In this document: one piece after another, positions 1 to 64,000 of the stretch | How positions within the stretch are numbered: the first letter of the stretch is position 1 | Layout: each line of letters starts with the position of its first letter | Position numbers and translations under genes: made by a program | Assembly (NCBI GenBank): GCA_002791545.1 | Contig: PFXG01000068.1 | Location: 1 to 64,000 of the forward strand | DNA: 64,000 nt | From: Zetaproteobacteria bacterium CG_4_9_14_3_um_filter_49_83 | GTDB taxonomy: Bacteria > Pseudomonadota > Zetaproteobacteria > Mariprofundales > Mariprofundaceae | Reading direction: 5' to 3' | The notes under the pieces: generated by a model | The model's input: the letters and a program-made list of their open reading frames with translations, nothing else | Told to the model about the DNA's origin: nothing | Databases searched by the model: none

Positions 1-492
1 ATAAAACTTTTCGACCTTGAGGAATAACCAGCCCGTATTCCATCAATAACCCGCGTATCTGATTGCCTTGAGCTGTGCGTCTGCATACCACTTGCTCTCT
101 TGCCCGATGAATGCTTTGAATATCCTGTTGTTCAATATTTTTAATGGGTACAAAACGCATATTAGGTCGCTGCACTGCTTCGCATATTGCTTCGGCATCT
201 GCCTCATCATTCTTATTACTTTTCACATATGGTTTCACAAACTGAGGGCTTATTAAGCGCACATCATGCCCCATATCTTCAAACTTTCGTGCCCAATAAT
301 GAGAGCCGCCACATGCTTCCATGGCAACCAGACATGTAGTCAGTTGTGCCATGAATTCTATGAGTTTACTTCGGTTTAATCGTTTGCGAACAACAAATTC
401 ACCCTGAGCATCTACTCCATGAAGGTGAAAACACCCTTCGCTAAATCAATACCAACTGTCGTAATCATTTTATTTCTGCTAATGTTTTTCAT
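1..492 (-). pseudogene. IS110-family transposase, N-terminal part, frameshifted and cut by the window edge
   Basis: Reading leftwards from 492, the sequence encodes the N-terminal DEDD nuclease half of an IS110-type transposase: GIDLAK near the start, VAMEACGGSHYWAR (catalytic Glu) and KNDEADAEAICEA (paired Asp). The ATG at 490-492 has a GGAG about ten bases upstream, and a second in-frame ATG lies at 466-468. After about 20 codons the frame runs into a stop. Removing the effect of one missing base near 426-432 restores the expected HLHGVDAQGEFVV, so the gene carries a single-base deletion as read here. The C-terminal Ser-containing half lies outside the window. Family recognition is confident. 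Whether the shift is real decay, a sequencing error or programmed frameshifting cannot be told here. Confidence 0.8.
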
Positions 493-744
493 GGCTCGTT
501 TCGCTCCTTGGTTAATAGTTGTCCTCACCGGACTCAACTATTATGGCACATTTTGATGCCGTATGGGAGCGGAACGGACCATCCCATTAGTATATTCATT
601 TAACGCCCAATCATCCCTGCACGATCCGAAAAGAGTATACTGTCCCCGATTTTCCCTTTCCTTTGCTTACAAACGCTGAATAAATCAGCGCTTCCCTAAA
701 TTGCTACGCTCTTAATGCTGTTTGCCGCAGCGAATGCGAAATAA

Positions 745-1389
745 TCAGCCATCACTCTGGATTCCCAGTCGGGCAGCCACCTGGGAAAGTTCGACAATCG
801 TCGTAACGCCCAGCTTATCCATGATATGCTGACGATGGGTATAGACTGTCTTGACGCTCACATGCAACAACTCGCCGATTTCAGCTACACTCTTTCCCTC
901 GGTCAGCAGCAGGCAGATTTCAAGTTCACGCCTGGATAGCGGACCCGCCGGCGACTTGACTGCTTCGATCAACTGTAGCGGCATTCGCACATTCGCATTG
1001 TCATCAAGGTAACGTCCACCCCGTATGATATGGCGAACAGCCGATATCAGCGCTCCGGCTCCACTGCGCTTGCAGATATAGCCGCAGGCTCCCTTCTTCA
1101 TGGCATGTTCTGCCACCATGCCGACATGCATGCTGAATACCAGTATGCGTGCACCGGAATCTCGCTGCAGGATGCGACGAATCACTTCAATGCCGCTGAT
1201 ATCGGGCAGTGAGATGTCCAGAATGAGTATATCAGGTTGACATCTCTCATAATCGCGACAGGCCTGCTTGCCTGTGGCCGATTCTGCCACCACCTGCATA
1301 TCGTGCTCTTTTTCCAGCAGATGACGAAAGCCTGCACGTACGATTTCATGATCGTCGGCAAGCTGGATGCGAATTCTCCCTGATGTCAT
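745..1389 (-). CDS. LuxR/NarL-family response regulator
   Basis: A 214-residue two-component response regulator. An N-terminal receiver domain (about residues 5-120) shows the acidic pair D12/D13, the phospho-acceptor D58 in LILDISLPDISG and the conserved K107. A C-terminal LuxR-type helix-turn-helix follows (about 145-205; SRRELEICLLLTEGKSVAEI, then VKTVYTHRQHIMDKL). Phosphorylation by a partner kinase should control DNA binding. The gene starts two bases beyond the stop codon of the upstream PAS histidine kinase on the same strand, so the two are almost certainly a co-transcribed cognate pair. The fold and length are typical of UvrY/NarL proteins. Target genes are not evident from the window. 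Confidence 0.93.
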   Translation of the reverse strand: MTSGRIRIQLADDHEIVRAGFRHLLEKEHDMQVVAESATGKQACRDYERCQPDILILDISLPDISGIEVIRRILQRDSGARILVFSMHVGMVAEHAMKKGACGYICKRSGAGALISAVRHIIRGGRYLDDNANVRMPLQLIEAVKSPAGPLSRRELEICLLLTEGKSVAEIGELLHVSVKTVYTHRQHIMDKLGVTTIVELSQVAARLGIQSDG

Positions 1390-1391
1390 CG

Positions 1392-3392
1392 CTACAGTAA
1401 CCCTTCATCATCCAGCGGCAGCACCGCTTCAATGCGTACCCCACCCCCGACGATGTGCGTCATCGAAAACACTCCCCCCAGCGCATGTACCCGCTCGCGC
1501 ATACCGATAATACCCAGGCCGTCTGACTTGTCTTGCTCCACCAGACCCTTGCCGTTATCGACGATCTCGACCCGCACCCGGCCAGCATCACCATCATGCG
1601 GCGACTGGCAATTCACATCCACCATGATGTGGTCAGCCTTGCCATGGCGCAGAGCGTTGGTTAATCCCTCCTGAACGAGCCTGTAGATGGCGATGGCGTG
1701 CAATTCATCCAAAGGCTCAAGCGGCCCGTCAATCTGCAGTATGCAATCAATACCTTCACACTGATTCCACTGATCGATCAGCTCAGTCAGGGCGGCAGCA
1801 AGACCCAGTGTATCCAGGGTGGCCGGCCGCAGCCTGAACAGCGTGTCGTGGCTGGCGTCAAACATTATGCGGATGTCCCGGATGATGTCCTGTGCTGCGG
1901 TACGCAGTGCGGCTTTTTTGGTGTGTCTGGCGATGAACTCCGCTCGCGCCTCGGTGCCGGTCAGCAATTGCCCCAGTTCATCATGCAGATCACGGGCGAG
2001 CAGTCGTCGCTCCTCTTCCTGCACCTGCATCAGCTGCCGCATCAAACTACGATTATCCTGCAACAAGCCATCCCGTATTATCTCGGCCTGTTTGCGCTTG
2101 GTGATATCCAGCGTGGTCCCAATAGACTTTAGCGGGGTGCCATCTGCTGCATAGGTGGTCTTACATCGCTCATTCACCCATTTGATAGTTCCATCAGGCA
2201 ACAGCAGGCGATGCTCAATATCGTAAACGCACCTGTGTTTGACCGAATTCAAATACGCCTCATTCACAAACTCGTAATCATCAGGGTGGACTATTTCCAG
2301 AAAGGTTTCATAAGTGTTAGGCACCCCGGGCTCTTGCCCAAAAATGCGATAGTTCTCATCCGACCAGAGCAGTTCATCTTTTACCAGATCCAACGTCCAG
2401 TGCCCAAGCTGAGCAATTTTTTGTGCTTCGGCATGGTTCGACTGGCTCTCCAACAGTTTGGCTTCTGCATGCTTTCGCGCAGAGATATCACGCACAATGC
2501 CTTCGATCGCAATCGGCTGCCGATGCTTATCCAGGATCAACCTGCTGCTGATTGATGCAAACCGGCCCGAGCCGTCTTTATGCACCATCAGCAGCTCAAA
2601 GTCGTTCACCTCGCCGTGTTGCCGGAGCTGCTCCATTAACGCACGGCGCTGGACAGGGTCCGCATAGAAATCAGTCGCCAGCCTGCCAATCAACTCTTCG
2701 GGCCGGTAGCCGGTCGATCTCAGACACGAGGGGCTGAGCAATTGAAAGCGCCCCTCCAGGTCGGTTTTGTAATAGATATCCGGCATGCTTTCAAATACGG
2801 CGCGATACTGATCCACGTCCTGCTGCAGCATTTGCTCGGCATCTTTTTGCAGGCTTATATCAGAAACAGCCATCAGTAATGACTCTGCATCCATGTTCAA
2901 ATCATGAGCCGCCATCGTCTCCAGGCGTGCCCAGAATGTACTGCCATCTGCTCGCATCAGCCATAATTGAGCAACCTTCTGTAAACCAGAGCCCACCAGC
3001 TTCCTGTGGTGGAGGTAATAGATATCCTGATCTTCTTCAAAAACAAATTTCGAGAATGGCTTATGCAGCAGGCAGCAGGCCTCCACGCCGAGCATGCGGG
3101 CTATGGCCAGATTGGCCCTCTCTATCATGAGCCCGGGGCTCAGGCTGATATAACCAACCGGGGAAAAGTTATAGAGATTGGCATATTGCTCACGGGCATC
3201 GGTTAATTCTATTTCTGCCTTGCGCAACGCTTCGTTCTGCATTTCCAGTTCAATCTGGTGTGTTCGCAATTCATGGATCATTGCCAGGCAATCATCCGGG
3301 GAGAGATCGCTCAGTGCTTCGTTTTCTGAGGCGAGACCTGCCTCAGCTCGCCTGCGCAATTGATCCGATGTCTGGTTGTACCTTCTTCCCAT
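1392..3392 (-). CDS. PAS-PAS-PAS sensor histidine kinase (HisKA_3/NarX type)
   Basis: A cytoplasmic sensor kinase with three PAS domains in series (roughly residues 70-180, 190-310 and 325-440). These are followed by a HisKA_3 dimerisation/phospho-acceptor segment (LLARDLHDELGQLL) and a HATPase domain with N box (EGLTNALRHGKA) and G boxes (VDNGKGL, GLGIIGMRERV). No membrane segment is evident, so the ligand is probably internal (redox, gas or metabolite). I chose the ATG at 3392 over the upstream in-frame start at 3455. It has GGAGAGG six bases upstream, and its N-terminus (RRRAEAGLASENEAL) lines up with that of the HD-GYP protein at 27386-30418, which shares the same N-terminal module. It precedes its likely cognate regulator by two bases. 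Confidence 0.92.
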   Translation of the reverse strand: MGRRYNQTSDQLRRRAEAGLASENEALSDLSPDDCLAMIHELRTHQIELEMQNEALRKAEIELTDAREQYANLYNFSPVGYISLSPGLMIERANLAIARMLGVEACCLLHKPFSKFVFEEDQDIYYLHHRKLVGSGLQKVAQLWLMRADGSTFWARLETMAAHDLNMDAESLLMAVSDISLQKDAEQMLQQDVDQYRAVFESMPDIYYKTDLEGRFQLLSPSCLRSTGYRPEELIGRLATDFYADPVQRRALMEQLRQHGEVNDFELLMVHKDGSGRFASISSRLILDKHRQPIAIEGIVRDISARKHAEAKLLESQSNHAEAQKIAQLGHWTLDLVKDELLWSDENYRIFGQEPGVPNTYETFLEIVHPDDYEFVNEAYLNSVKHRCVYDIEHRLLLPDGTIKWVNERCKTTYAADGTPLKSIGTTLDITKRKQAEIIRDGLLQDNRSLMRQLMQVQEEERRLLARDLHDELGQLLTGTEARAEFIARHTKKAALRTAAQDIIRDIRIMFDASHDTLFRLRPATLDTLGLAAALTELIDQWNQCEGIDCILQIDGPLEPLDELHAIAIYRLVQEGLTNALRHGKADHIMVDVNCQSPHDGDAGRVRVEIVDNGKGLVEQDKSDGLGIIGMRERVHALGGVFSMTHIVGGGVRIEAVLPLDDEGLL

Positions 3393-3655
3393 GCGGTTTT
3401 CCTCTCCCGAAAAGAGGAGTCCTGCCCCTCTCTGCCCTGTGGTCGGTGCAAACACCGTTCGATCTCAATGAGCCGAGAACCCTTCAGCCTTAACATAGAT
3501 AACTTTTCTCTGAATTGCCATCGCATAAATAGCAGCGGAGAGCTGCTTCACATCACCCCAGGATTTTGAGGCGAGCCTACATTCACCCTCTGAGGGTCGG
3601 GCTATACAATGGGGGCCAGCTACTCTTTCCTAATTTCTTATCAGTCTGTTTCCGG

Positions 3656-4451
3656 CTAAGCCCAGATGGTCGAAACAGCAACTTTGGAACTTGATCTACC
3701 GTTACAGGCGTTGCCGTGTATGTTCAGCAAGCGATCATACTCCTTGTTTACCACTGTGTAGCATTCACATGCCCGCTTTTCCAGCTTAGGACGATCCAGT
3801 ACAGTAATGTGACCGCGTGTACAGGTGATGGCTCCATCCGTTTTCAATCTGCCGACCGCCACGGTCACCCCTTCCCGACGAAAGCCCAGCATGCTGGCGA
3901 TCAACTCTTGCGTTATGTGTATTTGGTTGTCAGGTAAACGATCCAGGGTCATCAACAACCACCGGCATAATTGCTGATTCAGTGAATGGTACCGATTGCA
4001 TACTGCTGTTTGCGACATCTGAGTCATCAGCGCCTGCGTGAAACGAAGTAATGTGTATTGGAATTGACCACCTAGCATGAATTCCCGTTTTAGTGCATTC
4101 GACTTTAGCCGGTAGCCATAGCCTTCGCTTAGCACAACTGCCCTGCTCGTTGTTCTTTCACCCCCCCCTCCCCATAAACAGGGAGAAGCCCACCAAGCCT
4201 TCGTTGCCGGTGATTGCAATCTCAGCTGATGCCCCGTTTTCCATCTCATAGAGTAACGAGACGATACTGGTGGCAGGAAAATAGAGATATGACTGATGAT
4301 CACCTGATTCGTATAGCGACCACCCCAGTGGCATGGGAATGAGTTCCAGATCGGGCAATAGACGGCGGTAAATCATATCCGGCAGACTTGCCAGAAGGTA
4401 GTTCTGCTTCGGGTTCGCATAAGAAGCGCCTGATATATCAATGTTTCTCAT
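3656..4451 (-). pseudogene. Crp/Fnr-family regulator interrupted by a frameshift in a G8 tract
   Basis: Two overlapping frames together make one Crp/Fnr-type regulator. The N-terminal cNMP-binding-like half is read from 4451 (NYLLASLPDMIYRRLLPDLE, then FPATSIVSLLYEM and GNEGLVGFSLFMG). The C-terminal half continues one frame over (TTSRAVVLSEGYGYRLKS, then HTH residues HITQELIASMLGFRREGVTV). The change of frame falls exactly in GGGGAGGGGGGGG (minus strand, 4161-4173). With eight G the upper frame ends at TGA straight after the tract; with seven G the reading frame continues. The gene is therefore either decayed, mis-sequenced or phase-variable. The ATG at 4451 is preceded by GAGAGGG ten bases upstream. 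The family normally acts as a homodimeric transcription regulator; the ligand is unknown. Confidence 0.8.
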
Positions 4452-4583
4452 ACGCACCAATCCCTCTCGACCATATTATGAATGGTAGTAACCTGAATCC
4501 TGTACCGATATAGGAATAATTCTGATTTTTTGTATCACGCTTGTGCCCGTGGATGAATCATCTGGAACACCCGATGAAGGGGA

Positions 4584-4629
4584 AGTCCGGGTCAGTAGTC
4601 CGGGTCAGCTTCATTCTAGTCCGGGTCAG
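4584..4629. repeat. Three direct copies of a 12-bp repeat, possible IS-end remnant
   Basis: The 12-mer agtccgggtcag occurs at 4584-4595, 4597-4608 and 4618-4629. Two of the copies extend to a common agctt-like flank. Read on the minus strand, the block begins near TGTAAATGTCAAAGC and carries repeated GCTGACCCGGAC units. That layout resembles the multiple transposase-binding repeats at the ends of IS21-like elements. The neighbouring ParB-like relic would fit such an element, but no transposase sequence remains. The IS link is inference; the repeats themselves are plain to see. Confidence 0.6.
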
Positions 4630-4685
4630 CTTTGACATTTACACATTTGCTGGATCAAATTCGTGATGTCCAGTCATCGCGGGCA

Positions 4686-4738
4686 GGTCTATCATTGTAC
4701 CAACTTGAATTTACCAAATAATGATACAATGATAGACC
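4686..4738. repeat. Perfect 14-bp inverted repeat around a 25-base spacer
   Basis: ggtctatcattgta (4686-4699) is the exact reverse complement of tacaatgatagacc (4725-4738). The element sits precisely where the ParB-like relic loses its similarity (4745). It could be a tiny MITE-like insertion or the stem of a small structured RNA. I see no clear target-site duplication and no T-run, so a simple terminator is less likely. Confidence 0.6.
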
Positions 4739-4744
4739 CCTCTT

Positions 4745-4945
4745 ACCGATGCGCAGATAGCCGTCCATCAGGATGTAACGATGATCTGCGCCACCGATGG
4801 CGGCCACCGGCGTGAGCTGACCACTTTGATCCATCGAATGCATCATGGCGTTCACCATCTGTCTGGTTTGCAGCCGTGTGGATGCAAAGCGGAGTTCCAG
4901 GCAGTGGAGGTCGGTTTCTATGCTGTGATCTGATTCCCTGTTCAT
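4745..4945 (-). pseudogene. ParB-like (Spo0J) N-terminal domain, truncated relic
   Basis: From the ATG at 4945 the sequence encodes a short ParB-like domain: LELRFASTRLQTRQMVNAM, then DQSGQLTPVAAIGGADHRYI and LMDGYLRIG. The last of these matches the usual hydrophobic-DGYLR segment of ParB/Srx-fold proteins. Similarity ends at 4745, where the 14-bp inverted repeat begins, and the frame then wanders through unrelated sequence to a stop at 4655. Such stand-alone ParB domains are known to accompany IS21-like istA/istB pairs, which would agree with the IS-end-like repeats at 4584-4629. Nothing remains of a transposase. I regard it as non-functional. Confidence 0.55.
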
Positions 4946-4989
4946 GCGCAAAAATCTGGAACCGGAAAAATAAATAGCTATCAAGTCCT

Positions 4990-5140
4990 ATCTTTGCAAG
5001 ATGGGTGATTTTCAGGGGCCGCGTGCGTATCCTGTTGATACTACGTCTATATTTACAACCACACGTCCATCTTTGCAAGATCGGAATATTCTCAGCCATA
5101 AGCCATCTTCGCCCCGGTCGTCGGGATGCCATGAATACTG
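4990..5140. repeat. 13-bp direct repeat and a 59-bp second copy of the purL 3' end
   Basis: atctttgcaagat occurs at 4990-5002 and again at 5069-5081. The second copy abuts a 59-bp segment (5082-5140) that matches 5922-5980, inside the 3' end of purL, at 55 of 59 positions and in the same orientation. The segment starts and stops abruptly. It therefore looks like a partial duplication or a recombination scar about 840 bp from the source, not a gene. No open frame uses it convincingly. Confidence 0.75.
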
Positions 5141-5169
5141 CGAAACATGTCCTGCCCCAATGTCTCACT

Positions 5170-5565
5170 CTACAATTTCAGCGAACGGAGATATTGAATT
5201 GCATGGTAACACCTGATGATGCAGAGCAGACACAGCGCGCCTGAAATGGATGAGAAACCGAAAACGATCATTGCGTGGGTAATAAAAGCCAACAAGATCA
5301 ATAGCCCGAGCAGAAAAGCCTGAACCGTCATTTGTAAGGAAAAGTGTTCGCGTTGAAACTGATAAAGCATAAGCACCAACAGGTAAACTTGGTAGATCAA
5401 CAAGGCAGCCTTAACTACCACCATTACAAAAGCATCAAGAATATCTGTAAAATGAACATAACTGGTCCGGGAAATGCTGCCGGGAAGTTCAACGATGATA
5501 AAAATGAACAGGCTAAAGCAAAAGACGATAACCGCGCCGTAACATATCAGCGCAATGTGTTTCAT
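5170..5565 (-). CDS. Small multi-pass membrane protein, unknown function
   Basis: A 131-residue, strongly hydrophobic protein. It has about four predicted membrane spans: LICYGAVIVFCFSLFIFIIV near the N-terminus, then ALLIYQVYLLVLML, LLGLLILLAFITHAMIVFGF and GALCLLCIIRCY. A weak AAGGAA lies about 15 bases before the ATG. I do not recognise the family. It stands alone between the relic-rich region and purL, transcribed in the same direction as purL but separated from it by over 300 bases. The hydrophobic periodicity argues for a real protein; lack of a good ribosome-binding site keeps confidence moderate. Confidence 0.5.
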   Translation of the reverse strand: MKHIALICYGAVIVFCFSLFIFIIVELPGSISRTSYVHFTDILDAFVMVVVKAALLIYQVYLLVLMLYQFQREHFSLQMTVQAFLLGLLILLAFITHAMIVFGFSSISGALCLLCIIRCYHAIQYLRSLKL

Positions 5566-5739
5566 GTCGTTTGGCCCGTTTCCTTCAAATCAGAAGCGAC
5601 ATCTGGCGCAGCAAAGAAATAAACGCATCAAAATAAATCAGCCTGTCATGTCACTGATGCAACTCACCTGACCGAATGACAGTGCGTCTATCGCAGACAA
5701 CAGCTTGGGAAACTCGGGAAGGATGAAGGGAATCAACCT

Positions 5740-5832
5740 TCACCACAACCACCTCCAACACGCCCCCTCAGGCGCAATGTATTCTGAAAATGCGTTTTTG
5801 ATTACCCGATTGCGAAAGAACGCTCGAATCAT
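5740..5832 (-). CDS. Possible 30-residue small protein downstream of purL
   Basis: The ATG at 5830-5832 follows a textbook AGGAGGTGAA with ideal spacing and opens a 30-codon frame ending in TGA at 5740. The product starts MIRAFFRNRVIKNAFSEY and ends with an aromatic CWRWLW. It is basic and amphipathic with no recognisable domain. The unusual point is that the Shine-Dalgarno sequence forms one arm of a perfect hairpin (5832-5867). I rank it as a candidate because the ribosome-binding site is far better than chance; the sequence alone does not prove translation. The rest of the 5566-5896 gap shows nothing else I can name. Confidence 0.35.
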   Translation of the reverse strand: MIRAFFRNRVIKNAFSEYIAPEGACWRWLW

Positions 5833-5867
5833 TTCACCTCCTGTATAGCCAGATACAGGAGGTGAAA
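5832..5867 (-). promoter_or_regulatory. 15-bp hairpin sequestering an AGGAGGTG ribosome-binding site
   Basis: tttcacctcctgtat (5832-5846) pairs perfectly with atacaggaggtgaaa (5853-5867) around a six-base loop. On the minus strand the 3' arm holds AGGAGGTGAA directly before the ATG of the 30-codon ORF. There is no T-run after the stem in either direction. It could therefore be a translational on/off structure, an mRNA-stabilising 3' end for purL, or an RNase processing site, and is less likely a classic terminator. Confidence 0.55.
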
Positions 5868-5896
5868 AGCATTTGGATATTCCCGGATCACAAGCC

Positions 5897-8800
5897 CTAA
5901 TCCACCCACACCCGGGCATTACGGAATATTCTCAGCCATGGGCCATCTTCGCCCCAGTGGTCGGGATGCCATGAATACTGGGCGGTGCGGAATAAACGCT
6001 CCGGATGCGGCATCATGATGCTGAATCGGCCATCTTCGGTGGTAAAGCCGGTCAACCCGTCCGGTGAACCGTTGGGATTAAACGGATAACGCGTCGCAGC
6101 CTGCCCGCCATGCACATACCGCAGTGCCGCATGCGCTCGCTGTTGCTGCTCGGGTGAATCAAACACGGCGCGTCCCTCGCCATGCGCCACCACCAGTGGC
6201 AACCGGGAACCGGCCATGCCCTGCAAGAAAATGGATGGCGAATCCATCACTTCCACCTGCAACAGTCTGGCTTCGAATTGTTCGGAGCGGTTACGCTCAA
6301 ACACCGGCCAGTCCTGAGCACCGGGAATCATATCTTTCAAACGACTCATCATCTGACAGCCATTGCAAACACCAAGGGCAACCGTGTCTTTGCGATGGAA
6401 AAAAGCATCGAACTGATCGCGCGCCCGTGCATTGAAACGGATCGAATTGGCCCATCCGCGCCCGGCACGCAGCACATCACCAAAGGAGAAACCGCCACAT
6501 GCCACCAGACCCTGAAAACTCTCCAGCGCAACACGACCTTCGATAATATCGGACACATGCACATCCACCGCCTCAAATCCGGCACGATCAAATGCAGCGG
6601 CCATTTCAACCTGGCCATTGATGCCCTGCTCACGCAATACTGCCATTTTCGGTCTGGCCGCATGCACATAAGGCAGACAGATATTTTCCTGCGCATCAAA
6701 GCTCAAATCAGCACTTAAGCCTTGAGCATCGACAACCGACTCAAACCACTCATCGGCGCAATCGGGGTTATCCCTTAAACGCATCATGTGATAGCTGGTT
6801 TCCTGCCATGCTTTGAGCAAATCCTGCACCGGCTCATCGAGTACCACACGCTCATCGCAAGTAATCAACATCCGGGAATGGCCGTTCAGTTCACCAATGA
6901 TATGACAAACCGGACCCAGCCCCTCATCCACCAGATGCGCCAGAACGGTTTCGCGGTCGTTGCGACGAATCTGAATGACAGCACCAAGCTCCTCGTTAAA
7001 CAGCACGTCTGAATCTTTCGAACCACTATGACAGGCCAGCACATCCAGATGCACATTCACGCCCACGCGCCCGGCAAAAGCCATTTCCGCCAGACACACC
7101 GCCAGACCGCCATCGGAGCGATCATGGTAAGCCAGCAGATGGCCATCCGCACTGAGGCGCTGGATGGCATGGAAGAATTTCCCGAACAAGTCGGCATCGT
7201 CCAGATCTGGCGTTTCCAGCCCCGAACTCTGATAAGCCTGCGCCAGTATCGACCCGCCCATGCGATGCTTACCCTGCCCCAGATCAAGCAGAATCAAATC
7301 AGTCGCACCGCAATCATCACGTAACTGCGGCGTCAGCGTGCGGCGAACATCGCTTACCGTCGAAAAAGCCGAAACAATCAGTGATACCGGTGAAATCATC
7401 TCACGGCTATCGCCGCTCTCATCGTGCCACACCGATTTCATCGACAGCGAATCTTTACCCACAGGAATCGATACACCCAGCGCCGGACAAAGCTCAAGGC
7501 CTACGGCTTTGACCGTGTCATACAAGGCTGCATCTTCACCGGCATGCCCGCAGGCCGCCATCCAGTTGGCAGATAATTTGACATGACCGATATCGCCAAT
7601 GTCAGCAGCTGCGATATTACTCAACGCTTCACCAATCGCCATGCGACCCGAAGCCGGTGCATTAAGCACAGCCATCGGCGTACGCTCACCCATCGCCATC
7701 GCCTCGCCCGCATAGCCTTCAAAATCCCGTGCTGTCACCGCCACATCCGCCACCGGCACCTGCCATGGCCCGACCATCTGATCCCGCGCCACCATGCCGG
7801 TCACCGAACGATCACCGATGGTGATTAGGAAATCCTTTCCGGCTACGGCTGGCATACGCAGCACGCGATACAAGGCTTCACGCACATCCTGAATTGCCGG
7901 TACGGCACTGCCGGTCACGGCTTTGCGTACTACGTTACGCAACATTTTCGGCGGTTTACCGAGCAGAAAATCCAGCGCCACATTGACCGGTTTATCATCC
8001 AGCAAAGGATCTTCCACCTGCAAGTGCCCGTCACCCATCGCCTTGCCCAGCACAGCAAACGGACAACGCTCACGCCCTGCCAGTGCCTCGAACAGAGGCA
8101 GGGATTCCGGAGCAATCGCCAGTACATAACGCTCCTGCGCTTCGTTACACCAAATCTGCATCGGGCTCATGCCCGGCTCCAGATTGTGCACAGCACGCAA
8201 ATCGATCCAGCCACCCTGCCCGGCATCGTGAATCAGTTCCGGTACAGCATTGGATAAACCGCCTGCACCAATATCGTGAATAAATAAAATCGGATTGCTG
8301 TCACCCATCTGCCAGCAGCGATCCAGCACTTCCTGACAACGGCGCTCCATTTCCGGATTGCCGCGCTGTACCGAGTCGAAGTCCAGAGACTCGGCATTAG
8401 CGCCGGTATCCATACTGGAAGCCGCACCACCACCGAGACCGATCAACATGGCAGGGCCACCCAACTGAATAATCAGACTGCCATCGGGCACCGCTTTTTT
8501 GAACACGTGTCGCGCATCGATATTGCCGACGCCACCAGCCAGCATAATCGGCTTGTGATAACCCCGCAGCTTGCCATCCACTTCCTGTTCATAGGTGCGG
8601 AAATAGCCGCAGATATTCGGACGCCCGAACTCGTTATTAAAAGCAGCCGCGCCAATCGGCCCGTCGAGCATGATCTCCAGAGCCGATGCAATACGCTCGG
8701 GTTTGCCGTGATCGGCTTCCCACGCCTGCCGGAATTCCGGGATTTGCAGATTCGAAACAGTAAAACCGCATAAGCCCGCCTTCGGCTTTGAACCGATGCC

Positions 8801-9748
8801 GGTCGCCCCTTCGTCGCGAATTTCGCCACCGGAACCGGTCGCCGCACCGGCAAAGGGTGAAATAGCCGTCGGATGATTATGCGTTTCCACTTTCATCAAC
8901 ACATGCGTCAGCTGATCGTGGGCTTTGTAAGTGCCATCCTGCTCAGGAAAAAAACGCCGGGTAGGGCCACCCTCAATGACTGAGGAATTATCGGAATAAG
9001 CGACGATTGTGCCAGCCGGTGAGCTTTGGTGCGTATGGCGGATCATCGAAAACAGCGACGAGGTTTGCTCTTCGTTATCTATCACCCAGTCAGCATTAAA
9101 AATCTTATGGCGGCAGTGCTCGGAATTAGCCTGCGCAAACATCATCAGTTCAGCATCAGTCGGATTTCGGCCCATCGTCAAATAACCCTGCAACAGATAA
9201 TCCATTTCATCCTCAGCCAGCGCCAGCCCCAGATCGCGGTTGGCCTGCTCCAGTGCCTGACGGCCACCGGCAAGCACATCGATATGCACCAGCGGCAACG
9301 GTGCATGATGTGCAAACAAACGCTCCAGCTCATGCATGGACTCAAATACAGCTTCAGTCATGCGATCATGTGCCACGTCTTTTAATTGTTGCAAACTTTC
9401 AGGCGTACCCTGCGCCACATAAGCCACGGCATGCTCCAGTCGCAGCAATCGATCCAGCCCGCAAATGCGGCTGATTTCCGTGGCTTTGGTTGACCATGGA
9501 CTGATCGTACCCGGCCTTGGGCAGACCAGAAAAGATACCGCATGACTTGTATCACACAGGCTGACTTCACCACCTAAAACAGTCAGCAGACGCTCGGAAT
9601 CGGCAGCACGCCAGTCAGCTTCCACTTCTGCGACAAACACCGCATGCGTTTGCAAGTGATCCACAGCTGAAAGCTGCTGTAACTTCCGGCATCTGAACTC
9701 AGAAATTGCATTGCCGCCTTGAACATAGATACGAATGGTTTCTGCCAT
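5897..9748 (-). CDS. purL: Phosphoribosylformylglycinamidine synthase (large single-chain form)
   Basis: It catalyses the ATP- and glutamine-dependent conversion of FGAR to FGAM in purine synthesis. The 1283-residue product is the one-piece proteobacterial form. It has an N-terminal PurS-like segment, the linker, two AIRS-type ATP-binding halves ([19 protein letters not shown], then [20 protein letters not shown]) and a C-terminal class I glutamine amidotransferase with the nucleophile in [11 protein letters not shown] and the [10 protein letters not shown] His-Glu pair. I chose the ATG at 9748 over the in-frame start at 9763, because GACAGGAA lies about seven bases upstream and [12 protein letters not shown] is a natural N-terminus. 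It is transcribed alone and diverges from the DsrE-like gene. Confidence 0.97.
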
Positions 9749-9905
9749 ATAAATTCCTGTCAAAATCGTGATGGGCGCATCCTAGCACCATGCTTCTGCC
9801 ATGAAAGCGATGCGTGGCGTTGTTGGTTCAGAACTGCTCTTAATTTGCCGTATGGGCAACAGCTGCCTAAACTGCGCGCCTGTCACACAACACAGGAGAG
9901 TGCCC

Positions 9906-10382
9906 ATGGACCACAAAAAGATTTCCATCGTCTGCTTTTCAGGCGAATTCGACAAAATGCTGGCTGCCTACACCATTGCCACCGGCGCTGCCGCGACCAA
10001 CCGTGAAGTCACCATGTTTTTCACCTTCTGGGGCCTCAATGCTCTGAAAAAAGAGCGTGGGCGCAAAGCCATCGGCAAAGATTTTCTCTCCCGATTCTTC
10101 AACTGGCTGATGGGTGGCCGCAGCAATCTACCCCTGTCGCGCCTGAACTTTGGTGGCATGAGCCCCGGCCTGATGAGCGGTATGATGCGCAAAAACAATG
10201 TGGCGCAACTCGATGAATTAATGGAAGCGGCAGCGGCACTGGGCATCCGTTATTTCGCCTGTGAAATGTCCATGCACATTCTCGGCATCACCAAAGATGA
10301 TCTGATTGATGATGTACAATCCGTGGTCGGCGTTGCCACGTTCCTCAACGAATCCGAAGACGCTCATATCATCTTTATTTAA
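9906..10382 (+). CDS. DsrE/DsrF-like (DsrE2 type) sulfur-relay protein
   Basis: A 158-residue member of the DsrE2/peroxiredoxin-like group. It opens with KKISIVCFSGEFDKMLAAY, continues with TMFFTFWGLNALKK, and has ALGIRYFACEMSMHILGIT near the C-terminus with the Cys typical of the group. Such proteins carry or transfer persulfide sulfur, often with TusA. The ATG at 9906 has AGGAG eight bases upstream; the longer frame from 9801 has no ribosome-binding site. The TusA-like gene follows 11 bases downstream, so the pair is probably one transcript. No rhodanese or other dsr gene lies next to it, so the sulfur source is not evident. Confidence 0.85.
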   Translation: MDHKKISIVCFSGEFDKMLAAYTIATGAAATNREVTMFFTFWGLNALKKERGRKAIGKDFLSRFFNWLMGGRSNLPLSRLNFGGMSPGLMSGMMRKNNVAQLDELMEAAAALGIRYFACEMSMHILGITKDDLIDDVQSVVGVATFLNESEDAHIIFI

Positions 10383-10393
10383 AGGAATAATTC

Positions 10394-10615
10394 ATGAAAC
10401 ATTTTCTCGATATCACCCGCGAAACCTGCCCGATGACCTTTGTCAAAGTGAAGCTGATGCTGGCCAAAATCAACAAGGGCGAACAACTGGAAGTACTGCT
10501 CAATGCCGGTGAACCGCTGGAGAATGTTCCCCGTTCATGCGAAGAGCAGGGTTACACCGTGCTTTCACTGGAAGCAACGGACGATAACAAGCACCTGCTT
10601 TTGCTGGAAAAATAA
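10394..10615 (+). CDS. TusA/SirA-family sulfur carrier protein
   Basis: A 73-residue protein with the family fold and the sulfur-accepting Cys in ETCPMTFVKVKLMLAKI (the usual CPxP region reads CPMT here). The C-terminal strand (YTVLSLEATDDNKHLLLLEK) is also family-like. Members hold persulfide sulfur for tRNA thiolation, molybdopterin or dissimilatory sulfur metabolism. It is preceded by AAGGAATAATTC, giving good spacing, and follows the DsrE2-like gene closely. The pairing suggests a dedicated persulfide relay and not the general TusA. The exact acceptor is unknown. Confidence 0.85.
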   Translation: MKHFLDITRETCPMTFVKVKLMLAKINKGEQLEVLLNAGEPLENVPRSCEEQGYTVLSLEATDDNKHLLLLEK

Positions 10616-10964
10616 GCGGCGGCAAGTGAAAACCGGTTCAACGACAAGCTGAATTCACTTCAAAAAAATCCGGAACAACTCCTCTGATTCACCAGAGCTT
10701 CGGATACTGCAGAACACCCCGACCATCATAATACAGGAGGCTATTTTTTTTAGCCTCCTGCGCCAAAAAAATCCGTCCTGAGTTTTTTCAATTATTGCTT
10801 CTGATTGGCCACGGTCTCTACACCAAACCGGTAAAAAAATTATCAATATCCCGCTGCTGCATGGGTGTGGGATTTTGGCTGGACTGATGACAGCAGACGC
10901 AGCGTCAGCTCTGATCTGCTAAACTAGCCAATGAAACAGCTTGATAATTGGCGGGTAGGCACTC
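10616..10964. other. Intergenic region between the TusA-like gene and the Mla operon
   Basis: About 350 bases without a credible gene. It holds the hairpin described separately at 10734-10760. A short antisense frame over it has no ribosome-binding site or recognisable product. The promoter of the Mla operon should lie towards the right edge; I found no convincing -35/-10 pair there. Confidence 0.5.
10734..10760. terminator. Stem-loop, probable terminator after the dsrE2-tusA pair
   Basis: caggaggcta (10734-10743) pairs with tagcctcctg (10751-10760) around a loop of seven T. It lies 120 bases after the TusA-like stop and before the Mla operon. The T-run is inside the loop instead of after the stem, so terminator strength is uncertain. 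Confidence 0.4.
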
Positions 10965-12116
10965 ATGCAATCAGGTTCATCACAACAAGGTCAGCTACAC
11001 TGGCATCAGGATGCTGCAGGTGTACTGCGCTTCAAAAGCTCCGGTAACTGGACCAAAGAGGGGCTTCTGGAGCTCAGCGGCAAGCTCCGGAAATGCTGCC
11101 GTGAGCACCGCGATATAAGCATTCAGTGGGATATGTCGGAAATCGGTGAGCTTGATTCGGCCGGCATGGTTCTTTTTATCCACTATTATGACCGACTCAT
11201 CGCAGCAAATTGCAGCATCGAACTGCTGGGCATGAAAGACGATCACCGAAAAATGTACGAACTGCTGCGCCGCTACACCAGCGGTGAAACCAACGAAAAA
11301 CCGGGCCTCACGTTGCACCTGCTCAAACCCTTTCAGGCAATTGGCCGGGCAAGTGTCGATATTGTAAAGGATGCCGCATCATTTCTGGCTTTTATTGGTG
11401 AAAGCTTTGTCAGCCTGCTCCAATCGCTGCGCCATCCCGGCACGATCCGTTTTGCTGCCATCGTGAAAAACATTGAAAATGCTGGCGTTCGGGCGATGCC
11501 GATTATTGCGCTGACCAGCTTTCTGATTGGTGTGGTTATTGCCTATCAGGGGGCGGTGCAACTTGAAAAGTTCGGTGCCAATATCTTTATCGTCGAAATG
11601 ATCGGCATCTCCATCACCCGCGAACTGGCACCGCTGATCACGGCCATTGTTGTTGCCGGTCGCACCGGCTCCTCGTTTACAGCGCAGATCGGCGTAATGA
11701 AAATAACCGAGGAAATCGATGCCATGCGCACCATGGGCTTTGATCCACACTGTTTTCTCGTGCATCCACGCATTATCGCATTGATGATCGTGCTACCGTT
11801 GCTGATCTTTTTTGCTGACCTTATCGGCATTGCCGCAGGCATGCTTATCGCCAATATCCATCTGCACCTTTCCTATGCCGAATTTATCAATCGCCTGCAG
11901 GATGTTCTGGAAATAAAACACGTCTGGATCGGCCTGATCAAGGGGCCCTTCTTTGCATGTCTGATTGCCATGGTCGGCTGTTACCGTGGTTTTCAAGTGT
12001 CGAAAAATACCGAGAGCATCGGTCAATACACCACCATCAGTGTGGTCAATGCGATTTTTCTGGTCATTGCCTGCGATGCCCTGTTCTCCGTACTGCTCAC
12101 CGAGCTTGGCATATGA
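10965..12116 (+). CDS. mlaE: Mla-type ABC transporter permease with fused STAS domain
   Basis: Inner-membrane permease of a phospholipid-transporting Mce/Mla system. Residues about 10-110 form a STAS domain (SIQWDMSEIGELDSAGMVLF), normally a separate MlaB protein. The rest is the MlaE permease, with the conserved GISITRELAPLITAIVVAGR and IGVMKITEEIDAMRTMGFDP coupling-helix region. The ATG at 10965 has GTAGG upstream. Its stop overlaps the MlaF start by four bases (ATGA), marking translational coupling. The STAS fusion explains the absence of a separate mlaB; mlaC is also absent here. Length (383) fits the fused form. Confidence 0.92.
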   Translation: MQSGSSQQGQLHWHQDAAGVLRFKSSGNWTKEGLLELSGKLRKCCREHRDISIQWDMSEIGELDSAGMVLFIHYYDRLIAANCSIELLGMKDDHRKMYELLRRYTSGETNEKPGLTLHLLKPFQAIGRASVDIVKDAASFLAFIGESFVSLLQSLRHPGTIRFAAIVKNIENAGVRAMPIIALTSFLIGVVIAYQGAVQLEKFGANIFIVEMIGISITRELAPLITAIVVAGRTGSSFTAQIGVMKITEEIDAMRTMGFDPHCFLVHPRIIALMIVLPLLIFFADLIGIAAGMLIANIHLHLSYAEFINRLQDVLEIKHVWIGLIKGPFFACLIAMVGCYRGFQVSKNTESIGQYTTISVVNAIFLVIACDALFSVLLTELGI

Positions 12117-12880
12117 GCAATCCGGCCATTGTCGTCTCCGACCTTGTCACCCGCTTTGGTGACCGGCTTATCCATGACGGTATCAGCTTGAGTATCCGGC
12201 ATGGCGAGATTTACGGGCTTCTGGGCGGCAGCGGCGCTGGCAAGTCCACCCTGCTCAAAGAGATGATCATGCTATTGCGCCCCGATGCCGGTGAAATCCG
12301 CATTCTTGATCATAACCTGTCCAGCATCAGCCGTGCCGATGCCTCCATGCTGCGGCAACACTGGGGTGTTCTTTTTCAGGGCGGCGCGCTCTACTCCTCG
12401 CTCACTGTTGCCGACAATATCGGCATCAAACTCAAGGAATATACCGGACTCCCGGAAAAACTGATTCGGGAGATTGTGCAGGTCAAAATCAATATGGTCG
12501 GATTACCGCCAGCAACGGCGGAGCTTTATCCGGCACAACTCAGTGGCGGCATGGTCAAACGTGCGGCGCTGGCACGGGCGCTGGCAATGGATCCGATGCT
12601 GCTGTTTCTTGATGAGCCGACCTCCGGGCTCGACCCGGTGGGCGCAGAGGCTTTTGATCATCTGATTCTGGAATTGCGCGACATCCTCGATCTGACTATT
12701 GTCATGGTTACCCACGACCTTGATTCCATCTGGACGATTGTCGACCGCCTCTCTGTGCTGGGTGATAAAAAGATTGTTGCCGAAGGAGCCCTGAACGACG
12801 TGATTAAATCCGAACATCCGATTATCCGGGAATTCTTCGGCGGTTCGCGTGGCCGCATACGGGGATGTAATGGAAAGTAG
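12113..12880 (+). CDS. mlaF: Mla-type ABC transporter ATP-binding subunit
   Basis: Cytoplasmic ATPase driving lipid movement through the MlaE permease. Walker A GGSGAGKSTLLKE, signature LSGGMVKRAALARALA and Walker B LLFLDEPTSGLDPVGA are intact, and the H-loop is in IVMVTHDLDSIW. The start at 12113 overlaps the mlaE stop by four bases; longer upstream frames lie inside mlaE. The 255-residue length is usual. The 3' end overlaps the start of mlaD by 11 bases. Confidence 0.94.
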   Translation: MSNPAIVVSDLVTRFGDRLIHDGISLSIRHGEIYGLLGGSGAGKSTLLKEMIMLLRPDAGEIRILDHNLSSISRADASMLRQHWGVLFQGGALYSSLTVADNIGIKLKEYTGLPEKLIREIVQVKINMVGLPPATAELYPAQLSGGMVKRAALARALAMDPMLLFLDEPTSGLDPVGAEAFDHLILELRDILDLTIVMVTHDLDSIWTIVDRLSVLGDKKIVAEGALNDVIKSEHPIIREFFGGSRGRIRGCNGK

Positions 12881-13763
12881 AATCAATTATACAATTGTCG
12901 GCATCTTCGTTGTGCTGCTGCTTACCGGAATTATTATGTTTGCATTCTGGCTCGGCAAATACGGTGAAGAGCAGCAATATGATCGTTATTACGTCTACAT
13001 CACCGAGTCCGTGGCCGGTCTGAGCACCGACACGTCGGTGAAGTTTAATGGCGTTAATGTCGGTTCCGTTGAGCAAATCAACATCAATATGAACAATCCC
13101 GAAGAGGTGGAATTGCTGCTGAAGGTCAAACACGGCACGCCGGTTAAAACCGACACCATCGCCAAACTCAAATCCTTCGGCATTACCGGACTGAGCTTTA
13201 TCGAACTGACAGGCAGCACTAAAGATGCCCCGCTGCTGCATGCTTCCGACAGTACCATTCCGATCATTCAAACCGGTCCGTCCACCTTCACTCAATTCGA
13301 TAAATCACTCAGGGAACTCATCGCCAAATCGGTCGGTTCACTGGAGAAGTTCGACCAGCTACTCAGTGATGAAAACCTGCAAACAGTCAGTTCGCTGCTC
13401 TCCGACACCAATCTGGTGGTCAAAGATGTGCGCGCGCAGATGCAGGAATTCCGCAAAGTACTGGATAACGGCGTCATTATGGAACAACGCATGACCCAGG
13501 CATTCACCTCGGTTGAACAGGCTTCGGACAGCGTGAAGAAAATGGCCGAACGCTTTGAAAAGAATTATGCCAATGTCGGTCAGGATATGCGACAGGATGT
13601 CCGGCAGAGTCTGGTTTCCTTTAATCGGCTGATTAACGAGCTAGATACACTGGCTGGCGATATGCAACGCGTCGTGCGGGCCACCGAGGCCAGCCCAAGC
13701 GATCTGCTGTTCAAACAAACTTCGCCAAGGCCCGGCCCCGGCGAGGAGGGATACCATGAATAA
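12870..13763 (+). CDS. mlaD: MlaD/Mce-domain substrate-binding protein
   Basis: A periplasm-facing lipid-binding protein. One N-terminal membrane anchor (NYTIVGIFVVLLLTGIIMFA) is followed by a single Mce domain (about residues 35-120; GLSTDTSVKFNGVNVGSVEQ, then GITGLSFIELTG) and a long helical C-terminal segment of about 170 residues that likely forms part of a tunnel or bridge. Family hexamers carry lipid between membranes. I start it at 12870, inside the mlaF 3' end, because MESRINYT begins the natural anchor. It overlaps the lipoprotein gene by eight bases. Confidence 0.92.
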   Translation: MESRINYTIVGIFVVLLLTGIIMFAFWLGKYGEEQQYDRYYVYITESVAGLSTDTSVKFNGVNVGSVEQININMNNPEEVELLLKVKHGTPVKTDTIAKLKSFGITGLSFIELTGSTKDAPLLHASDSTIPIIQTGPSTFTQFDKSLRELIAKSVGSLEKFDQLLSDENLQTVSSLLSDTNLVVKDVRAQMQEFRKVLDNGVIMEQRMTQAFTSVEQASDSVKKMAERFEKNYANVGQDMRQDVRQSLVSFNRLINELDTLAGDMQRVVRATEASPSDLLFKQTSPRPGPGEEGYHE

Positions 13764-14358
13764 TCGGCTGTTTTTGTTAGCAACCCTGCTTCTGCTACTG
13801 CCCGGATGCGCTACGCGCAGCGCACCTCCAGCCGACATCTACATCGTTGACCCCTCGCTGGCGGAAAAAGTATCCTCTGAAGCTGCTGCGCAAAGCAGTG
13901 GCCCGGTGATTAAGCTGGCACCAATGGACGCCATTCGATCCTTCACCGGCACTGAAATTCTGTATAAGCGCGCCCGGCATGAACAAAACAGCTACGCCTT
14001 CAGCCGCTGGAGTGATGCACCGGTGCGCATGCTGCAAGCCCTGTTCCAGACCAGCCTGAGCGATAGCGCTCAATTCAAGGCAGTTTTGCCTGCCGCTTCC
14101 ACATCGGAAGCCGAGTATATTCTGGAAAGTACGCTGTATGATTTCAGTCACCACATCCACGAAGGTGGCACGTCCTCCGGCAACATCCGGGTGCGTTTTT
14201 ACCTGATTGACCAGTTAGCAGGAACGGTCACTGCAACCAGAGAGTTCGAATCCACAGTGGCAGCCACCGCACAAAATGCCCGCAGCGCCGCCGAAGCGCT
14301 CAATCAGGCCGCAGCAAATGTCGCCCGTGACCTAGTGGAATGGCTAAGAGCCTATTGA
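13756..14358 (+). CDS. ABC-type transport auxiliary lipoprotein (PqiC-like)
   Basis: A 200-residue lipoprotein with signal peptide and lipobox LLLLPGC (Cys at about residue 18). The body resembles the ABC-type transport auxiliary component family (COG3218/PqiC-like), which partners Mce proteins at the outer membrane. Typical segments are SYAFSRWSDAPVRMLQALF and YILESTLYDFSHHI. It is the last gene of the overlapping mlaE-F-D operon and takes the position that MlaC-type carriers hold elsewhere. This suggests that lipid transfer here depends on an outer-membrane-anchored partner and not on a soluble shuttle. Confidence 0.85.
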   Translation: MNNRLFLLATLLLLLPGCATRSAPPADIYIVDPSLAEKVSSEAAAQSSGPVIKLAPMDAIRSFTGTEILYKRARHEQNSYAFSRWSDAPVRMLQALFQTSLSDSAQFKAVLPAASTSEAEYILESTLYDFSHHIHEGGTSSGNIRVRFYLIDQLAGTVTATREFESTVAATAQNARSAAEALNQAAANVARDLVEWLRAY

Positions 14359-14447
14359 CTCTTTACAGTCGTCAATTCTTTGGTTTCATGCATCTCATTT
14401 TTTCAGGGGATCAACAAATCCGGGGTTGTTGCTTCATCGAAAACTGG

Positions 14448-15284
14448 CTAAGCAGACTTCACCGATGTTTCTAACATACGTATTTCACGCTGCGGGTAAG
14501 GAATCGTAATATTCGCAGCCTTTAAGGCTTTAAAGATAGCCGCATTAGCCCGATAGCGTGTCTCAAAATAACTGTCGGTTGGTGCCCAAAAGCGAATACC
14601 GATCACAATACCGCTATCACCAAAATCCTCGATGCCAACTTGGGGTTTTCTTTCCGAACTCATGTTCTCAACACCGTTTAACGCCTTCATAATGACAGAG
14701 ATGGCTTCTTCAGGATCGTTATCATAAGAGATCCCCACCGACTCTTCGGCCAGTGTATCGCTATGTGAGTTACTGATAATTTCACCCACAATATGTTTAT
14801 TCGGAATCGTAATTTCGACATCATCTTCATCACTCAGAAGGGTATAGGCTAAATGAACCTCTTTAACCTGACCGATAACATTTTGTACCCGAATGGTATC
14901 ACCGACAACAAAAGGGCGGGCCAGGATGATATTCAGGCCTGCACCATAGTTTGACAACAAGCCCTGCATGGCCAATCCGGCACCCAATGACAATGCACCG
15001 ATCGCGGCGACAAAAGGTGTTACACTTATGCCGATTTTTCCCAGTGCAATGATTGCAACCATGACAATGATGATGATTTTTGCCGTGCTGCTGATAAATC
15101 GGGATAAGGTAATATCCAGCCCTTTATTCGTGCATATATTTAGTACGAGCTGACTGACTTTCTTTGCAACAATGATACCTATCGCCAGAATAATTAACGC
15201 ACCGAGTATCTGAAAGCTGTAGGTGACAAAAAACTCGGTAATAAGTTTATATGCTTCCTGTGCTTGTTGAAGTTCCTGTTCCAT
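14448..15284 (-). CDS. Small-conductance mechanosensitive channel (MscS family)
   Basis: A 278-residue inner-membrane channel with three N-terminal spans and the pore helix TM3 (GALSLGAGLAMQGLLSNYGA). The MscS beta domain follows (LARPFVVGDTIRVQNVIGQV) with a mixed C-terminal domain ending near YPQREIRML. It would open on membrane tension to release solutes after hypo-osmotic shock. The size matches E. coli MscS. It is monocistronic, convergent with the Mla operon and divergent from the coiled-coil gene. Confidence 0.93.
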   Translation of the reverse strand: MEQELQQAQEAYKLITEFFVTYSFQILGALIILAIGIIVAKKVSQLVLNICTNKGLDITLSRFISSTAKIIIIVMVAIIALGKIGISVTPFVAAIGALSLGAGLAMQGLLSNYGAGLNIILARPFVVGDTIRVQNVIGQVKEVHLAYTLLSDEDDVEITIPNKHIVGEIISNSHSDTLAEESVGISYDNDPEEAISVIMKALNGVENMSSERKPQVGIEDFGDSGIVIGIRFWAPTDSYFETRYRANAAIFKALKAANITIPYPQREIRMLETSVKSA

Positions 15285-15605
15285 ATCGATGCCTCCCTAC
15301 ACTTTTGCTAATTTTCATTTCCTGAAATCAGGCACTTACTATACCCCGTGCCAGCAAGCGACAAAACAATCATTCACGCAGAGCATCCGAGTACCGGGCC
15401 AAGTTAACGTAACAAAGGCACCATGCACCGGCTAACCTGAAGCAGTTACCTATCCGATGCCACATTCTGGTAAAGTGCTATAAAATGATCTCAAAAAAAC
15501 AGGATTGCACACATGATCCCGGAATAGCAGAGGCTGACCCGGTTGCCTTCAATGGCTCAGAGGCTTATCCTCTTACCATATTGGACGCCCCAAAAGGATG
15601 GATCA

Positions 15606-16046
15606 ATGCGCAAAGCCGAACAGCAAAAAATGGACAAGCAGCAGCTACTGGAAAATGAATGCCAGCAGCTTCGGCAAATGATTTCCGCTTTGCGTGAACA
15701 GCTTGAAGAAGCGCAATATCGCCATCAGTCTGAGCTGGAACAAGCCATCGCCGATAACAGGCAGGAAAACCAGCAACTACAGCAAACCATCGCCGCGCTG
15801 CGTGATGAATTGGAAGCCTTGCGTGCCGACAAGGAGCACTGCGTGCAACAGGCCGTGACGGATGCCCGCATGGAGCGTGGTGAACTGAAACAAACCATCG
15901 CCAGTCTGCGCGACAAGCTGGAACAAAAAAGTATTGAGATGGACCAGAAGGTGCAGCAGGAAGCCTTGCAGGCGGACGGGGATATCCGGCAACTGAAGCA
16001 AACCATTGTTGAGCTGCGTCAACAACTGGAGGTACAACATGGCTGA
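15606..16046 (+). CDS. Coiled-coil protein upstream of the adenylate cyclase
   Basis: Nearly the whole 146-residue product is heptad-rich. It is built from a repeating unit of the form LRQMISALREQLEE, LQQTIAALRDELEA, LKQTIASLRDKLEQ and LKQTIVELRQQLE. There is no membrane segment, signal or enzyme motif. The ATG at 15606 has AAAGGA eight bases upstream; an upstream in-frame ATG at 15543 lacks one. The last eight bases overlap the cyclase start, so the two are translated together. It probably acts as a scaffold or partner of the cyclase. I do not recognise a named family. Confidence 0.75.
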   Translation: MRKAEQQKMDKQQLLENECQQLRQMISALREQLEEAQYRHQSELEQAIADNRQENQQLQQTIAALRDELEALRADKEHCVQQAVTDARMERGELKQTIASLRDKLEQKSIEMDQKVQQEALQADGDIRQLKQTIVELRQQLEVQHG

Positions 16047-18330
16047 ATCCGATCAGAACTCTACCAACGTGCCGCCCCACTACGTAATACAGCCGCAAAA
16101 GCAGGTGCAGCATCTGGAAATGCTGCTGAACATCACGCGCACTGTCGCCGGCATGGAAACGGTAGACGAAGTTCTGCATGCCCTGCTCGAAATGACCATG
16201 CGCGAAACCTTGGCCACCCGTGGCAGCATTTTTCTGCATGACGAACGAACCGGTGAACTTTATTCCCGCATCTCGAAAGGCAATCTGACGCGCGAAATTC
16301 GCATGCTCGATAGCAAAGGCATTGCCGGAAAAGTATTCCACAGCGGTGAAGGCATGATCATTCATAATGCCTATGCCAGTGAGTTTTTTAATCGGGAGAT
16401 CGACGAAAGCACTGGATTCATCACTAAAAATATCCTGTGCGCTCCGATTCGAACGGTGCGCGGTGAAATTATTGGTGTGGCCCAGATGCTGAACAAGGTC
16501 AAAGGCCGGTTCTGCAAAAAAGACCTGACCTTGCTGGAAATCATGACCTCGCAGGCAGCCATCACCCTGCAAAACCGCCAGTTTGTTGAGCATGCGCGCA
16601 AAGAACATGACCGGGAACTGGAATTTCTCGATCTGGTTTCCGATATCACAGCCGAGCTGGATTTGGGGGTGCTGCTGCAACGGGTGATGCGCGAAGCAAC
16701 CCGCATGCTCAATGCGGACCGCTCAACGCTGTTTCTCAATGACGATTCGACCAATGAATTATGGTCACAAGTTGGAGAAGGTCTGAATGCGGTACAGATT
16801 CGTTTCCCCAGTCATCTCGGCATTGCCGGTTCGGTTTATACCAGTGGCAAATCGATGAATATCCCCTACGCCTATGCTGACCTGCGCTTTAATCCGGCAT
16901 TCGATAAACAGACCGGCTATTTCACCCGTTCGATATTGTGTGTGCCGGTGGTCAATAAAAAGGGCAAGGTCATTGGCGTCACCCAGTCGCTGAATAAGAA
17001 AGGGGGGCCATTTAACGATGAGGATGAATCACGCCTGCGGGCATTCACCTCGCAGATCGCTATTGCACTGGAAAATGCCAAACTGTTCAACAGCGTGCAG
17101 GACATCAAAAATTACAATGAATCAATGCTGGAAAGCATGTCCAATGGCGTCATGACACTGGATGAAAAGGGTAAGATCGTCACCTGCAATGCCGCTGGTC
17201 TACGCATTTTAAGACTTGGCGAAAGCGCCGTAATCAACCATGCCGCACAGGACTTTTTCGCCAACAGCAATGTATGGATACTGGATAAAATAAAGCGCGT
17301 CGAGGAAACCGGCGTCATCGATATGGCGACCGATGTGGCATTGCATTTCGATGGCGATGCCATCTCGGCCAACCTGAGCATTTTGCCGCTGGTCAGCCAT
17401 GAAGGAAAAAAACTCGGAACCATGCTGATGATTGAGGATATCAGTTCGGAAAAACGCATGCGCGCCACCATCACCAAACACATGGACCCCGGCGTGGCCG
17501 ACCAGCTACTGGCCGGTGGTGACGATATCCTTGGCGGACGCAGCACCAAAGCGACCGTACTGTTTTCCGACATCCGCAGTTTCACCACATTAACCGAAGA
17601 ACTCGGTGCACAGGGAACTGTCCACCTGCTGAACGAATATTTCACTCTGATGGTCGAATGCATTCAGGATGAAGGCGGCATGCTCGATAAATTCATTGGT
17701 GACGCGATCATGGCCGCCTTCGGCGTGCCGGTCGCCCATGATGACGATGAAGACCGGGCATTGCGCTGCGCTATTCGTATGCAGACGGATTTACGGAGTT
17801 GGAACGAACGCCGGGCTATGGAAGGCAAACAGGCAGTGGATATCGGCATCGGCCTGAATACCGACACCATCGTGACCGGCAATATCGGTTCTCCCAAACG
17901 CATGGATTACACCATGATCGGCGATGGCGTGAATCTGGCATCACGACTGGAGAGTGCCTGTAAGCAATATGCATCGCGCATCCTGATCAGCGAAAACACC
18001 CGCAAACTGTTGAAAGGAATCTATCGCATCCGGGATATTGATATGGTGGTGGTCAAAGGAAAAACGGAGCCGGTGCGTATTTTTGAAGTGCTCGATTACC
18101 ACACCGAAGCCAGCTTCCCTAACCTGATGGATGCTGTGAACCAGTTTAACGATGGCGTAGTCAAATACCGCAAAAAACAATGGCCACTGGCAATTAAAGC
18201 TTTTGAGCGGGTGCTGGCCATGCATGCTCAGGATCGACTGTCGCAAATTTATATCGACCGCTGCCTTCATTTCCAACACAACCCGCCACCCGCCGCATGG
18301 GATGGCGTCTGGGTGATGACATCGAAATAA
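16039..18330 (+). CDS. GAF-GAF-PAS class III adenylate cyclase
   Basis: A soluble sensor enzyme making a cyclic nucleotide, most likely cAMP. Two GAF domains (about residues 25-185 and 195-360) and a PAS domain (about 370-480) precede a class III cyclase domain (about 505-690). It keeps both metal-binding Asp (TVLFSDIRSFTTL; FIGDAIMAAFG), the purine-selecting Lys in MLDKFIGD, and DYTMIGDGVNLASRLE. An ADRST motif lies in GAF2. The last 70 residues look helical. The start at 16039 has CTGGAGG seven bases upstream and overlaps the coiled-coil gene. The GAF pair may bind a small ligand, which the sequence does not name. Confidence 0.92.
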   Translation: MAESDQNSTNVPPHYVIQPQKQVQHLEMLLNITRTVAGMETVDEVLHALLEMTMRETLATRGSIFLHDERTGELYSRISKGNLTREIRMLDSKGIAGKVFHSGEGMIIHNAYASEFFNREIDESTGFITKNILCAPIRTVRGEIIGVAQMLNKVKGRFCKKDLTLLEIMTSQAAITLQNRQFVEHARKEHDRELEFLDLVSDITAELDLGVLLQRVMREATRMLNADRSTLFLNDDSTNELWSQVGEGLNAVQIRFPSHLGIAGSVYTSGKSMNIPYAYADLRFNPAFDKQTGYFTRSILCVPVVNKKGKVIGVTQSLNKKGGPFNDEDESRLRAFTSQIAIALENAKLFNSVQDIKNYNESMLESMSNGVMTLDEKGKIVTCNAAGLRILRLGESAVINHAAQDFFANSNVWILDKIKRVEETGVIDMATDVALHFDGDAISANLSILPLVSHEGKKLGTMLMIEDISSEKRMRATITKHMDPGVADQLLAGGDDILGGRSTKATVLFSDIRSFTTLTEELGAQGTVHLLNEYFTLMVECIQDEGGMLDKFIGDAIMAAFGVPVAHDDDEDRALRCAIRMQTDLRSWNERRAMEGKQAVDIGIGLNTDTIVTGNIGSPKRMDYTMIGDGVNLASRLESACKQYASRILISENTRKLLKGIYRIRDIDMVVVKGKTEPVRIFEVLDYHTEASFPNLMDAVNQFNDGVVKYRKKQWPLAIKAFERVLAMHAQDRLSQIYIDRCLHFQHNPPPAAWDGVWVMTSK

Positions 18331-18388
18331 TGCTGCTGAAAAGTACAACGTGATTTTCCGTGTAAGAAGCGATGGCAACTTCCGACTG

Positions 18389-19060
18389 ATGCGTAATATG
18401 AACAAAATCCATCGTCACCTATGCCTTGCAGGCTTGCTAAGTCTGCTGAATACATCCACTGGCCTGGCCGATGAAACACTGATGGTGGGTGACTTTGCGC
18501 ATGGCAATCTGTCGGCATGGGAGGCCAACAGTTTCGTCGGCACATCTGTCTACAAACCGTATGAACATGCTCTGGACGCTGTATCAAACGCATCGGCTTC
18601 CGGTCTGCTGCGCAAAATCCGCGTCGACCTGAACAAAACGCCGATCCTCAACTGGTCATGGATGGTTTCCCGAAGTTCACTGCTGGACAAACCCGAACAT
18701 GATGAACGAAGCAAGCATGGCGATGATTATCCGGTGCGTATTTATATCATCATCGATGGTGGCTGGGCATTCTGGAAAACGCATGCTTTGAATTATGTCT
18801 GGTCAGCCAATCAGCCAAGCGGAACACATTGGCAGAATGCCTTTACTTCGAACGCCATCATGCTGGCAGTTGATTCGGGCCAAACTGCCATCGGCAGCTG
18901 GCAGCAGCACAAACGGAACATCCGACAGGATCTGCAACAATATCTGGCTATCGATACCGATTACATCGATGCCATAGCCATCATGAGTGATACCGACAAC
19001 ACCGGCGGCAACACCCATGCGGCTTACGGCAATATTTTTTTTCACCTCGCAATAGCATAA
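18389..19060 (+). CDS. DUF3047-family exported protein
   Basis: A roughly 220-residue protein with an N-terminal signal peptide (LCLAGLLSLLNTSTGLA) and a body matching the DUF3047 pattern. It has paired Trp-rich strands (ILNWSWMVSR), DDYPVRIYIIID, LNYVWSANQPSG and a C-terminal AIAIMSDTDNTGG. The function of the family is unknown; the fold is probably a beta-sandwich in the periplasm. Start choice is uncertain: ATGs at 18389 and 18398 and a GTG at 18350 are in frame and none has a good ribosome-binding site. It follows the cyclase closely and may share its transcript. Confidence 0.75.
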   Translation: MRNMNKIHRHLCLAGLLSLLNTSTGLADETLMVGDFAHGNLSAWEANSFVGTSVYKPYEHALDAVSNASASGLLRKIRVDLNKTPILNWSWMVSRSSLLDKPEHDERSKHGDDYPVRIYIIIDGGWAFWKTHALNYVWSANQPSGTHWQNAFTSNAIMLAVDSGQTAIGSWQQHKRNIRQDLQQYLAIDTDYIDAIAIMSDTDNTGGNTHAAYGNIFFHLAIA

Positions 19061-19097
19061 CTTGCTTCAACTCGGGCTTACCGGCAGGTTTGCAAAC

Positions 19098-20942
19098 ATG
19101 GAATTATTCGCCAGCCCGACAGCCGTTTTTATTATTGCCGTATTGGTTGCAGTGTCATCACATCTGCTAGCCGAACGCATCAGCATGCCGCCTATCGTAT
19201 TGTGGTTGATTGGCGGCATTATACTGGGGCCTTACGCCTTACACATATTACATGCGGAACTGATCGAGCCGGCGCTGCACACGCTGATTGAACTGGCACT
19301 GGCCATCATTCTGTTTGAAGGGGGCTTAAACCTTAATCTGAAAGCGCTCAGAGCTCATGGTATGATCGTCACCCGCCTGCTCATTCTGGGACCGTTCGTC
19401 ACCATGCTGGTTGGCGGCATCAGCGCTCATGCACTGACCGACCTGAACTGGCCAACGGCATTGTTGTTTGGAGCTATCGTCTCGGTAGGCGGGCCAACGG
19501 TTATTATTCCGATTGTCAGGCAAGTGCGACTTGATCGTGAAATCAAACATATCCTGACCAGTGAAGCGATGCTGGTTGATGCTATCGGTGCCATTCTGGC
19601 AATTGTTATGCTGCAACTGGTACTCACGCCGAATATCGGCACGCTGGATACCCTGCGATCCATTGTAGAAAAGCTGGGGGTTGGTACAGCGGTCGGCTTC
19701 GCCGGTGGCTGGCTGTTATCCAGAGCACTGCTGAAGAATATTTCCAACAGCTCGGAGATGCGCACCGTTTTCACACTGGCATGCGTGTGGGGCATTTTCC
19801 TGCTGGCGGATATGATCACGGAACAAGCCGGACTGATGGCTGTGCTGGTTGCCGGTGCCATCACTCAGCGCATGGAATTACCGGATATCCAGCGCCTGCG
19901 CAATTTCAAAGCCAGCTTGTCTATTTTGCTGATTTCTGTGCTGTTTGTGCTGCTCGCTTCACAACTCGATCTGGCTCTGCTGAACCGTTATTTATGGCAG
20001 GGTATTGTAATTTTCATTCTGCTGGCGCTGATTGCCCGGCCGTGGGCGACCTGGCTCTCATGTATGCGAACCAAACTGAATCATAACCAGATTATCTTTC
20101 TGTCGGCGATGGCACCGCGAGGCGTGGTTGCTGCTGCCATCACATCGTTATTTGCACTGGTGTTAAGCTCATCCGGCCATCCGGGTGCTGACATTCTGGT
20201 CGCACTGGTTTACATCATCATTATTCTCTCTGTGCTGACTTATGGCTTTATTGCCGCCCCGCTATCACGCCACCTCAAAGTCGATGCGGGCAGTGACCGC
20301 ACCGTGCTGATTATCGGTGGAGGACAAATGGGTGCTGAAATCGGACGCTCACTGTGTGGTGACCGTGAAGTTCGTTTTCTGGACATGAATGGTGAAGTGG
20401 TTTCACATCTGCACCGGGCAGGCTTCAGAGCCGTGCGCGGCAATGCTCTGGATCCGTTGTACATGGAAATGATTCACGCCGAAGAAGTCAGTGCCGTGCT
20501 GGTGATGACCGGCTCCTCTGACCACAATTTGCTGATTGCATCGCTGGCCAAGGATCAATTTCATATTCCGGAAGTGTTTGTCGCCTTGCAGGAAGGCGAT
20601 GAAGAAAAACATGCCAATATGATTCACCGCCTGCAAGCCAGACGCCTGTTTGGCAAGCCTTATACCGCAACTTACTGGGCCGATCAGGCATCACGCAAAC
20701 GTCTGGTCTATGATGTACAAAAAATAACCCCGGAATCCGGCCTGATTGGCAGCAAACTCAAAGACGCCAGAATCCCCCATGGTGTACAACCGCTGTGTAT
20801 CACCCGCGCTGATAAAACATTGATTCCACACGATGATTCCATCTTGCAGGATGGTGATGAAATAACGGTATTACTACGTCCCGAACGCGTACAGGCGCAA
20901 TCGGTGATCATTCCCCCCCCCGCATCCGGCAAGCCTGCCTGA
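19098..20942 (+). CDS. CPA1-type Na+/H+ antiporter with C-terminal TrkA domain
   Basis: A 614-residue inner-membrane cation/proton exchanger. It has about 12 membrane spans with family motifs ALAIILFEGGLNLNL, GAIVSVGGPTVIIPI and LSAMAPRGVVAAAITSLF. It ends in a cytoplasmic RCK/TrkA_N nucleotide-binding domain (VLIIGGGQMGAEIGRSL) and a TrkA_C segment. These probably gate transport in response to NAD(H) or another nucleotide. I start at the ATG at 19098, which has CAGG ten bases upstream; the TTG at 19062 gives an unusual leader. Near the C-terminus a run of nine C (20913-20921) encodes three prolines, so slippage there would change only the last few residues. Confidence 0.9.
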   Translation: MELFASPTAVFIIAVLVAVSSHLLAERISMPPIVLWLIGGIILGPYALHILHAELIEPALHTLIELALAIILFEGGLNLNLKALRAHGMIVTRLLILGPFVTMLVGGISAHALTDLNWPTALLFGAIVSVGGPTVIIPIVRQVRLDREIKHILTSEAMLVDAIGAILAIVMLQLVLTPNIGTLDTLRSIVEKLGVGTAVGFAGGWLLSRALLKNISNSSEMRTVFTLACVWGIFLLADMITEQAGLMAVLVAGAITQRMELPDIQRLRNFKASLSILLISVLFVLLASQLDLALLNRYLWQGIVIFILLALIARPWATWLSCMRTKLNHNQIIFLSAMAPRGVVAAAITSLFALVLSSSGHPGADILVALVYIIIILSVLTYGFIAAPLSRHLKVDAGSDRTVLIIGGGQMGAEIGRSLCGDREVRFLDMNGEVVSHLHRAGFRAVRGNALDPLYMEMIHAEEVSAVLVMTGSSDHNLLIASLAKDQFHIPEVFVALQEGDEEKHANMIHRLQARRLFGKPYTATYWADQASRKRLVYDVQKITPESGLIGSKLKDARIPHGVQPLCITRADKTLIPHDDSILQDGDEITVLLRPERVQAQSVIIPPPASGKPA

Positions 20943-20968
20943 CACGCCACCGCAAACGGCATAACGAC

Positions 20969-21856
20969 ATGAGCGTGCTGCGTACCCGATTCGCCCCCAG
21001 CCCGACCGGTTTATTGCATGTAGGCAACGCTTTCTCAGCGATTATCTGTCAGCAATGGGCTGAGCAACAGCAGGCTGAACTGTACCTGCGCATTGAAGAT
21101 ATCGACCATACCCGTTGTAAGCCACACTTCAGTGATCAACTGCTTGAAGACCTGCAATGGTTGGGCTTGCAATGGCATGGAGAAGTTCAATACCAAAGCA
21201 TGCGCAGCGCGCTCTACGATGCCGCTCTGCAGCAGTTGTATGAAAATAAGCTGATTTATCCCTGCTTTTGCACCCGTAAATCAATCCTGCAAGATATCGA
21301 GCGCATAGGACTGGCCCCCCACGCTGATGAACACAATACCCCCTACCCCGGCACATGCAGGGAGCTGGCACCTGACTACGCCCGAGTGCGCATGCAACAG
21401 CAATCTTTCGCCTGGCGTCTGCATATCCACCATGCATCCATGCAAGTGGATGCAGCTCTGTCATGGCTGGATGAACACGGCATGGCGACGCCGGTCAATC
21501 TTCACCAGATGCAAGACATCGTCATTGGTCGAAAGGATATTGCTTACAGCTATCATCTGGCCGTGGTTGTGGATGATGCCGATCAGGGCATCACGCACGT
21601 TATCCGTGGTGAGGATCTGCGCAGCAGCACACCCGTTCACCGCCTGCTACAAGCCTTATTACAACTGCCATCACCGATCTACATCCACCACAAACTGCTG
21701 CATGATCCATCCGGACAACGACTGGCCAAACGCAATCAGTCAACAACCCTGCAAAGCCTCCGCCAGTCGGGCATCGAGCCGGAATACCTGCGTCAACACC
21801 TGCGTGAACAGGCCCGCCAAAGCCATGCGCTCTGGCATGGCGATTTCGGCACTTAA
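20969..21856 (+). CDS. gluQ: Glutamyl-Q tRNA(Asp) synthetase
   Basis: A truncated GluRS paralogue lacking the anticodon-binding domain. It glutamylates the queuosine of tRNA-Asp. The HIGH-like signature reads APSPTGLLHVGNAFSA and the KMSKS-like loop RLAKRNQSTT. The GluQ-specific zinc site is visible as CFCTRK with YPGTCR further on. The 295-residue length matches the family. It follows the antiporter by 26 bases and may be co-transcribed with it. Confidence 0.93.
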   Translation: MSVLRTRFAPSPTGLLHVGNAFSAIICQQWAEQQQAELYLRIEDIDHTRCKPHFSDQLLEDLQWLGLQWHGEVQYQSMRSALYDAALQQLYENKLIYPCFCTRKSILQDIERIGLAPHADEHNTPYPGTCRELAPDYARVRMQQQSFAWRLHIHHASMQVDAALSWLDEHGMATPVNLHQMQDIVIGRKDIAYSYHLAVVVDDADQGITHVIRGEDLRSSTPVHRLLQALLQLPSPIYIHHKLLHDPSGQRLAKRNQSTTLQSLRQSGIEPEYLRQHLREQARQSHALWHGDFGT

Positions 21857-22031
21857 ACCGGATAAAATGCCTCGCCAAAGACTTACAAATCAGTTTAACA
21901 CTCTTTTTTCAATCTTATGCTTTGATGAGCAATCTCGGTTACAATGACCTTGCCAGACAAATATATAACCTTCGTTATTCTCCGCTTCACCAGACATTCC
22001 CTAGAGTCATTTTGATCACTAGTATGCAGCC

Positions 22032-22943
22032 ATGATCTCCCCTCATCCAGACATAGAGAGCAATGTAAAACACATGCTTCAGCGTATCAGTATGTTGCGT
22101 GGATGGTCATTGAAAACACTTCAGGCTTATCAGACCGATTTACTGCATGCGCAACAATTCTTTAAGCAGCATGGCTCCGATGTCTATCAGGCGACGACGG
22201 ATGAGGTATCGGCATATATCGCATCCCTGATCCGGAACAACTTCAAAAACACCTCTATTCAACGCAAACGCAGTGGCTTAACCACCTGGTTTGGTCATTT
22301 ACAGGATCAGGGTATGCGTCAGGACAACCCGGTGCGCGGCTTACCGAAGATGCGGCCACAACGACGACTGCCCAGGGAATTGAATGAGAGCGATGTCGAG
22401 CGTTTACTGGATGCGCCCGACACAAAATCGCCAGTTGGCCTGAGAGATCGCACCATGCTCGAACTGATGTATGCGACCGGCTTGCGCGTATCGGAGCTGG
22501 TGCATCTGCAACTGGCGCATATTGACCGGCAGAGCGGCATCATCAGAGTGATCGGTAAAGGTGACAAAGAACGTCTGGTACCCTTTGGTGATGAATCGGA
22601 CCACTGGCTCACTCAATGGCTGAAAAAGCGGCCGCATACATTGAATCCGTTCGTCTTTCCGGGACGTGGCAGAGTAGCAATGAGCCGCCAGAACTTCTGG
22701 AAACGCATCAAAAAATATGCCGCCAGCGAAAATATTCAGCCCATGCCATCACCCCATACCCTACGCCATGCTTTTGCCACGCATCTGCTAAACCACGGCG
22801 CCAGTCTGCGCAGTGTTCAAATGCTGCTTGGTCATGCTAATATAACCACGACAGAAATTTATACCCATGTCAGTCGTGCACGTTTGCATCAGCAAATTGA
22901 ACTAGCACATCCATTGGGGCGAGGAGGGCAAGATAAAGCATGA
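22032..22943 (+). CDS. xerD: Site-specific tyrosine recombinase XerD
   Basis: A 303-residue tyrosine recombinase that, with XerC, resolves chromosome dimers at dif. The SAM-like N-terminal domain (LRGWSLKTLQAYQTDL) is followed by the catalytic domain with the R-H-R-H-Y set: Arg in ATGLRVSELVHL, His and Arg in PHTLRHAFATHLL, His in LLGHANITTTE and Tyr in IYTHVSRARLHQ. The C-terminal RARLHQQIELAHPL is XerD-like. XerC is encoded separately at 35671-36561. The stop overlaps the start of the cNMP-binding gene by four bases. Confidence 0.93.
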   Translation: MISPHPDIESNVKHMLQRISMLRGWSLKTLQAYQTDLLHAQQFFKQHGSDVYQATTDEVSAYIASLIRNNFKNTSIQRKRSGLTTWFGHLQDQGMRQDNPVRGLPKMRPQRRLPRELNESDVERLLDAPDTKSPVGLRDRTMLELMYATGLRVSELVHLQLAHIDRQSGIIRVIGKGDKERLVPFGDESDHWLTQWLKKRPHTLNPFVFPGRGRVAMSRQNFWKRIKKYAASENIQPMPSPHTLRHAFATHLLNHGASLRSVQMLLGHANITTTEIYTHVSRARLHQQIELAHPLGRGGQDKA

Positions 22944-24097
22944 GAAGCCTGTATCAATTGCTCCGGGAAGCCAGTCAGGCATCTGCCGATGAAGACTTTA
23001 ATACAGCCGCTGCTATCTATCAGGACATTCTCGATTGTGATGGCATGAATGGCGATATAGATATCCAGCTACGTCTGGCCGGATGCCATGAGCGTGCTGG
23101 CAAAATCAATGATGCCTGTTCGATGTATCAGGAAATCATCCGGAAATATGAAAATATGAACGATAATCAGGCTGCCACATCACTAAAAGAGCTGGTCAGT
23201 CAACTGCAACGTTCCGAGCGGCCGATGTTTGTACGCCCGACATACCGGATTTCAGAAGCGGCTCTCATCGATGAGCTTATCAGCATGGGGGAAATGATTC
23301 ATCTCAAACCCAAGGAAATCCTGTGCAATGCAGGTGATCCGCCGCATACCCTGTGGTTACTGCGCAGGGGAAAATTGCGCTTTAAAATGAAAGGCTATGA
23401 AGATGAGCCGGACATTGCCTATACCGATGAGGGCGGTGTGATGCTGGTCGGTGAAATTGGTGTTTTCACGCAGCAACAACGCAGTGCTACGGTCTGGTCA
23501 GAACAACATGCGGATTTATCCGCCATTCCAATTTCAGCAATTCGCCAGCGTCAGAAAACTGACCTGAATTTTAACGCCGCCATGGAACGTCTGATACTTG
23601 AGCGTTGGGCTGAACCAATTATTACGCGACATGCTCTTTTTGATCGAATCAATGATATTTACCGGAAACAAATCGCCCGTTCTTTTGAACCGGTTGAATT
23701 CAAATCCGGACACTGCCTTGTCGATCTCGGTGGTATACATGATGCCTGTTATTTAGTGCAAACCGGATGCTTGTTTTTCCTCGACACCCGGCTGGAAGAC
23801 ACTGAAACAAAAGCCAAACTACTGGCCTATGCCTTGCCCGGCGACGTGATTCATTCTGGCGGGCTGCTGCGTGAATTTAACAGTCCTAATCGCATCATGG
23901 CTGGCACCAACGTTCGTTTATTGCGTCTGTCCCGCGTGGCGTTTGAACCCTTCACCCTGCAACGACCATGGCTGATTCAGGCGCTGATACGGCAATCCCG
24001 CCGCCCCTCGCATCAGCAAGTTTTGCGCCCCGATGATGATTACCTGTGGACAACCAATCGCCATATTCAATTACGCAAGGCAAGCAAAAAGAAGTAA
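22940..24097 (+). CDS. TPR protein with two cyclic-nucleotide-binding-like domains
   Basis: A 385-residue cytoplasmic protein. The first 95 residues form TPR-like helices (DFNTAAAIYQDILDC; INDACSMYQEIIRKY). Two cNMP-binding-like domains follow (about residues 110-225 and 240-365; LKPKEILCNAGDPPHTLWLL, then FKSGHCLVDLGGIHDACYLV). There is no DNA-binding domain or enzyme module, so it is an effector or adaptor, possibly a receiver for the cAMP made by the cyclase at 16039-18330. Whether the phosphate-binding cassettes are intact enough to bind cAMP is unsure. It is coupled to xerD by a four-base overlap (ATGA). Confidence 0.75.
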   Translation: MRSLYQLLREASQASADEDFNTAAAIYQDILDCDGMNGDIDIQLRLAGCHERAGKINDACSMYQEIIRKYENMNDNQAATSLKELVSQLQRSERPMFVRPTYRISEAALIDELISMGEMIHLKPKEILCNAGDPPHTLWLLRRGKLRFKMKGYEDEPDIAYTDEGGVMLVGEIGVFTQQQRSATVWSEQHADLSAIPISAIRQRQKTDLNFNAAMERLILERWAEPIITRHALFDRINDIYRKQIARSFEPVEFKSGHCLVDLGGIHDACYLVQTGCLFFLDTRLEDTETKAKLLAYALPGDVIHSGGLLREFNSPNRIMAGTNVRLLRLSRVAFEPFTLQRPWLIQALIRQSRRPSHQQVLRPDDDYLWTTNRHIQLRKASKKK

Positions 24098-24183
24098 CGA
24101 TCACTTTTTGACTCCAATCCGCCTGCGACTTTCGCTGGTTCTGCTGTTAAAGTTGCCGAACCAACACCCTGGAGGGCAGAACA

Positions 24184-25347
24184 ATGTCTAATCAATCAAA
24201 AACCACTTGTTATTCTCCCGGCCTGGCTGGTATTCCCGTTACCAAATCAAAAATATCCTTCGTCGACGGGCAAGCCGGGCATCTTGAATACTGTGGTATT
24301 GATATTGAAAAATTAGCTGAGCATTCCTCATTTGAAGAAACAAGTTATTTACTGCTTTATGGCAAACTGCCAACGGCTCAGGAATTGAGTTCATTTGATC
24401 AGAAATTACGCCATCACCGCCGCATCAAATTCCGCATCCGTGATATCATGAAATGCTTTCCCGAATCAGCCCACCCGATGGATTCGCTGCAAACCACCAT
24501 TGCTGCACTGGGTATGTTTTACCCCCTACCCGCCGGTCTGGGAAGCTCGCTCAACGACGTGCAGATCGAAGAAGTATGCCTGCGCTTAATCGCTAAAATG
24601 CCAACGCTGGTAGCAGCCCATGCGCGTATGCGTAAGGGTGATGACCCGATTCCACCGCGTGATGATTTATCTCATTCAGCAAACTTTTTATACATGCTCT
24701 CCGGTCTGGAACCCAGTGCCATCATGGAGCGGATCATGGATGTGGCGCTGATCGTACATGCTGAGCATACGGTCAATGCCAGCACATTCTCGACACTGGT
24801 CACGGCATCAACCATGGCTGATCCGTATACCTGCATCAGTGCTGCCATCGGATCATTGTCCGGCCCGCTGCATGGCGGCGCCAATGAAGATGTTCTGGTC
24901 ATGCTTGATGAAATCGGAAGTGTTGAAAATGTTGAGTTGAATTTAAGTCAGCGTCTTGAGCGCAAAGAGAAAATTTCGGGGCTTGGGCATCGTATCTACA
25001 AAACCAAAGATCCGCGCGCCACGCTATTACAATCATTATACACACGTCTGACAGATGAACTGGGACAAGATCCCACCTACGAGATTGCCAGTCGTATTGA
25101 GCAACTTTCGCACAGCACACTGGGCGCTAAAGGCATTTGTCCGAATGTCGATTTCTATTCCGGCATTGTGTATCGCAAACTGGGCATCCCAACAGACTTA
25201 TTTACGCCGATCTTCGCCATTGCCCGCGTTTCAGGCTGGCTGGCTCACTGGAAAGAACAACTCGATGATGTACGCATTTATCGTCCGAACCAGATTTATG
25301 AAGGGCTGCACAATCAGCCCTACGTACCGCTGGAAGAGCGGCAATAG
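24184..25347 (+). CDS. gltA: Citrate synthase
   Basis: It condenses oxaloacetate and acetyl-CoA at the entry to the TCA cycle. The catalytic residues are visible: His in HAEHTVNASTFS, His in GLGHRIYKTKDPRA and Asp in CPNVDFYSGIVY. The 387-residue length matches the shorter citrate/methylcitrate synthase type. A methylcitrate synthase role cannot be excluded, but no prp genes accompany it. The ATG is preceded by CTGGAGGG with good spacing. The 3' end overlaps the convergent VanZ-like gene by 28 bases. Confidence 0.93.
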   Translation: MSNQSKTTCYSPGLAGIPVTKSKISFVDGQAGHLEYCGIDIEKLAEHSSFEETSYLLLYGKLPTAQELSSFDQKLRHHRRIKFRIRDIMKCFPESAHPMDSLQTTIAALGMFYPLPAGLGSSLNDVQIEEVCLRLIAKMPTLVAAHARMRKGDDPIPPRDDLSHSANFLYMLSGLEPSAIMERIMDVALIVHAEHTVNASTFSTLVTASTMADPYTCISAAIGSLSGPLHGGANEDVLVMLDEIGSVENVELNLSQRLERKEKISGLGHRIYKTKDPRATLLQSLYTRLTDELGQDPTYEIASRIEQLSHSTLGAKGICPNVDFYSGIVYRKLGIPTDLFTPIFAIARVSGWLAHWKEQLDDVRIYRPNQIYEGLHNQPYVPLEERQ

Positions 25348-25742
25348 CCAAAACTCAAACCCTGCATCACACTGACAGCCAGCAAGGCTCCGATTGTGTC
25401 GGCCAGCCAGTCTGCCACATCGCTGTCTCGCCCCGGCACAAATGACTGATGCCACTCGTCACTGATGCCGTAGAGACTGCAAACGCACACGCTTAAAATC
25501 ATGTGTAATACTGCAGGGCACGAGCTATGCTGAAACATCCGCCAGGCGAATATACCCATCACAGCATATGCGCCGGCATGAATCAGCTTATCGGCATGCG
25601 GAAACATCGGTGGCAAGGGTAAGGCGGACTGACTGGACAGAAAAAAGATAAGTCCGCACCAGGCGATCAAAAAAAGTACATCCACAGCAACTGGTGCCGG
25701 AAATGTAAGCCTGCGACTGCGCGCAACGATATATGCTAACAT
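25320..25742 (-). CDS. VanZ-like membrane protein
   Basis: A 140-residue inner-membrane protein with about four spans and the VanZ-like signatures HADKLIHAGAYAVMGIFAW and SDEWHQSFVPGRDSDVADW. Its cellular role outside teicoplanin resistance is not established. It starts at an ATG overlapping the stop of the BASS transporter gene by seven bases, so the two are coupled; the longer frame from 25805 lies inside that gene. Its own stop lies inside the 3' end of the convergent citrate synthase gene. Confidence 0.8.
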   Translation of the reverse strand: MLAYIVARSRRLTFPAPVAVDVLFLIAWCGLIFFLSSQSALPLPPMFPHADKLIHAGAYAVMGIFAWRMFQHSSCPAVLHMILSVCVCSLYGISDEWHQSFVPGRDSDVADWLADTIGALLAVSVMQGLSFGYCRSSSGT

Positions 25743-26671
25743 GCTGAAACGGACTCCTCTTGCAACTTCTTCCAGCGACTTAAACCTGCCGCCGTCAGAA
25801 TACACCAGACAGCAAACAGAGCTCCGGGTAGCGCTGATTCCGGCTCAAAGTGCTTCAGGGCAAGCACGACACCCAACCCCGCATTTTGCATGCCGATCTC
25901 TACCGCGAGGGTAATCTGATAACGCCTGTCGAAGTTACATAGTCCGGCGATAAACCATCCCGCCAAATATCCACCTGCATTGAGTGCCACAACAAGCGCA
26001 AATACTACCCACGGCGTTTCTGCGATGCGCTGCTGATTGTCGGCAACGGCGTAACTGCAAATAATGATGATGGCCAAAGCCGCCAGATCCGGCGCCAGAT
26101 GCTCATAATGTTGCTGATATTGAGGAAAGCGATAGTGAATCAACATACCTGCGATCAGCGGCAAAACCACACTCAGCAGAATCGTTTGCATCATCGGCCA
26201 GAAGGGTATTTCCATAAACACACCCCCAAGCCATTCGACCAGAACGGGGGTCAACAGCGGTGAGAGGCTTGTCGCCAGCATGGTCATGGCAATCGAAAAA
26301 GCAACGGCTCCCCCCAGCAGATATGCAATCACATTCGATGCCATGGCACCCGGCGCGCATCCGACAATGATAAAGCCAAGCGCCACAGCCGATGAGGCTC
26401 CTTGCCAGACTGAGATCATTGCCGCCGCAAAGCCAAGCGCCGGCATCACCGTGAACTGAGTAACAACCCCGATCAGAATCGTTGCTGGTCTTGATAAGGC
26501 TGCTTTTGCCTCTTCCGGCTTCATCACCAGCCCCAGCGCAAACATGGTTGCCGCAAAGAACCAGAGAAAACAGTGCTTAAAAATAAGAAATGCCGGCGGA
26601 TACAGATATGCCATGCACGCACATACCAGCGTTAATATAGCCAGATTTCGGGATAAAAATTGCCAATACAT
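25736..26671 (-). CDS. Bile acid:sodium symporter (BASS) family transporter
   Basis: An inner-membrane protein with about ten spans and the family signature GFIIVGCAPGAMASNVIAYL, plus EIGMQNAGLGVVLALKHF in the second half. Bacterial members import organic anions such as pyruvate, pantoate or sulfonates with Na+; the substrate here is unknown. I start at 26671 (MYWQFLSRNL) because family members begin just before the first span. An in-frame ATG at 26710 is also possible, and neither has a clear ribosome-binding site. It is divergent from the HAD gene and coupled to the VanZ-like gene. Confidence 0.85.
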   Translation of the reverse strand: MYWQFLSRNLAILTLVCACMAYLYPPAFLIFKHCFLWFFAATMFALGLVMKPEEAKAALSRPATILIGVVTQFTVMPALGFAAAMISVWQGASSAVALGFIIVGCAPGAMASNVIAYLLGGAVAFSIAMTMLATSLSPLLTPVLVEWLGGVFMEIPFWPMMQTILLSVVLPLIAGMLIHYRFPQYQQHYEHLAPDLAALAIIIICSYAVADNQQRIAETPWVVFALVVALNAGGYLAGWFIAGLCNFDRRYQITLAVEIGMQNAGLGVVLALKHFEPESALPGALFAVWCILTAAGLSRWKKLQEESVSAC

Positions 26672-26759
26672 TGGGGCATGCTGCATACAAAGCTGGTGAG
26701 TGCAAATCATCGATAATCATCGTCATGGCTGTTTTTAGTGGATCATCTAGGGTGCATCC

Positions 26760-27389
26760 ATGTTTGATTCCTATTCTCTGGCGGTGATTGACCTCGACAA
26801 CACGCTGTATGCTGCGAACAACGGTGTTTTTGCCAGAATGGATAAGCGCATGACAGGCTTCATCGCCGAACATGTGGGCATAAGCGAAGATGCGGCCAAT
26901 ACTTTGCGTATGAACTACTGGCGAGAATACGGCACCACCTTACGCGGCCTGATGTTGCACCACGGCATTGAGCCCGAAGCATTTCTGATTTATGTACACG
27001 ACATTGATGCACACGAAATCCTCACCCGTGACCCGGAACTTGATCGGGCTCTGAGCAGCATGCATTGCCGTAAAGTGATTCATACCAATGGCACGCGCGA
27101 ACATGCTGAATGCATTCTGCAAACACTGGGTATCCGACATCATTTTTCGGCCATTTATGATATTCGCTTTAATGATTATCTACCCAAACCCTGCGCTACG
27201 ACACTGGGTCATCTGATAGCGCAGGAAGGTATTCTGGCGGAGCACACCATCGTGATTGATGATATGGCGGAAAACCTTGTTGCCGCGCAAAGCATCGGCG
27301 CTGGCACCTGCCTGATTTCCGAGAACGGGGCTGCGCCGTTTACCTGGGATTTTCAGGCTCCCTCACTGCCTGATCTGATCCGGCTCTAA
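26760..27389 (+). CDS. HAD-family pyrimidine 5'-nucleotidase-like hydrolase
   Basis: A 209-residue haloacid-dehalogenase phosphatase. Motif I is AVIDLDNTLY (nucleophile Asp and acid Asp), motif II is VIHTNGT, the Lys lies in DYLPKPCATTLGHL and motif III is IVIDDMAENLVAA. The overall pattern matches the SDT1/YjjG-like pyrimidine 5'-nucleotidases, which dephosphorylate UMP/CMP or analogues. The gene is single, diverges from the BASS transporter and overlaps the 3' end of the HD-GYP gene by four bases in convergent orientation. Confidence 0.88.
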   Translation: MFDSYSLAVIDLDNTLYAANNGVFARMDKRMTGFIAEHVGISEDAANTLRMNYWREYGTTLRGLMLHHGIEPEAFLIYVHDIDAHEILTRDPELDRALSSMHCRKVIHTNGTREHAECILQTLGIRHHFSAIYDIRFNDYLPKPCATTLGHLIAQEGILAEHTIVIDDMAENLVAAQSIGAGTCLISENGAAPFTWDFQAPSLPDLIRL

Positions 27390-30300
27390 TTAACAATGTG
27401 CGGCCAAAGTGCTTCAGCAACTGAACCTTCAACCTCAGCAGGATTACTAAAACTAAATCTGTTTTCGGCAAACAACTTAAGACATGCTTCGACAACCTTA
27501 CTGTCAAACAATATACTGCTATGCGTTCTGATTTCCTCCAGGGCGATATCGATTCCTAAGCCCGCACGATAAGGGCGATGGCTGCTCATCGCCTCAACCA
27601 CATCGGCAACAGCAACAACTCGCGCTTCAAGGCAAATGTCATTGCCAGATAAACCCTGTGGATAACCTGAACCATTGATCCGTTCATGATGTTGGTAAGC
27701 AATATCTGCAATAGGCCATTCAAATTCGACATCTTTCAATATTTCGTAGCCGGATTCGGAATGAGTCTGAATGAGTTGATATTCAAAAGTTGTCAGTTTC
27801 CCCGGCTTACTGAGAATCTCGGTCGGCACCTGGATTTTTCCGATATCGTGGATTTCGGCCCCTAAGCGGATGCCATTCACCGTCTTGCTATCCAGGCCCA
27901 TCTCATTAGCAATTGCAACCGCAAGTTTGGAAACCTGTCGCTGATGGCCAGCGGTATAAGGATCTCTAGCCTCCACTGCCTTGGCAATGGCTGCAATAGT
28001 CCCTTCAAGAGCACATTCAAGTTGGATAGCGCTCCTTTTCAAGGCCTCTCTCGATGTCAGTTGCTCGGAAATATCGAGAAAGGTTACCACGCTGCCGACC
28101 ATCTCCTTGTTTTTATACATTGGATAGGACCAGTAGGAGACAGGAATACTACTACCATCCTTGCGCCAATAAACCTCATCATCAACATGGATGCCTTCAC
28201 CAAGACGCATGGCCATTTCAATTTTACATTGGCCTTCGGGATAATGGCTGCTATCGACATAACTATGGTGAATTTTCTCATGCATATTTTCACCGAGCAA
28301 TTCATCTTTTTGATAACCCAGCATCTGCAAGCAGGATTTATTCACGAGGGTACAGTTACCCTGAAGATCTATGGCGTAAATTGCTTCAGCCGTGGAGTTA
28401 AGCAGCAGCTTGATATCCCGATTTTTTTCACGCACTTCACTTTCCGCTGTGATACGCCGCCGCTGTTCACGTTCACTTTCCAATCTTGCTGCAAGAATCG
28501 GAGCTATATGGCGAGCAATCGCTTCCATGATCTCGACATCCTGAATGCCGTAATCCTTTTCCCTGTTGGCAATCTGAAACAATCCGATTACTTCATCCTG
28601 AAAAACAACAGGCATGCAAAGATGTTTGCTGATACTGATATGTCCCTCAGGCATCAGTGAGGACGGCTGATTTGAATAATTGGGCGCCTTTTCCCTGATC
28701 GCCCTCGGCCACGAACTATCGCCCCAGCTCTCACGCGGGAAAACAATATCCTTATGCGGAATCTGACAGTTATCCCTGCTTTCACCGGTCATACCCGGCA
28801 CAACCAAATCACCCGTTTCATTGATGTAAGCGAACACACCGCAGCTGCTATCCATGCTCTCCAGAATAATATCCAGTACATGCGCATACATTCCGATATC
28901 GGTGATCGTCAGAAACACTGTAGAAATCCGCGATTGAATATACTGCAATTTACTGATATTTCTCAACTCAATGGCTCTGCTCAGATGATCGGCAACGGCT
29001 TCGATAAGTTTCTGTTCTTCATTAAGAAAAGGTCCGATATGTTCTAGTGGACAGGCTTGCAAATATCGAATCTCTACCGAACCGCGCACTTTGCCATGAA
29101 TAATAATCTCGCCTGTCAGCCTCCAGTCTGATGCTTCGCGGCAACTGTTGATGGATGAATGATAGCGCTTTTCATCGTGGCTGACCGTGCAGCATACGAA
29201 CTGCGGAAATTGCATGCCATCCGGAACCAGCGCCGCCACCTGCTGCAGCATATCATCGATCGTTTCACTATCCCGGACTAAATTGGCCACCTTATACAGA
29301 ACACCAGTCTCTTTGACGGATTCATTTAAATCGTGCAGCAGCTTCATCCTCACCGCTTCGGAGCGCATACGAGAAACAATACGCCAGCCCTCAGTCATCA
29401 GGCTGGTTAAATTATGAATATCCGTTTGACTGTAGGCCTCCGCTTTATTGGCAACGGCTACAAGCAAGCGCAGGTGATCACCCTCAAAAACCGGAACGCC
29501 CAGATAGCTATGAATGGGTACATGCCCTTGCGGGTAGCTGCGCTTCTGTGGGTAAGCCCCGGCCAGATCATTGATAATCACCGCTTTTCGCTGTCGAACC
29601 GGTTCAGCCCATAAGCCAGCCTCTGCAATAGAAAAATCGAGAAACTTCTCTTGCACATCACACTGCGTCAAAACCTCTTTTGACCAGGAGTAAATCTGCA
29701 TCACCGATTCGTCCTCACTCATAAAACCGATAAATGAAAATTCACTGCCAGTAAAAGCAATACATTCTTTGAGAAGATAGTCCAGTACATCCTGCTCTTT
29801 TGCATCGGTCATCTGACTAAGAGCCAGTGATATTGCCAATCGCTCCTTCTCCTTGAGCGTACGCCTTACATTTTGTATTGAATCGCTAATATCCGAAATG
29901 GTCAACAGCAGCCTTGTTCCCTCTTCCGACTGCTGCAGACGAACATCAAGGCGCGCCCAAAAGCTTGAAGCATCGCTGCATTTCAGCCGCATTTCAGCAA
30001 ATCCTGATTGCTTCGACGTCAATGTTTGTTTACGCAGAAGGTAGAAACCATCCACATCTTCGCCCTCAATAAAAGCGGTGAAGCGCTGGCGAATCAACGT
30101 ACTTCGATCTACTCCCAGCATACTGGCAAGCGTAAGATTAGCCTGCAAAATGGTGCCTTTATCGCTGATAGTGAGATAGCCAACCGGTGCAAAATCATAG
30201 AGATCGGAAAAGATGTTGCGCGCTTCGATAAGATGCTGCTCTGTTTGGCGCAACTCTTCGTTCATGATTTCCAGTTCAACCTTATGAGTGCGCAGCTCCT

Positions 30301-30418
30301 GAATCAGTTCACAGGAATCTTGCTGATCCTGCTCAAACACAGCCTCTCCTGCTTCGGCCAGCCTGGACTCTGCCCGCTTGCGAAGCTTATTTTTTTTATA
30401 CTTACCGCTTTCCAACAA
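27386..30418 (-). CDS. PAS-GAF-GAF-PAS sensor with HD-GYP phosphodiesterase domain
   Basis: A 1010-residue cytoplasmic signalling enzyme. It has a PAS domain (about 70-190), GAF (about 205-360), GAF (about 500-665), PAS (about 685-800) and a complete HD-GYP domain (about 815-990) with HDIGK and HHERINGSGYPQGL. It should hydrolyse c-di-GMP (or a related cyclic dinucleotide). The second PAS has HHSYVDSSHYPEGQCKIEMA, a His/Cys-rich pattern shared with the PAS of the sigma-54 activator at 48611-50110. The first 200 residues closely resemble those of the histidine kinase at 1392-3392. It is monocistronic. Confidence 0.9.
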   Translation of the reverse strand: MLESGKYKKNKLRKRAESRLAEAGEAVFEQDQQDSCELIQELRTHKVELEIMNEELRQTEQHLIEARNIFSDLYDFAPVGYLTISDKGTILQANLTLASMLGVDRSTLIRQRFTAFIEGEDVDGFYLLRKQTLTSKQSGFAEMRLKCSDASSFWARLDVRLQQSEEGTRLLLTISDISDSIQNVRRTLKEKERLAISLALSQMTDAKEQDVLDYLLKECIAFTGSEFSFIGFMSEDESVMQIYSWSKEVLTQCDVQEKFLDFSIAEAGLWAEPVRQRKAVIINDLAGAYPQKRSYPQGHVPIHSYLGVPVFEGDHLRLLVAVANKAEAYSQTDIHNLTSLMTEGWRIVSRMRSEAVRMKLLHDLNESVKETGVLYKVANLVRDSETIDDMLQQVAALVPDGMQFPQFVCCTVSHDEKRYHSSINSCREASDWRLTGEIIIHGKVRGSVEIRYLQACPLEHIGPFLNEEQKLIEAVADHLSRAIELRNISKLQYIQSRISTVFLTITDIGMYAHVLDIILESMDSSCGVFAYINETGDLVVPGMTGESRDNCQIPHKDIVFPRESWGDSSWPRAIREKAPNYSNQPSSLMPEGHISISKHLCMPVVFQDEVIGLFQIANREKDYGIQDVEIMEAIARHIAPILAARLESEREQRRRITAESEVREKNRDIKLLLNSTAEAIYAIDLQGNCTLVNKSCLQMLGYQKDELLGENMHEKIHHSYVDSSHYPEGQCKIEMAMRLGEGIHVDDEVYWRKDGSSIPVSYWSYPMYKNKEMVGSVVTFLDISEQLTSREALKRSAIQLECALEGTIAAIAKAVEARDPYTAGHQRQVSKLAVAIANEMGLDSKTVNGIRLGAEIHDIGKIQVPTEILSKPGKLTTFEYQLIQTHSESGYEILKDVEFEWPIADIAYQHHERINGSGYPQGLSGNDICLEARVVAVADVVEAMSSHRPYRAGLGIDIALEEIRTHSSILFDSKVVEACLKLFAENRFSFSNPAEVEGSVAEALWPHIVN

Positions 30419-30509
30419 AGCCTCCCTACGAGGAATAACTCAAGCCATTATTCCAGTTTAAACGCTAATATAACACAATAATAACCGGCAGTTCATCCTA
30501 CAACCAAGC

Positions 30510-33491
30510 CTATTCGTACGGCTTTGTAAGCTGATTCTCAATGGCCAGAAGAATCAGATCACCTTCAACCATATTGATGCGGCGTGCATTAATCAGCATA
30601 CGACACTGACCGATAGTTTCAAACGTATGATCCACCCTGAAACTCTCGAATGATGAGTGGGATGGCAGAATATCCTCAAGTAAAGCTCTCAGCTCAGGGA
30701 TATTCCACTGCCCATTGCCCAATTCGTAGATATATCGACCCTTCGTTTCATTCGGACTGACAATAAACGTGGCATAAAACGATGCATTGGCTGAAACGAC
30801 CTGTAGCGATGAGTTCAGTATAATCAAAGGCTCTCGCACGGTATTAACAATACCCTCGACAAAATGGGCCTGTTGCAGAGTTACATTTTCAGCCCGCTTG
30901 CGTCCTGGGATATCCTGAAATGTGATCACAACACCATCGATGACGTTATTCACGGTGCGGTATGGTCGCAAACGCAGGAGGTAGACTTTGCTATTCTGGC
31001 TTACAATCTCTTTCTCCCGGGTGATCAGGTCATCCAGCACCTGTTGGGCATCGTGTGCCAGATCGACATCCACCAGTGCGGTGGCGAAATGGCTGATCGG
31101 ACGCCCGGAATCGTGAACTCCCAGCGGAATAATATCCGTGAGCCGTGGCGTAAAACGCCTGATACAGAGATCGGAATCGAGAAACACCGTCGCAATATCC
31201 GTACTGTCGAGCAGATTTTTCATATCATCATTGACTTCGGAGAGCTCATCAATGCGCCCCTGTAGCTCTGCATTCACCGTTGTCGACTCTTCGTTGAGTG
31301 ACTGTAATTCTTCCTTGGATGTTTCCAACTCCTCGTTGGTCGACTGCAACTCCTCATTGGTTGACTGCAACTCCTCATTGATCGACTTGAGTTCTTCATT
31401 GGAGGTCTCAAGCTCCTCAATGGTGGTTTGCAGATCCTCCCGTGTGTGAATCAGTGCTTGCTCCAGCTCTTCGATACTTCTGGTCAACCCTTTTGCAGCA
31501 ACGCGTCGCTTTGACTGTTGCTCACGCTTTTTGCCGGAAACCTCATCAAAAACAATCATGATCATGCCCCGCATGGCCGATGATGCCAGAATCGGTTTAA
31601 CAAGCAGGTCTACTTTCAACTGGCTGGCGTTATACTCAACGCTTAACCCCTTACATATAACTTCCTGCTTGTGGACACTTACCTTGTGAATGGCCTCAAC
31701 CAGCTCTTTCTTCAATCCCGGCCTTAGCATTTCAAGCAGGTTGACGGAGACCTTGCCTTGCGCCGGCTCAAGGAATTTTCCGGTCTTACCGTAGATATAG
31801 GTGATATTACACGCTTGATTGATAATCACACAGGGGGCTGCGTCGCTCTGTTGCAAAATGGCTTCCAGCATTTGTAAGGCACTGGCTTCTTCCAGTTGCT
31901 GGCTATCGGACGAGGCGAACTCAGCAGTAAGCTTGCCCAGCTTCGATGCCGGAAAATCGATAAGTGGACGATTGACTCCCCGTGATGGAATGGAGCGGAA
32001 TATTTTCCATTTCTTATCCAAAGGCTTGAAGTAATCGGTATGTTGACCAATAGACTCCGACGAGCCGAGGAACAGTACACCATCCGGCTTAAGGCTGTAA
32101 TGAAACAGAGGAAACAGACTCTTTTGCAGCTCAGGACCAAGATAGATTAACAGATTACGGCAACATAGCAGATCAAGCTTGGTGAAAGGCGGGTCTTTTA
32201 TCAGATTCTGAGTTGCAAAAATCAGCATTTCCCGCACATTTTTCTTGATGCGGTAGTTTCCCCCCTCCTCCTTGATGAAAAATCGTTGCAGGCGCATTTC
32301 ACTGACATCCGAAAGGATGCTGGCTGAATAAAGGCCGCTACGCGCTATAGTGATGGCTTTATCGTCGATATCGGTTCCGAAAACCTGCACTGAAAAATGG
32401 CGCTTCAGGAGCTCCATACATTCGATCATCAGCATAGCTACGGAGTAGGCTTCTTCGCCGCTACTGCATCCGGTCACCCAGATGCGAATCGTGTAATCTT
32501 CCGGTTTACTTTCAAGCAGTGATATCAGGGAAATTTTCAAGGATGCAAAGGCATCGGCATCCCTGAAAAAACTGGTTACACCGATCAATAATTCATTGAA
32601 CAGGATATCTGCTTCAATGTCACTCTCCTGCAAATAATGCAAATAGCCTGTCATGTCGTCGATCTGGTGTACATGCATGCGCCGCTCTATGCGGCGGTAG
32701 ATGGTATTCTTTTTGTACTGTGAAAAGTCGTGACCGGTACGGGCCCGCAAAATAGCAAATATCTTCTGCAAGGCTTTGGATGCCATTTCTGCCATAGGTG
32801 TGATCGCTGACGGCGCTTGATATTTCGAATGTGACAGGTAGGCGAGCAACTGAACTGACATCTCTTCCGGCGGCAAAACGTAATCGACCATACCGGTAGC
32901 GATAGCGCTGCGCGGCATGCCGTCATATTTGGCAGAATCTTCGGATTGCGCCATGGTCATACCGAACTCGGCCTTAATCGCTTTGATACCCAGACTGCCA
33001 TCTGAACCGGTACCTGATAAAATGATGCCTATTGCATTAGCACCCTGATCCTGCGCCAGCGAATTGAAAAAGTGGTTGATCGGCAATTTTGCACCACGTG
33101 GATGATGCATTTCCAACAACTGCAATATGCCATTAACTATGGCTAAGTCCCTGTTGGGTGGAATGATATATACATGGTCTGCTTTGATTTTAGTTGCATC
33201 AACAATCTGAGCAACAGGCATGCTTGTATGATTCTGTAACAGCTCAGACATCAGGCTGACATGATGCGGATCCAGATGAGAGATGATGATAAACGCAGCA
33301 CCACTGCTGACAGACATCGCCTCGAAGAATTGCTCAAGCGCCTCCAGCCCGCCAGCTGAGGCTCCCAGCCCTATGACCGGAAATGCCAAAACACCTTTCA
33401 CAGAGTCCGTCGTGCTCGTAACAGCCTTTTTGAGCGTAACACTTTTAACAGCAGATCGAGCCTGTGTTGAATCAGCTTTACTGTTAGTCAC
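30510..33491 (-). CDS. CheB-CheR-PAS fusion chemoreceptor-modification-like protein
   Basis: A 993-residue protein. An N-terminal CheB methylesterase domain (IGLGASAGGLEALEQFF; ILSGTGSDGSLGIK) is followed by a CheR methyltransferase domain (VTSFFRDADAF; WVTGCSSGEEAYSVAM; VFGTDIDDKAI). A PAS-like segment, a long coiled coil (about 665-755) and two C-terminal PAS domains come next. No receiver domain precedes CheB and there are no methyl-accepting proteins, CheA or CheW in the window, so it probably modifies something other than a classical chemoreceptor or acts in a two-component hub. The coiled coil contains near-identical repeats of STNEELQ and ETS(K/N)EEL, visible in DNA as tandem copies near 31320-31430. 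Confidence 0.9.
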   Translation of the reverse strand: MTNSKADSTQARSAVKSVTLKKAVTSTTDSVKGVLAFPVIGLGASAGGLEALEQFFEAMSVSSGAAFIIISHLDPHHVSLMSELLQNHTSMPVAQIVDATKIKADHVYIIPPNRDLAIVNGILQLLEMHHPRGAKLPINHFFNSLAQDQGANAIGIILSGTGSDGSLGIKAIKAEFGMTMAQSEDSAKYDGMPRSAIATGMVDYVLPPEEMSVQLLAYLSHSKYQAPSAITPMAEMASKALQKIFAILRARTGHDFSQYKKNTIYRRIERRMHVHQIDDMTGYLHYLQESDIEADILFNELLIGVTSFFRDADAFASLKISLISLLESKPEDYTIRIWVTGCSSGEEAYSVAMLMIECMELLKRHFSVQVFGTDIDDKAITIARSGLYSASILSDVSEMRLQRFFIKEEGGNYRIKKNVREMLIFATQNLIKDPPFTKLDLLCCRNLLIYLGPELQKSLFPLFHYSLKPDGVLFLGSSESIGQHTDYFKPLDKKWKIFRSIPSRGVNRPLIDFPASKLGKLTAEFASSDSQQLEEASALQMLEAILQQSDAAPCVIINQACNITYIYGKTGKFLEPAQGKVSVNLLEMLRPGLKKELVEAIHKVSVHKQEVICKGLSVEYNASQLKVDLLVKPILASSAMRGMIMIVFDEVSGKKREQQSKRRVAAKGLTRSIEELEQALIHTREDLQTTIEELETSNEELKSINEELQSTNEELQSTNEELETSKEELQSLNEESTTVNAELQGRIDELSEVNDDMKNLLDSTDIATVFLDSDLCIRRFTPRLTDIIPLGVHDSGRPISHFATALVDVDLAHDAQQVLDDLITREKEIVSQNSKVYLLRLRPYRTVNNVIDGVVITFQDIPGRKRAENVTLQQAHFVEGIVNTVREPLIILNSSLQVVSANASFYATFIVSPNETKGRYIYELGNGQWNIPELRALLEDILPSHSSFESFRVDHTFETIGQCRMLINARRINMVEGDLILLAIENQLTKPYE

Positions 33492-33700
33492 ATATCCCCC
33501 TTCTGCTAAACCGGATTATTCATCTGTATTGGCGAATAGGATAACAATATTCAGCCGCTTGCACTACCCATAGAGAAATCAATCACAATTAACCCTTGCA
33601 TGTATACAAAAGCGGCTAATTCCGTTATTTTTTCCCTGCAACATGTGGACCGTCCTTACTAAGCAGATGACTTGTAGCTATGAATAGGGGTTTATCTACC

Positions 33701-35602
33701 ATGAAAAGTATCGAAGCGTTGGCGCAGCAAAATGATATGCTGGAAAGCATCCGCATCATGCAGATGGATTTTCTGAATCAGGGTATTTCTTCTGGCTGGT
33801 GTGACAGGATTCTTGAAAAGCTGCTTAAGTTATCGCAAAGTGAATTCGGCTTTATCTGTGAGTTACTACACAAAGAAGATAGCACACCATTTATCAGGTC
33901 ACATGGCATCGCCACGCTTACATGCAACGAAAGTACACGTCAATTCATAGAGGGACATCACCAAACGGCGCTGGATTTCTTTAATTTCAACAGCCTTTGG
34001 GGGCAAGCCGTCACAAGCGGTGAAGTATTTATTGCAAATGAGCCGGATCATAACCCCCACCGTGGCGGATACCCTAAAGAGCAAGGCCACCCTCCCCTGA
34101 GTTCGTTTATCGGCTTACCGATCAAGGGCTCTGACGGGCATGTGCTGGGAGTCATGGGCCTGGCAAATCGATCGGGCGGATATTCGGCAGATGACGGCGA
34201 TTTTCTTGCTCCGTTCACATCCACCTATGGTCTTCTTATCGAAAACACCCGCGAAACCGCCCGTAGACAAAAGCTTGAGCACGAACTGCTTGAAGCCAAT
34301 AGTAAATTCCAGCACCTGCTCGAAAATGTCTCGGCTGAATATTGTTTGTACACACATGATGCTCAGGGCGAATTAACCTATGTCAGTCCGTCTATTGAGA
34401 AAATGCTGGGCTGGACACCAGAAGAACTCAAGGTCAACCACACCACGCTTCTGACTACGCACCCCTTAAATCAGAAAGCTGTTGCACATACCGAAGCAGC
34501 ATTAGGCGGTGTTCGTCAGCCTCCGTATACGATGCAGTTACGCCATAAGGATGGTAGCCAGCGCTGGGTTGAAGTAAGTGAGGGGCCGGTTTTTGATTCT
34601 GCCGGGCAGGTGAGCGGAATCGAAGGAATTGTCCACAATGTCACCGAGCGCAGAAAAAATGAAAAGAGAAACTGGCATCTGGCCAATTTTGATCGCCTCA
34701 CTGATTTAGCCAACCGCAATCTCTTTTTTGATCGCCTGTCCAAGGAAATTTCAAATTCAAAACGAAGTAACTTATTCACCGCAGTTTTCATGCTTGATCT
34801 GGATGACTTTAAATCAGTCAATGACCGTTACGGACATGAAGCGGGGGATCGACTGTTAATTGAAGTCTCCAGGCGTTGGCAAAGATGTTTGCGCGATACT
34901 GATACCCTTGCCCGCATAGGCGGTGATGAGTTCGCACTGATTATTGGCGCTCTGGCAGACATTGATATGACAACTTCGATTGCCGAAAAACTGATATCGG
35001 TCATGTCTTCATCCATCAAACTTACATCCAGTCATGTATGCACAATAGGTGTGAGTATAGGAGTGGCCATCTATCCGAATAATGCGCTGGAAATGGACTC
35101 GCTGCTTTCTGCGGCTGATACAGCCATGTATGCAAGCAAAGAAAATGGCAAGAACATGTTCAGGCATTCCACGACCACTCCCTCGATACATGCAGGTGAA
35201 AAAGCGTGGATGAATTTTGAAGAACATCATCTTACCGGTGTGACTGAAATCGATGAACAACATGCGAAATTAGTCAGGCTTGTGAACCAGCTTAATACTG
35301 AAGTTACGCAGCGGAACAGTGAAGCCGGCGTAAGGGTGAAACTTGACGCCTTAATCGAGTATACGATTCTCCATTTCAAAACTGAAAAAAAGCTCATGCA
35401 AGCATGTGCTTTCCCGGAAATGAACAAACATATTCGTGAACATCAATCGCTGATCAGCCAGATCGAACAACTTTCAAAGCAGTTCACTGAGAAAAACCAA
35501 TTGCTGATTTTGCAGTCCATTAAAGACTGGTTATTGCATCATATTGAGTATTCCGACAAGTCTTTGGGTAACTTCCTTCGCTCACAACAACAAGAAAAAT
35601 AA
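33701..35602 (+). CDS. GAF-PAS-GGDEF diguanylate cyclase with C-terminal hemerythrin domain
   Basis: A 633-residue enzyme. GAF (about 25-190) and PAS (about 205-325) are followed by an intact GGDEF domain (about 330-490; IGGDEF with the inhibitory RxxD site RDTD five residues before it) and a bacteriohemerythrin domain (about 505-625). The hemerythrin iron ligands are visible: His in TEIDEQHAKLV, His and Glu in YTILHFKTEKKLM, two His in HIREHQSL, and His and Asp in LLHHIEYSDKSLG. This suggests c-di-GMP synthesis controlled by oxygen through a di-iron site. I start at 33701, with AGGGG ten bases upstream, and not at the ATG at 33680. Confidence 0.92.
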   Translation: MKSIEALAQQNDMLESIRIMQMDFLNQGISSGWCDRILEKLLKLSQSEFGFICELLHKEDSTPFIRSHGIATLTCNESTRQFIEGHHQTALDFFNFNSLWGQAVTSGEVFIANEPDHNPHRGGYPKEQGHPPLSSFIGLPIKGSDGHVLGVMGLANRSGGYSADDGDFLAPFTSTYGLLIENTRETARRQKLEHELLEANSKFQHLLENVSAEYCLYTHDAQGELTYVSPSIEKMLGWTPEELKVNHTTLLTTHPLNQKAVAHTEAALGGVRQPPYTMQLRHKDGSQRWVEVSEGPVFDSAGQVSGIEGIVHNVTERRKNEKRNWHLANFDRLTDLANRNLFFDRLSKEISNSKRSNLFTAVFMLDLDDFKSVNDRYGHEAGDRLLIEVSRRWQRCLRDTDTLARIGGDEFALIIGALADIDMTTSIAEKLISVMSSSIKLTSSHVCTIGVSIGVAIYPNNALEMDSLLSAADTAMYASKENGKNMFRHSTTTPSIHAGEKAWMNFEEHHLTGVTEIDEQHAKLVRLVNQLNTEVTQRNSEAGVRVKLDALIEYTILHFKTEKKLMQACAFPEMNKHIREHQSLISQIEQLSKQFTEKNQLLILQSIKDWLLHHIEYSDKSLGNFLRSQQQEK

Positions 35603-35670
35603 AAAACACCCGAACAATCTCCGTATAGCTGCCGGGAAGAAGTTCGAAACCACCGTTTTCAGCCTGGTTT

Positions 35671-36561
35671 TCAGCCTGTTTTTTTCTTACGTCTGGCTCG
35701 CGGGTGAGCGGCATCGTAATCACGTGTTAACACGTTCATATCCAGATGCGTATAACGCTCCGTCGTCGCCAGTGAGCTATGCCCCAGCAATTCCTGTACG
35801 GCGCGCAAATCCATTCCGCCAACCAGCAAATGCGTAGCAAAGGAATGGCGCAGCGTATGCGGCGTTGTTGATGTATCCGCTCCCAGTTCAAGGGCACGCT
35901 TTTTTAACATCCGCTGCACACTGCGTGTCGTCAAGCGGCTGCCAAAGCGGTTCCTGAAAACCGGCGCAAGCAAATCGCCCGGTTGTGATTCACTGAACCA
36001 GTTTCGCAGCATCTGCATCACCGTGGATGGAATCGGCACGATGCGCTCTTTTCTGCCTTTACCCAACACCCTGACTTCTGCCGCAGCCAGACTGATATCG
36101 ACGATATTCAGAGAAACCACTTCAGAGACACGTAAACCACAGCCATACATCATGGCGACCAGCATGGCATCGCGTTCTTCGCTGCGGGATTCGGATGGCT
36201 GCATCAGCAGGGCTGTTTGCTCGGGGGGTAGCGACCTGGGCAGGCGTTTTGCCTGTTTCGGTGGTTTCATACCATCGGCAATATTCTTATCACTCCAGCG
36301 TTGGTCACGGGCATATTCAAACATCGATCGTACCGCTGAAAGGCGACGCGCCAGCGTAGCGGGAGAAAGACCAGCGGCATAACCATCAACCATCCAGTCC
36401 TGCAAATGCTGTCGTTGTAATTCGCCCAATGTGACATGTTTACCGGCATGCTCAATCAGCTGCAAAATATCGCGGCGATAATTACTCACCGTGTGCTGAG
36501 AGGCCATGCGCACCTGTTCGAGCTGTTTCAAAAACTTATCAGCCAATAACGACAGCTTCAT
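35671..36561 (-). CDS. xerC: Site-specific tyrosine recombinase XerC
   Basis: A 296-residue partner of XerD in chromosome dimer resolution. The catalytic set is complete: Arg in YGCGLRVSEVVSL, His-x-x-Arg in TPHTLRHSFATHLL, His in ELLGHSSLATTE and Tyr in RYTHLDMNVLTRDY. HPRARRKKKTG forms the C-terminus. The start at 36561 (MKLSLLADKF) lies 16 bases after the stop of the DUF484-GGDEF gene; the longer frame to 36696 runs inside that gene. Adjacency of a DUF484 protein and xerC is well known in gammaproteobacteria and supports XerC over other integrases. Confidence 0.93.
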   Translation of the reverse strand: MKLSLLADKFLKQLEQVRMASQHTVSNYRRDILQLIEHAGKHVTLGELQRQHLQDWMVDGYAAGLSPATLARRLSAVRSMFEYARDQRWSDKNIADGMKPPKQAKRLPRSLPPEQTALLMQPSESRSEERDAMLVAMMYGCGLRVSEVVSLNIVDISLAAAEVRVLGKGRKERIVPIPSTVMQMLRNWFSESQPGDLLAPVFRNRFGSRLTTRSVQRMLKKRALELGADTSTTPHTLRHSFATHLLVGGMDLRAVQELLGHSSLATTERYTHLDMNVLTRDYDAAHPRARRKKKTG

Positions 36562-36577
36562 ATCAGCATGCAGCAAT

Positions 36578-37708
36578 TTATTCTCCGTCCGAGGAGTCCA
36601 TGTCGGCAATTTCCAGTCTCGACCCGCCCAGCGCCTTGGCAACATACATGGCCTGATCAGCCTCATCCACCAGGATTTTGACCACTTTATCTTCACCTTT
36701 GGTAGATACGGAAAGTCCCATACTGATGCTCAAGGCAATATCACCCAACAGTTTCTGCTGGCAGGTTTTGATAATGCGAAGTCCGAGCTGCTTTGCTTTT
36801 TCGGCATCGCAACCGGGAAGCAGCAAGACAAATTCATCACCACCCATGCGAATCAACGGGTCCTGAGAACGCACAACAGCGCGTGCACATTCACTCACCA
36901 GAGTCAGCGCCTGATCGCCCGTGGCATGACCTGCTGTATCATTGATTTTCTTGAGATTATCGAGATCAAAATAAAGACACGATACGATGGTTCCCTTGCC
37001 AAACCACTGTGACAACAACTGATGACTATGTGGTTGAAAAAAAAGGCGATTGTGCGTGCCCGTCAGTGTATCGGTCATGGCAATACGTGTAAGCCGCTCC
37101 CGAACCAGTGTATTTTCCAGTGTCAGACTTATCACCTGTGCCAGATGCTCCAGAAAATCAGTGCTCTGATCCGGAGAAAACCGGTCCGGATCAACCGATC
37201 CCAAGCCAATCACACCGATGGGATGTGACAAATCACCGAGCACCATTAAACATAGCGACTGTAAAAAACGATCGCGTGGTTCCAGCCAGTCAAAGGTATC
37301 ACCACGGGATAATTGTAAAAGCCAGATCCGCCGCCGGTTCAAACCGGGCTTTTCGATTTCTTCGACACCGATCCACACCAGATCCGATTCAGACAGTGTT
37401 GATAATTTACATTGCCCTACAACGCCGGAGCGATCGAACCAGAATCGGACCATATCCAGTTCAAATTCACTCCTGAGACCACGCAGTAAATTGAAACATA
37501 AATCTTCAGGGTCGGTCGAACCAAGCACCTGTGATTCAAGTTTAAACATGCGTGAAAATAGCTTTTCATTATCACGCAGCCGTTTCATCACTTCGGTAAC
37601 ATACTGCTTCAGGTGGCTGTTCTCTTTGGCCAGCGACTGCATTCTCAGGGCTGAGATATCCAGAACATCTCCTGAGAACTGCTGATTCGATGCATCAGAA
37701 TCGCTCAA
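36578..37708 (-). CDS. DUF484 (GAF-like) domain fused to a GGDEF diguanylate cyclase
   Basis: A 376-residue protein. Residues about 5-200 match the DUF484 pattern: a coiled start, LKQYVTEVMKRLRDNEKLF, then a GAF-like core with SHPIGVIGLGSVDPDRFSPD and FLEHLAQVISLTLE. The rest is a GGDEF domain (RMGGDEFVLLLPG) with an intact RxxD inhibitory site (RSQD). DUF484 normally stands alone beside xerC. Here it has gained a c-di-GMP-synthesis domain, which would couple whatever DUF484 senses to c-di-GMP. It overlaps the L,D-transpeptidase gene by four bases and precedes xerC by 16, so all are in one operon. Confidence 0.85.
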   Translation of the reverse strand: MSDSDASNQQFSGDVLDISALRMQSLAKENSHLKQYVTEVMKRLRDNEKLFSRMFKLESQVLGSTDPEDLCFNLLRGLRSEFELDMVRFWFDRSGVVGQCKLSTLSESDLVWIGVEEIEKPGLNRRRIWLLQLSRGDTFDWLEPRDRFLQSLCLMVLGDLSHPIGVIGLGSVDPDRFSPDQSTDFLEHLAQVISLTLENTLVRERLTRIAMTDTLTGTHNRLFFQPHSHQLLSQWFGKGTIVSCLYFDLDNLKKINDTAGHATGDQALTLVSECARAVVRSQDPLIRMGGDEFVLLLPGCDAEKAKQLGLRIIKTCQQKLLGDIALSISMGLSVSTKGEDKVVKILVDEADQAMYVAKALGGSRLEIADMDSSDGE

Positions 37709-39018
37709 GGTTCGACACTTTCTTCAATGAGAATTTTCCAGGGCTCAACTTTCGATGCTCTCGCCAGATAAAGACGTTTTCTCGAATGATCCTGATAATT
37801 ATTTGACTCGTACGACTGATCAAACTCAGCCACAACCACTTCACCTTCAGGCCAGCTCGACGGATCATGCATCAAGGTCATATTTGAAAAGTTTAACGAA
37901 ACAAATTCCTTACCGGCATTGACGCGTCGCTTATAGGCTTTCCATGCCTTCAAATCCCGCTCACCAGCGCGAAAATGCGAATGGTAATGGTCTAAATAGG
38001 CTTCAGTCTTTAGCAAGGACCAGTCACTTTCCCACTGCGTGATAGTTCGGGAAACGGACTGCAGAAGTGATTCCTTCTCATCCGGCACATCGAAGGCAAA
38101 ATCTCTGCCGATAAGCACCCAGCTTTTACCCAATTGCACATGCTCCGCCATTGCCAGCAAGGTCGAGTTCGGCAAAGCAAAACAGCCCTTGGTGTCGCGC
38201 GAAGGTCTGCGATCAACATTTTCGGCATAACCGTGCATCCAGATACCGGAACCATCTTTATGATGCAGTGCATCCAGAGCATTCGGATAATCGATAGGAA
38301 ATGCCACCGGCCCATAACGCGATTCGAGCTTTTCACCACTTAACCGGTCAACAAAACGGTAAATGCCGTTTGGCGTTCTGTTATCACCCTCGGCCCGTTT
38401 ATCACCTTCAGCAGCACCGGTTACAACGTACTCATCTGCAACCTGCTTCAAATCACCCTGAGCATCACGTTCATAAACAAACAGGCGGGATCGCCCCTTG
38501 TCGACCAGAAACACGCTGCGAATATCAGAGCCTACCGATAAAATATCCAGTGGCGTCCGCTGCTGACCTTTCACACTGTCCAGAAAGGCTTTCAGCTTGG
38601 CATCGGCTTCTTTCAAACCACCGGAAAGATTAGCTTCTTCCAGTTGTTTCTTTTTCGCATCCATCGGCCTGGCGTAATCACCAGCCCGGTCGACGGCCAG
38701 AATGGCAGATTGGCGATGCGCCTCCGCCTCCAGCATGGCGACCAGCGGATCTGCACCATTATCTTCGGAAATTAAATAGGTCAGGGCCTGATTGGGTTGC
38801 CCGTCTTCGAGCGCCAGTGTCGCTTTCAGAATATTTTTTTCGACATTCGACAAATGGCTGACTGCCGAATTTCCTCCACCATCCAGAGCTTCAAGAATCT
38901 TTTTCTTTTCTTCAATATCCATAGCCCTGCTTTCTGACCAGGATGTCGATGTCATTAACATCACCACCAATACAGAACATGGCAGAAGCCACAACTTTGA
39001 TGCCGGACTACACATCAT
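37705..39018 (-). CDS. L,D-transpeptidase (YkuD) with C-terminal NTF2-like domain
   Basis: A 437-residue exported protein. The signal peptide (LPCSVLVVMLMTSTSWS) is followed by a helical N-terminal part (to about 160), a YkuD catalytic domain (about 165-310) with DGSGIWMHGYAEN and the nucleophile in SRDTKGCFALPN, and an NTF2/SnoaL-like domain (about 325-430; YLDHYHSHFRAGERDLKAW). The enzyme type makes or edits meso-DAP crosslinks or attaches proteins to peptidoglycan. The terminal domain shares the W(K)AYKRRV signature with the end of the upstream TPR protein. It overlaps both neighbours. Confidence 0.88.
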   Translation of the reverse strand: MMCSPASKLWLLPCSVLVVMLMTSTSWSESRAMDIEEKKKILEALDGGGNSAVSHLSNVEKNILKATLALEDGQPNQALTYLISEDNGADPLVAMLEAEAHRQSAILAVDRAGDYARPMDAKKKQLEEANLSGGLKEADAKLKAFLDSVKGQQRTPLDILSVGSDIRSVFLVDKGRSRLFVYERDAQGDLKQVADEYVVTGAAEGDKRAEGDNRTPNGIYRFVDRLSGEKLESRYGPVAFPIDYPNALDALHHKDGSGIWMHGYAENVDRRPSRDTKGCFALPNSTLLAMAEHVQLGKSWVLIGRDFAFDVPDEKESLLQSVSRTITQWESDWSLLKTEAYLDHYHSHFRAGERDLKAWKAYKRRVNAGKEFVSLNFSNMTLMHDPSSWPEGEVVVAEFDQSYESNNYQDHSRKRLYLARASKVEPWKILIEESVEP

Positions 39019-39968
39019 CAGAAACTTCCCTCGCTAATAATTTTCCATTCATTTCCCTGACGTTGCCAAACCAGAGCTTTGTTGTCCTCACTGCTAAAGC
39101 TGTCTGAGCGAAAGGATTGCCTGAACTGAACAGTGACGAAATGATCATGATCAAAGATCAGTTTAGTGTCTGACAAAGCAACCTCGATAAACTTTTTATT
39201 TGTAATCACACGTCTCTTGTATGCCTTCCATGCAGGTATCGTCGAATATTTACCCGCCGGATGAAAGTTCTCGGCATAATAGGCAAAGTAAGCATCCGCA
39301 TCGCGGGATGCCCAAGCCGAGCGCCAGCCTTCCAGCGCATTCAACACAGCTGCACGCAATTGAGACCGGTCTTCATGCGGTTGCACTTTATTTGACTGCA
39401 CATCAGTCGAAGCCGATTCCACCGCGCTGCCTGAATCGCCAGCCGACTCAACATCAGGCGCAGGTGTTTCATGAATCTTCTGCAACAGAGCATAACGACC
39501 TGCAAGTTTTTTGTCGTCTGACTTTGTGGCCAGCGCCTTTTGATAATGATCCAGAGCCATTTTGACATACATATCTGCTATATTTTCTTCGGCCATCGGA
39601 TAATCCGGTCTGATTTTGAGCGAGGCTTCCAATTCGCTGACAGCCGCCTGGACATTACCCTGCTCATTGTAAATTACCGCCAGATTATTATGGGGTTCCG
39701 CCAAATCAGGACGAAGCTCAATAACTTTTTTAAATGCCACAATTGCCTGTTCATAAGCCTGTTTTTTTGCCTGTGCCACGCCCAATAAAAACCATCGCTG
39801 AAAATCACCCGGGTTTTTCCCGGTTTCCTGCTTCAGCAAAATTACAGCTTCATTAACTTTTCCGGCATCCAGCAATGAGTTAGCCATTTCTACAGGTTCT
39901 GCCTGGGCAAGCATCGCTTGCCACTGAAATGCCAACATAAAACATGTCATGAAAAAAAGAATTCGCAT
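39018..39968 (-). CDS. TPR protein with NTF2-like (Cds6-like) C-terminal domain
   Basis: A 316-residue exported protein. The signal peptide (FMTCFMLAFQWQAMLAQA) is followed by four or more TPR units (YEQAIVAFKKVIELRPDLAE; VQAAVSELEASLKIRPDYPM), a Ser/Asp-rich linker (about 165-195) and an NTF2-like domain (about 200-315; AYFAYYAENFHPAGKYST; WKAYKRRVITNKKF). The closely similar terminal domain in the next gene, an L,D-transpeptidase, suggests the two bind the same partner or each other at the cell wall. The stop overlaps the next start (TGATG). It is the first gene of the xerC operon. Confidence 0.82.
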   Translation of the reverse strand: MRILFFMTCFMLAFQWQAMLAQAEPVEMANSLLDAGKVNEAVILLKQETGKNPGDFQRWFLLGVAQAKKQAYEQAIVAFKKVIELRPDLAEPHNNLAVIYNEQGNVQAAVSELEASLKIRPDYPMAEENIADMYVKMALDHYQKALATKSDDKKLAGRYALLQKIHETPAPDVESAGDSGSAVESASTDVQSNKVQPHEDRSQLRAAVLNALEGWRSAWASRDADAYFAYYAENFHPAGKYSTIPAWKAYKRRVITNKKFIEVALSDTKLIFDHDHFVTVQFRQSFRSDSFSSEDNKALVWQRQGNEWKIISEGSF

Positions 39969-40123
39969 TTGCTTCCTCGAAGACGCCGAAAATATCAGCT
40001 TGGGTCTGAATCATGAACGATTTAAACTAAATTTCCACATTGTCGCCTATCGTGACACCATTGATGTCTGCACTCAATCATTCAGCTTGTCTGACTCAAG
40101 CATATAGTTTTTGTGCCAGAGCT

Positions 40124-40143
40124 TTGACACTGCCTTGACACTG
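40124..40143 (+). promoter_or_regulatory. Tandem TTGACACTG upstream of the pentapeptide gene
   Basis: TTGACACTG occurs at 40124-40132 and 40135-40143, eleven bases apart (one helical turn). Each contains a perfect -35-like TTGACA. I found no equally good -10 at 16-18 bases from either. The pair may therefore be a regulator site and not a doubled promoter. Confidence 0.3.
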
Positions 40144-40235
40144 AACTTGCTATGAGGCCATTTATTTGTAACATCACTGACGATTTAAGCTCCGACTTGC
40201 TTTGAGTTGGTAAGTGAATTGAAAAGGGGAGAGAT

Positions 40236-40595
40236 ATGACAACTGAAGAACTTATTCAGATGATCCAAGATGGTCAATGGATTCGCAATCAGGATTTTCA
40301 TGGAAAAGATTTTTCCGGGCAGGATTTCTCGAAAGGTAAATTTGAAGCGTGTGATTTTAGCGGAGCCAACCTGCGCGAAGCTAAATTTATCCGCAGCAGC
40401 TTACGTCAGTGCAATCTCAGCAAAGCCGACCTTCGACTTGCCGATTTCAATCAGGCTGATCTGTTCGGATCAGATTTTACCGATGCAAAATTCCGCCGGG
40501 CAAACCTGACCGGATCAAATCGTATTGGCACCAAAATCCGTAAGTTTGCACTCAAAGGTGCTTTTCTTACCGGCCCGACACCGTACACCGAATGA
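40236..40595 (+). CDS. Pentapeptide-repeat protein
   Basis: A 119-residue protein with about twelve consecutive pentapeptide repeats of the A(D/N)Lxx form in the middle: DFSGANLREAKFIRSSLRQC, NLSKADLRLADFNQADLFGS and DFTDAKFRRANLTGS. These predict a right-handed quadrilateral beta-helix. Short acidic N- and C-terminal caps flank it. There is no membrane segment or signal. Such folds are interaction surfaces; some mimic DNA and bind gyrase, but nothing here proves that. GGGGAGAG lies just before the ATG. The stop overlaps the next gene by four bases. Confidence 0.85.
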   Translation: MTTEELIQMIQDGQWIRNQDFHGKDFSGQDFSKGKFEACDFSGANLREAKFIRSSLRQCNLSKADLRLADFNQADLFGSDFTDAKFRRANLTGSNRIGTKIRKFALKGAFLTGPTPYTE

Positions 40596-41002
40596 GCTCA
40601 AACATTCAAACATTGCCGGGCGCATTCCCGCTGCATGCCGATAAAAACTTTCTTAACGAAAGTGAATGGGTCATTTTGAAGCTGCTTTGCCGACCCGTTG
40701 ATTCCCTGATCGATGATGACCCTGCAGCCTTATCCCTTGCTACGGGCAAACAAATTTCTCCCGCGCGCTGTGATGAGTTGATTCGTATCGTCAAAATCAA
40801 AACACTTCCCGGTTTGGGCAGCTGGATATCCAGACTGATGGCCGAAGCAGACCTTGACCCGCATGCACTGATGAGCCTGCCAGCAGAAACCATTGTTGAG
40901 CGCATTAACCGGCATCTGGGTTACCCCATCTGCAATCAGGCAACCAGCCATGCATTACAAAATCTACAATTACAGTGGAAAGGTGCCGGCATTCAGGCCT
41001 GA
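40592..41002 (+). CDS. Conserved-looking protein with helix-hairpin-helix-like C-terminus, unknown
   Basis: A 136-residue soluble protein. I do not recognise its family. The C-terminal half contains a pattern reminiscent of helix-hairpin-helix units (IKTLPGLGSWISRLMAEADL, then LPAETIVERINRHLGY), which could bind DNA or a protein partner. The N-terminal half (ESEWVILKLLCRPVDSLIDD) is helical. It overlaps the pentapeptide gene by four bases (ATGA) and precedes hldD by 38, so it is translated with the pentapeptide protein and probably works with it. Confidence 0.65.
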   Translation: MSSNIQTLPGAFPLHADKNFLNESEWVILKLLCRPVDSLIDDDPAALSLATGKQISPARCDELIRIVKIKTLPGLGSWISRLMAEADLDPHALMSLPAETIVERINRHLGYPICNQATSHALQNLQLQWKGAGIQA

Positions 41003-41040
41003 CACTATTAACCACTTAACTAAAACGAGGGTTCTATCAG

Positions 41041-42000
41041 ATGACTGATCGCATACTTATTACCGGAGGTGCCGGATTTATCGGCGCCAATATCGCTGCC
41101 GCTTTAATTGCTGAGCAGCAGGCTGAAGTTGTCATTGTGGATGACTTTTCTTCCGGTGACTGGCGCAATCTGATTCATGTGGATTGCGAAGTTCGTGCCG
41201 CTGATGCGGATGACCCTGCTATTCTCGAAGAGATTGCTGACGGCGGCTTTAAGGCTGTATTTCATGAGGCTGCCATTACCGACACAACCGTCATGGATCA
41301 ACGTCTGATGATGGAGGTCAATACCAATGCCTTCGCCAACATCCTTGAAGCCAGTGATTATTCTGGCACACGTGTTGTTTATGCCTCATCCGCCGGAACC
41401 TATGGGAATTCTCCTGCGCCAAATCAAATTGGCTCAGGTGAAATTCCGGAAAATATCTATGGCTTCTCGAAACTGGCCATGGATCGCGTTGCTGCCCGCT
41501 GGTATGGCCAGCACTCTGCGCCTATTATCGGATTGCGTTATTTCAATGTGTATGGCCCCGGCGAACACCACAAGAATGAGCGTGACGGCAACAAAACCGC
41601 ATCCATGATGTTGCAACTTTATCAGCGCGCCAAGTCAGGCCAGCCATTGCGACTATTCAAATATGGCGAACAAATGCGTGATTTTGTCTATATCCGCGAT
41701 GTTATTGGTGCAAACCTTGCCGCCTTGTCGGCCAGCGAATCCGGTGTATGTAATGTCGGCTCCGGCCTGGCCCGCAGCTTTAATGATGTTGTTAGCATTC
41801 TCGGCAACTCACTGAATCAGAGTTTTGATATTGAGTATTTTGATAATCCCTTTACCTTTTATCAAAACCATACGCAAGCCGATTTAACTGAAACCAAACG
41901 CCTGCTGAACTGGCAACCCGAATGGAGTCTTGAAAAAGGTATGAGCGATTACGTGAAATTATTAGAAACGGGTCACCGTGGCCCGGCATTAACGGTCTGA
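41041..42000 (+). CDS. hldD: ADP-L-glycero-D-manno-heptose 6-epimerase
   Basis: It converts ADP-D-glycero- to ADP-L-glycero-manno-heptose for the LPS inner core. The protein is a 319-residue extended short-chain dehydrogenase with GGAGFIGANIAAAL (NADP-binding), IYGFSKLAMDRVAARW (catalytic Tyr-Lys) and the family-typical RYFNVYGPGEHHKNER. GAGGG lies ahead of the ATG. It is followed after two bases by a BamE-like lipoprotein gene, giving an outer-membrane theme. No other LPS gene is close. Confidence 0.93.
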   Translation: MTDRILITGGAGFIGANIAAALIAEQQAEVVIVDDFSSGDWRNLIHVDCEVRAADADDPAILEEIADGGFKAVFHEAAITDTTVMDQRLMMEVNTNAFANILEASDYSGTRVVYASSAGTYGNSPAPNQIGSGEIPENIYGFSKLAMDRVAARWYGQHSAPIIGLRYFNVYGPGEHHKNERDGNKTASMMLQLYQRAKSGQPLRLFKYGEQMRDFVYIRDVIGANLAALSASESGVCNVGSGLARSFNDVVSILGNSLNQSFDIEYFDNPFTFYQNHTQADLTETKRLLNWQPEWSLEKGMSDYVKLLETGHRGPALTV

Positions 42001-42002
42001 TT

Positions 42003-42311
42003 ATGCGCATCCTGAGCGCATTACTTTTCACCCTTCTCTTACAGGGTTGCCTGAACCATATCACCCATCATGGTAACATCATGAAAGATGACAATGCAGC
42101 CCAGATCAGCAAAGGTATGACACGCTTTGAAGTGGAATCCCTGCTTGGTTCGCCAGCCCTGAAAGACCCGCTGCATCCGAACCTTGTCCACTACATTGAA
42201 CAATTCCACGACCCTGATACAGATGAATCATTCATTCGGGGCATCGACATTCATTACAACGATTCGCTGCGCGTTGAAACGATTCAGCGCCATGGCTTCG
42301 AGAAAAAGTAA
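42003..42311 (+). CDS. BamE/SmpA-like outer-membrane lipoprotein
   Basis: A 102-residue lipoprotein with lipobox LLLQGC (Cys at about residue 16). The SmpA/OmlA fold signature follows: ISKGMTRFEVESLLGSPAL, then a strand pair VHYIEQFHDP and DIHYNDSLRVETIQR. BamE-type proteins assist the Bam complex in outer-membrane protein insertion; similar small lipoproteins have other roles, so I leave the symbol blank. It begins two bases after hldD, and its last base is the first base of the next ATG. Confidence 0.8.
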   Translation: MRILSALLFTLLLQGCLNHITHHGNIMKDDNAAQISKGMTRFEVESLLGSPALKDPLHPNLVHYIEQFHDPDTDESFIRGIDIHYNDSLRVETIQRHGFEKK

Positions 42312-42583
42312 TGGGAGTATTTAAATCCGTTCCGGGGAAAGCTTCTTTTTTTTCGCTACTGTTATCAGGCACGATAGCAGCCATCATGCTGATTATTCTG
42401 GTTGGCGGCCATCTGACCATCGTACTTTTGCTATGGTTTCATTTTCAAGATGAGAATGGCATGCAAATCCTTACTGAATTCACCTACATTCCCGAAAACG
42501 CATTTATTGCTTCGATAGTTCTGGCACTATTGTCTGATATCTGGATAGCCCTGATCGACAATACAAAGAAACGAGTTCATTAA
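42311..42583 (+). CDS. Small membrane protein, unknown function
   Basis: A 90-residue protein with two to three membrane spans (LLLSGTIAAIMLIILVGGHL; FIASIVLALLSDIWIAL) and a short soluble loop containing FQDENGMQILTEF. I do not recognise a family. It starts on the last base of the BamE-like gene (TAATG) and ends just before a bidirectional terminator, so it closes the hldD operon. Confidence 0.6.
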   Translation: MGVFKSVPGKASFFSLLLSGTIAAIMLIILVGGHLTIVLLLWFHFQDENGMQILTEFTYIPENAFIASIVLALLSDIWIALIDNTKKRVH

Positions 42584-42588
42584 AGAAG

Positions 42589-42617
42589 CCCTGAATAACT
42601 CAACCAGTTATTCAGGG
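42589..42617. terminator. Bidirectional rho-independent terminator
   Basis: ccctgaataact (42589-42600) pairs perfectly with agttattcaggg (42606-42617) around a five-base loop. tttctt follows on the plus strand and cttctttaa on the minus strand. It separates the convergent hldD operon and ffh. Confidence 0.85.
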
Positions 42618-42630
42618 TTTCTTAGTATCT

Positions 42631-43983
42631 TCAAAGCTTGGGCATTCCACCGAATGCGCCCAGCTTCCCAGCCAACTGTGCCATCATGCGCTTACCGGCA
42701 CCACCCTTCATTTTTTTCATCATTTTTTGCATCTGAGCAAATTGTTTTAGCATTTTATTCAACTCCTGCACCGAAGTGCCTGAGCCGTTCGCAATACGTT
42801 TCTTGCGGCTGCCATTGATCAGACGGGGATACTGACGCTCTTTGGCTGTCATCGAATAGACCATGGCCTGCATGCGCTTCATCGGCTTGTCATCCACCTG
42901 AGCCAGCATCTCGCTGGAAATATTTGCACCCGGCAGCATCTTCATCATGCTGGCCATACCACCCATATTCTGCATCTGCCCCAATTGCTCGGCAAAATCC
43001 ATCAGATCAAACGAGCCCTTATTGACTTTTTTCGCCAGCTGCTCGGCCTTGTCCTTATCCACACTCTTCTGGATTTTTTCAACAAGGCCAACCACATCAC
43101 CCTGACCAAGAATTCTTCCTGCCATACGCTGCGGATCGAACAATTCAAACGCGTCGACCTTTTCACCCGTACCAACATAACGAACCGGAACACCGGTTGT
43201 ATGCGATACCGAAATAGCAGCACCACCTCGCATATCAGCATCAGTTTTGGTCAGGATACAGCCGGTCAGTGAAACCGTCTGATGAAAATGTTCGGCAATC
43301 TGTAATGCGGTTTGACCCGTCATAGCATCCAGCACCAGCAACTGCTCGCTGGCATGGACTGCCTTTGATACAGCACTGATTTCCGCCATCAAGCCTTCGT
43401 CAATAACCTGACGACCGGCTGTATCAAGAATCAACACATGGTGGCCACCCGTTTTGGCCTGCAATAATGCCGATTGAGCCATAGTTACCGCATCAGCACC
43501 ATTACCCGTCAGATAGGGAACATTCACCTGCTTAGCCAGTATTTCCAACTGCTCACGAGCAGCCGGACGCGTTGCATCCACACTCGTTAAGGCAACCTTT
43601 CTTCCCTGCTCAATAAGTAATTTCGCCAGTTTCCCGGCTGTAGTTGTTTTACCCGCACCCTGCAAGCCGCAAAGTAAAATCACCGAAGGAATCTGAGAAA
43701 TATTCAAATCCCGACGCTGACCACCCAACACATCGGTCAATACATCGTTCAGGATTTTTACGATCACCTGCCCCGGATTAAGACTCTTCGCAACGTCAGC
43801 CCCCAAAGCCCGGGCCCTGGCATCCTCCAATAAATGGCGCACCACCGGCAATGCCACATCAGCTTCCAGCAGTGCCATACGCATTTCGCGTAAGGTACGG
43901 TCAAGGTCCTTTTCCGTAACCCGGGCTGAACCACGAAGTTTATTGGCAATACCGCCGATTTTATTGGATAAACGATCAAACAT
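42631..43983 (-). CDS. ffh: Signal recognition particle protein Ffh
   Basis: The 450-residue GTPase that binds signal sequences and 4.5S RNA and hands ribosomes to FtsY. An N domain (about 1-90) and a G domain (LLCGLQGAGKTTTAGKLAKL; DTAGRQ; TKTDADMRGG) are followed by a Met-rich M domain (about 300-450; MQNMGGMASMMKMLPG; SRKKRIANGSGTSVQELNKM; MQKMMKKMKGGAGKRMMAQL). All parts are intact. It lies 75 bases after the FKBP gene, with a terminator in between, so it has its own promoter. Confidence 0.97.
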   Translation of the reverse strand: MFDRLSNKIGGIANKLRGSARVTEKDLDRTLREMRMALLEADVALPVVRHLLEDARARALGADVAKSLNPGQVIVKILNDVLTDVLGGQRRDLNISQIPSVILLCGLQGAGKTTTAGKLAKLLIEQGRKVALTSVDATRPAAREQLEILAKQVNVPYLTGNGADAVTMAQSALLQAKTGGHHVLILDTAGRQVIDEGLMAEISAVSKAVHASEQLLVLDAMTGQTALQIAEHFHQTVSLTGCILTKTDADMRGGAAISVSHTTGVPVRYVGTGEKVDAFELFDPQRMAGRILGQGDVVGLVEKIQKSVDKDKAEQLAKKVNKGSFDLMDFAEQLGQMQNMGGMASMMKMLPGANISSEMLAQVDDKPMKRMQAMVYSMTAKERQYPRLINGSRKKRIANGSGTSVQELNKMLKQFAQMQKMMKKMKGGAGKRMMAQLAGKLGAFGGMPKL

Positions 43984-44002
43984 AATTCACTCCACTATCA
44001 AA

Positions 44003-44026
44003 AAGGGAGGGGCATTGCCCTCCCTT
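44003..44026 (-). terminator. Rho-independent terminator after the FKBP gene
   Basis: On the minus strand AAGGGAGGG pairs with CCCTCCCTT around a six-base loop and is followed by TTTG. It sits between the FKBP stop (44059) and ffh (start 43983). Confidence 0.75.
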
Positions 44027-44058
44027 CTATCCGATTCCTGAAAGATCAGGAAAAAAAC

Positions 44059-44790
44059 TTACTTCTCAATATCCAGAAGCTCCACTTCAAAAATCAGTGT
44101 TTCATCCGGCCCGATCATTGCACCAGCTCCACGCTCGCCATAAGCCAGCTCTGACGGAATAAAAAACTTATAAGAACTACCAACCGACATCAGCTGTACA
44201 CCCTCAGTCCAGCCCTTGATTACGCCATTGAGCTGGAAGGAAATCGGCTGACCACGCTTATATGATGAATCAAACTCGGTTCCATCGATCAATGTACCAC
44301 GGTAATGCACTTTCACTTTATCTGTTGCTGCCGGTTTAGCACCGTCGCCTTCTTTGACAACCATGTATTGCAATCCGCTATCTGTAACAACAACACCTTC
44401 TTTCTTGGCATTTTCAGCCAGGAAAGTTTCACCCTTAACCTTGTTTTCAGCAGCGGCTGCCTGACGTTTTTCAGCTTCCCTGGCAGCGCGTTTCTGGAAG
44501 AATTCCTGTTTAACGCGGGCTGCATCTTCCGGTTTCATCAATGGTGCTTTGTCATCCAAAGTATCATTGACCGCCTTGGCAAAAGCATCGCGATCAAAAG
44601 CCATTTCCAGACCTTTGAGTGATTTACCTACATCCATGCCTATGGCATAACTTAATTTTGCATTGTCATCGGCCAACGGAACAGCAGCCGTTACCGGTGC
44701 AGTTTCCTGTACGCTTGCTTCTTTGGGTGGCGTGTCCTGAGAACAAGCTGCCAGCATAGCCACTGCCGATAAAATCCAGATTTTTTTCAT
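44059..44790 (-). CDS. FKBP-type peptidyl-prolyl isomerase lipoprotein (FkpA/Mip-like)
   Basis: A 243-residue envelope foldase. Signal peptide and lipobox (LSAVAMLAACSQ) are followed by an FKBP_N dimerisation domain (LSYAIGMDVGKSLKGLEMAF) and a C-terminal FKBP domain (KVHYRGTLIDGTEFDSSYKR; GVIKGWTEGVQLMSVGSSYK; PSELAYGERGAG). It catalyses proline isomerisation and assists folding of outer-membrane proteins. The ATG at 44790 has GGAG seven bases upstream; the longer frame to 44898 runs towards guaA and lacks a ribosome-binding site. A terminator follows. Confidence 0.93.
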   Translation of the reverse strand: MKKIWILSAVAMLAACSQDTPPKEASVQETAPVTAAVPLADDNAKLSYAIGMDVGKSLKGLEMAFDRDAFAKAVNDTLDDKAPLMKPEDAARVKQEFFQKRAAREAEKRQAAAAENKVKGETFLAENAKKEGVVVTDSGLQYMVVKEGDGAKPAATDKVKVHYRGTLIDGTEFDSSYKRGQPISFQLNGVIKGWTEGVQLMSVGSSYKFFIPSELAYGERGAGAMIGPDETLIFEVELLDIEK

Positions 44791-44888
44791 GTATTTCTCC
44801 CGATTATTTAGCTTTAACATGTTTTTCTTAAGCCCTCGAATTGAAGCATGTTCAACATCAACCGACAAGTCGCAATCCTTACCCGCAT

Positions 44889-46444
44889 TTACTCCCACTC
44901 AATGGTTGCCGGTGGTTTGCCGGAAACATCATAAACCACGCGGTTGATTCCGCGCACTTCATTAATGATCCTGTTAGAAACTTTGGCCAACAGAGCATGT
45001 GGCAACTCAGCCCAATGAGCCGTCATGAAATCCTGCGTCTGCACTGCACGCAGCGCCACTACCCATTCGTAAGTTCGACCATCGCCCATTACACCGACAG
45101 ATTTAACCGGCAAAAAGACGACAAATGCCTGACTGGTTTTCTCATACCATCCGGAAACACGCAGCTCCTCGATGAAAATGGCATCAGCCAGCCGCAACAA
45201 GTCAGCATATTCCTTTTTCACTTCACCCAGAATACGCACCCCAAGACCGGGACCCGGAAACGGGTGGCGATACACCATATCGTGAGGCAAACCCAATGCC
45301 ACACCCAGCTCACGCACTTCATCCTTGAATAATTCACGTAAAGGTTCGAGCAGCTTTAAGTGCAACGTATCCGGCAATCCACCAACATTGTGATGGCTTT
45401 TAATGGTGTGCGCTTTTTTTGTTTTTGAACCGGCCGACTCAATCACATCCGGATAAATCGTACCCTGCGCCAACCACTTGGCTTTGGGCAAACTCTCCGC
45501 TTCCTGTTGAAACACATGTACAAATTCGCGCCCGATAATCTTGCGCTTGGCTTCCGGCTCATCGACCCCGGCAAGCTCGCTCAGGAATTTTTCCGAAGCA
45601 TCCACATGATCGACTTTTACCCCCAGATGACCGGCAAACATCGCCATCACCTGCTCAGCCTCATTCAGGCGTAGCAATCCGTTATCGACAAAAATACAGG
45701 TTAACTGATCACCGATAGCCCGGTGCAGCAATGCTGCGGCAACGGAAGAATCGACACCACCGGACAAGCCCAGAATCACCTCTTCATCGCCAACCTGCTG
45801 ACGGATTTGCTGCACGGCCTCGTCAATATAATTGGGCATACTCCAGCTTTCCGAACAACCACAAATATCGTGCACAAAACGTGATAAAATAGTTTTACCC
45901 TGTTTGGTGTGGGTGACTTCCGGGTGAAATTGCAGCGCATAAAACTTACGCTGCTCATCGGCCATACCGGCAATCGGCGTCGAATCATTACTGCAAATCA
46001 CATGGAAACCTTGTGGTAACCCTGTCACTTTATCACCATGACTCATCCAGACATCGAGCATGCCTTCGTCATGATCTTCAACACCGCGCAATAATGCAGA
46101 GTCTCCACAGGTCAGCACCTGTGCATAGCCGAACTCACGCACATGCCCGGTTTCGACACCGCCACCAAGCTGTGACGCCATTGTTTGCATGCCATAGCAA
46201 ATACCCAGCACTGGCACACCAAGTTCAAACACAAGCTGCGGGGCTTTCGGCGTTTCGTCTTCATAAACAGAATTCGGGCCACCAGAAAGGATAATCCCGT
46301 CAGGCTGAAAGGCCCGGATATCACCTTCACTCATATCCCATGGATGCAACTCACTGAATACACCCGCCTCGCGCACACGTCTGGCAATCAACTGCGTGTA
46401 TTGCGAACCAAAATCCAGAATCAGAATTTTCTGTTTCATCGTCA

Positions 46445-46445
<1 letters not shown>
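44889..46445 (-). CDS. guaA: GMP synthase (glutamine-hydrolysing)
   Basis: It makes GMP from XMP, ATP and glutamine. The amidotransferase domain (about 1-195) has the nucleophile in [11 protein letters not shown] and the His-Glu pair in [10 protein letters not shown]. The synthetase domain has the PP-loop [15 protein letters not shown]. The C-terminal dimerisation domain ends TIEWE. The ATG at 46445 shares one base with the guaB stop (TAATG); an in-frame ATG two codons later could also serve. Gene order guaB-guaA on one transcript is the common proteobacterial one. Confidence 0.97.
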
Positions 46446-48010
<1,565 letters not shown>

Positions 48011-48042
48011 TCAAGCTAATAAAAAAAAATGCATCGACTGGC

Positions 48043-48071
48043 TTGACATCAGTCGGTCATCTGGACATAGT
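48043..48071 (+). promoter_or_regulatory. Sigma-70-type promoter of the tRNA-Gly gene
   Basis: TTGACA (48043-48048) and CATAGT (48066-48071) are 17 bases apart. An A-rich block upstream (48022-48030) could serve as an UP element. The predicted start falls a few bases before the mature tRNA-Gly at 48083. Confidence 0.7.
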
Positions 48072-48082
48072 TCGGCGCGTTC

Positions 48083-48158
48083 GCGGGTATAGCTCAGTTG
48101 GTAGAGCGCGACCTTGCCAAGGTCGAGGTCACCGGTTCGAACCCGGTTACCCGCTCCA
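48083..48158 (+). tRNA. tRNA-Gly (anticodon GCC)
   Basis: A 76-base cloverleaf. GCGGGTA pairs with TACCCGC in the acceptor stem. The D arm is AGCTCAGTTGGTAGAGC. The anticodon stem-loop GACCTTGCCAAGGTC gives GCC, and the T arm holds GGTTCGAACC. CCA is encoded. Confidence 0.95.
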
Positions 48159-48162
48159 TATT

Positions 48163-48184
48163 AAAGGGGCCTTCGGGCCCCTTT
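48163..48184 (+). terminator. Strong UUCG-loop terminator between tRNA-Gly and tRNA-Cys
   Basis: aaaggggcc and ggccccttt form a nine-base stem around a ttcg tetraloop, followed by a run of T. It lies four bases after tRNA-Gly and 23 before tRNA-Cys. Confidence 0.85.
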
Positions 48185-48207
48185 TTTTAATTAGTGTTTT
48201 AACAGAT

Positions 48208-48282
48208 GGCAGGGTGGCTCAGTGGTACGGCGGAGGACTGCAAATCCTTTATTCGCGAGTTCGATTCTCGCCCCTGCCTCCA
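48208..48282 (+). tRNA. tRNA-Cys (anticodon GCA)
   Basis: A 75-base cloverleaf. GGCAGGG pairs with CCCTGCC. The D arm is GGCTCAGTGGTACGGC. The anticodon loop CTGCAAA gives GCA, and the T arm contains GAGTTCGATTCTC. CCA is encoded. The upstream 23 bases are too short for an ordinary promoter, so it depends on read-through of the terminator or on a start within tRNA-Gly. Confidence 0.95.
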
Positions 48283-48308
48283 TTATTGATTGATCACTGC
48301 GTGCAACT

Positions 48309-48397
48309 GCCGGGATGGCGAAATTGGTAGACGCAAGGGACTTAAAATCCCTCGAAGAGTAATCTTCGTGCCGGTTCGACTCCGGCTCCCGGCACCA
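48309..48397 (+). tRNA. tRNA-Leu (anticodon TAA)
   Basis: An 89-base tRNA with a long variable arm. GCCGGGA pairs with TCCCGGC. The anticodon loop CTTAAAA gives UAA. The variable arm runs through CGAAGAGTAATCTTCG, and the T arm holds CGGTTCGACTCCG. CCA is encoded. A run of T follows directly. Confidence 0.95.
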
Positions 48398-48485
48398 TTT
48401 TTTTTATCAATCAATGAATCATATTAAATTCAATATCAATCGCACGACAGGTCGTAAATTGTAGTCAGGCGCTTCGGCTGATTGC

Positions 48486-48508
48486 GCCCCCCCCCCCCCA
48501 AAAAAAAA
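48486..48508. repeat. Long C-tract followed by an A-tract
   Basis: About thirteen C are followed directly by about nine A in the gap between tRNA-Leu and the sigma-54 activator gene. Such homopolymers are unstable; the exact lengths may vary in the population or be sequencing artefacts. No gene is near enough for an obvious phase-variation effect. Confidence 0.6.
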
Positions 48509-48610
48509 CAATCACCCAACCGAGAAAGACCAAGCCCGCTTCAGCCTAAATAAACCGTATAAACAGGTCGGTTACGGGAATGGCAATAAAGTGAAGTGAA
48601 GTGAATAAAT

Positions 48611-50110
48611 CTATCCTTTGTCCATTCCATTGTTTTGAATATTCAAAGCTTTCATACGATAAGTGAAGGTCGAGGGCTTGATACCGATAAGAGCAGCGGC
48701 ACCGTTAGGACCTGAAATTTTTCCGTCGGAGAGCAGCAGTGCTTTGAGCATGCTCTCCCGTTCCAGCTGGCGCAAAGCCGTTTCGTTTAACAATTCAGGC
48801 AGTTTACCAGCGGATGCCTTCTTTTCACTCAGGCCAGCGGCATTCTGCAGAGCCAGGTCGAGGCGTAGCTTGTTACCTTTCGATAAAATAACAGCTCGCT
48901 CGATAACATTTTTCAACTCCCTGATATTTCCAGGCCAGTTGTGGCTTTCCAGAGTCAATAGTTGCTGCTTGCTAAGCCCCAGCATTTCCCGCCCCATCTC
49001 CCGGCAGCTTTTGGTTAACAGATTGGCGGCCAGCATGGCAATATCATCTTTTCGCTGCCGCAGCGGTGGCACTTCAATCGGAAATACACTGAGGCGGTAG
49101 TAAAGGTCTTCGCGGAAGCAGCCGAGCTTAATCTCTTCCTGTAAATCACGATTGGTCGCGGCGATGATGCGAACATCAGCACGAATCGTCCTGTCATCAC
49201 CCACTCGTTCGAACTCTTTCTCCTGCAAAAACCGCAACAACTTGCTTTGCAGGGCCATCGGTATCTCGCCCACCTCATCGAGGAAAAGCGTACCACCATT
49301 GGCCAGACTGATACGACCAATCCGATCTTTATGAGCGCCGGTATAAGCACCTCGCACATGACCAAAAAATTCGCTCTCAAACAGCTCTTTCGGAATTGAG
49401 GCGCAATTCACCTTAACCAGCGGTTTTTCCTTGCGCGGACTGATCCGGTGAATGGCCCGGGCAATCATTTCCTTACCTACGCCCGACTCCCCATGAATAA
49501 GTACATTGGCAGGCGTTGTGGCTACAGCTTCTACCTGAGCCAATGTCCTTACCAGAGCGCGACTGTTGCCGATAATCTCTCCAAAATCGGAAGAAACATT
49601 AATCTCGTCTCTGAGATAGTCGCGTTCAAGTTCAATCTGTTCCTTCAGCGACTTGATCTCGTCAAAAGCCTGTTGCCGCTGGCGTTCCAGCTCTTTGCGC
49701 TGGGAGATATCGCGAAACACAACCACGGCCCCGTTAAGTATACCATTCTGCCAGATGGGGGTGCTGGTGTATTCGACCGGAATCGCCGTGCCATCTGTAT
49801 GCCAGAACACCTCGCTGTCGACATGGTGAATTTCCCCATCCTGAATTGCTTTATAGATCGGGCACTCGTGTCGGGGGTAGTGCGAACCGTCGGCATGAGA
49901 GTGGTGGTGGAACTCGTGAAGAGGTATATCTACGACATCTTCGTTTCGCAGCCCGAGGATTTTCATACCCGCTTCGTTGATAAATGTAGTTTTGCCATCC
50001 TTATCCAGGCCGTAAATACCCTCACCGGCACAGGCAAGCAGCGTTTGGTAGGTGGATTGAAGCTGAATGAGTTGCTTTTGTGTTGCATCAGTTGGGTGAA
50101 GATCATTCAT
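48611..50110 (-). CDS. PAS-domain sigma-54-dependent transcriptional activator
   Basis: An enhancer-binding protein of about 499 residues. An N-terminal PAS domain (about 20-140) carries a His/Cys-rich stretch (FHHHSHADGSHYPRHECPIY). A coiled linker leads to the AAA+ domain (about 180-400) with Walker A IHGESGVGKEMIARAI, the sigma-54 contact loop as GAYTGA (usually GAFTGA), Walker B GGTLFLDEVGEI and the Arg finger region FREDLYYRLSVF. The C-terminal Fis-type HTH (GAAALIGIKPSTFTYRMKAL) binds DNA. I prefer the ATG at 50110 over TTG at 50119. It diverges from the operon starting at 50278, whose -24/-12 promoter it very probably controls. Confidence 0.93.
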   Translation of the reverse strand: MNDLHPTDATQKQLIQLQSTYQTLLACAGEGIYGLDKDGKTTFINEAGMKILGLRNEDVVDIPLHEFHHHSHADGSHYPRHECPIYKAIQDGEIHHVDSEVFWHTDGTAIPVEYTSTPIWQNGILNGAVVVFRDISQRKELERQRQQAFDEIKSLKEQIELERDYLRDEINVSSDFGEIIGNSRALVRTLAQVEAVATTPANVLIHGESGVGKEMIARAIHRISPRKEKPLVKVNCASIPKELFESEFFGHVRGAYTGAHKDRIGRISLANGGTLFLDEVGEIPMALQSKLLRFLQEKEFERVGDDRTIRADVRIIAATNRDLQEEIKLGCFREDLYYRLSVFPIEVPPLRQRKDDIAMLAANLLTKSCREMGREMLGLSKQQLLTLESHNWPGNIRELKNVIERAVILSKGNKLRLDLALQNAAGLSEKKASAGKLPELLNETALRQLERESMLKALLLSDGKISGPNGAAALIGIKPSTFTYRMKALNIQNNGMDKG

Positions 50111-50120
50111 GACTGGCAAG

Positions 50121-50177
50121 TCTCAACTTTTTGCGAGTTCTTGTCACAAGTTTCTGCGATTCTCAAATTTCTGCAAG
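50121..50177. promoter_or_regulatory. Three 17-bp direct repeats, candidate activator binding sites
   Basis: tctcaactttttgcgag (50121-50137), tcacaagtttctgcgat (50144-50160) and tctcaaatttctgcaag (50161-50177) follow a common TCTCAAnTTTCTGCGAG pattern. They lie about 45-100 bases upstream of the -24 element and directly ahead of the activator gene. That is where an enhancer for the operon and an autoregulatory site would be expected. Starts are spaced 23 and 17 bases. Confidence 0.55.
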
Positions 50178-50220
50178 CATAAAAGTTACGTAAGTAGCCA
50201 GTAAATAAAGGCTTCATTTT

Positions 50221-50236
50221 TGGCATGGCGATTGCT
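50221..50236 (+). promoter_or_regulatory. Sigma-54 (-24/-12) promoter
   Basis: TGGCATGGCGATTGCT matches the TGGCACG-N4-TTGCT consensus at all but one conserved position. The GG and GC doublets have the required ten bases between them. Transcription should start near 50248, about 30 bases before the ATG at 50278. The adjacent divergent gene encodes a sigma-54 activator. Confidence 0.88.
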
Positions 50237-50277
50237 TCTACACAAAGCACAAAGATAATTAATGGAGGGTACCCACA

Positions 50278-51315
50278 ATGGCAACAGACTCGATTTCCCG
50301 CATCAAAGAAGATCTGACGACTTCAGCTATAGACTCACCCATCGCCCTGAAGACTTTGGCGCTCTGGCTGGGCTGGGCAGCAATATCGCTGTTGATGCTT
50401 GGAAAACTTTATCACAAGGCAAACATCGATGCCTTTCTATTGCATGACCGCACCATGATGACATCAATCATTATCAGTGTGTTTGCCTTTGCTGTGCTGG
50501 TAAGTTTTCACCATGCCGTGGTACTGACCAAAGAATGGCTTCGTGCATCCAGCCTGAAACAAGCCATCAGCAAACATGGCCTGGCGGGCATGGAGCCGTT
50601 ACGCCGTCAAAAGCGCAATGTGGAACGCTTCATCTTTTCGATTCAGGCCATTCTCAAACGAGATGGCCATCTCGATCTGGAAAGCCTGGTACTGGTTGAA
50701 TTTTCTTCTCAACATCGCCGCAGCCAATTTGTCAGCCTGATTGGTAATCTGCTCATTACCCTGGGACTTATCGGAACCGTACTGGGTATGACCATGATTC
50801 TGGGCGGACTCAATGGCGCAATAAGCGCCGTGGGCGTAGATCAGGCGTTATTGATGACGAGTCTGGCCGACGCCATGTCCGGCATGGGTATCGCTTTTTA
50901 TACTACGCTGATGGGTGCGGTGCTTGGCGGCATTCTATTGCGAGTATTCTCCTGGATTACCGATACGTCGGTGCATGCGCTGCAAGATTTCATGCTAAGA
51001 ACCTGCCTTGTTTACGGTTCCGCAGAACTGAATCCGGGGACCGCACGCGAACTACAAGTCGTCGACGCCAATCTGGCCAGAGTACAGAAACGGGTGGATC
51101 TGGTCGCCACAGCCTGCGAAGCCAGCGGACGTGAAGTTGGCAAGCTGGTGGAGAAGATGACCGAACTGCAGTCGATTTCCCAAACTCTGGCTGCCAACGA
51201 GAGTATGTATCAGGTGGCCGTGCAGCATGCGAAATATTGGCGCGGTGTCAGACAGTCGCGCCTGTTCGGACAATTTTTCCGGCCAACCAAAAGCAGCGAA
51301 TCCGAGGCGCACTGA
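50278..51315 (+). CDS. MotA/TolQ/ExbB-like proton-channel protein
   Basis: A 345-residue inner-membrane protein. Two N-terminal spans (ALWLGWAAISLLMLG; IIISVFAFAVLVSF) and a cytoplasmic stretch are followed by the MotA/ExbB core with two long spans (GNLLITLGLIGTVLGMTMIL; GIAFYTTLMGAVLGGILLRV). A C-terminal helical region of about 100 residues extends into the cytoplasm. Such proteins form proton-driven rotary or pulling stators with a single-span partner, here probably the next gene. GGAGG lies ten bases before the ATG. It is the first gene behind the sigma-54 promoter and shares one base with the following start (TGATG). Confidence 0.85.
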   Translation: MATDSISRIKEDLTTSAIDSPIALKTLALWLGWAAISLLMLGKLYHKANIDAFLLHDRTMMTSIIISVFAFAVLVSFHHAVVLTKEWLRASSLKQAISKHGLAGMEPLRRQKRNVERFIFSIQAILKRDGHLDLESLVLVEFSSQHRRSQFVSLIGNLLITLGLIGTVLGMTMILGGLNGAISAVGVDQALLMTSLADAMSGMGIAFYTTLMGAVLGGILLRVFSWITDTSVHALQDFMLRTCLVYGSAELNPGTARELQVVDANLARVQKRVDLVATACEASGREVGKLVEKMTELQSISQTLAANESMYQVAVQHAKYWRGVRQSRLFGQFFRPTKSSESEAH

Positions 51316-52172
51316 TGTACGCCAGACAAAAAGCATCCCCTGATAATTTCTACGAGATCTTTTCAGATATGGCTTTGCTGATGCTGGCGGCATTTATCTT
51401 CCTGTTCGCCGTGATTTTAATCAGCTCCCGCCTGACTGGTGAGGGCACTTCGGATAGTGCTCGCATCAATAGCAATATGAAGCAGCAACTTGCAGTACAG
51501 CTTGAAGAGGTTCAACAGGCTAAAGCACTGCTGGAAATCGAAACTCAGCAGGGCATGGCCCATCTGCAGAAGCAGTTACAGATCATGGCTCAGGAGAATG
51601 CCCGATTAAAGCAAGAGGCCGAACGTGTGTTCGAAGATCATTCCGATCGCATATTAGACACAGCCGGCCTGGGACATGGGAAAGGCAAAAAAGATTTCGA
51701 CATGTTCGTTGAAGGCCTGAAAAAAATCCCCGGAACAGAATTGCATCTGGTTGTTGATGCGACCGGCTCTATGCATGGGGTTACTACTTTTCTGGTTCCG
51801 GTGCTACGGGTTATTGCCGAGCGTTCTGGCAAACACCTGTCCGCTTTGAGCTGGTATGCCGACAATAAAGTTGGCACCTATGAAAGCAGCATGAACGAAA
51901 TGTTCGACCATCTGTTGCAGGAGGCGCCCTTCATCGGTGCAGATGAAACCGTTGGCCATGCTTTCACCGAAATTGCCAAAAACTCCCCTGTACCGAGTGC
52001 TTACCTGCTGATCGGTGATGAGCCACCCACAGACACAGTCCACTACCACGCTATTCCAGCGCCGGTATTCACCTTACCGCTAGGTGTCGATAACGGTTCT
52101 ACGTTACGCTTCGCCTACAGAAAGCTGGCCGAAGAGACGGGTGGTCATACACTGGCTCTAAAATTTCAGTAA
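51315..52172 (+). CDS. Single-span coiled-coil protein with von Willebrand A-like domain
   Basis: A 285-residue protein. A short cytoplasmic N-terminus (MYARQKASPDNFYEIFSDMA) leads to one span (LLMLAAFIFLFAVILI) and a coiled coil (about 55-105; LAVQLEEVQQAKALLEIETQ). A VWA-like domain (about 125-285) has a MIDAS-like start (LHLVVDATGSMHGVTTFLVP) and a later IGDEPPTD. The topology is that of MotB/ExbD-type stator partners, but the periplasmic OmpA-like peptidoglycan-binding domain is replaced by a VWA domain. It overlaps the ExbB-like gene by one base, so the two should assemble together. Confidence 0.8.
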   Translation: MYARQKASPDNFYEIFSDMALLMLAAFIFLFAVILISSRLTGEGTSDSARINSNMKQQLAVQLEEVQQAKALLEIETQQGMAHLQKQLQIMAQENARLKQEAERVFEDHSDRILDTAGLGHGKGKKDFDMFVEGLKKIPGTELHLVVDATGSMHGVTTFLVPVLRVIAERSGKHLSALSWYADNKVGTYESSMNEMFDHLLQEAPFIGADETVGHAFTEIAKNSPVPSAYLLIGDEPPTDTVHYHAIPAPVFTLPLGVDNGSTLRFAYRKLAEETGGHTLALKFQ

Positions 52173-52182
52173 GGGGAATATT

Positions 52183-52620
52183 ATGATTTCTAATGCATTT
52201 GTACGATGCAATCGCTGGGTGGCTGTTGGCCTGTGCTTTGCTCTTCCGATAGCGCTTGGTGCTTGCTCTTATGCGGCAAATGAGCAGCCGGCGGCGGATC
52301 AGCTTGTGCAACGTCTTCATCAGAATGTCAAAACCCAGGATTTTGAAGCTATGACGGAACTCTATGACGAGAGCTTTTTTAAAGCGCAAGACCGACAAGC
52401 CTGGCAAAAGAAATGGCAAGGGTTTGCGCAGCAATTTGGCACACTGGAGGAAATTCGTCCGATCTTTTCCCAAAGAGATGCCCGGTATCGCGGGGATTAC
52501 TACATCTATGGTTTTAAGCTCGTTTTTGCCCGAGGCTCATTGCACGAAACAATCTCCGTATTCAAAGGCATTGAAGGCGGCAGTCTTTCAATTATGGGCC
52601 ATGTCGTTGAGCCGGGCTGA
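52183..52620 (+). CDS. Lipoprotein of the sigma-54 operon, unknown function
   Basis: A 145-residue lipoprotein with signal peptide and lipobox ALPIALGACS (Cys at about residue 28). The remainder resembles a small NTF2/DUF4019-like alpha-beta fold (VQRLHQNVKTQDFEAMTELY; YYIYGFKLVFARGSLHETIS), but I cannot assign a family firmly. GGGG lies eight bases before the ATG. It lies ten bases after the VWA gene, within the same operon, and is a likely outer- or inner-membrane-anchored partner of the ExbB/VWA pair. Confidence 0.7.
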   Translation: MISNAFVRCNRWVAVGLCFALPIALGACSYAANEQPAADQLVQRLHQNVKTQDFEAMTELYDESFFKAQDRQAWQKKWQGFAQQFGTLEEIRPIFSQRDARYRGDYYIYGFKLVFARGSLHETISVFKGIEGGSLSIMGHVVEPG

Positions 52621-52693
52621 ATGCTTAGGTGAATATTGCAATTCAACATCCCGAAACTGGAAACCAATGTAAACAGAACAAAGAGAGGTGATA

Positions 52694-53255
52694 ATGAACA
52701 ACGAAGCTTTAAATGATCAAGGACAGGAGCTGGAACAAGAAGTAGCGCCTTATCAGGACTGGGCCCCCATGTGGCTGCGCGGGATGATGGCTTTCACCGC
52801 CGGATGTTTCTTGCTGGATGTAGGCTTGCGTTTATTACATATTCGAATCGAGTGGTTTATCGGTATGGACACATTCAGCTTCTCATGGGTGTTGGCCATG
52901 TTTCCGCTACCTGTACTGGCGGGTGTGGTCATCGGCCTGATCTATGGGTTCGGTGGTAAATATCTTGCCCATTTTCCACCCGTAATCGGTATTGAGCTGG
53001 TTGTATTACGAAAGTATGTCCCACCTGCCACTACCCGATGGCGCGCATCTTCTGCCATGGCCTTTGTGGGCATTTTTCCTGATCCTGCACATGGAGTTTT
53101 GTGCCCTTGGCGCTGTCTTCGGCGAGGTGTTCCATCATCGCTTAAGGGGATGGGATAACAGAATTAAATATAAGGGCGACTCAGACCATCAATGTGATGA
53201 GGATGAACTGATGCAGCAAAAGGCACATTCTAATCAGCAGACTGCCCGACAATAA
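52694..53255 (+). pseudogene. Four-span membrane protein of the sigma-54 operon, frameshifted
   Basis: Two overlapping frames make one plausible protein of about 186 residues. The first (from ATG 52694, AGAGAGGTG upstream) covers WLRGMMAFTAGCFLLDVGL and FPLPVLAGVVIGLIYGFGGK. The second continues from about 52992 with SWLYYESMSHLPLPDG, PLWAFFLILHMEFCALGAVF and GEVFHHRLRGW, ending in a charged tail. A single extra base near 52990-52995 explains the break. The hydrophobic pattern and shared direction strongly suggest one gene. It could be a recent inactivating mutation or a sequencing error. Family unknown. Confidence 0.65.
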
Positions 53256-53303
53256 GCATTGCCATGAGAGAATGCCTATTCTCCGACTGCCTTCCGGCGT
53301 TTT

Positions 53304-54299
53304 CTATTGAACTAAAAACTCGCGCAAAAAGGCTGCACTATCTTCTGGCACGGAAGCATTGATAAACATACCGGAGCCAAGCTCAAAACCGGCAGCTTTG
53401 GCCACACGCGGCACTATACTCAGGTACCAGTGGAAATATTCACGATGGCAGGATTCAGGGGAGTTGGAGCGAATGATAAAATTATAACTGGGATCACCCA
53501 CCGCAGCTTTGAGCGTACGTAAAAGCTTTTGCAGGTGTCTGGCTAAATCCTGCAACTGAGACTCATTGATCTGAGCAAAACTTCCCTGATGATGTCTGGG
53601 AAACACCCACAGATGAAACGGTGAGAGTGCAGCGTAAGGCACAAAACTGACAAAATATTCGCTCTCAATCATGATCCGGCGTCCATCGGCCAGCTCATCC
53701 GCCAGGGTTGAACACATCAGACATTCACCCGTATGATCAAAATAGCGCATATACTCATGCATGCGCTCACGTACCTGCATGGGTACAACCGGGGTTGCGA
53801 TAATCTGTGAATGCGGATGCGCCAGTGATGTACCGGCTGCCTTGCCATGATTTTTAAACACGATCACATGCTCAATAGCTGAAATCTCGTACAAGGCCCT
53901 GAATCGATCCCTGTATATACGCAGCAGATTTGAAACATGCGCTTCATCATAATCCGTCAGGCTCTGATGATGTTGTGGCGTTTCTATCACCACCTCATGA
54001 CTTCCAAAACCACCCATTCGATGTAACCGCCCCATATTGTGCCGCTCTGGCTCAGTATCGAGCGATAGTGCGGCAAACTTATTCGGCACCACACGCAATT
54101 GCCATGGCCCTTCAGCCGGAAACCGCTGAATATCATGCGGAGTCATCGACTCATTACCTGCACAAAACGGACATTTAGGCTCGTAAGGCAAAGAAGTATG
54201 CTTTTCGACATCACGCACAAAATCATCCGGTCGTTTGGCACGGTCCGTTGCAATAACAACCCAGTTTCCTGTAATCAAATTCAAACGCAGTTCTGACAT
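53304..54299 (-). CDS. galT: UDP-glucose--hexose-1-phosphate uridylyltransferase
   Basis: A 331-residue HIT-superfamily nucleotidyltransferase of the Leloir pathway. The active-site triad is in GTSLAHPHSQIIATP, with the zinc-binding CPFCAGN near residue 45 and the second-half pair HREYFHWYLSIVPR. It exchanges UMP between UDP-glucose and galactose-1-phosphate, though some members act as ADP-glucose/sugar phosphorylases. No galE or galK lies nearby, so a role in glycogen or envelope sugar-nucleotide supply is possible. Single gene, divergent from the ATPase fragment. Confidence 0.9.
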   Translation of the reverse strand: MSELRLNLITGNWVVIATDRAKRPDDFVRDVEKHTSLPYEPKCPFCAGNESMTPHDIQRFPAEGPWQLRVVPNKFAALSLDTEPERHNMGRLHRMGGFGSHEVVIETPQHHQSLTDYDEAHVSNLLRIYRDRFRALYEISAIEHVIVFKNHGKAAGTSLAHPHSQIIATPVVPMQVRERMHEYMRYFDHTGECLMCSTLADELADGRRIMIESEYFVSFVPYAALSPFHLWVFPRHHQGSFAQINESQLQDLARHLQKLLRTLKAAVGDPSYNFIIRSNSPESCHREYFHWYLSIVPRVAKAAGFELGSGMFINASVPEDSAAFLREFLVQ

Positions 54300-54470
54300 A
54301 CTCTTCCGCCCCTCCCATAAATTTACATCCGGATAATATAACTACGCAAAGCATGATTACGCCATCACGCAACAAAGATACGTTTCAAATACGATTCATC
54401 AATACCGATAACTGTTCCGCTAAATTTCCACGAGCATACTCAGTGCGTTTTAAGCATGATATGCTGCAAC

Positions 54471-55004
54471 ATGACTACTGATTCAAAGAACCAAGCCTTG
54501 CGTCCGGCATTCACGCACATGCTGGCAAATCATCTGCTGCGGGGTGAAAGTATCAATTTGCTCGCCCCTCACGGCTATGGCCGCCGGGAAACACTGCAAG
54601 ATCTTCGCGCCATTCTACCGACGGACATACGCGTACTTTATGCTGACATGAAAGACAGCCTCGATGATTGTCCGGCCACATTACATGCCATTGCCAGACA
54701 GGTACATTCAGATAGCCCGGCCATCAATCACCTCGGGCAACTTATCATTGCTCTGTCAGAACATCGCTCACCTTTTCTACTGATTCTGCACAACTTCGAT
54801 TTAATCAGAAATAAAGCACACGATCCGCTTTTTGATTCCGCCCTGTTACCCTATTTAACAAACTTCTCTGACCATCCACAACTGTCACTGCTTGTTGTTA
54901 GTGAAGAATATTATCCCGACTGGCAGCTTCCCTGTACATCATTGCCCATTCCCCCGCTCAACATTGAAGAATCATCCTGTACCAACTCAGCGTTCCATTG
55001 CTGA
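54471..55004 (+). CDS. Shortened P-loop ATPase-like protein
   Basis: A 177-residue product resembling the first half of a STAND/AAA-type ATPase. The Walker A position reads LLAPHGYGRRETLQDL (Lys replaced by Arg-Arg-Glu), Walker B is LLILHNFDLI, and a sensor-like strand is LSLLVVSEEYY. Such proteins normally continue for another 100-200 residues after PIPPLNIEE. Here the frame ends inside the antisense 3' end of the GGDEF-EAL gene after 94 bases of overlap. Either a deletion joined the two genes or a short form exists. The degenerate Walker A makes ATP hydrolysis doubtful. The ATG at 54471 is preferred to 54456. Confidence 0.5.
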   Translation: MTTDSKNQALRPAFTHMLANHLLRGESINLLAPHGYGRRETLQDLRAILPTDIRVLYADMKDSLDDCPATLHAIARQVHSDSPAINHLGQLIIALSEHRSPFLLILHNFDLIRNKAHDPLFDSALLPYLTNFSDHPQLSLLVVSEEYYPDWQLPCTSLPIPPLNIEESSCTNSAFHC

Positions 55005-56518
55005 TGCCAGATCAAATAAGCATCAGCATCCAATGGCCGACTGTAATAAAAGCCTTGAATGATATCACAACCGAATTTCTGCAATTTTTCCTGCACATCG
55101 ACATTTTCAACCCCTTCAGCCACCACCTGCAATTCAAGGTCCTTGGCAAGTCCAATAGTCGACTGAACCACAATTGCATCCTTTTTTTCGGATAAGATAT
55201 TAGCGATGAAACTCTGATCGATTTTCAACTCTGTTGCCGGAAGTAGTTTAATATAGGCGAGTGATGAATAACCTGTTCCAAAGTCATCAATTGAAATCTT
55301 AAAGCCGATATTTCTTAAATGCGTGAGCAATGTTAATGCCATTTCCAGGTGATTCATCACTGCACTTTCTGTCACTTCGATGGTAATGAGTTCATGTGCC
55401 AGGGCTTTCTTTTCAACATATCTTACTAAATAATCCATCATTCGGGAGTCATATAGACTTCGGGATGACACATTGACCGACACAGGAATCCGCAATCCCA
55501 AATCTCTCCACGCGCAACATTGATCGACTGCCGCTTTGAAAACCCATCGTGTAATCTCATTGATAAGGCCGGTTTGCTCTGCAAGTGGAATAAAAACACT
55601 GGGTGATTGCCCGTGTTCACCTGTCCAGCGAACAAGTGCCTCAACCCCTACCACTCGTTGATTTAACTGCTCAATCTTTGGTTGATAATAAAGCACCAAC
55701 TCATCATCCTTGATCGCCTGACGCAAATGACCGAACATCTCCAGTCGAGAATGTGAAATAGACTCATCTTCAACATCATAAATCGAAAAATGCAGGTGAT
55801 TTTGTTTGGTTCGATTTCTGGCCATGCTTGCCCGACGGATAAGATCATTGGCATTGTCCGCATGATCAGGAAAAACACCTACGCCAACAGCATGCGTAAT
55901 ATCAATCTGAACATCACCTACCAGAAAAGGCCGCTCGAGTGGCAACTTTAATTTTTCAATCAGCTTATGGATATGACTCATGCCGGATTTCGGTAAAAAC
56001 ACGGCAAATTCATCACCCCCCAGTCGAGATACAATGTCAGAATCGCGAAATATTGATTTCAGCCGCTGGCCAAACTGCTTAATCAATTCATCGCCAGCTT
56101 TATACCCGAACAGTTGGTTTATATTTGAAATATCACCGGGGTCTATGATAAACATCAATGAGCTGGACGCTTCTCTTCTTGCTATATCCATTTCATGTTC
56201 AACCAGCTCACGAAACAAATCTCTTCGTGGTAATCCGGTAAGTTCATCGAACATCACAAAGCGTGCTTGCTCTTCACTGATGGTTTGCTGCCGCATGGGT
56301 TTCAATAAAAAAAAATACATCGCTGGTGCAACAAAAAGCCCTAACAAAGCAGCATCCATTAAAGCCAAAATATATTCATTTAATTCAGGCATAGGTACAG
56401 CGGCAAAGATCACCATGATCAAGCCTTCAACCAACACCACTGTAAGCATCACTTTCACAATCATTTTCCATGGCTTTGAAATAGCCTGATCAACCAAAAA
56501 AGGGGACATTTCTCTCAT
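54911..56518 (-). CDS. Membrane GGDEF-EAL protein, intact motifs in both domains
   Basis: A 535-residue protein. Two N-terminal spans (MIVKVMLTVVLVEGLIMVIF; ALLGLFVAPAMYFFLL) are followed by GGDEF (about 110-260; RLGGDEFAVFL with RDSD as RxxD site) and EAL (about 285-520). All EAL signature residues I can check are there: GVEALVRW, SVNVSSRSL, IEVTESAV, IDDFGTGYSSL, LKIDQSFI, VVAEGVEN and QGFYYSRPL. It can in principle both make and degrade c-di-GMP. I start at 56518 behind GAGGAGG; 56509 is an alternative. Its 3' end overlaps the ATPase-like frame. Confidence 0.9.
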   Translation of the reverse strand: MREMSPFLVDQAISKPWKMIVKVMLTVVLVEGLIMVIFAAVPMPELNEYILALMDAALLGLFVAPAMYFFLLKPMRQQTISEEQARFVMFDELTGLPRRDLFRELVEHEMDIARREASSSLMFIIDPGDISNINQLFGYKAGDELIKQFGQRLKSIFRDSDIVSRLGGDEFAVFLPKSGMSHIHKLIEKLKLPLERPFLVGDVQIDITHAVGVGVFPDHADNANDLIRRASMARNRTKQNHLHFSIYDVEDESISHSRLEMFGHLRQAIKDDELVLYYQPKIEQLNQRVVGVEALVRWTGEHGQSPSVFIPLAEQTGLINEITRWVFKAAVDQCCAWRDLGLRIPVSVNVSSRSLYDSRMMDYLVRYVEKKALAHELITIEVTESAVMNHLEMALTLLTHLRNIGFKISIDDFGTGYSSLAYIKLLPATELKIDQSFIANILSEKKDAIVVQSTIGLAKDLELQVVAEGVENVDVQEKLQKFGCDIIQGFYYSRPLDADAYLIWHQQWNAELVQDDSSMLSGGMGNDVQGSCQSG

Positions 56519-56704
56519 AACCCTCCTCACGAAACGCCAATACCTTCTGTACCGAACAGGCTCAACCAGGATCACGTTTCCAATGGACGTAGATTAATCA
56601 GGAACAGGCAAGAAAACATCATCAACATGGTTGATGCAGAAAAAAATCAATCGGTGTATATGGCGCATTCAATCGCAACTATGTTTTGAACACATGGCAG
56701 CCAT

Positions 56705-57091
56705 TTATTCCGGCGATTGACTGCTTTGGCCATCCATCACTTGACCATTCTGTTCCAGCAACGGCTCATTATGTGACTGGATGAAGTCATGTAACAAACC
56801 ATCATCACATTTACCCTGCTTTTCCAGCCAATGCACCGTGTTACCAACCAGCACAATGGAGCCGCTTACCAATGCTGTAGCTGAGGTATACAACAGCGGA
56901 ACCCAACAAGCATCGACAGAATCCTGACTCACCACCAAACAACCGGCATATTCTCCTCCGCTCACTTCCAGCGTCCTCTTCCTGGTGGTCAGCTTGCAAC
57001 GGTCATTATCCGGATCAGCAAAATCAACCCTCGGAACAACCGTACAACTGCAAATAAATAGTGTTATCAGAACAAAGCAAACCTGTTTCAT
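56705..57091 (-). CDS. Small Cys-containing lipoprotein, unknown function
   Basis: A 128-residue lipoprotein. The signal peptide ends with LITLFICSC (lipid-modified Cys at about residue 16). The body has four further Cys (DNDRCKL, EYAGCLVV, VDACWVP, KQGKCDD) that could form two disulfides, and a hydrophobic stretch SATALVSGSIVLVGN. A Gln/Ser-rich tail ends the protein. I do not recognise the family. The ATG at 57091 lacks a clear ribosome-binding site, but the lipobox makes this start far better than 57136. Confidence 0.6.
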   Translation of the reverse strand: MKQVCFVLITLFICSCTVVPRVDFADPDNDRCKLTTRKRTLEVSGGEYAGCLVVSQDSVDACWVPLLYTSATALVSGSIVLVGNTVHWLEKQGKCDDGLLHDFIQSHNEPLLEQNGQVMDGQSSQSPE

Positions 57092-57428
57092 TCTGTGCTG
57101 CTCATTCAAAGCAAAAACCAAAGCATAGATCAGCACAACAGCTTAACTGCCCGTCGTTATATGTTTGCATGCCACGCCCTCCCCTTTCAAGCGCTCGTCA
57201 AAGTTCTAACGAATTGAATGCTCGACCTGTTCCATGCATGAGAGCTTAAGCAAACACAGAGCATAAAAAAAGCGGGTTGTTTCAATGAGCTGACAGACTG
57301 AGTTCGGCCAACTACAGACAGTCAGAGCAGCATGTTTTTTTATGGTAAACAATCAAGCCCCGCTGCTTAATCATAAACAAATATCTGAAAGCTTTCGGAT
57401 GGCACCAAACCATCCCATTGATTTAATA
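57092..57428. other. Gap between lipoprotein gene and accessory island
   Basis: About 340 bases with no credible gene. A-runs and a T-run (around 57265 and 57335) are present, but no perfect hairpin was found. The only open frame on the plus strand has no ribosome-binding site. The island probably begins here, since the genes to the right are all accessory. Confidence 0.5.
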
Positions 57429-58631
57429 TTAATGACGTTGCATTAGACATGCCTTATCTATGTCGTAGTAATACTGGGAGATCGTTCTATCTTTGATCTT
57501 CTCAACCAACTCATCAATGACAAACAAAGGCACCAGAAACCACTCTCTGGGCACAACGGGATTGCCAAAGCGATCCTTAAGCTCGATATCTAAGCGAGCC
57601 GCACTAAAGAACTTATGGATCAGATTTTCCAGCTTGCTGCGATTGATATTGAAGAGTTCATAGGTTGCGACGATTTCAACGTCTGCCATTAGAAATGTAG
57701 GATCGATTTTCGCATTGGCAATGCGGCGTTCGACATTGTTTCCTGTCACTCCAATCTTGTGGATCACATCGCGGTTCTTGGTGATGATGGGGTTATCCGA
57801 TTTGCTGCGAAGCACATAAATTGTACCACTGGCCGAATCGTCATCACTGGACACGCCTGAAAACAAAGGCCCTGCGGTACTGCCTGGCATAGTTTCGACA
57901 ATACGGCGTCCTGTCTCATCCTTATTCAAGGCTCGTTGCAATGAGCGCAAAAGAATATCGCTCTCGGTTCCATTGTCATAAATGATGCGCAAGCGCGCAT
58001 CTTTCTTGCCATTTTGGTTAATAAAAAGCTCACCAACCTCGGCAACATAAACCTTCTGGCCGGACAGGATGAACAAGTCACCTTCTCTGATCTCTGCAAA
58101 GTCCCTGAACGCTTGAGTCGCCCGAATACCATTATTCAACTCTTCCTGAACAGCCTTGAAAATGGGCTTGAAATTGTCGAAATCCTTGCAGGCAGTTCGA
58201 CTGGCAATCTCTTCGGCAGCACGCACCTCCGCACGGGTCTTCACATGCTTCAGGTAGGTCACATCTCCCTCATGCGGCGTATCAACACCTAACTGCGCCA
58301 GCAGAGCCGCATCGTCCATCGCATAACCAGGCTCCGGCTCTTTTACTTCGAATGAGCTACCACCAAGCAACCCCTGATAATCCAGCTCCATGAGCAGGAC
58401 TCGACACTCCGATTGCTTCCGAATCTGATCGAGGCGAACAGCATACAGGCGCTCGAAAATATCCTTGCCTTCACCATGTTCCGGAGCATGACCAGCTTTC
58501 TCGACGAAACGCTGAATCTCCTCAAATCCGGCAATAATCCGCTCTTCCCTGGGCGAGCGGAAAGCCTTCTTTTTGGTCGACGTATCAACGCCCAGCTCTT
58601 GCAATAGCTCCAGATCGGACATCTCAGCCAT
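57429..58631 (-). CDS. GIY-YIG nuclease-domain protein paired with a DEAH helicase
   Basis: A 400-residue protein. The first 300 residues are helical with no motif I can name. The C-terminal part is a GIY-YIG domain of the T5orf172/Mug113 type: GTIYVLRSKSDNP, then VIHKIGVTGNNVERRI (catalytic Arg) and NRSKLENLIHKFF (catalytic Glu). It should cut DNA. The ATG at 58631 has GGAG seven bases upstream and lies eight bases inside the 3' end of the helicase gene, so the two proteins are made together. The likely role is a helicase-nuclease defence module; there is no methyltransferase nearby. Confidence 0.8.
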   Translation of the reverse strand: MAEMSDLELLQELGVDTSTKKKAFRSPREERIIAGFEEIQRFVEKAGHAPEHGEGKDIFERLYAVRLDQIRKQSECRVLLMELDYQGLLGGSSFEVKEPEPGYAMDDAALLAQLGVDTPHEGDVTYLKHVKTRAEVRAAEEIASRTACKDFDNFKPIFKAVQEELNNGIRATQAFRDFAEIREGDLFILSGQKVYVAEVGELFINQNGKKDARLRIIYDNGTESDILLRSLQRALNKDETGRRIVETMPGSTAGPLFSGVSSDDDSASGTIYVLRSKSDNPIITKNRDVIHKIGVTGNNVERRIANAKIDPTFLMADVEIVATYELFNINRSKLENLIHKFFSAARLDIELKDRFGNPVVPREWFLVPLFVIDELVEKIKDRTISQYYYDIDKACLMQRH

Positions 58632-60669
58632 TGTTCGCTCCAATGGTCTTCTGCTGCAAGAAGGCAATGCCTTCCGCCATGCGTTTTTCCCATGGATCTG
58701 GTGCTGTCAATGAAGGCAAACGTCCTCGCTCTTGTTTGAACTTCAATGCCCTCATGGCCAACTCACGCGCTTCCTCAATCGACAGATTGACTCGCTTACC
58801 CGCAATCACCGCTGCGACCTGTTTCAAGCTCTCTTCACTCATCGACTTGGCGAGAATCGCATAGGCCTCACTGAACGGGTTGATCCTGTCAATCATGTCT
58901 ATATCAAGATCACGAACGTCCATGGCGAACTTCCGCACACCATCGATAAGTGCTGTATTAGCTTTTATATCGTCGCCATTGTTATTCACGATCTCTTTGG
59001 CTTTCTGCGTCAGATTAAGAGCTGCAATTGCATGCTGGCGCACCGCTTCCTGATCCTCAGAATCCAATTCCGGATACTTCTCCTTGATGATCTTGCCCAG
59101 ACGAACCTGTGTAAGTTCCTCTGGCACCATCTCTTTATCGAAAAGTCCTTTCTCAAGGGCTGGCTTATCCTGCACGAAGGTGGCAATCACTTCATTCAGG
59201 TCTTGCTGGCAAATCCGCTGAGCATCTTCGCTTTTTGGTTCTGCCAAGCCTTTGACTTCGACATGGAACTGGCCTGTCTTCTCATTGAAACCAACATTGC
59301 TTTGATCTTGCTTGTAGCCTTCCGCGCCATAGTCGTAGCCATCCACTGGGCCACTCTGTGGGTGCTTAGGTGTGAAATTGAAGCGTGGAGCCAATACCTG
59401 TTCCATCAACAGGCTGGCGGCAATCGCCTTCAGGGTATCATTCACCGCATCGGTGACGGCTTCTTCCGTAGCATCCGGCTCGGCAATCAGGTTGGTAAAG
59501 CGTGCATGAGTCTTACCCTTGGCATCGCGGGTTGTGCGCCCGATAATCTGAATGATCTCCGTCAGGCTGGCGCGATATCCCACGGTCAATGCATGTTCGC
59601 ACCAAATCCAGTCGAAGCCTTCCTTGGCCATACCCAGTGCAATAATGATATCCACGAAATCACGGTTGCCGTTGGTCTCAACTCGCTTGAGTGAGGTGGT
59701 CACTTTGTCACGCTTGATCTCATCATCGACCAGATCGGCAATTCTCAATACACGCCCCTCAGCCGTCTTCACCAAGTGAAACCCCGTATCAGGATCAACG
59801 CCTTGCCAGTCGCCAAGCTCTTCAATGATGTGTTCGACTTCCTTGATCTTGTCTTTGGTACTCTCCCGTGAATTTACATTCGGAATGTGAATGATGGTTT
59901 TCTCGTTAGGGTCGAGCACACTCAGTATCTCTTCGGAATAGGCTCCCGAATAGAAGTAGTAGCCGATATCCAGCGTCTTCAGGTATTCATAGCCATTGAG
60001 CTGTTCATAGTAGGTGTAGGTAACGGTCTCAAACTTCGATTCATCCTGTGGTGATAGCACAGCCTCGGCATCACCTCGGAAATACGAACCAGTCATAGCT
60101 ACAATATGCGCTTTATCCCGTTCAATTAACTGCCCAAGGTGAGTGCCAAGTTTATTATCAGGGTTTGCGCTCACATGATGGAACTCATCCACTGCAATCA
60201 ATCGATTATCGAAAGCTTCGATACCAAAACGATCCACGGCAAAACGAAGTGTAGCGTGCGTACATACCAACACACGATCATCACTATCCAGAAAAGCTTT
60301 TACAGATTTGACCTTGCCACCATCTTCACCCAGCGCGTCGCAAAGATTCCACTTTGGTGCGACATGCCAATCAGCCCAGAAGCCAAATTGACTGAGAGGT
60401 TCATCATGAAAGCTTGATCCGATCGACTTCTCCGGCACCACGATGATTGCCTGCTTCAGGCCTTGGTTGTGCAACTTGTCCAAAGCAATGAACATCAAGG
60501 CTCGACTCTTACCCGATGCTGGAGGCGATTTGATCAACAGGTACTGCTCACCACGCTTTTCATAAGCGCGTTCCTGCATGGCACGCATGCCCAGCTCATT
60601 CGTTTTCTTGGAGCTGCCGTTGCAGGCGTAATTTACTGATACATGCGGAATCGCTTTGTGTTCTGTCAT
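58624..60669 (-). CDS. DEAD/DEAH-box superfamily 2 helicase of the accessory island
   Basis: A 681-residue SF2 helicase. Motif I is LLIKSPPASGKSRALMFIAL, motif II is AVDEFHHV, motif III is AMTGSY, and motif VI is QIIGRTTRDAKGKTH with the arginine fingers. A helical C-terminal region of about 250 residues (from VLAPRFNF onwards) is not recognisable. It resembles restriction-type helicases in motif spacing but carries no nuclease domain; that is provided by the overlapping GIY-YIG gene. GAAGG lies ten bases before the ATG. It starts 47 bases after the HigA-ImmA gene on the same strand. Confidence 0.88.
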   Translation of the reverse strand: MTEHKAIPHVSVNYACNGSSKKTNELGMRAMQERAYEKRGEQYLLIKSPPASGKSRALMFIALDKLHNQGLKQAIIVVPEKSIGSSFHDEPLSQFGFWADWHVAPKWNLCDALGEDGGKVKSVKAFLDSDDRVLVCTHATLRFAVDRFGIEAFDNRLIAVDEFHHVSANPDNKLGTHLGQLIERDKAHIVAMTGSYFRGDAEAVLSPQDESKFETVTYTYYEQLNGYEYLKTLDIGYYFYSGAYSEEILSVLDPNEKTIIHIPNVNSRESTKDKIKEVEHIIEELGDWQGVDPDTGFHLVKTAEGRVLRIADLVDDEIKRDKVTTSLKRVETNGNRDFVDIIIALGMAKEGFDWIWCEHALTVGYRASLTEIIQIIGRTTRDAKGKTHARFTNLIAEPDATEEAVTDAVNDTLKAIAASLLMEQVLAPRFNFTPKHPQSGPVDGYDYGAEGYKQDQSNVGFNEKTGQFHVEVKGLAEPKSEDAQRICQQDLNEVIATFVQDKPALEKGLFDKEMVPEELTQVRLGKIIKEKYPELDSEDQEAVRQHAIAALNLTQKAKEIVNNNGDDIKANTALIDGVRKFAMDVRDLDIDMIDRINPFSEAYAILAKSMSEESLKQVAAVIAGKRVNLSIEEARELAMRALKFKQERGRLPSLTAPDPWEKRMAEGIAFLQQKTIGANNG

Positions 60670-60715
60670 TGCTATTTACCTTCCTGACCTAATACATTGC
60701 CCATACTTTCCAAGG

Positions 60716-61798
60716 CTACTGCCACTGGTACCTTGCTTTCAGGCTGTTAAGCCTTGTACCCCATGGAAGCAGGCCTTCATTTTGCAATCTCCCGATTACA
60801 ATGCCGGGCGCGATCCCCAGCTCTTTTGCGAAAGCACTGATAGAAGTAGCCGAATGCCCCAACAGTATCAAACGCTCTTCATGCTGTTTGGGGATCAATA
60901 AATTGGCTGCAAACTGATTCGCTTCGTCTTCCTGTTCGTTATCCAGACCATTCCCTTCAATAAACAGCATTTTCTTGCCATGCAGCAACAAATGACCCGC
61001 CTCATGAAAAAAAGAAAACCACAAATGGTCGTTGGTTTTATGACGAAGGCTCAACATCAACAGTGTCTTATCGGATGCGATCCATTTCGTGGCTCCTGAT
61101 ACTGGACATCCAGTTGGTGCAGGTTCAAACACCACGGCCACGCCAGACGCAGCACATGCTTCCATCAATGCAGGTATAAACACACTCGGATTAGTTTCAT
61201 TGGTCAACGCACGTAACTCTTCAAGCGTGGCTTTGAATCGACCCTTATTGAAAGGGGCTGTACGAATGTCACTGGCCCGGCGCTCGCCCTGTCTGAGCCA
61301 TGCAGAAACGGCTCCCGGCTGTTTGTCGAACTTCCCACTTGCGCGAAATGCAGCCAGAGGAGATGCATATTTGTTGCGCCATGCATCAACCGAAGCCACG
61401 CCGAAAAATTTCAGTGCCTCGGACACCTGCTCGGCCTTGTTTTTGCACTTGCGCATCCATTGGCTATCCACCATGTGCTTAATAGGGATTTCCTTTAGCC
61501 ACGCCACATCATGTTCCAGCGCTTCCAGCTCGGTCTCTCTGGCAAGGGCTTCACGATACTGACTTTCGCGATTCATCCAGAAGCGTGCACTGCTGCCCAG
61601 CACCCGTTCCAGACGAATGGCTGCATCTTCCGTGATGGCAGACTTTCCATTGATCAACTGACTCACATGCTTGGGGCTAAAACCGATACGCTCGGCAAAC
61701 TCAGTCTGCTTCCAGCCGCGCTCTTCCAACAGATCGAGGATTGTGTCACCGGGCGTGGAAATCCAGTCCGGAGAAAAGGTTGCTGTTTGCTCAATCAT
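60716..61798 (-). CDS. HigA-type XRE antitoxin fused to an ImmA/IrrE metallopeptidase
   Basis: A 360-residue protein. The N-terminal HigA-like helix-turn-helix (ISTPGDTILDLLEERGWKQT; GFSPKHVSQLINGKSAITED) leads to a long linker and a C-terminal ImmA/IrrE domain with the zinc site WFSFFHEAGHLLLHG (HExxH) and the following acidic EDEANQFAANLLIP. HigA alone represses its own operon and neutralises HigB; the peptidase may cleave the regulator under stress. I use the ATG at 61798 (GGAG six bases upstream), which overlaps the HigB-like stop by eight bases. Confidence 0.88.
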   Translation of the reverse strand: MIEQTATFSPDWISTPGDTILDLLEERGWKQTEFAERIGFSPKHVSQLINGKSAITEDAAIRLERVLGSSARFWMNRESQYREALARETELEALEHDVAWLKEIPIKHMVDSQWMRKCKNKAEQVSEALKFFGVASVDAWRNKYASPLAAFRASGKFDKQPGAVSAWLRQGERRASDIRTAPFNKGRFKATLEELRALTNETNPSVFIPALMEACAASGVAVVFEPAPTGCPVSGATKWIASDKTLLMLSLRHKTNDHLWFSFFHEAGHLLLHGKKMLFIEGNGLDNEQEDEANQFAANLLIPKQHEERLILLGHSATSISAFAKELGIAPGIVIGRLQNEGLLPWGTRLNSLKARYQWQ

Positions 61799-62120
61799 GA
61801 TAATCTCCAATAAACACAATACACACTTTCGTCACTTCGTCCCATGCAATGGTTCCGTCGTCTTTGGTTGGCACTGGTTCATTCGCACTCTTGAAAACCA
61901 GTCGATCTCCACCATGCAAATCCACAGAAAACTGCCCTAATCGATCTCTTTCCAATGGATGTGGCCTGCCAGCCACAAGATCATCAACGACTTCGGCGGC
62001 CAGCAAATCTGCAAGTCGCGTTCTGAGCTTCTTGGCACTGAGCGCGCCATGTTTCTTTACCATCGCTCGCTGGTTTTCATACAGTTTCTGAAGCTCATTT
62101 GTTAAAAAAGAAATTTCCAC
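61791..62120 (-). CDS. HigB/RelE-like toxin
   Basis: A 109-residue protein of the RelE/ParE superfamily. Helix-rich start (ELQKLYENQRAMVKKHGALS), LRTRLADLLAAEVVDDLVAG and the family-like hairpin RDRLGQFSVDLHGGDRLVFK, ending KVCIVFIGDYHD. HigB toxins cut mRNA on the ribosome. The start codon is GTG at 62118-62120, only about ten bases from the predicted -10, so the mRNA may be almost leaderless. It overlaps the antitoxin gene by eight bases; toxin before antitoxin is the usual HigBA order. Confidence 0.85.
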   Translation of the reverse strand: MEISFLTNELQKLYENQRAMVKKHGALSAKKLRTRLADLLAAEVVDDLVAGRPHPLERDRLGQFSVDLHGGDRLVFKSANEPVPTKDDGTIAWDEVTKVCIVFIGDYHD

Positions 62121-62129
62121 CGTGGCCGA

Positions 62130-62159
62130 AATATAAAATCGTTTACCTGTCAGGTAAAC
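62130..62159 (-). promoter_or_regulatory. Palindromic operator over the promoter of the HigB-HigA pair
   Basis: GTTTACCTGTCAGGTAAAC (62141-62159) is a perfect nine-base inverted repeat around one base. On the minus strand it contains TTTACC as a -35-like element, 17 bases from TATATT (62135-62130) as -10. Binding of the HigA-like HTH here would block transcription. Confidence 0.75.
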
Positions 62160-62319
62160 ATCTTATTCCAAATGTGTGCCGTGCCATCATTTTTTCAGCT
62201 GAATCGGCGATAAGAGCAATTTGATATCACTGTGCTACAGTTCAGGCAGTTCTTTGCCAGTGGCAACAGAACCCATAAAGGCCTGACCGCTGAGCCCGCC
62301 TGGCGAATCAGCGATATTT

Positions 62320-62760
62320 TTATGCCCATTTTGGATTTGTCCTGATCTGATTGATCGTCCGCACCACAGCAACAAAAGCCGTTATAAACTCTGCCTTGTT
62401 TGGTAACATCAGGTTGTGACCCCATGGCAATTGTGCAACAGCCTCTTGCACAAATTCCGCATCCGGCCACGCTTCGGCAAATGCACGCATATACTTGAGG
62501 TTTCGCGGCGAGAACCCTTTCATATCGGGGAATGCAGCGCGCAAATCATGCGCCAGCCGCTCAATCACCTTCGCGCCCCAGCCCTGCTCCGCCTGCCGCG
62601 CCAGAATATCTCGCCCGATCTGCCAATAAAGCAGCACCAGCTCCCGGTTGACCGCCAGCGTGGCGCGCTGCTGCGCGTGATGGATACGATCTTTAAGATC
62701 AGCCAGCCAATCGGCATAACCCGCCGGCGGCGGTGTCAGGCTGACAGGTTTATCGCTCAT
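62320..62760 (-). pseudogene. DUF1016 (YhcG-like) nuclease gene, N-terminal part only
   Basis: From the ATG at 62760 (AAGGGG about ten bases upstream), the first 120 residues match the DUF1016 N-terminal domain. Segments are YADWLADLKDRIHHAQQRAT, LLYWQIGRDILARQ, GWGAKVIERLAHDLRAAFPD, FSPRNLKYMRAFAEAWPD and VAQLPWGHNLMLPNK. Similarity stops there; the last 24 residues are unrelated. The C-terminal PDDEXK nuclease domain, over half of the usual 340-380 residues, is missing, so a deletion has removed it. Whether the 146-residue product is made is unknown. Confidence 0.75.
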
Positions 62761-62800
62761 ACTTTTTTCCCCTTGCCACTTTCTTCGAGAGCCTGACCGT

Positions 62801-62872
62801 CGCCAAATCTCGCCTGAACCCAAGCGTCTTGCCTTCCGGAGATGACAGCAGCCGCTCAATATCCAATGTCAC
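62801..62872 (-). pseudogene. N-terminal scrap of an AlbA_2-domain protein
   Basis: From a GTG at 62870-62872 (AGGGG upstream), 24 codons read TLDIERLLSSPEGKTLGFRR followed by DLA. This is the common opening of AlbA_2/RecG-like ATP-binding proteins (consensus LL..GE.KTLEFKRDLS). The match ends abruptly, and the frame then overlaps the DUF1016 relic. It is a fragment left by deletion. Confidence 0.5.
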
Positions 62873-62901
62873 CCCCTATGCGCCATGCAAGACCGGCACC
62901 A

Positions 62902-64000
62902 TCATTCATCACTCCTCTTGATCAGCTTGCCCGTCTGTTTATCCACCCGATATTCAGATGGAGTATTGCTATACCATGATGAAAGCCCGCGCACAATGAT
63001 TTCGATTATCTCGTAAATTTGCCGCTTTTGACTGGTATCTTCTCTATCGGGATTATTCATTGCAAACTGCATCAGAACCTCTCCCCAGTCAGCGCCTTTA
63101 CCAAGCTGATTCAACTCCGATACGCTGCTTTTGGCAGCCTTAAATAAAGCGTCGCCAGAAGTAACGCCTTCCAGGGCAGCCTGCAGCGTTGTGCGTAATT
63201 CGGCGGCAGCCCCTCGCTCCACCGCCATATTCCATAGTATTTCTTCAAGCTCATTTACAGAAAAATTCCCAAACTCAAAATCAGGCTTCTGGATATAAAA
63301 CTCTCCATACATTTGATCTTGTTGTGCTGCTTGGCGTACGGCACGCTCGTTATCACTTACATCACCATCAAGTATCACGATACTCAAAATATGAGATTGC
63401 TTGTCCTGCCGAAGCGAATCCCGAAATGCCAACCCTTTGCCTTTCCTCTCGATAAATTGACCCTTCAGATTGATTAATTCCACGCCACTTTCCGGAGTAA
63501 AATAACTATCGAGAGCACCATATTCTGTCTCGCCCTCAACATAGCATCGAAAACGAGGGGCGGAATTCAGTCCGCAAGAACCAAGAAACTTCTTTCGCAC
63601 CACTTCCGATGCATCAAAAATTCGTTCAGTACCATATTTGATTTCCCGTGCTCCTCGCATCCATTGACCGAAACCCTTCTGATCTTCTTCCGGGAGGCTA
63701 ATATCAAAGGCTTCCTCAGTAGCTCTTCGCAATGTTTCTGCCATTGTCAGTAATAGCATGGCTCCACCGATTTCACCCTTGATTTTCAGCCGAACGTCCG
63801 CATTGGCCAATCGCAACAGGGTGTGAATCTCTTTGTTTGGATCAATCACTTCTGCCATCTGGCACAAGTCAGATCGTTTCGACTCGATGTCATCCACTCC
63901 GATCTCAGTGAGTAACGGATACACAAGGGTTTTGTAAAACGATAACGCCTCTTGATGGGCTTCATGGGTATAAGGGAATGACCTGAGTCGAATTTTGTGA
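62902..64000 (-). CDS. TOPRIM-like protein of unknown function, 5' end beyond the window
   Basis: At least 366 codons, open to the right edge without a stop. The start assigned to the GTG at 63924 is therefore only one possibility. A helical N-terminal part (YPLLTEIGVDDIESKRSDLC; GGAMLLLTMAETLRRA) is followed by a TOPRIM-like core. It has the metal Glu in RCYVEGETEYGALDSYF and the DxD pair in SIVILDGDVSDNERA, then ELEEILWNMAVERGAAAE. The C-terminus carries EIIEIIVRGLSSWYSNT. TOPRIM proteins of this size in islands are often OLD-like or other defence nucleases. I do not recognise the exact family. Confidence 0.6.
   Translation of the reverse strand, partial: HKIRLRSFPYTHEAHQEALSFYKTLVYPLLTEIGVDDIESKRSDLCQMAEVIDPNKEIHTLLRLANADVRLKIKGEIGGAMLLLTMAETLRRATEEAFDISLPEEDQKGFGQWMRGAREIKYGTERIFDASEVVRKKFLGSCGLNSAPRFRCYVEGETEYGALDSYFTPESGVELINLKGQFIERKGKGLAFRDSLRQDKQSHILSIVILDGDVSDNERAVRQAAQQDQMYGEFYIQKPDFEFGNFSVNELEEILWNMAVERGAAAELRTTLQAALEGVTSGDALFKAAKSSVSELNQLGKGADWGEVLMQFAMNNPDREDTSQKRQIYEIIEIIVRGLSSWYSNTPSEYRVDKQTGKLIKRSDE

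Follow-up and report, generated by a model that had tools for sequence, protein, structure and literature searches.

At positions 48,611–53,255 of the window (the whole 64,000-nucleotide stretch of zetaproteobacterial DNA analyzed here), a gene for a channel subunit of the MotA/TolQ/ExbB type, referred to here as MOT, is followed by a gene for a single-span protein, VWA, and then by genes for a lipoprotein (LIP) and a membrane protein (MEM), with a transcriptional activator encoded divergently. The locus raises two questions, namely which of these genes form a system and on what that system acts.

The channel subunit and its VWA partner

MOT (50278..51315, plus strand) encodes a proton-channel subunit with a cytoplasmic coiled-coil tail. 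Its match to Pfam family PF01618 (E 1.8e-7; 31.4 bits, passing the cut-off of 22.9) confirms the proton-channel-like protein recognized when the locus was read from its sequence alone. Four threonine residues in the TM3/TM4 motifs (T161, T167, T209, and T210) are invariant in all 28 aligned members. The start codon of VWA (51315..52172, plus strand) overlaps the MOT stop codon in the motif TGATG, and the encoded protein contains a MotB-type N-terminal TM helix bearing Asp18, a coiled coil, and a VWA domain with a MIDAS. The MotB_plug domain was detected in 30 of 30 VWA members, each time weakly and under the curated cut-off, and Asp18 of the helix is invariant in the 30 sequences. The same holds for the complete MIDAS (D148-x-T150-x-S152, T212, and D235), whose invariance in 30/30 members implies ligand binding.

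The VWA domain gave no Pfam match in any of the 30 members, the protein is named by none of Pfam, NCBIfam, and PADLOC, and searches of PDB sequences with both the MOT and VWA profiles returned only chance coiled-coil matches or weak similarity to MotA. For an AlphaFold2 model of VWA (pLDDT 80), VWA/MIDAS domains ranked top in Foldseek, with MDN1-MIDAS and NorD among the matches, and all 11 PDB structural matches at E<=0.001 were VWA-containing molecules or complexes. In the predicted model, the MIDAS residues occupy the places expected from the pattern DxSxS...T...D, that is, strand 1, the loop, and strand 4. The model thus supports a true VWA fold in the second protein. When the alternative of an ordinary MotB or ExbD was checked, no Pfam match to an OmpA-like or ExbD/TolR periplasmic domain was found in VWA, the C-terminal domain being predicted to fold as VWA instead. 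Accordingly, the central claim of the sequence-only reading, that an ExbB/MotA-type channel is joined by a single-span partner in which a MIDAS-bearing VWA domain replaces the OmpA-like or ExbD domain, was upheld, and the motor architecture of MOT-VWA is well supported.

The pair as the conserved unit

MOT and VWA are adjacent in every locus where both are visible (about 45 loci in the iron-oxidizing Zetaproteobacteria), with one VWA gene per locus throughout. In the cultured Mariprofundus ferrooxydans PV-1, two copies of the pair are 99.6% identical across exactly both genes and not further; since the identity ends at the limits of the two genes, the pair is itself the unit. None of the other classes sampled yielded the pair, and the A1 profile had no match outside Zetaproteobacteria among 399 genomes of the phylum. 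Outside the class, the channel profile matched a single gene (G320; E 8e-11), which is MotA-like and adjoins a long MotB-like coiled-coil gene; it was set aside as belonging to another family. No relatives of the pair were found in plasmid, phage, and viral collections, and there is thus no sign of a mobile or phage origin.

Most MOT-VWA loci adjoin gpmI or a group of globin, Rrf2, and reductase genes, not oxidase genes, which speaks against the oxidase link proposed below. A conserved four-gene operon was rejected, the complete set not being kept with the pair at other loci; the view that an activator and four genes make up the system was therefore abandoned, this arrangement having been found at the window locus only.

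Regulation and accessory genes at the window locus

The divergent gene (48611..50119, minus strand; TTG start, or ATG at 50110) encodes an activator with PAS, sigma-54 AAA+, and Fis-type HTH domains (Pfam Sigma54_activat, 6.4e-72; PAS_9, 4.3e-12; HTH_8, 2e-4), in agreement with the divergent PAS sigma-54 activator proposed initially. The near-consensus -24/-12 promoter proposed with it was also recovered: the promoter-like site TGGCATGGCGATTGCT (50221..50236, plus strand), 41 bp upstream of the MOT ATG, is the single match to the pattern in the whole 64 kb, against 0.21 expected, and scores best of both strands. Two rpoN genes are present in the same genome. The activator is probably the regulator of the MOT-VWA operon at this locus. 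At the other loci scanned, no comparable sigma-54 site was detected upstream of MOT (best score 13, versus 16 here), and no PAS/sigma-54 activator was found beside MOT-VWA.

LIP (52183..52620, plus strand) is a lipoprotein gene, as first read, with the lipobox LGAC at Cys28, a residue invariant in A3, and an NTF2/cystatin-like domain. It weakly resembles DUF3887/DUF4019, and its model (pLDDT 87.5) matched NTF2-like folds, with a best Foldseek E of 1.4e-3. MEM is split across two frames: the N-terminal part (52688..53158, plus strand) belongs to a multi-span membrane protein and loses its frame after about 52990, and the C-terminal part (52992..53255, plus strand) lies in another frame. An intact relative of 165 aa (L008:8916-9413) extends over both parts, indicating that the window MEM is frameshifted, either through a sequencing error or through decay. 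The multi-span membrane protein of the sequence-only reading is not encoded here by a single ORF. Similar genes lie in the variant cbb3-type oxidase cluster of the same genome: its MEM matches part 1 at 46% and, over its C-terminal part, part 2 at 42% (47% for the L008 MEM), and its LIP matches the window LIP at 30%. Judged by these similarities, the window LIP and MEM are paralogues of variant cbb3 cluster genes. The window copy is best read as a diverged paralogue of the pair, accompanied by a sigma-54 activator of its own and by the paralogues LIP and MEM.

Association with a variant cbb3-type oxidase

Across 78 genomes, the pair and the variant oxidase were both present in 44 and both absent from 30, with the oxidase only in 4 and the motor only in 0 (Fisher 1.3e-17). 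On an rpoB tree, all five independent contrasts agreed with this co-occurrence and none opposed it; the contrasts number only about five, or four if G009, with its apparently mis-binned rpoB, is left out, giving a sign test p of 0.06–0.13, and other stalk-former-specific genes may show the same presence pattern (PMC8250860). As a control, the pair showed no association with the standard CcoN (p 0.49). The second cbb3-type cluster is unusual and highly conserved, and is probably the published "distal" form. Counting against a motor for oxidase assembly, the standard cbb3 operon of the same genome contains CcoG/H/I-like genes of the ordinary kind and does without a motor of this sort.

Gene order points in the same direction. 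MEM and LIP belong to the variant oxidase cluster; the CcoG-like gene of that cluster immediately precedes MOT in G062, PV-1, L022, and G065, which stand for at least three genomes besides that of the window, and MEM lies directly downstream of VWA in G062, in G065, and in the window. With both co-occurrence and linkage to the oxidase cluster observed, the link between pair and oxidase is moderately supported. Two sister genomes (G059 and G061, 94–95% complete) keep the oxidase cluster and lack the pair, which shows that the oxidase cluster can persist without the motor.

The distribution also bears on other explanations. A part in flagellar motility or in the formation of twisted stalks, as a stator or an accessory, could be suspected because stalk formers share a gene set that includes flagellar and cbb3 genes (PMC8250860), and because PV-1, which forms stalks, carries the pair twice. 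However, VWA has no peptidoglycan-binding OmpA domain, fliM was present/absent in 29/15 genomes with the pair versus 25/9 without it (p 0.62, no association), and fliM went undetected in 15 genomes with the pair, including that of the window. The flagellar link is rejected by this distribution. The pair is unmentioned in the main text of the stalk paper (PMC8250860), and a link to stalk formation was not adopted; overall, a role of this kind appears quite improbable. An anti-phage motor resembling Zorya is suggested by weak matches of ZorA/ZorB profiles, with E about 1e-6 to 1e-3, to the parts that form the channel and the plug, but these fall far under the NCBIfam ZorA cut-offs (20 versus 500 and 19 versus 100 bits), no ZorC/ZorD or ZorE-like gene occurs among the typed neighbors, and the OmpA domain is missing. 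Such a defense function is also hard to reconcile with a pair carried by 44/48 genomes that have the variant oxidase and by 0/30 that lack it, and absent from plasmid, phage, and viral collections, and it can be given very little credence.

Proposed function

The reading preferred here, to which we assign a rough probability of 0.4, is that a pmf-driven MOT-VWA motor acts on a partner in the second cbb3-type oxidase branch, and most likely helps to assemble, metal-load, or maintain the oxidase. We infer its topology, stoichiometry, and movement as follows. By analogy, five MOT subunits would surround two VWA helices, and the periplasmic arm would be a coiled coil tipped by the MIDAS-bearing VWA domain. 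Protons passing the pore formed by the MOT threonines and VWA Asp18 would turn or pull the arm, and the MIDAS would grip an envelope partner, which in Zetaproteobacteria we infer to come from the variant oxidase branch. The mechanics may resemble those of NorQ/NorD, in which an ATPase turns a VWA domain and metal enters an enzyme of the heme-copper family.

Part of the same evidence would fit a force transducer similar to TolQRA. Its VWA arm would contact a partner in the outer membrane or peptidoglycan, with the NTF2-like lipoprotein as one candidate, and, driven by proton flow, would pull on the outer membrane while iron is oxidized under microaerobic conditions; the oxidase link would then reflect shared ecology and co-regulation. 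This reading has been offered for TPH-vWA proteins (PMC12204202), and LIP is encoded directly downstream of VWA in the window. Against it, LIP lies beside the pair in the window only, its commonest place being the oxidase cluster, and the cluster genes that adjoin the pair elsewhere, CcoG-like and MEM, are of the inner-membrane type. We regard a force transducer as possible, if on the unlikely side. A gated proton leak or proton-coupled sensor, which would trim the pmf or signal the envelope state while the high-affinity oxidase runs, with no mechanical output, would be consistent with the conserved Asp/Thr proton path and with co-occurrence with an oxidase, but leaves both the coiled-coil arm and the invariant, presumably ligand-binding MIDAS unexplained, and is considered improbable.

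Returning to the assembly motor, a more specific form of it, namely a metal-insertion or remodeling chaperone for a heme-copper oxidase powered by protons through a MotA-type rotary channel, not by ATP, and thus a membrane counterpart of NorQD, is at present doubtful. If the motor does mature the oxidase, the gradient-building oxidase branch would itself be matured by a proton-driven VWA motor, and the energy for assembling metalloenzymes could then come from proton flow as well as from ATP. M. ferrooxydans PV-1 is a cultured organism carrying the parts.

Comparison with known systems

MOT-VWA shares with MotA/MotB, ExbB/ExbD, and TolQ/TolR the channel family PF01618 and a plug helix with an Asp residue, and differs from them in its output domain, which is OmpA-like or ExbD/TolR in those systems and VWA here. 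Zorya ZorA/ZorB is likewise a MotA/MotB-derived motor whose channel subunit has a cytoplasmic tail, whereas MOT-VWA is without the OmpA-like domain, ZorC/D/E, and signs of mobility or a defense context.

In NorQ/NorD (MoxR AAA+/VWA; PMC13036017, PMC9976466), a motor also moves a MIDAS VWA domain, and it has been proposed that rotation of this domain drives the insertion of metal into cNOR (PMC13036017). The target of NorQ/NorD is an enzyme of the heme-copper superfamily, like the oxidase proposed as the target here, and NorD is among the fold matches of VWA; the two systems have nothing but the VWA fold in common. NorQD uses ATP and an AAA+ ring, whereas MOT-VWA would be a membrane ion channel with the VWA domain outside; no MoxR AAA+ ATPase was found among the typed neighbors of the pair, the sole AAA+ protein being the sigma-54 activator in the window.

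MOT-VWA also resembles pairs of TolQ-like and "TPH-vWA" proteins (Idiomarina-type), described with function unknown (Mol Biol Evol 2025; PMC12204202), so that the device is not undescribed as a kind, contrary to what was first supposed. Common to both are the close pairing of a TolQ-like gene with one for a single-span VWA protein, a conserved proton-binding Asp in the helix of that protein, and the absence of a TolR/ExbD/MotB-like gene, none having been found among the typed neighbors of MOT-VWA. The TPH-vWA proteins are mostly heterologous VWA pairs from many Proteobacteria and Verrucomicrobia, whereas MOT-VWA has a single VWA gene, occurs in Zetaproteobacteria only in the samples covered, and is linked to a cbb3-type oxidase cluster; two VWA genes are reported "predominantly" (PMC12204202), and a single VWA gene is thus not strictly excluding. 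New here is a family, apparently a separate one, that has a single VWA gene, is confined to one class in the samples covered, and is present together with the variant oxidase. For TolQ-VWA motors, which were reported in 2025 without a function, co-occurrence and adjacency tie one family to one enzyme complex, and thereby to a function that can be tested.

A conserved channel-VWA gene pair and its diverged paralogue

The gene for a MotA/TolQ/ExbB-type channel (MOT) and that for its single-span partner with a MIDAS VWA domain (VWA) constitute a genuine, conserved family that is confined to one class. It belongs to a type of motor described recently, that of the TPH-vWA proteins paired with TolQ-like genes (PMC12204202), which were compared by description only. 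Within the order, relatives were detected in 43 of 78 genomes, covering 13 of the 18 genera; outside that order neither profile found any among 399 genomes of the phylum. A single weak match of the channel profile outside the class lies in a different MotA-like locus. Wherever a locus extends far enough to include both genes, MOT directly precedes VWA. Furthermore, two copies in Mariprofundus ferrooxydans PV-1 (L011:6958-8804 and L012:6958-8804) are 99.6% identical over exactly both genes and not beyond, indicating that MOT and VWA together make up the unit; the copies could have arisen by gene conversion or by a recent duplication.

MOT matches PF01618 (Pfam), and its TM3 and TM4 motifs are invariant in 28 aligned members around T161/T167 and T209/T210, which is where ExbB/TolQ/MotA proteins have their threonine ring. 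VWA comprises a single N-terminal helix (FSDMALLMLAAFIFLFA), a coiled coil, and a C-terminal domain, in that order. Asp18 of the helix is invariant in 30 members, and MotB_plug was recognized, each time weakly, in the helix of all 30. Because basic residues precede the helix, the remainder of the protein is, by the positive-inside rule, presumably periplasmic. The C-terminal domain is named by no Pfam model; its AlphaFold2 model (pLDDT 80) matches the VWA/MIDAS domains of CLCA1, MDN1-MIDAS, Ro60, NorD of the AAA+/VWA chaperone pair NorQD, and VWF A2, with the invariant MIDAS residues D148, T150, S152, T212, and D235 at the expected elements.

The genome that holds the window (contig C67) is 2.68 Mb in size, and all of its closest relatives in the named collection belong to the Zetaproteobacteria. 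It has three VWA genes, of which the one in the window has diverged: its coiled coil is longer, and it comes with a regulator of its own. The sigma-54 operon is one diverged paralogue of the family. It runs rightwards through MOT (50278-51315), VWA (51315-52172), a lipoprotein gene (LIP, 52183-52620), and a multi-span membrane protein gene (MEM, from 52688), with the MOT stop overlapping the VWA start (TGATG) and 10 bases separating VWA from LIP. The divergent, leftward activator gene (48611-50119) encodes PAS, sigma-54 AAA+, and Fis-HTH domains; this activator is absent beside the other MOT-VWA copies in the loci compared. The -24/-12 site at 50221-50236 is the sole match to its pattern in the 64-kb window (0.21 expected), and the genome carries two rpoN genes (L188, L189), both above the family cut-off. 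Since MEM occupies two frames (52688-53158 and 52992-53255) and its relative at L008:8916-9413 is a single intact 165-aa protein, it is frameshifted in the present assembly; the shift was placed at 52985-53040. Separately, three tRNA-like genes (about 48084-48398) are closely followed by a run of 13 C and then 9 A (48487-48508), possibly an assembly artefact or a phase-variable tract.

Association with a variant cbb3 oxidase cluster

Homologues of MEM and LIP have a phyletic profile nearly identical to that of VWA; in most genomes they belong to one cluster, spaced about 8-10 kb from each other. One product of this cluster is a CcoN-like heme-copper oxidase subunit (COX1, E 2e-80), which shares about 31% identity with the genome's standard CcoN and retains, as read by eye, an HH pair and upstream Tyr resembling the cbb3 centre. 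The cluster also encodes CcoO-like, FixP-N-like, thioredoxin-like, and formylglycine-enzyme-like proteins, cytochromes c, and a short second COX1-like protein. In one such locus, the last is a 169-aa protein like the COX1 C-terminal part, adjoining a second cytochrome c and the thioredoxin-like protein (L103:11597-13699); the formylglycine-enzyme-like protein and a fused MFS/spermidine-synthase-like protein (L103:1409-5726) are conserved cluster members. Zetaproteobacteria have two cbb3 forms, in proximal and distal subtrees (McAllister et al., PMC7029218), and the variant cluster is probably the distal one.

Pair and cluster occur together in 44 genomes and are both missing from 30; 4 genomes have the cluster without the pair, and none has the pair without the cluster (Fisher 1.3e-17). 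The pair in G041 was scored only from MOT, at the edge of a contig, and the cluster in G007, G041, and G066 was scored from MEM and LIP. The pair is associated neither with standard CcoN (p 0.49) nor with fliM (p 0.62). On the rpoB tree, where few independent contrasts exist, five agree and none disagree (p 0.0625), dropping to four without G009. The rpoB of G009 (L184) groups inside genus g5 and its other genes match g3, so that the L184 contig is probably mis-binned. In two genomes of good quality (G059, G061) the cluster is present without the pair, and other genes may share the same phyletic pattern.

Gene adjacency provides evidence of another kind. A CcoG-like gene (TIGR02745, E 1e-30 to 1e-33, below cut-off), paralogous to that of the cluster, stands upstream of MOT in L008/L193 (G062), L011 (PV-1), L022, and L195 (G065), and a MEM paralogue lies 3' of VWA in L193, L191 (G065), and, with LIP between, the window. 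Most remaining loci adjoin not cluster genes but gpmI (phosphoglycerate mutase) or a globin/Rrf2/reductase group. gpmI is directly upstream of MOT in L005, L009, L013, L021, L024, and L192, one of these being another copy from the window's own genome. An Rrf2 regulator, a bacterial globin, and a ferredoxin-reductase-like gene occur near the pair in L005, L007, L012-L015, L017, L018, and L020, which suggests regulation related to O2 or NO.

Proposed mechanism

Passage of protons between the MOT threonines and Asp18 of VWA would drive a turning or pulling motion of the coiled coil, with the MIDAS holding a partner. The lipoprotein retains the lipobox Cys across its family, and its predicted model resembles NTF2/cystatin-like proteins (best Foldseek E 1.4e-3). 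Such a fold is of a binding type, and the VWA domain may have LIP as its ligand or companion. For NorQD, a turning VWA domain was proposed in 2026 to open cNOR, an enzyme of the heme-copper superfamily, so that metal can be inserted (PMC13036017). By analogy, the oxidase-linked motor may open a heme-copper oxidase for metal insertion; unlike NorQD, it would act from the opposite side of the membrane and be powered by protons. The chief rival to this reading is the one offered in PMC12204202, an outer-membrane force transducer. What is new here, and can be tested, is the association of the pair with the oxidase cluster.

Follow-up and report, generated by a model that had tools for sequence, protein, structure and literature searches.

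A helicase gene and a GIY-YIG nuclease gene overlap on the reverse strand of this Zetaproteobacteria contig, and they raise the question of whether such a pair forms a defence system that has no methyltransferase. The earlier note on this DNA had read the two proteins as made together in a setting of toxin-antitoxin genes and nuclease relics, had argued from the absence of a methyltransferase against restriction-modification (R-M), and knew of no established name for the pair. Here, we examined the pair itself, its homologous loci, and the contig beyond the window (the whole stretch of DNA under analysis, 64 kb at the start of a contig that extends to 126 kb). The features of the locus are listed in Table 1.

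Table 1. Features of the locus, in contig coordinates (the same as window positions up to 64,000)
Feature	Position	Strand	Basis or remark
GIY-YIG (T5orf172) nuclease, YeeC-like, 400 aa	57429..58631	-	ORF and Pfam
SF2 DExH helicase/translocase, YeeB-like, 681 aa	58624..60669	-	ORF and Pfam
Overlap of helicase stop and nuclease start, 8 nt	58624..58631	-	ATGGCTGA
HigA-type HTH and ImmA/IrrE-like peptidase, 367 aa (cargo)	60716..61819	-	PD-Lambda-2_B-like, 4.3e-33
HigB/RelE-like toxin candidate, 109 aa (cargo)	61791..62120	-	weak match, E 0.09
Truncated DUF1016 (PDC-S02) gene, nuclease relic, 179 aa (cargo)	62320..62859	-	DUF1016_N only
Gene of 567 aa (cargo)	62902..64000 in the window; whole gene 62902-64605	-	no family match
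Perfect 31-bp direct repeat	62877-62907 and 64826-64856		around the 567-aa gene
109-bp copy of the methyltransferase 3' end	64682-64790 (copy of 68035-68143)		91% identical
N6-adenine methyltransferase, MmeI family, DnmA/YeeA-like, 928 aa	67,989-70,775	-	intact ORF; same strand as the pair

The helicase and nuclease genes are intact

The helicase matched the Pfam families DEAD (1.3e-7) and ResIII (1.6e-6) and contains a Walker A motif (PPASGKS, residues 49-55), a DEFH motif (161-164), and a motif VI (QIIGRTTRD, 374-382). The nuclease matched T5orf172 (2e-13) and MUG113 (1.7e-15), both of which are GIY-YIG families, and its nuclease domain covers residues ~269-379. When homologues were aligned (25 and 21 sequences), the helicase showed invariant motor motifs (PPASGKS, DEFH, and GR.TRD) except for the variable T379, and residues G269/Y272, K292/G294, R303, E335, H339, and E363/W364 of the nuclease were invariant as well. 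Given that these motifs are invariant and both frames are open, the two genes are real, intact, and under constraint. The nuclease starts at the ATG at 58631, the TTG at 58667 being merely the longest possible start, and the reported overlap of eight bases is exact. We also judge it right that the pair is made together in a defence and toxin-antitoxin setting. The N-terminus of the nuclease is a helical domain that resembles the C-terminus of the helicase; by hhalign, the last ~50 residues of the helicase (58648-58800) and the first ~50 residues of the nuclease (58412-58574) were alike with an E-value of 3e-4 and a probability of 39%, and they possibly represent a docking or DNA-binding domain duplicated across the overlap.

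Searches of PADLOC and NCBIfam with the helicase and nuclease alone returned only weak and uninformative matches (PbeA, Cas3, and Dnd), which is why the pair seemed to be an orphan until its relatives and the contig past the window were read. No target-recognition domain was found in either protein with Pfam or NCBIfam, and sequence searches of the PDB, profiles included, gave no matches for either of them. A structure model of the helicase of moderate quality (pLDDT 69.7, pTM 0.48) was used for a fold search, in which the predicted fold matched SF2 motors, MrfA among the best and HsdR of EcoR124I and LlaBIII among the others, a likeness that is not specific for restriction enzymes. For the nuclease, whose model reached pLDDT 78 and pTM 0.38, nothing in the PDB matched significantly; eIF5A-like hits, which represent at best a small beta-barrel at residues about 170-230, were set aside.

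A methyltransferase gene lies past the window edge

The statement that the pair is without a methyltransferase holds only inside the window. An intact methyltransferase gene begins ~4 kb past the window edge, and it lies outside because 7.3 kb of other genes (a gap of 7,319 bp) separate it from the helicase gene. The encoded protein matched all five MmeI Pfam domains (MmeI_N, MmeI_hel, MmeI_Mtase at 6.6e-108, MmeI_TRD at 6.8e-82, and MmeI_C), with the PF20473, PF20466, and PF20464 matches far over cut-off, as well as the MmeI structure 5HR4 (3.5e-137). It carries motif I (DPACGSG) and motif IV (NPPY), it is the sole MmeI-type methyltransferase or PF20473 protein of the genome, and apart from its MmeI_TRD no target-recognition domain was found in the system. 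The search of defence collections that had been recommended for the pair was uninformative for the two proteins themselves, but in the same collection, PADLOC, the methyltransferase matched REase_MTase_IIG (9.4e-285).

We then compared the methyltransferase with MmeI (Type IIL/IIG, PDB 5HR4). The spacer, methyltransferase, target-recognition, and C-terminal domains align in order. However, MmeI has its own N-terminal PD-(D/E)XK nuclease with D70, E80, and K82 (PMC4833311), while the alignment with the present protein starts past this nuclease, residues 1-90 not being alignable to MmeI. Moreover, the N-terminal region had no conserved column and no invariant D, E, or K across 31 homologues. A second difference from MmeI is that the helicase and nuclease are separate proteins here.

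The three genes occur together at homologous loci

The helicase was found in 25 of 397 genomes across the phylum, this genome counted, in a patchy distribution, and its homologues occur on 264 plasmid records, one of them annotated as 'restriction/modification system component YeeB'. At 34 homologous loci, we read up to about 19 kb of neighbouring sequence; these loci comprise 25 other whole-genome loci (24 genomes), 3 Proteobacteria plasmids, 2 genome contigs, and 4 plasmids picked for taxonomic spread (Bacillota, Actinomycetota, Cyanobacteria, and Vibrio). The methyltransferase was upstream of the helicase on the same strand at 34/34 loci, in Proteobacteria, Bacillota, Actinomycetota, and Cyanobacteria, and usually overlapped the helicase gene or lay tens of bases from it. 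The nuclease followed the helicase at 33/34 loci, the exception (L004) being a fragmentary MAG contig. Conserved co-occurrence, which the earlier note had proposed to count, is therefore found for the pair and also for the methyltransferase, and with a DnmA (MmeI-type) partner at every homologous locus inspected the argument against R-M no longer stands.

The helicase-nuclease junction was exactly -8 at 19/33 loci, and nearly all junctions were within about 60 bp. Since the -8 junction recurs in this way, the 8-base overlap is a family trait rather than a peculiarity of this locus, and its conservation across phyla argues for purifying selection, which would act on both genes. One could also think of a Type IV-like modification-dependent system, or of a repair helicase and nuclease unrelated to restriction, in view of the high-ranking fold matches to SF2 helicases such as MrfA; this is most improbable, because the distribution is patchy, many homologues are on plasmids, and the sequence-specific methyltransferase partner is constant.

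In distance matrices from 25 loci, the methyltransferase-helicase and methyltransferase-nuclease correlations were both r 0.93 (0/2000 permutations). In the closer 20 loci, r was 0.45 for methyltransferase-helicase and 0.41 for methyltransferase-nuclease (0/2000 permutations), and 0.74 for helicase-nuclease. That the three proteins co-vary speaks for a unit in which they would work together, although shared descent contributes to these figures and stays in them. The tighter helicase-nuclease correlation might also be expected if the two genes were an autonomous, methylation-free defence module and the methyltransferase a mere island neighbour, and it is true that the helicase and nuclease are translationally coupled to each other but not to the methyltransferase, and that cargo is able to separate the latter from the helicase. 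However, this explanation is very unlikely in our view, because the methyltransferase is constantly present, usually directly beside the helicase, and neither the helicase nor the nuclease has a target-recognition domain of its own.

The locus belongs to the dnmA-yeeB-yeeC cluster

By family and gene order, the pair and the distant methyltransferase are strongly indicated to be a dnmA-yeeB-yeeC (yeeABC) cluster: an MmeI-family methyltransferase without its own nuclease, an SF2 helicase downstream on the same strand, and a T5orf172 nuclease directly after it. The pair does have a name, YeeB/YeeC, under which it is described in PMC7261158 and PMC9973331, and both proteins match a known R-M system as the partners of DnmA, a result that the earlier note itself had named as speaking against its reading. 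DnmA of Bacillus subtilis is an MmeI homologue without the nuclease motif that makes m6A at GACGAG (PMC7261158), and in a survey across bacteria, homologues of yeeB and yeeC occupied the next two places (+1 and +2) behind dnmA (PMC9973331). The cluster has been suggested to be a Type I-like (PMC7261158, PMC9973331) or noncanonical (PMC7261158) R-M system. The B. subtilis cluster restricted neither three phages, against which it gave no protection (PMC9973331), nor transformation (PMC9973331, PMC7261158), while deletion of dnmA or yeeB in Vibrio crassostreae raised phage sensitivity (cited in PMC9973331).

The present locus shares with the B. subtilis cluster the m6A MmeI-type methyltransferase, the SF2 helicase, the T5orf172 nuclease, their order and orientation, and the island setting with toxin-antitoxin genes, and differs from it in that 7.3 kb of cargo splits the methyltransferase from the helicase. 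In our comparison, Bacillota were represented by Ligilactobacillus salivarius in place of the B. subtilis proteins. In the plasmid copy of this species (L069:3310-5985), the methyltransferase is annotated in pieces with its N-terminal part interrupted, and the helicase and nuclease are intact. Taken together, the locus represents an intact but otherwise ordinary case of an R-M-like family that is known yet incompletely understood, and it was mis-described as methyltransferase-free because of the window boundary.

Cargo genes separate the methyltransferase from the helicase

The cargo genes lie at contig 60716-67825, and among them the toxin-antitoxin genes and the nuclease relic that had been noticed nearby are indeed present. 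A HigB/HigA-ImmA pair also adjoins the helicase in a relative, G017 (L046). Further cargo comprises a DUF6978/DUF1828 pair (PDC-M24-like), a pair of ORFs encoding a 141-aa protein and a 135-aa HTH protein, and a separate 159-aa ORF. The 567-aa cargo protein has VEGETE and DGD motifs and is TOPRIM-like by eye only. The stop codons of the 159-aa and 567-aa genes fall within the 31-bp repeat, which is not a genome-wide element, as its 21-bp core has no genome copies beyond these two. The 109-bp relic copy sits 3.35 kb downstream of the true methyltransferase end, as if a module had been inserted or recombined at the end of that gene.

In L046, a genome of the same family, the insert is 7.1 kb long, shares some of the cargo modules, and additionally carries a retron-like reverse transcriptase. 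This 252-aa protein (L046:8215-8970, plus strand), encoded in the methyltransferase-helicase gap, has retron St85-type reverse transcriptases as its nearest matches, far below the cut-off. At 11/34 other loci the methyltransferase-helicase gap was at least 270 bp, and ten of these gaps hold plausible genes that differ from the cargo seen here, including RhuM, PD-(D/E)XK, Fic, RelBE, reverse transcriptase, and others. A contiguous methyltransferase-helicase operon is thus usual but not defining for the family, and contiguity is absent here. At the helicase-nuclease joint, no cargo was clearly seen in the 34 other loci, and only one joint exceeded 200 bp (L066, 211 bp, where the nuclease start is uncertain). 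These results suggest that the methyltransferase-helicase joint tolerates or favours insertions and that the helicase-nuclease coupling is protected, in a small sample that is uncorrected for kinship. More tentatively, and with somewhat less than even confidence, we propose that defence and toxin-antitoxin modules (RhuM, Fic, PD-(D/E)XK, RelBE, HigBA, retron-like reverse transcriptase, and PDC candidates) preferentially settle at this joint, brought there by a recombination route that would leave duplicated methyltransferase ends, whereas the helicase-nuclease joint would never be opened. If this is true, the island would be growing within a restriction operon.

The insertion at the present locus might be taken as a sign of decay, with the methyltransferase now an orphan that acts in gene regulation, the helicase and nuclease no longer restricting, and the toxin-antitoxin cargo keeping the locus in place. 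Such a state was proposed for B. subtilis, where deletions had no effect on the three phages or on transformation, and in the present locus toxin-antitoxin genes part the methyltransferase from the helicase and are accompanied by repeat scars and the 109-bp duplicate. However, all three ORFs are intact and of full length, the motor, nuclease, and methyltransferase motifs are invariant, and the exact 8-nt coupling is kept across phyla. We regard a relic as an unlikely explanation, although it is the most serious of those considered.

Proposed mechanism and relation to other restriction systems

We consider it likely that the helicase and nuclease are the restriction arm of a three-gene system of the dnmA-yeeB-yeeC kind, to which the methyltransferase gives specificity. 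Gene content and order, intact motifs, co-occurrence, co-variation, and an unconserved nuclease region in the methyltransferase are the observed part of this model. The methyltransferase, a one-strand MmeI-type N6-adenine enzyme with the sole target-recognition domain, would mark the asymmetric sites of the host, and when bound at an unmarked site on incoming DNA it would recruit the helicase and nuclease. The helicase, an SF2 motor of the HsdR, Type ISP, or CglI sort, would then travel along the DNA using ATP, and the GIY-YIG nuclease, delivered with it, would cut the DNA. As predicted from sequence, the specificity supplied by the methyltransferase, together with ATP-driven translocation and cutting, would allow restriction of phages or plasmids in this host. 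The 7.3-kb cargo would be a later insertion that left the helicase-nuclease coupling in place; with the methyltransferase at this distance from the helicase, co-expression is not assured.

Type I R-M (HsdR) and Type ISP (LlaBIII) systems likewise combine a methyltransferase, an SF2 motor, and a nuclease, but their PD-(D/E)XK nuclease is fused to the motor, whereas here a separate GIY-YIG protein is found. Unlike in Type I, there is no separate HsdS, and the target-recognition domain is within the methyltransferase. CglI of Corynebacterium glutamicum has separate nuclease and helicase subunits that act in one complex in ATP-dependent restriction (PMC5737866), but there the site, 5'-GCCGC-3', belongs to the nuclease-helicase complex itself, and the parallel drawn here is one of working principle. 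By analogy, we infer that the resemblance to Type I, ISP, and CglI lies in the working principle and does not make the locus a member of those types.

Significance

With this assignment, a false candidate for a methyltransferase-free helicase-nuclease system is removed. Other YeeB/YeeC pairs merit a search for a distant DnmA, because cargo can hide the partner by several kilobases. Given that the cluster is widespread and its activity is disputed, being inactive in B. subtilis and active in V. crassostreae, intact members such as this one are useful test cases.
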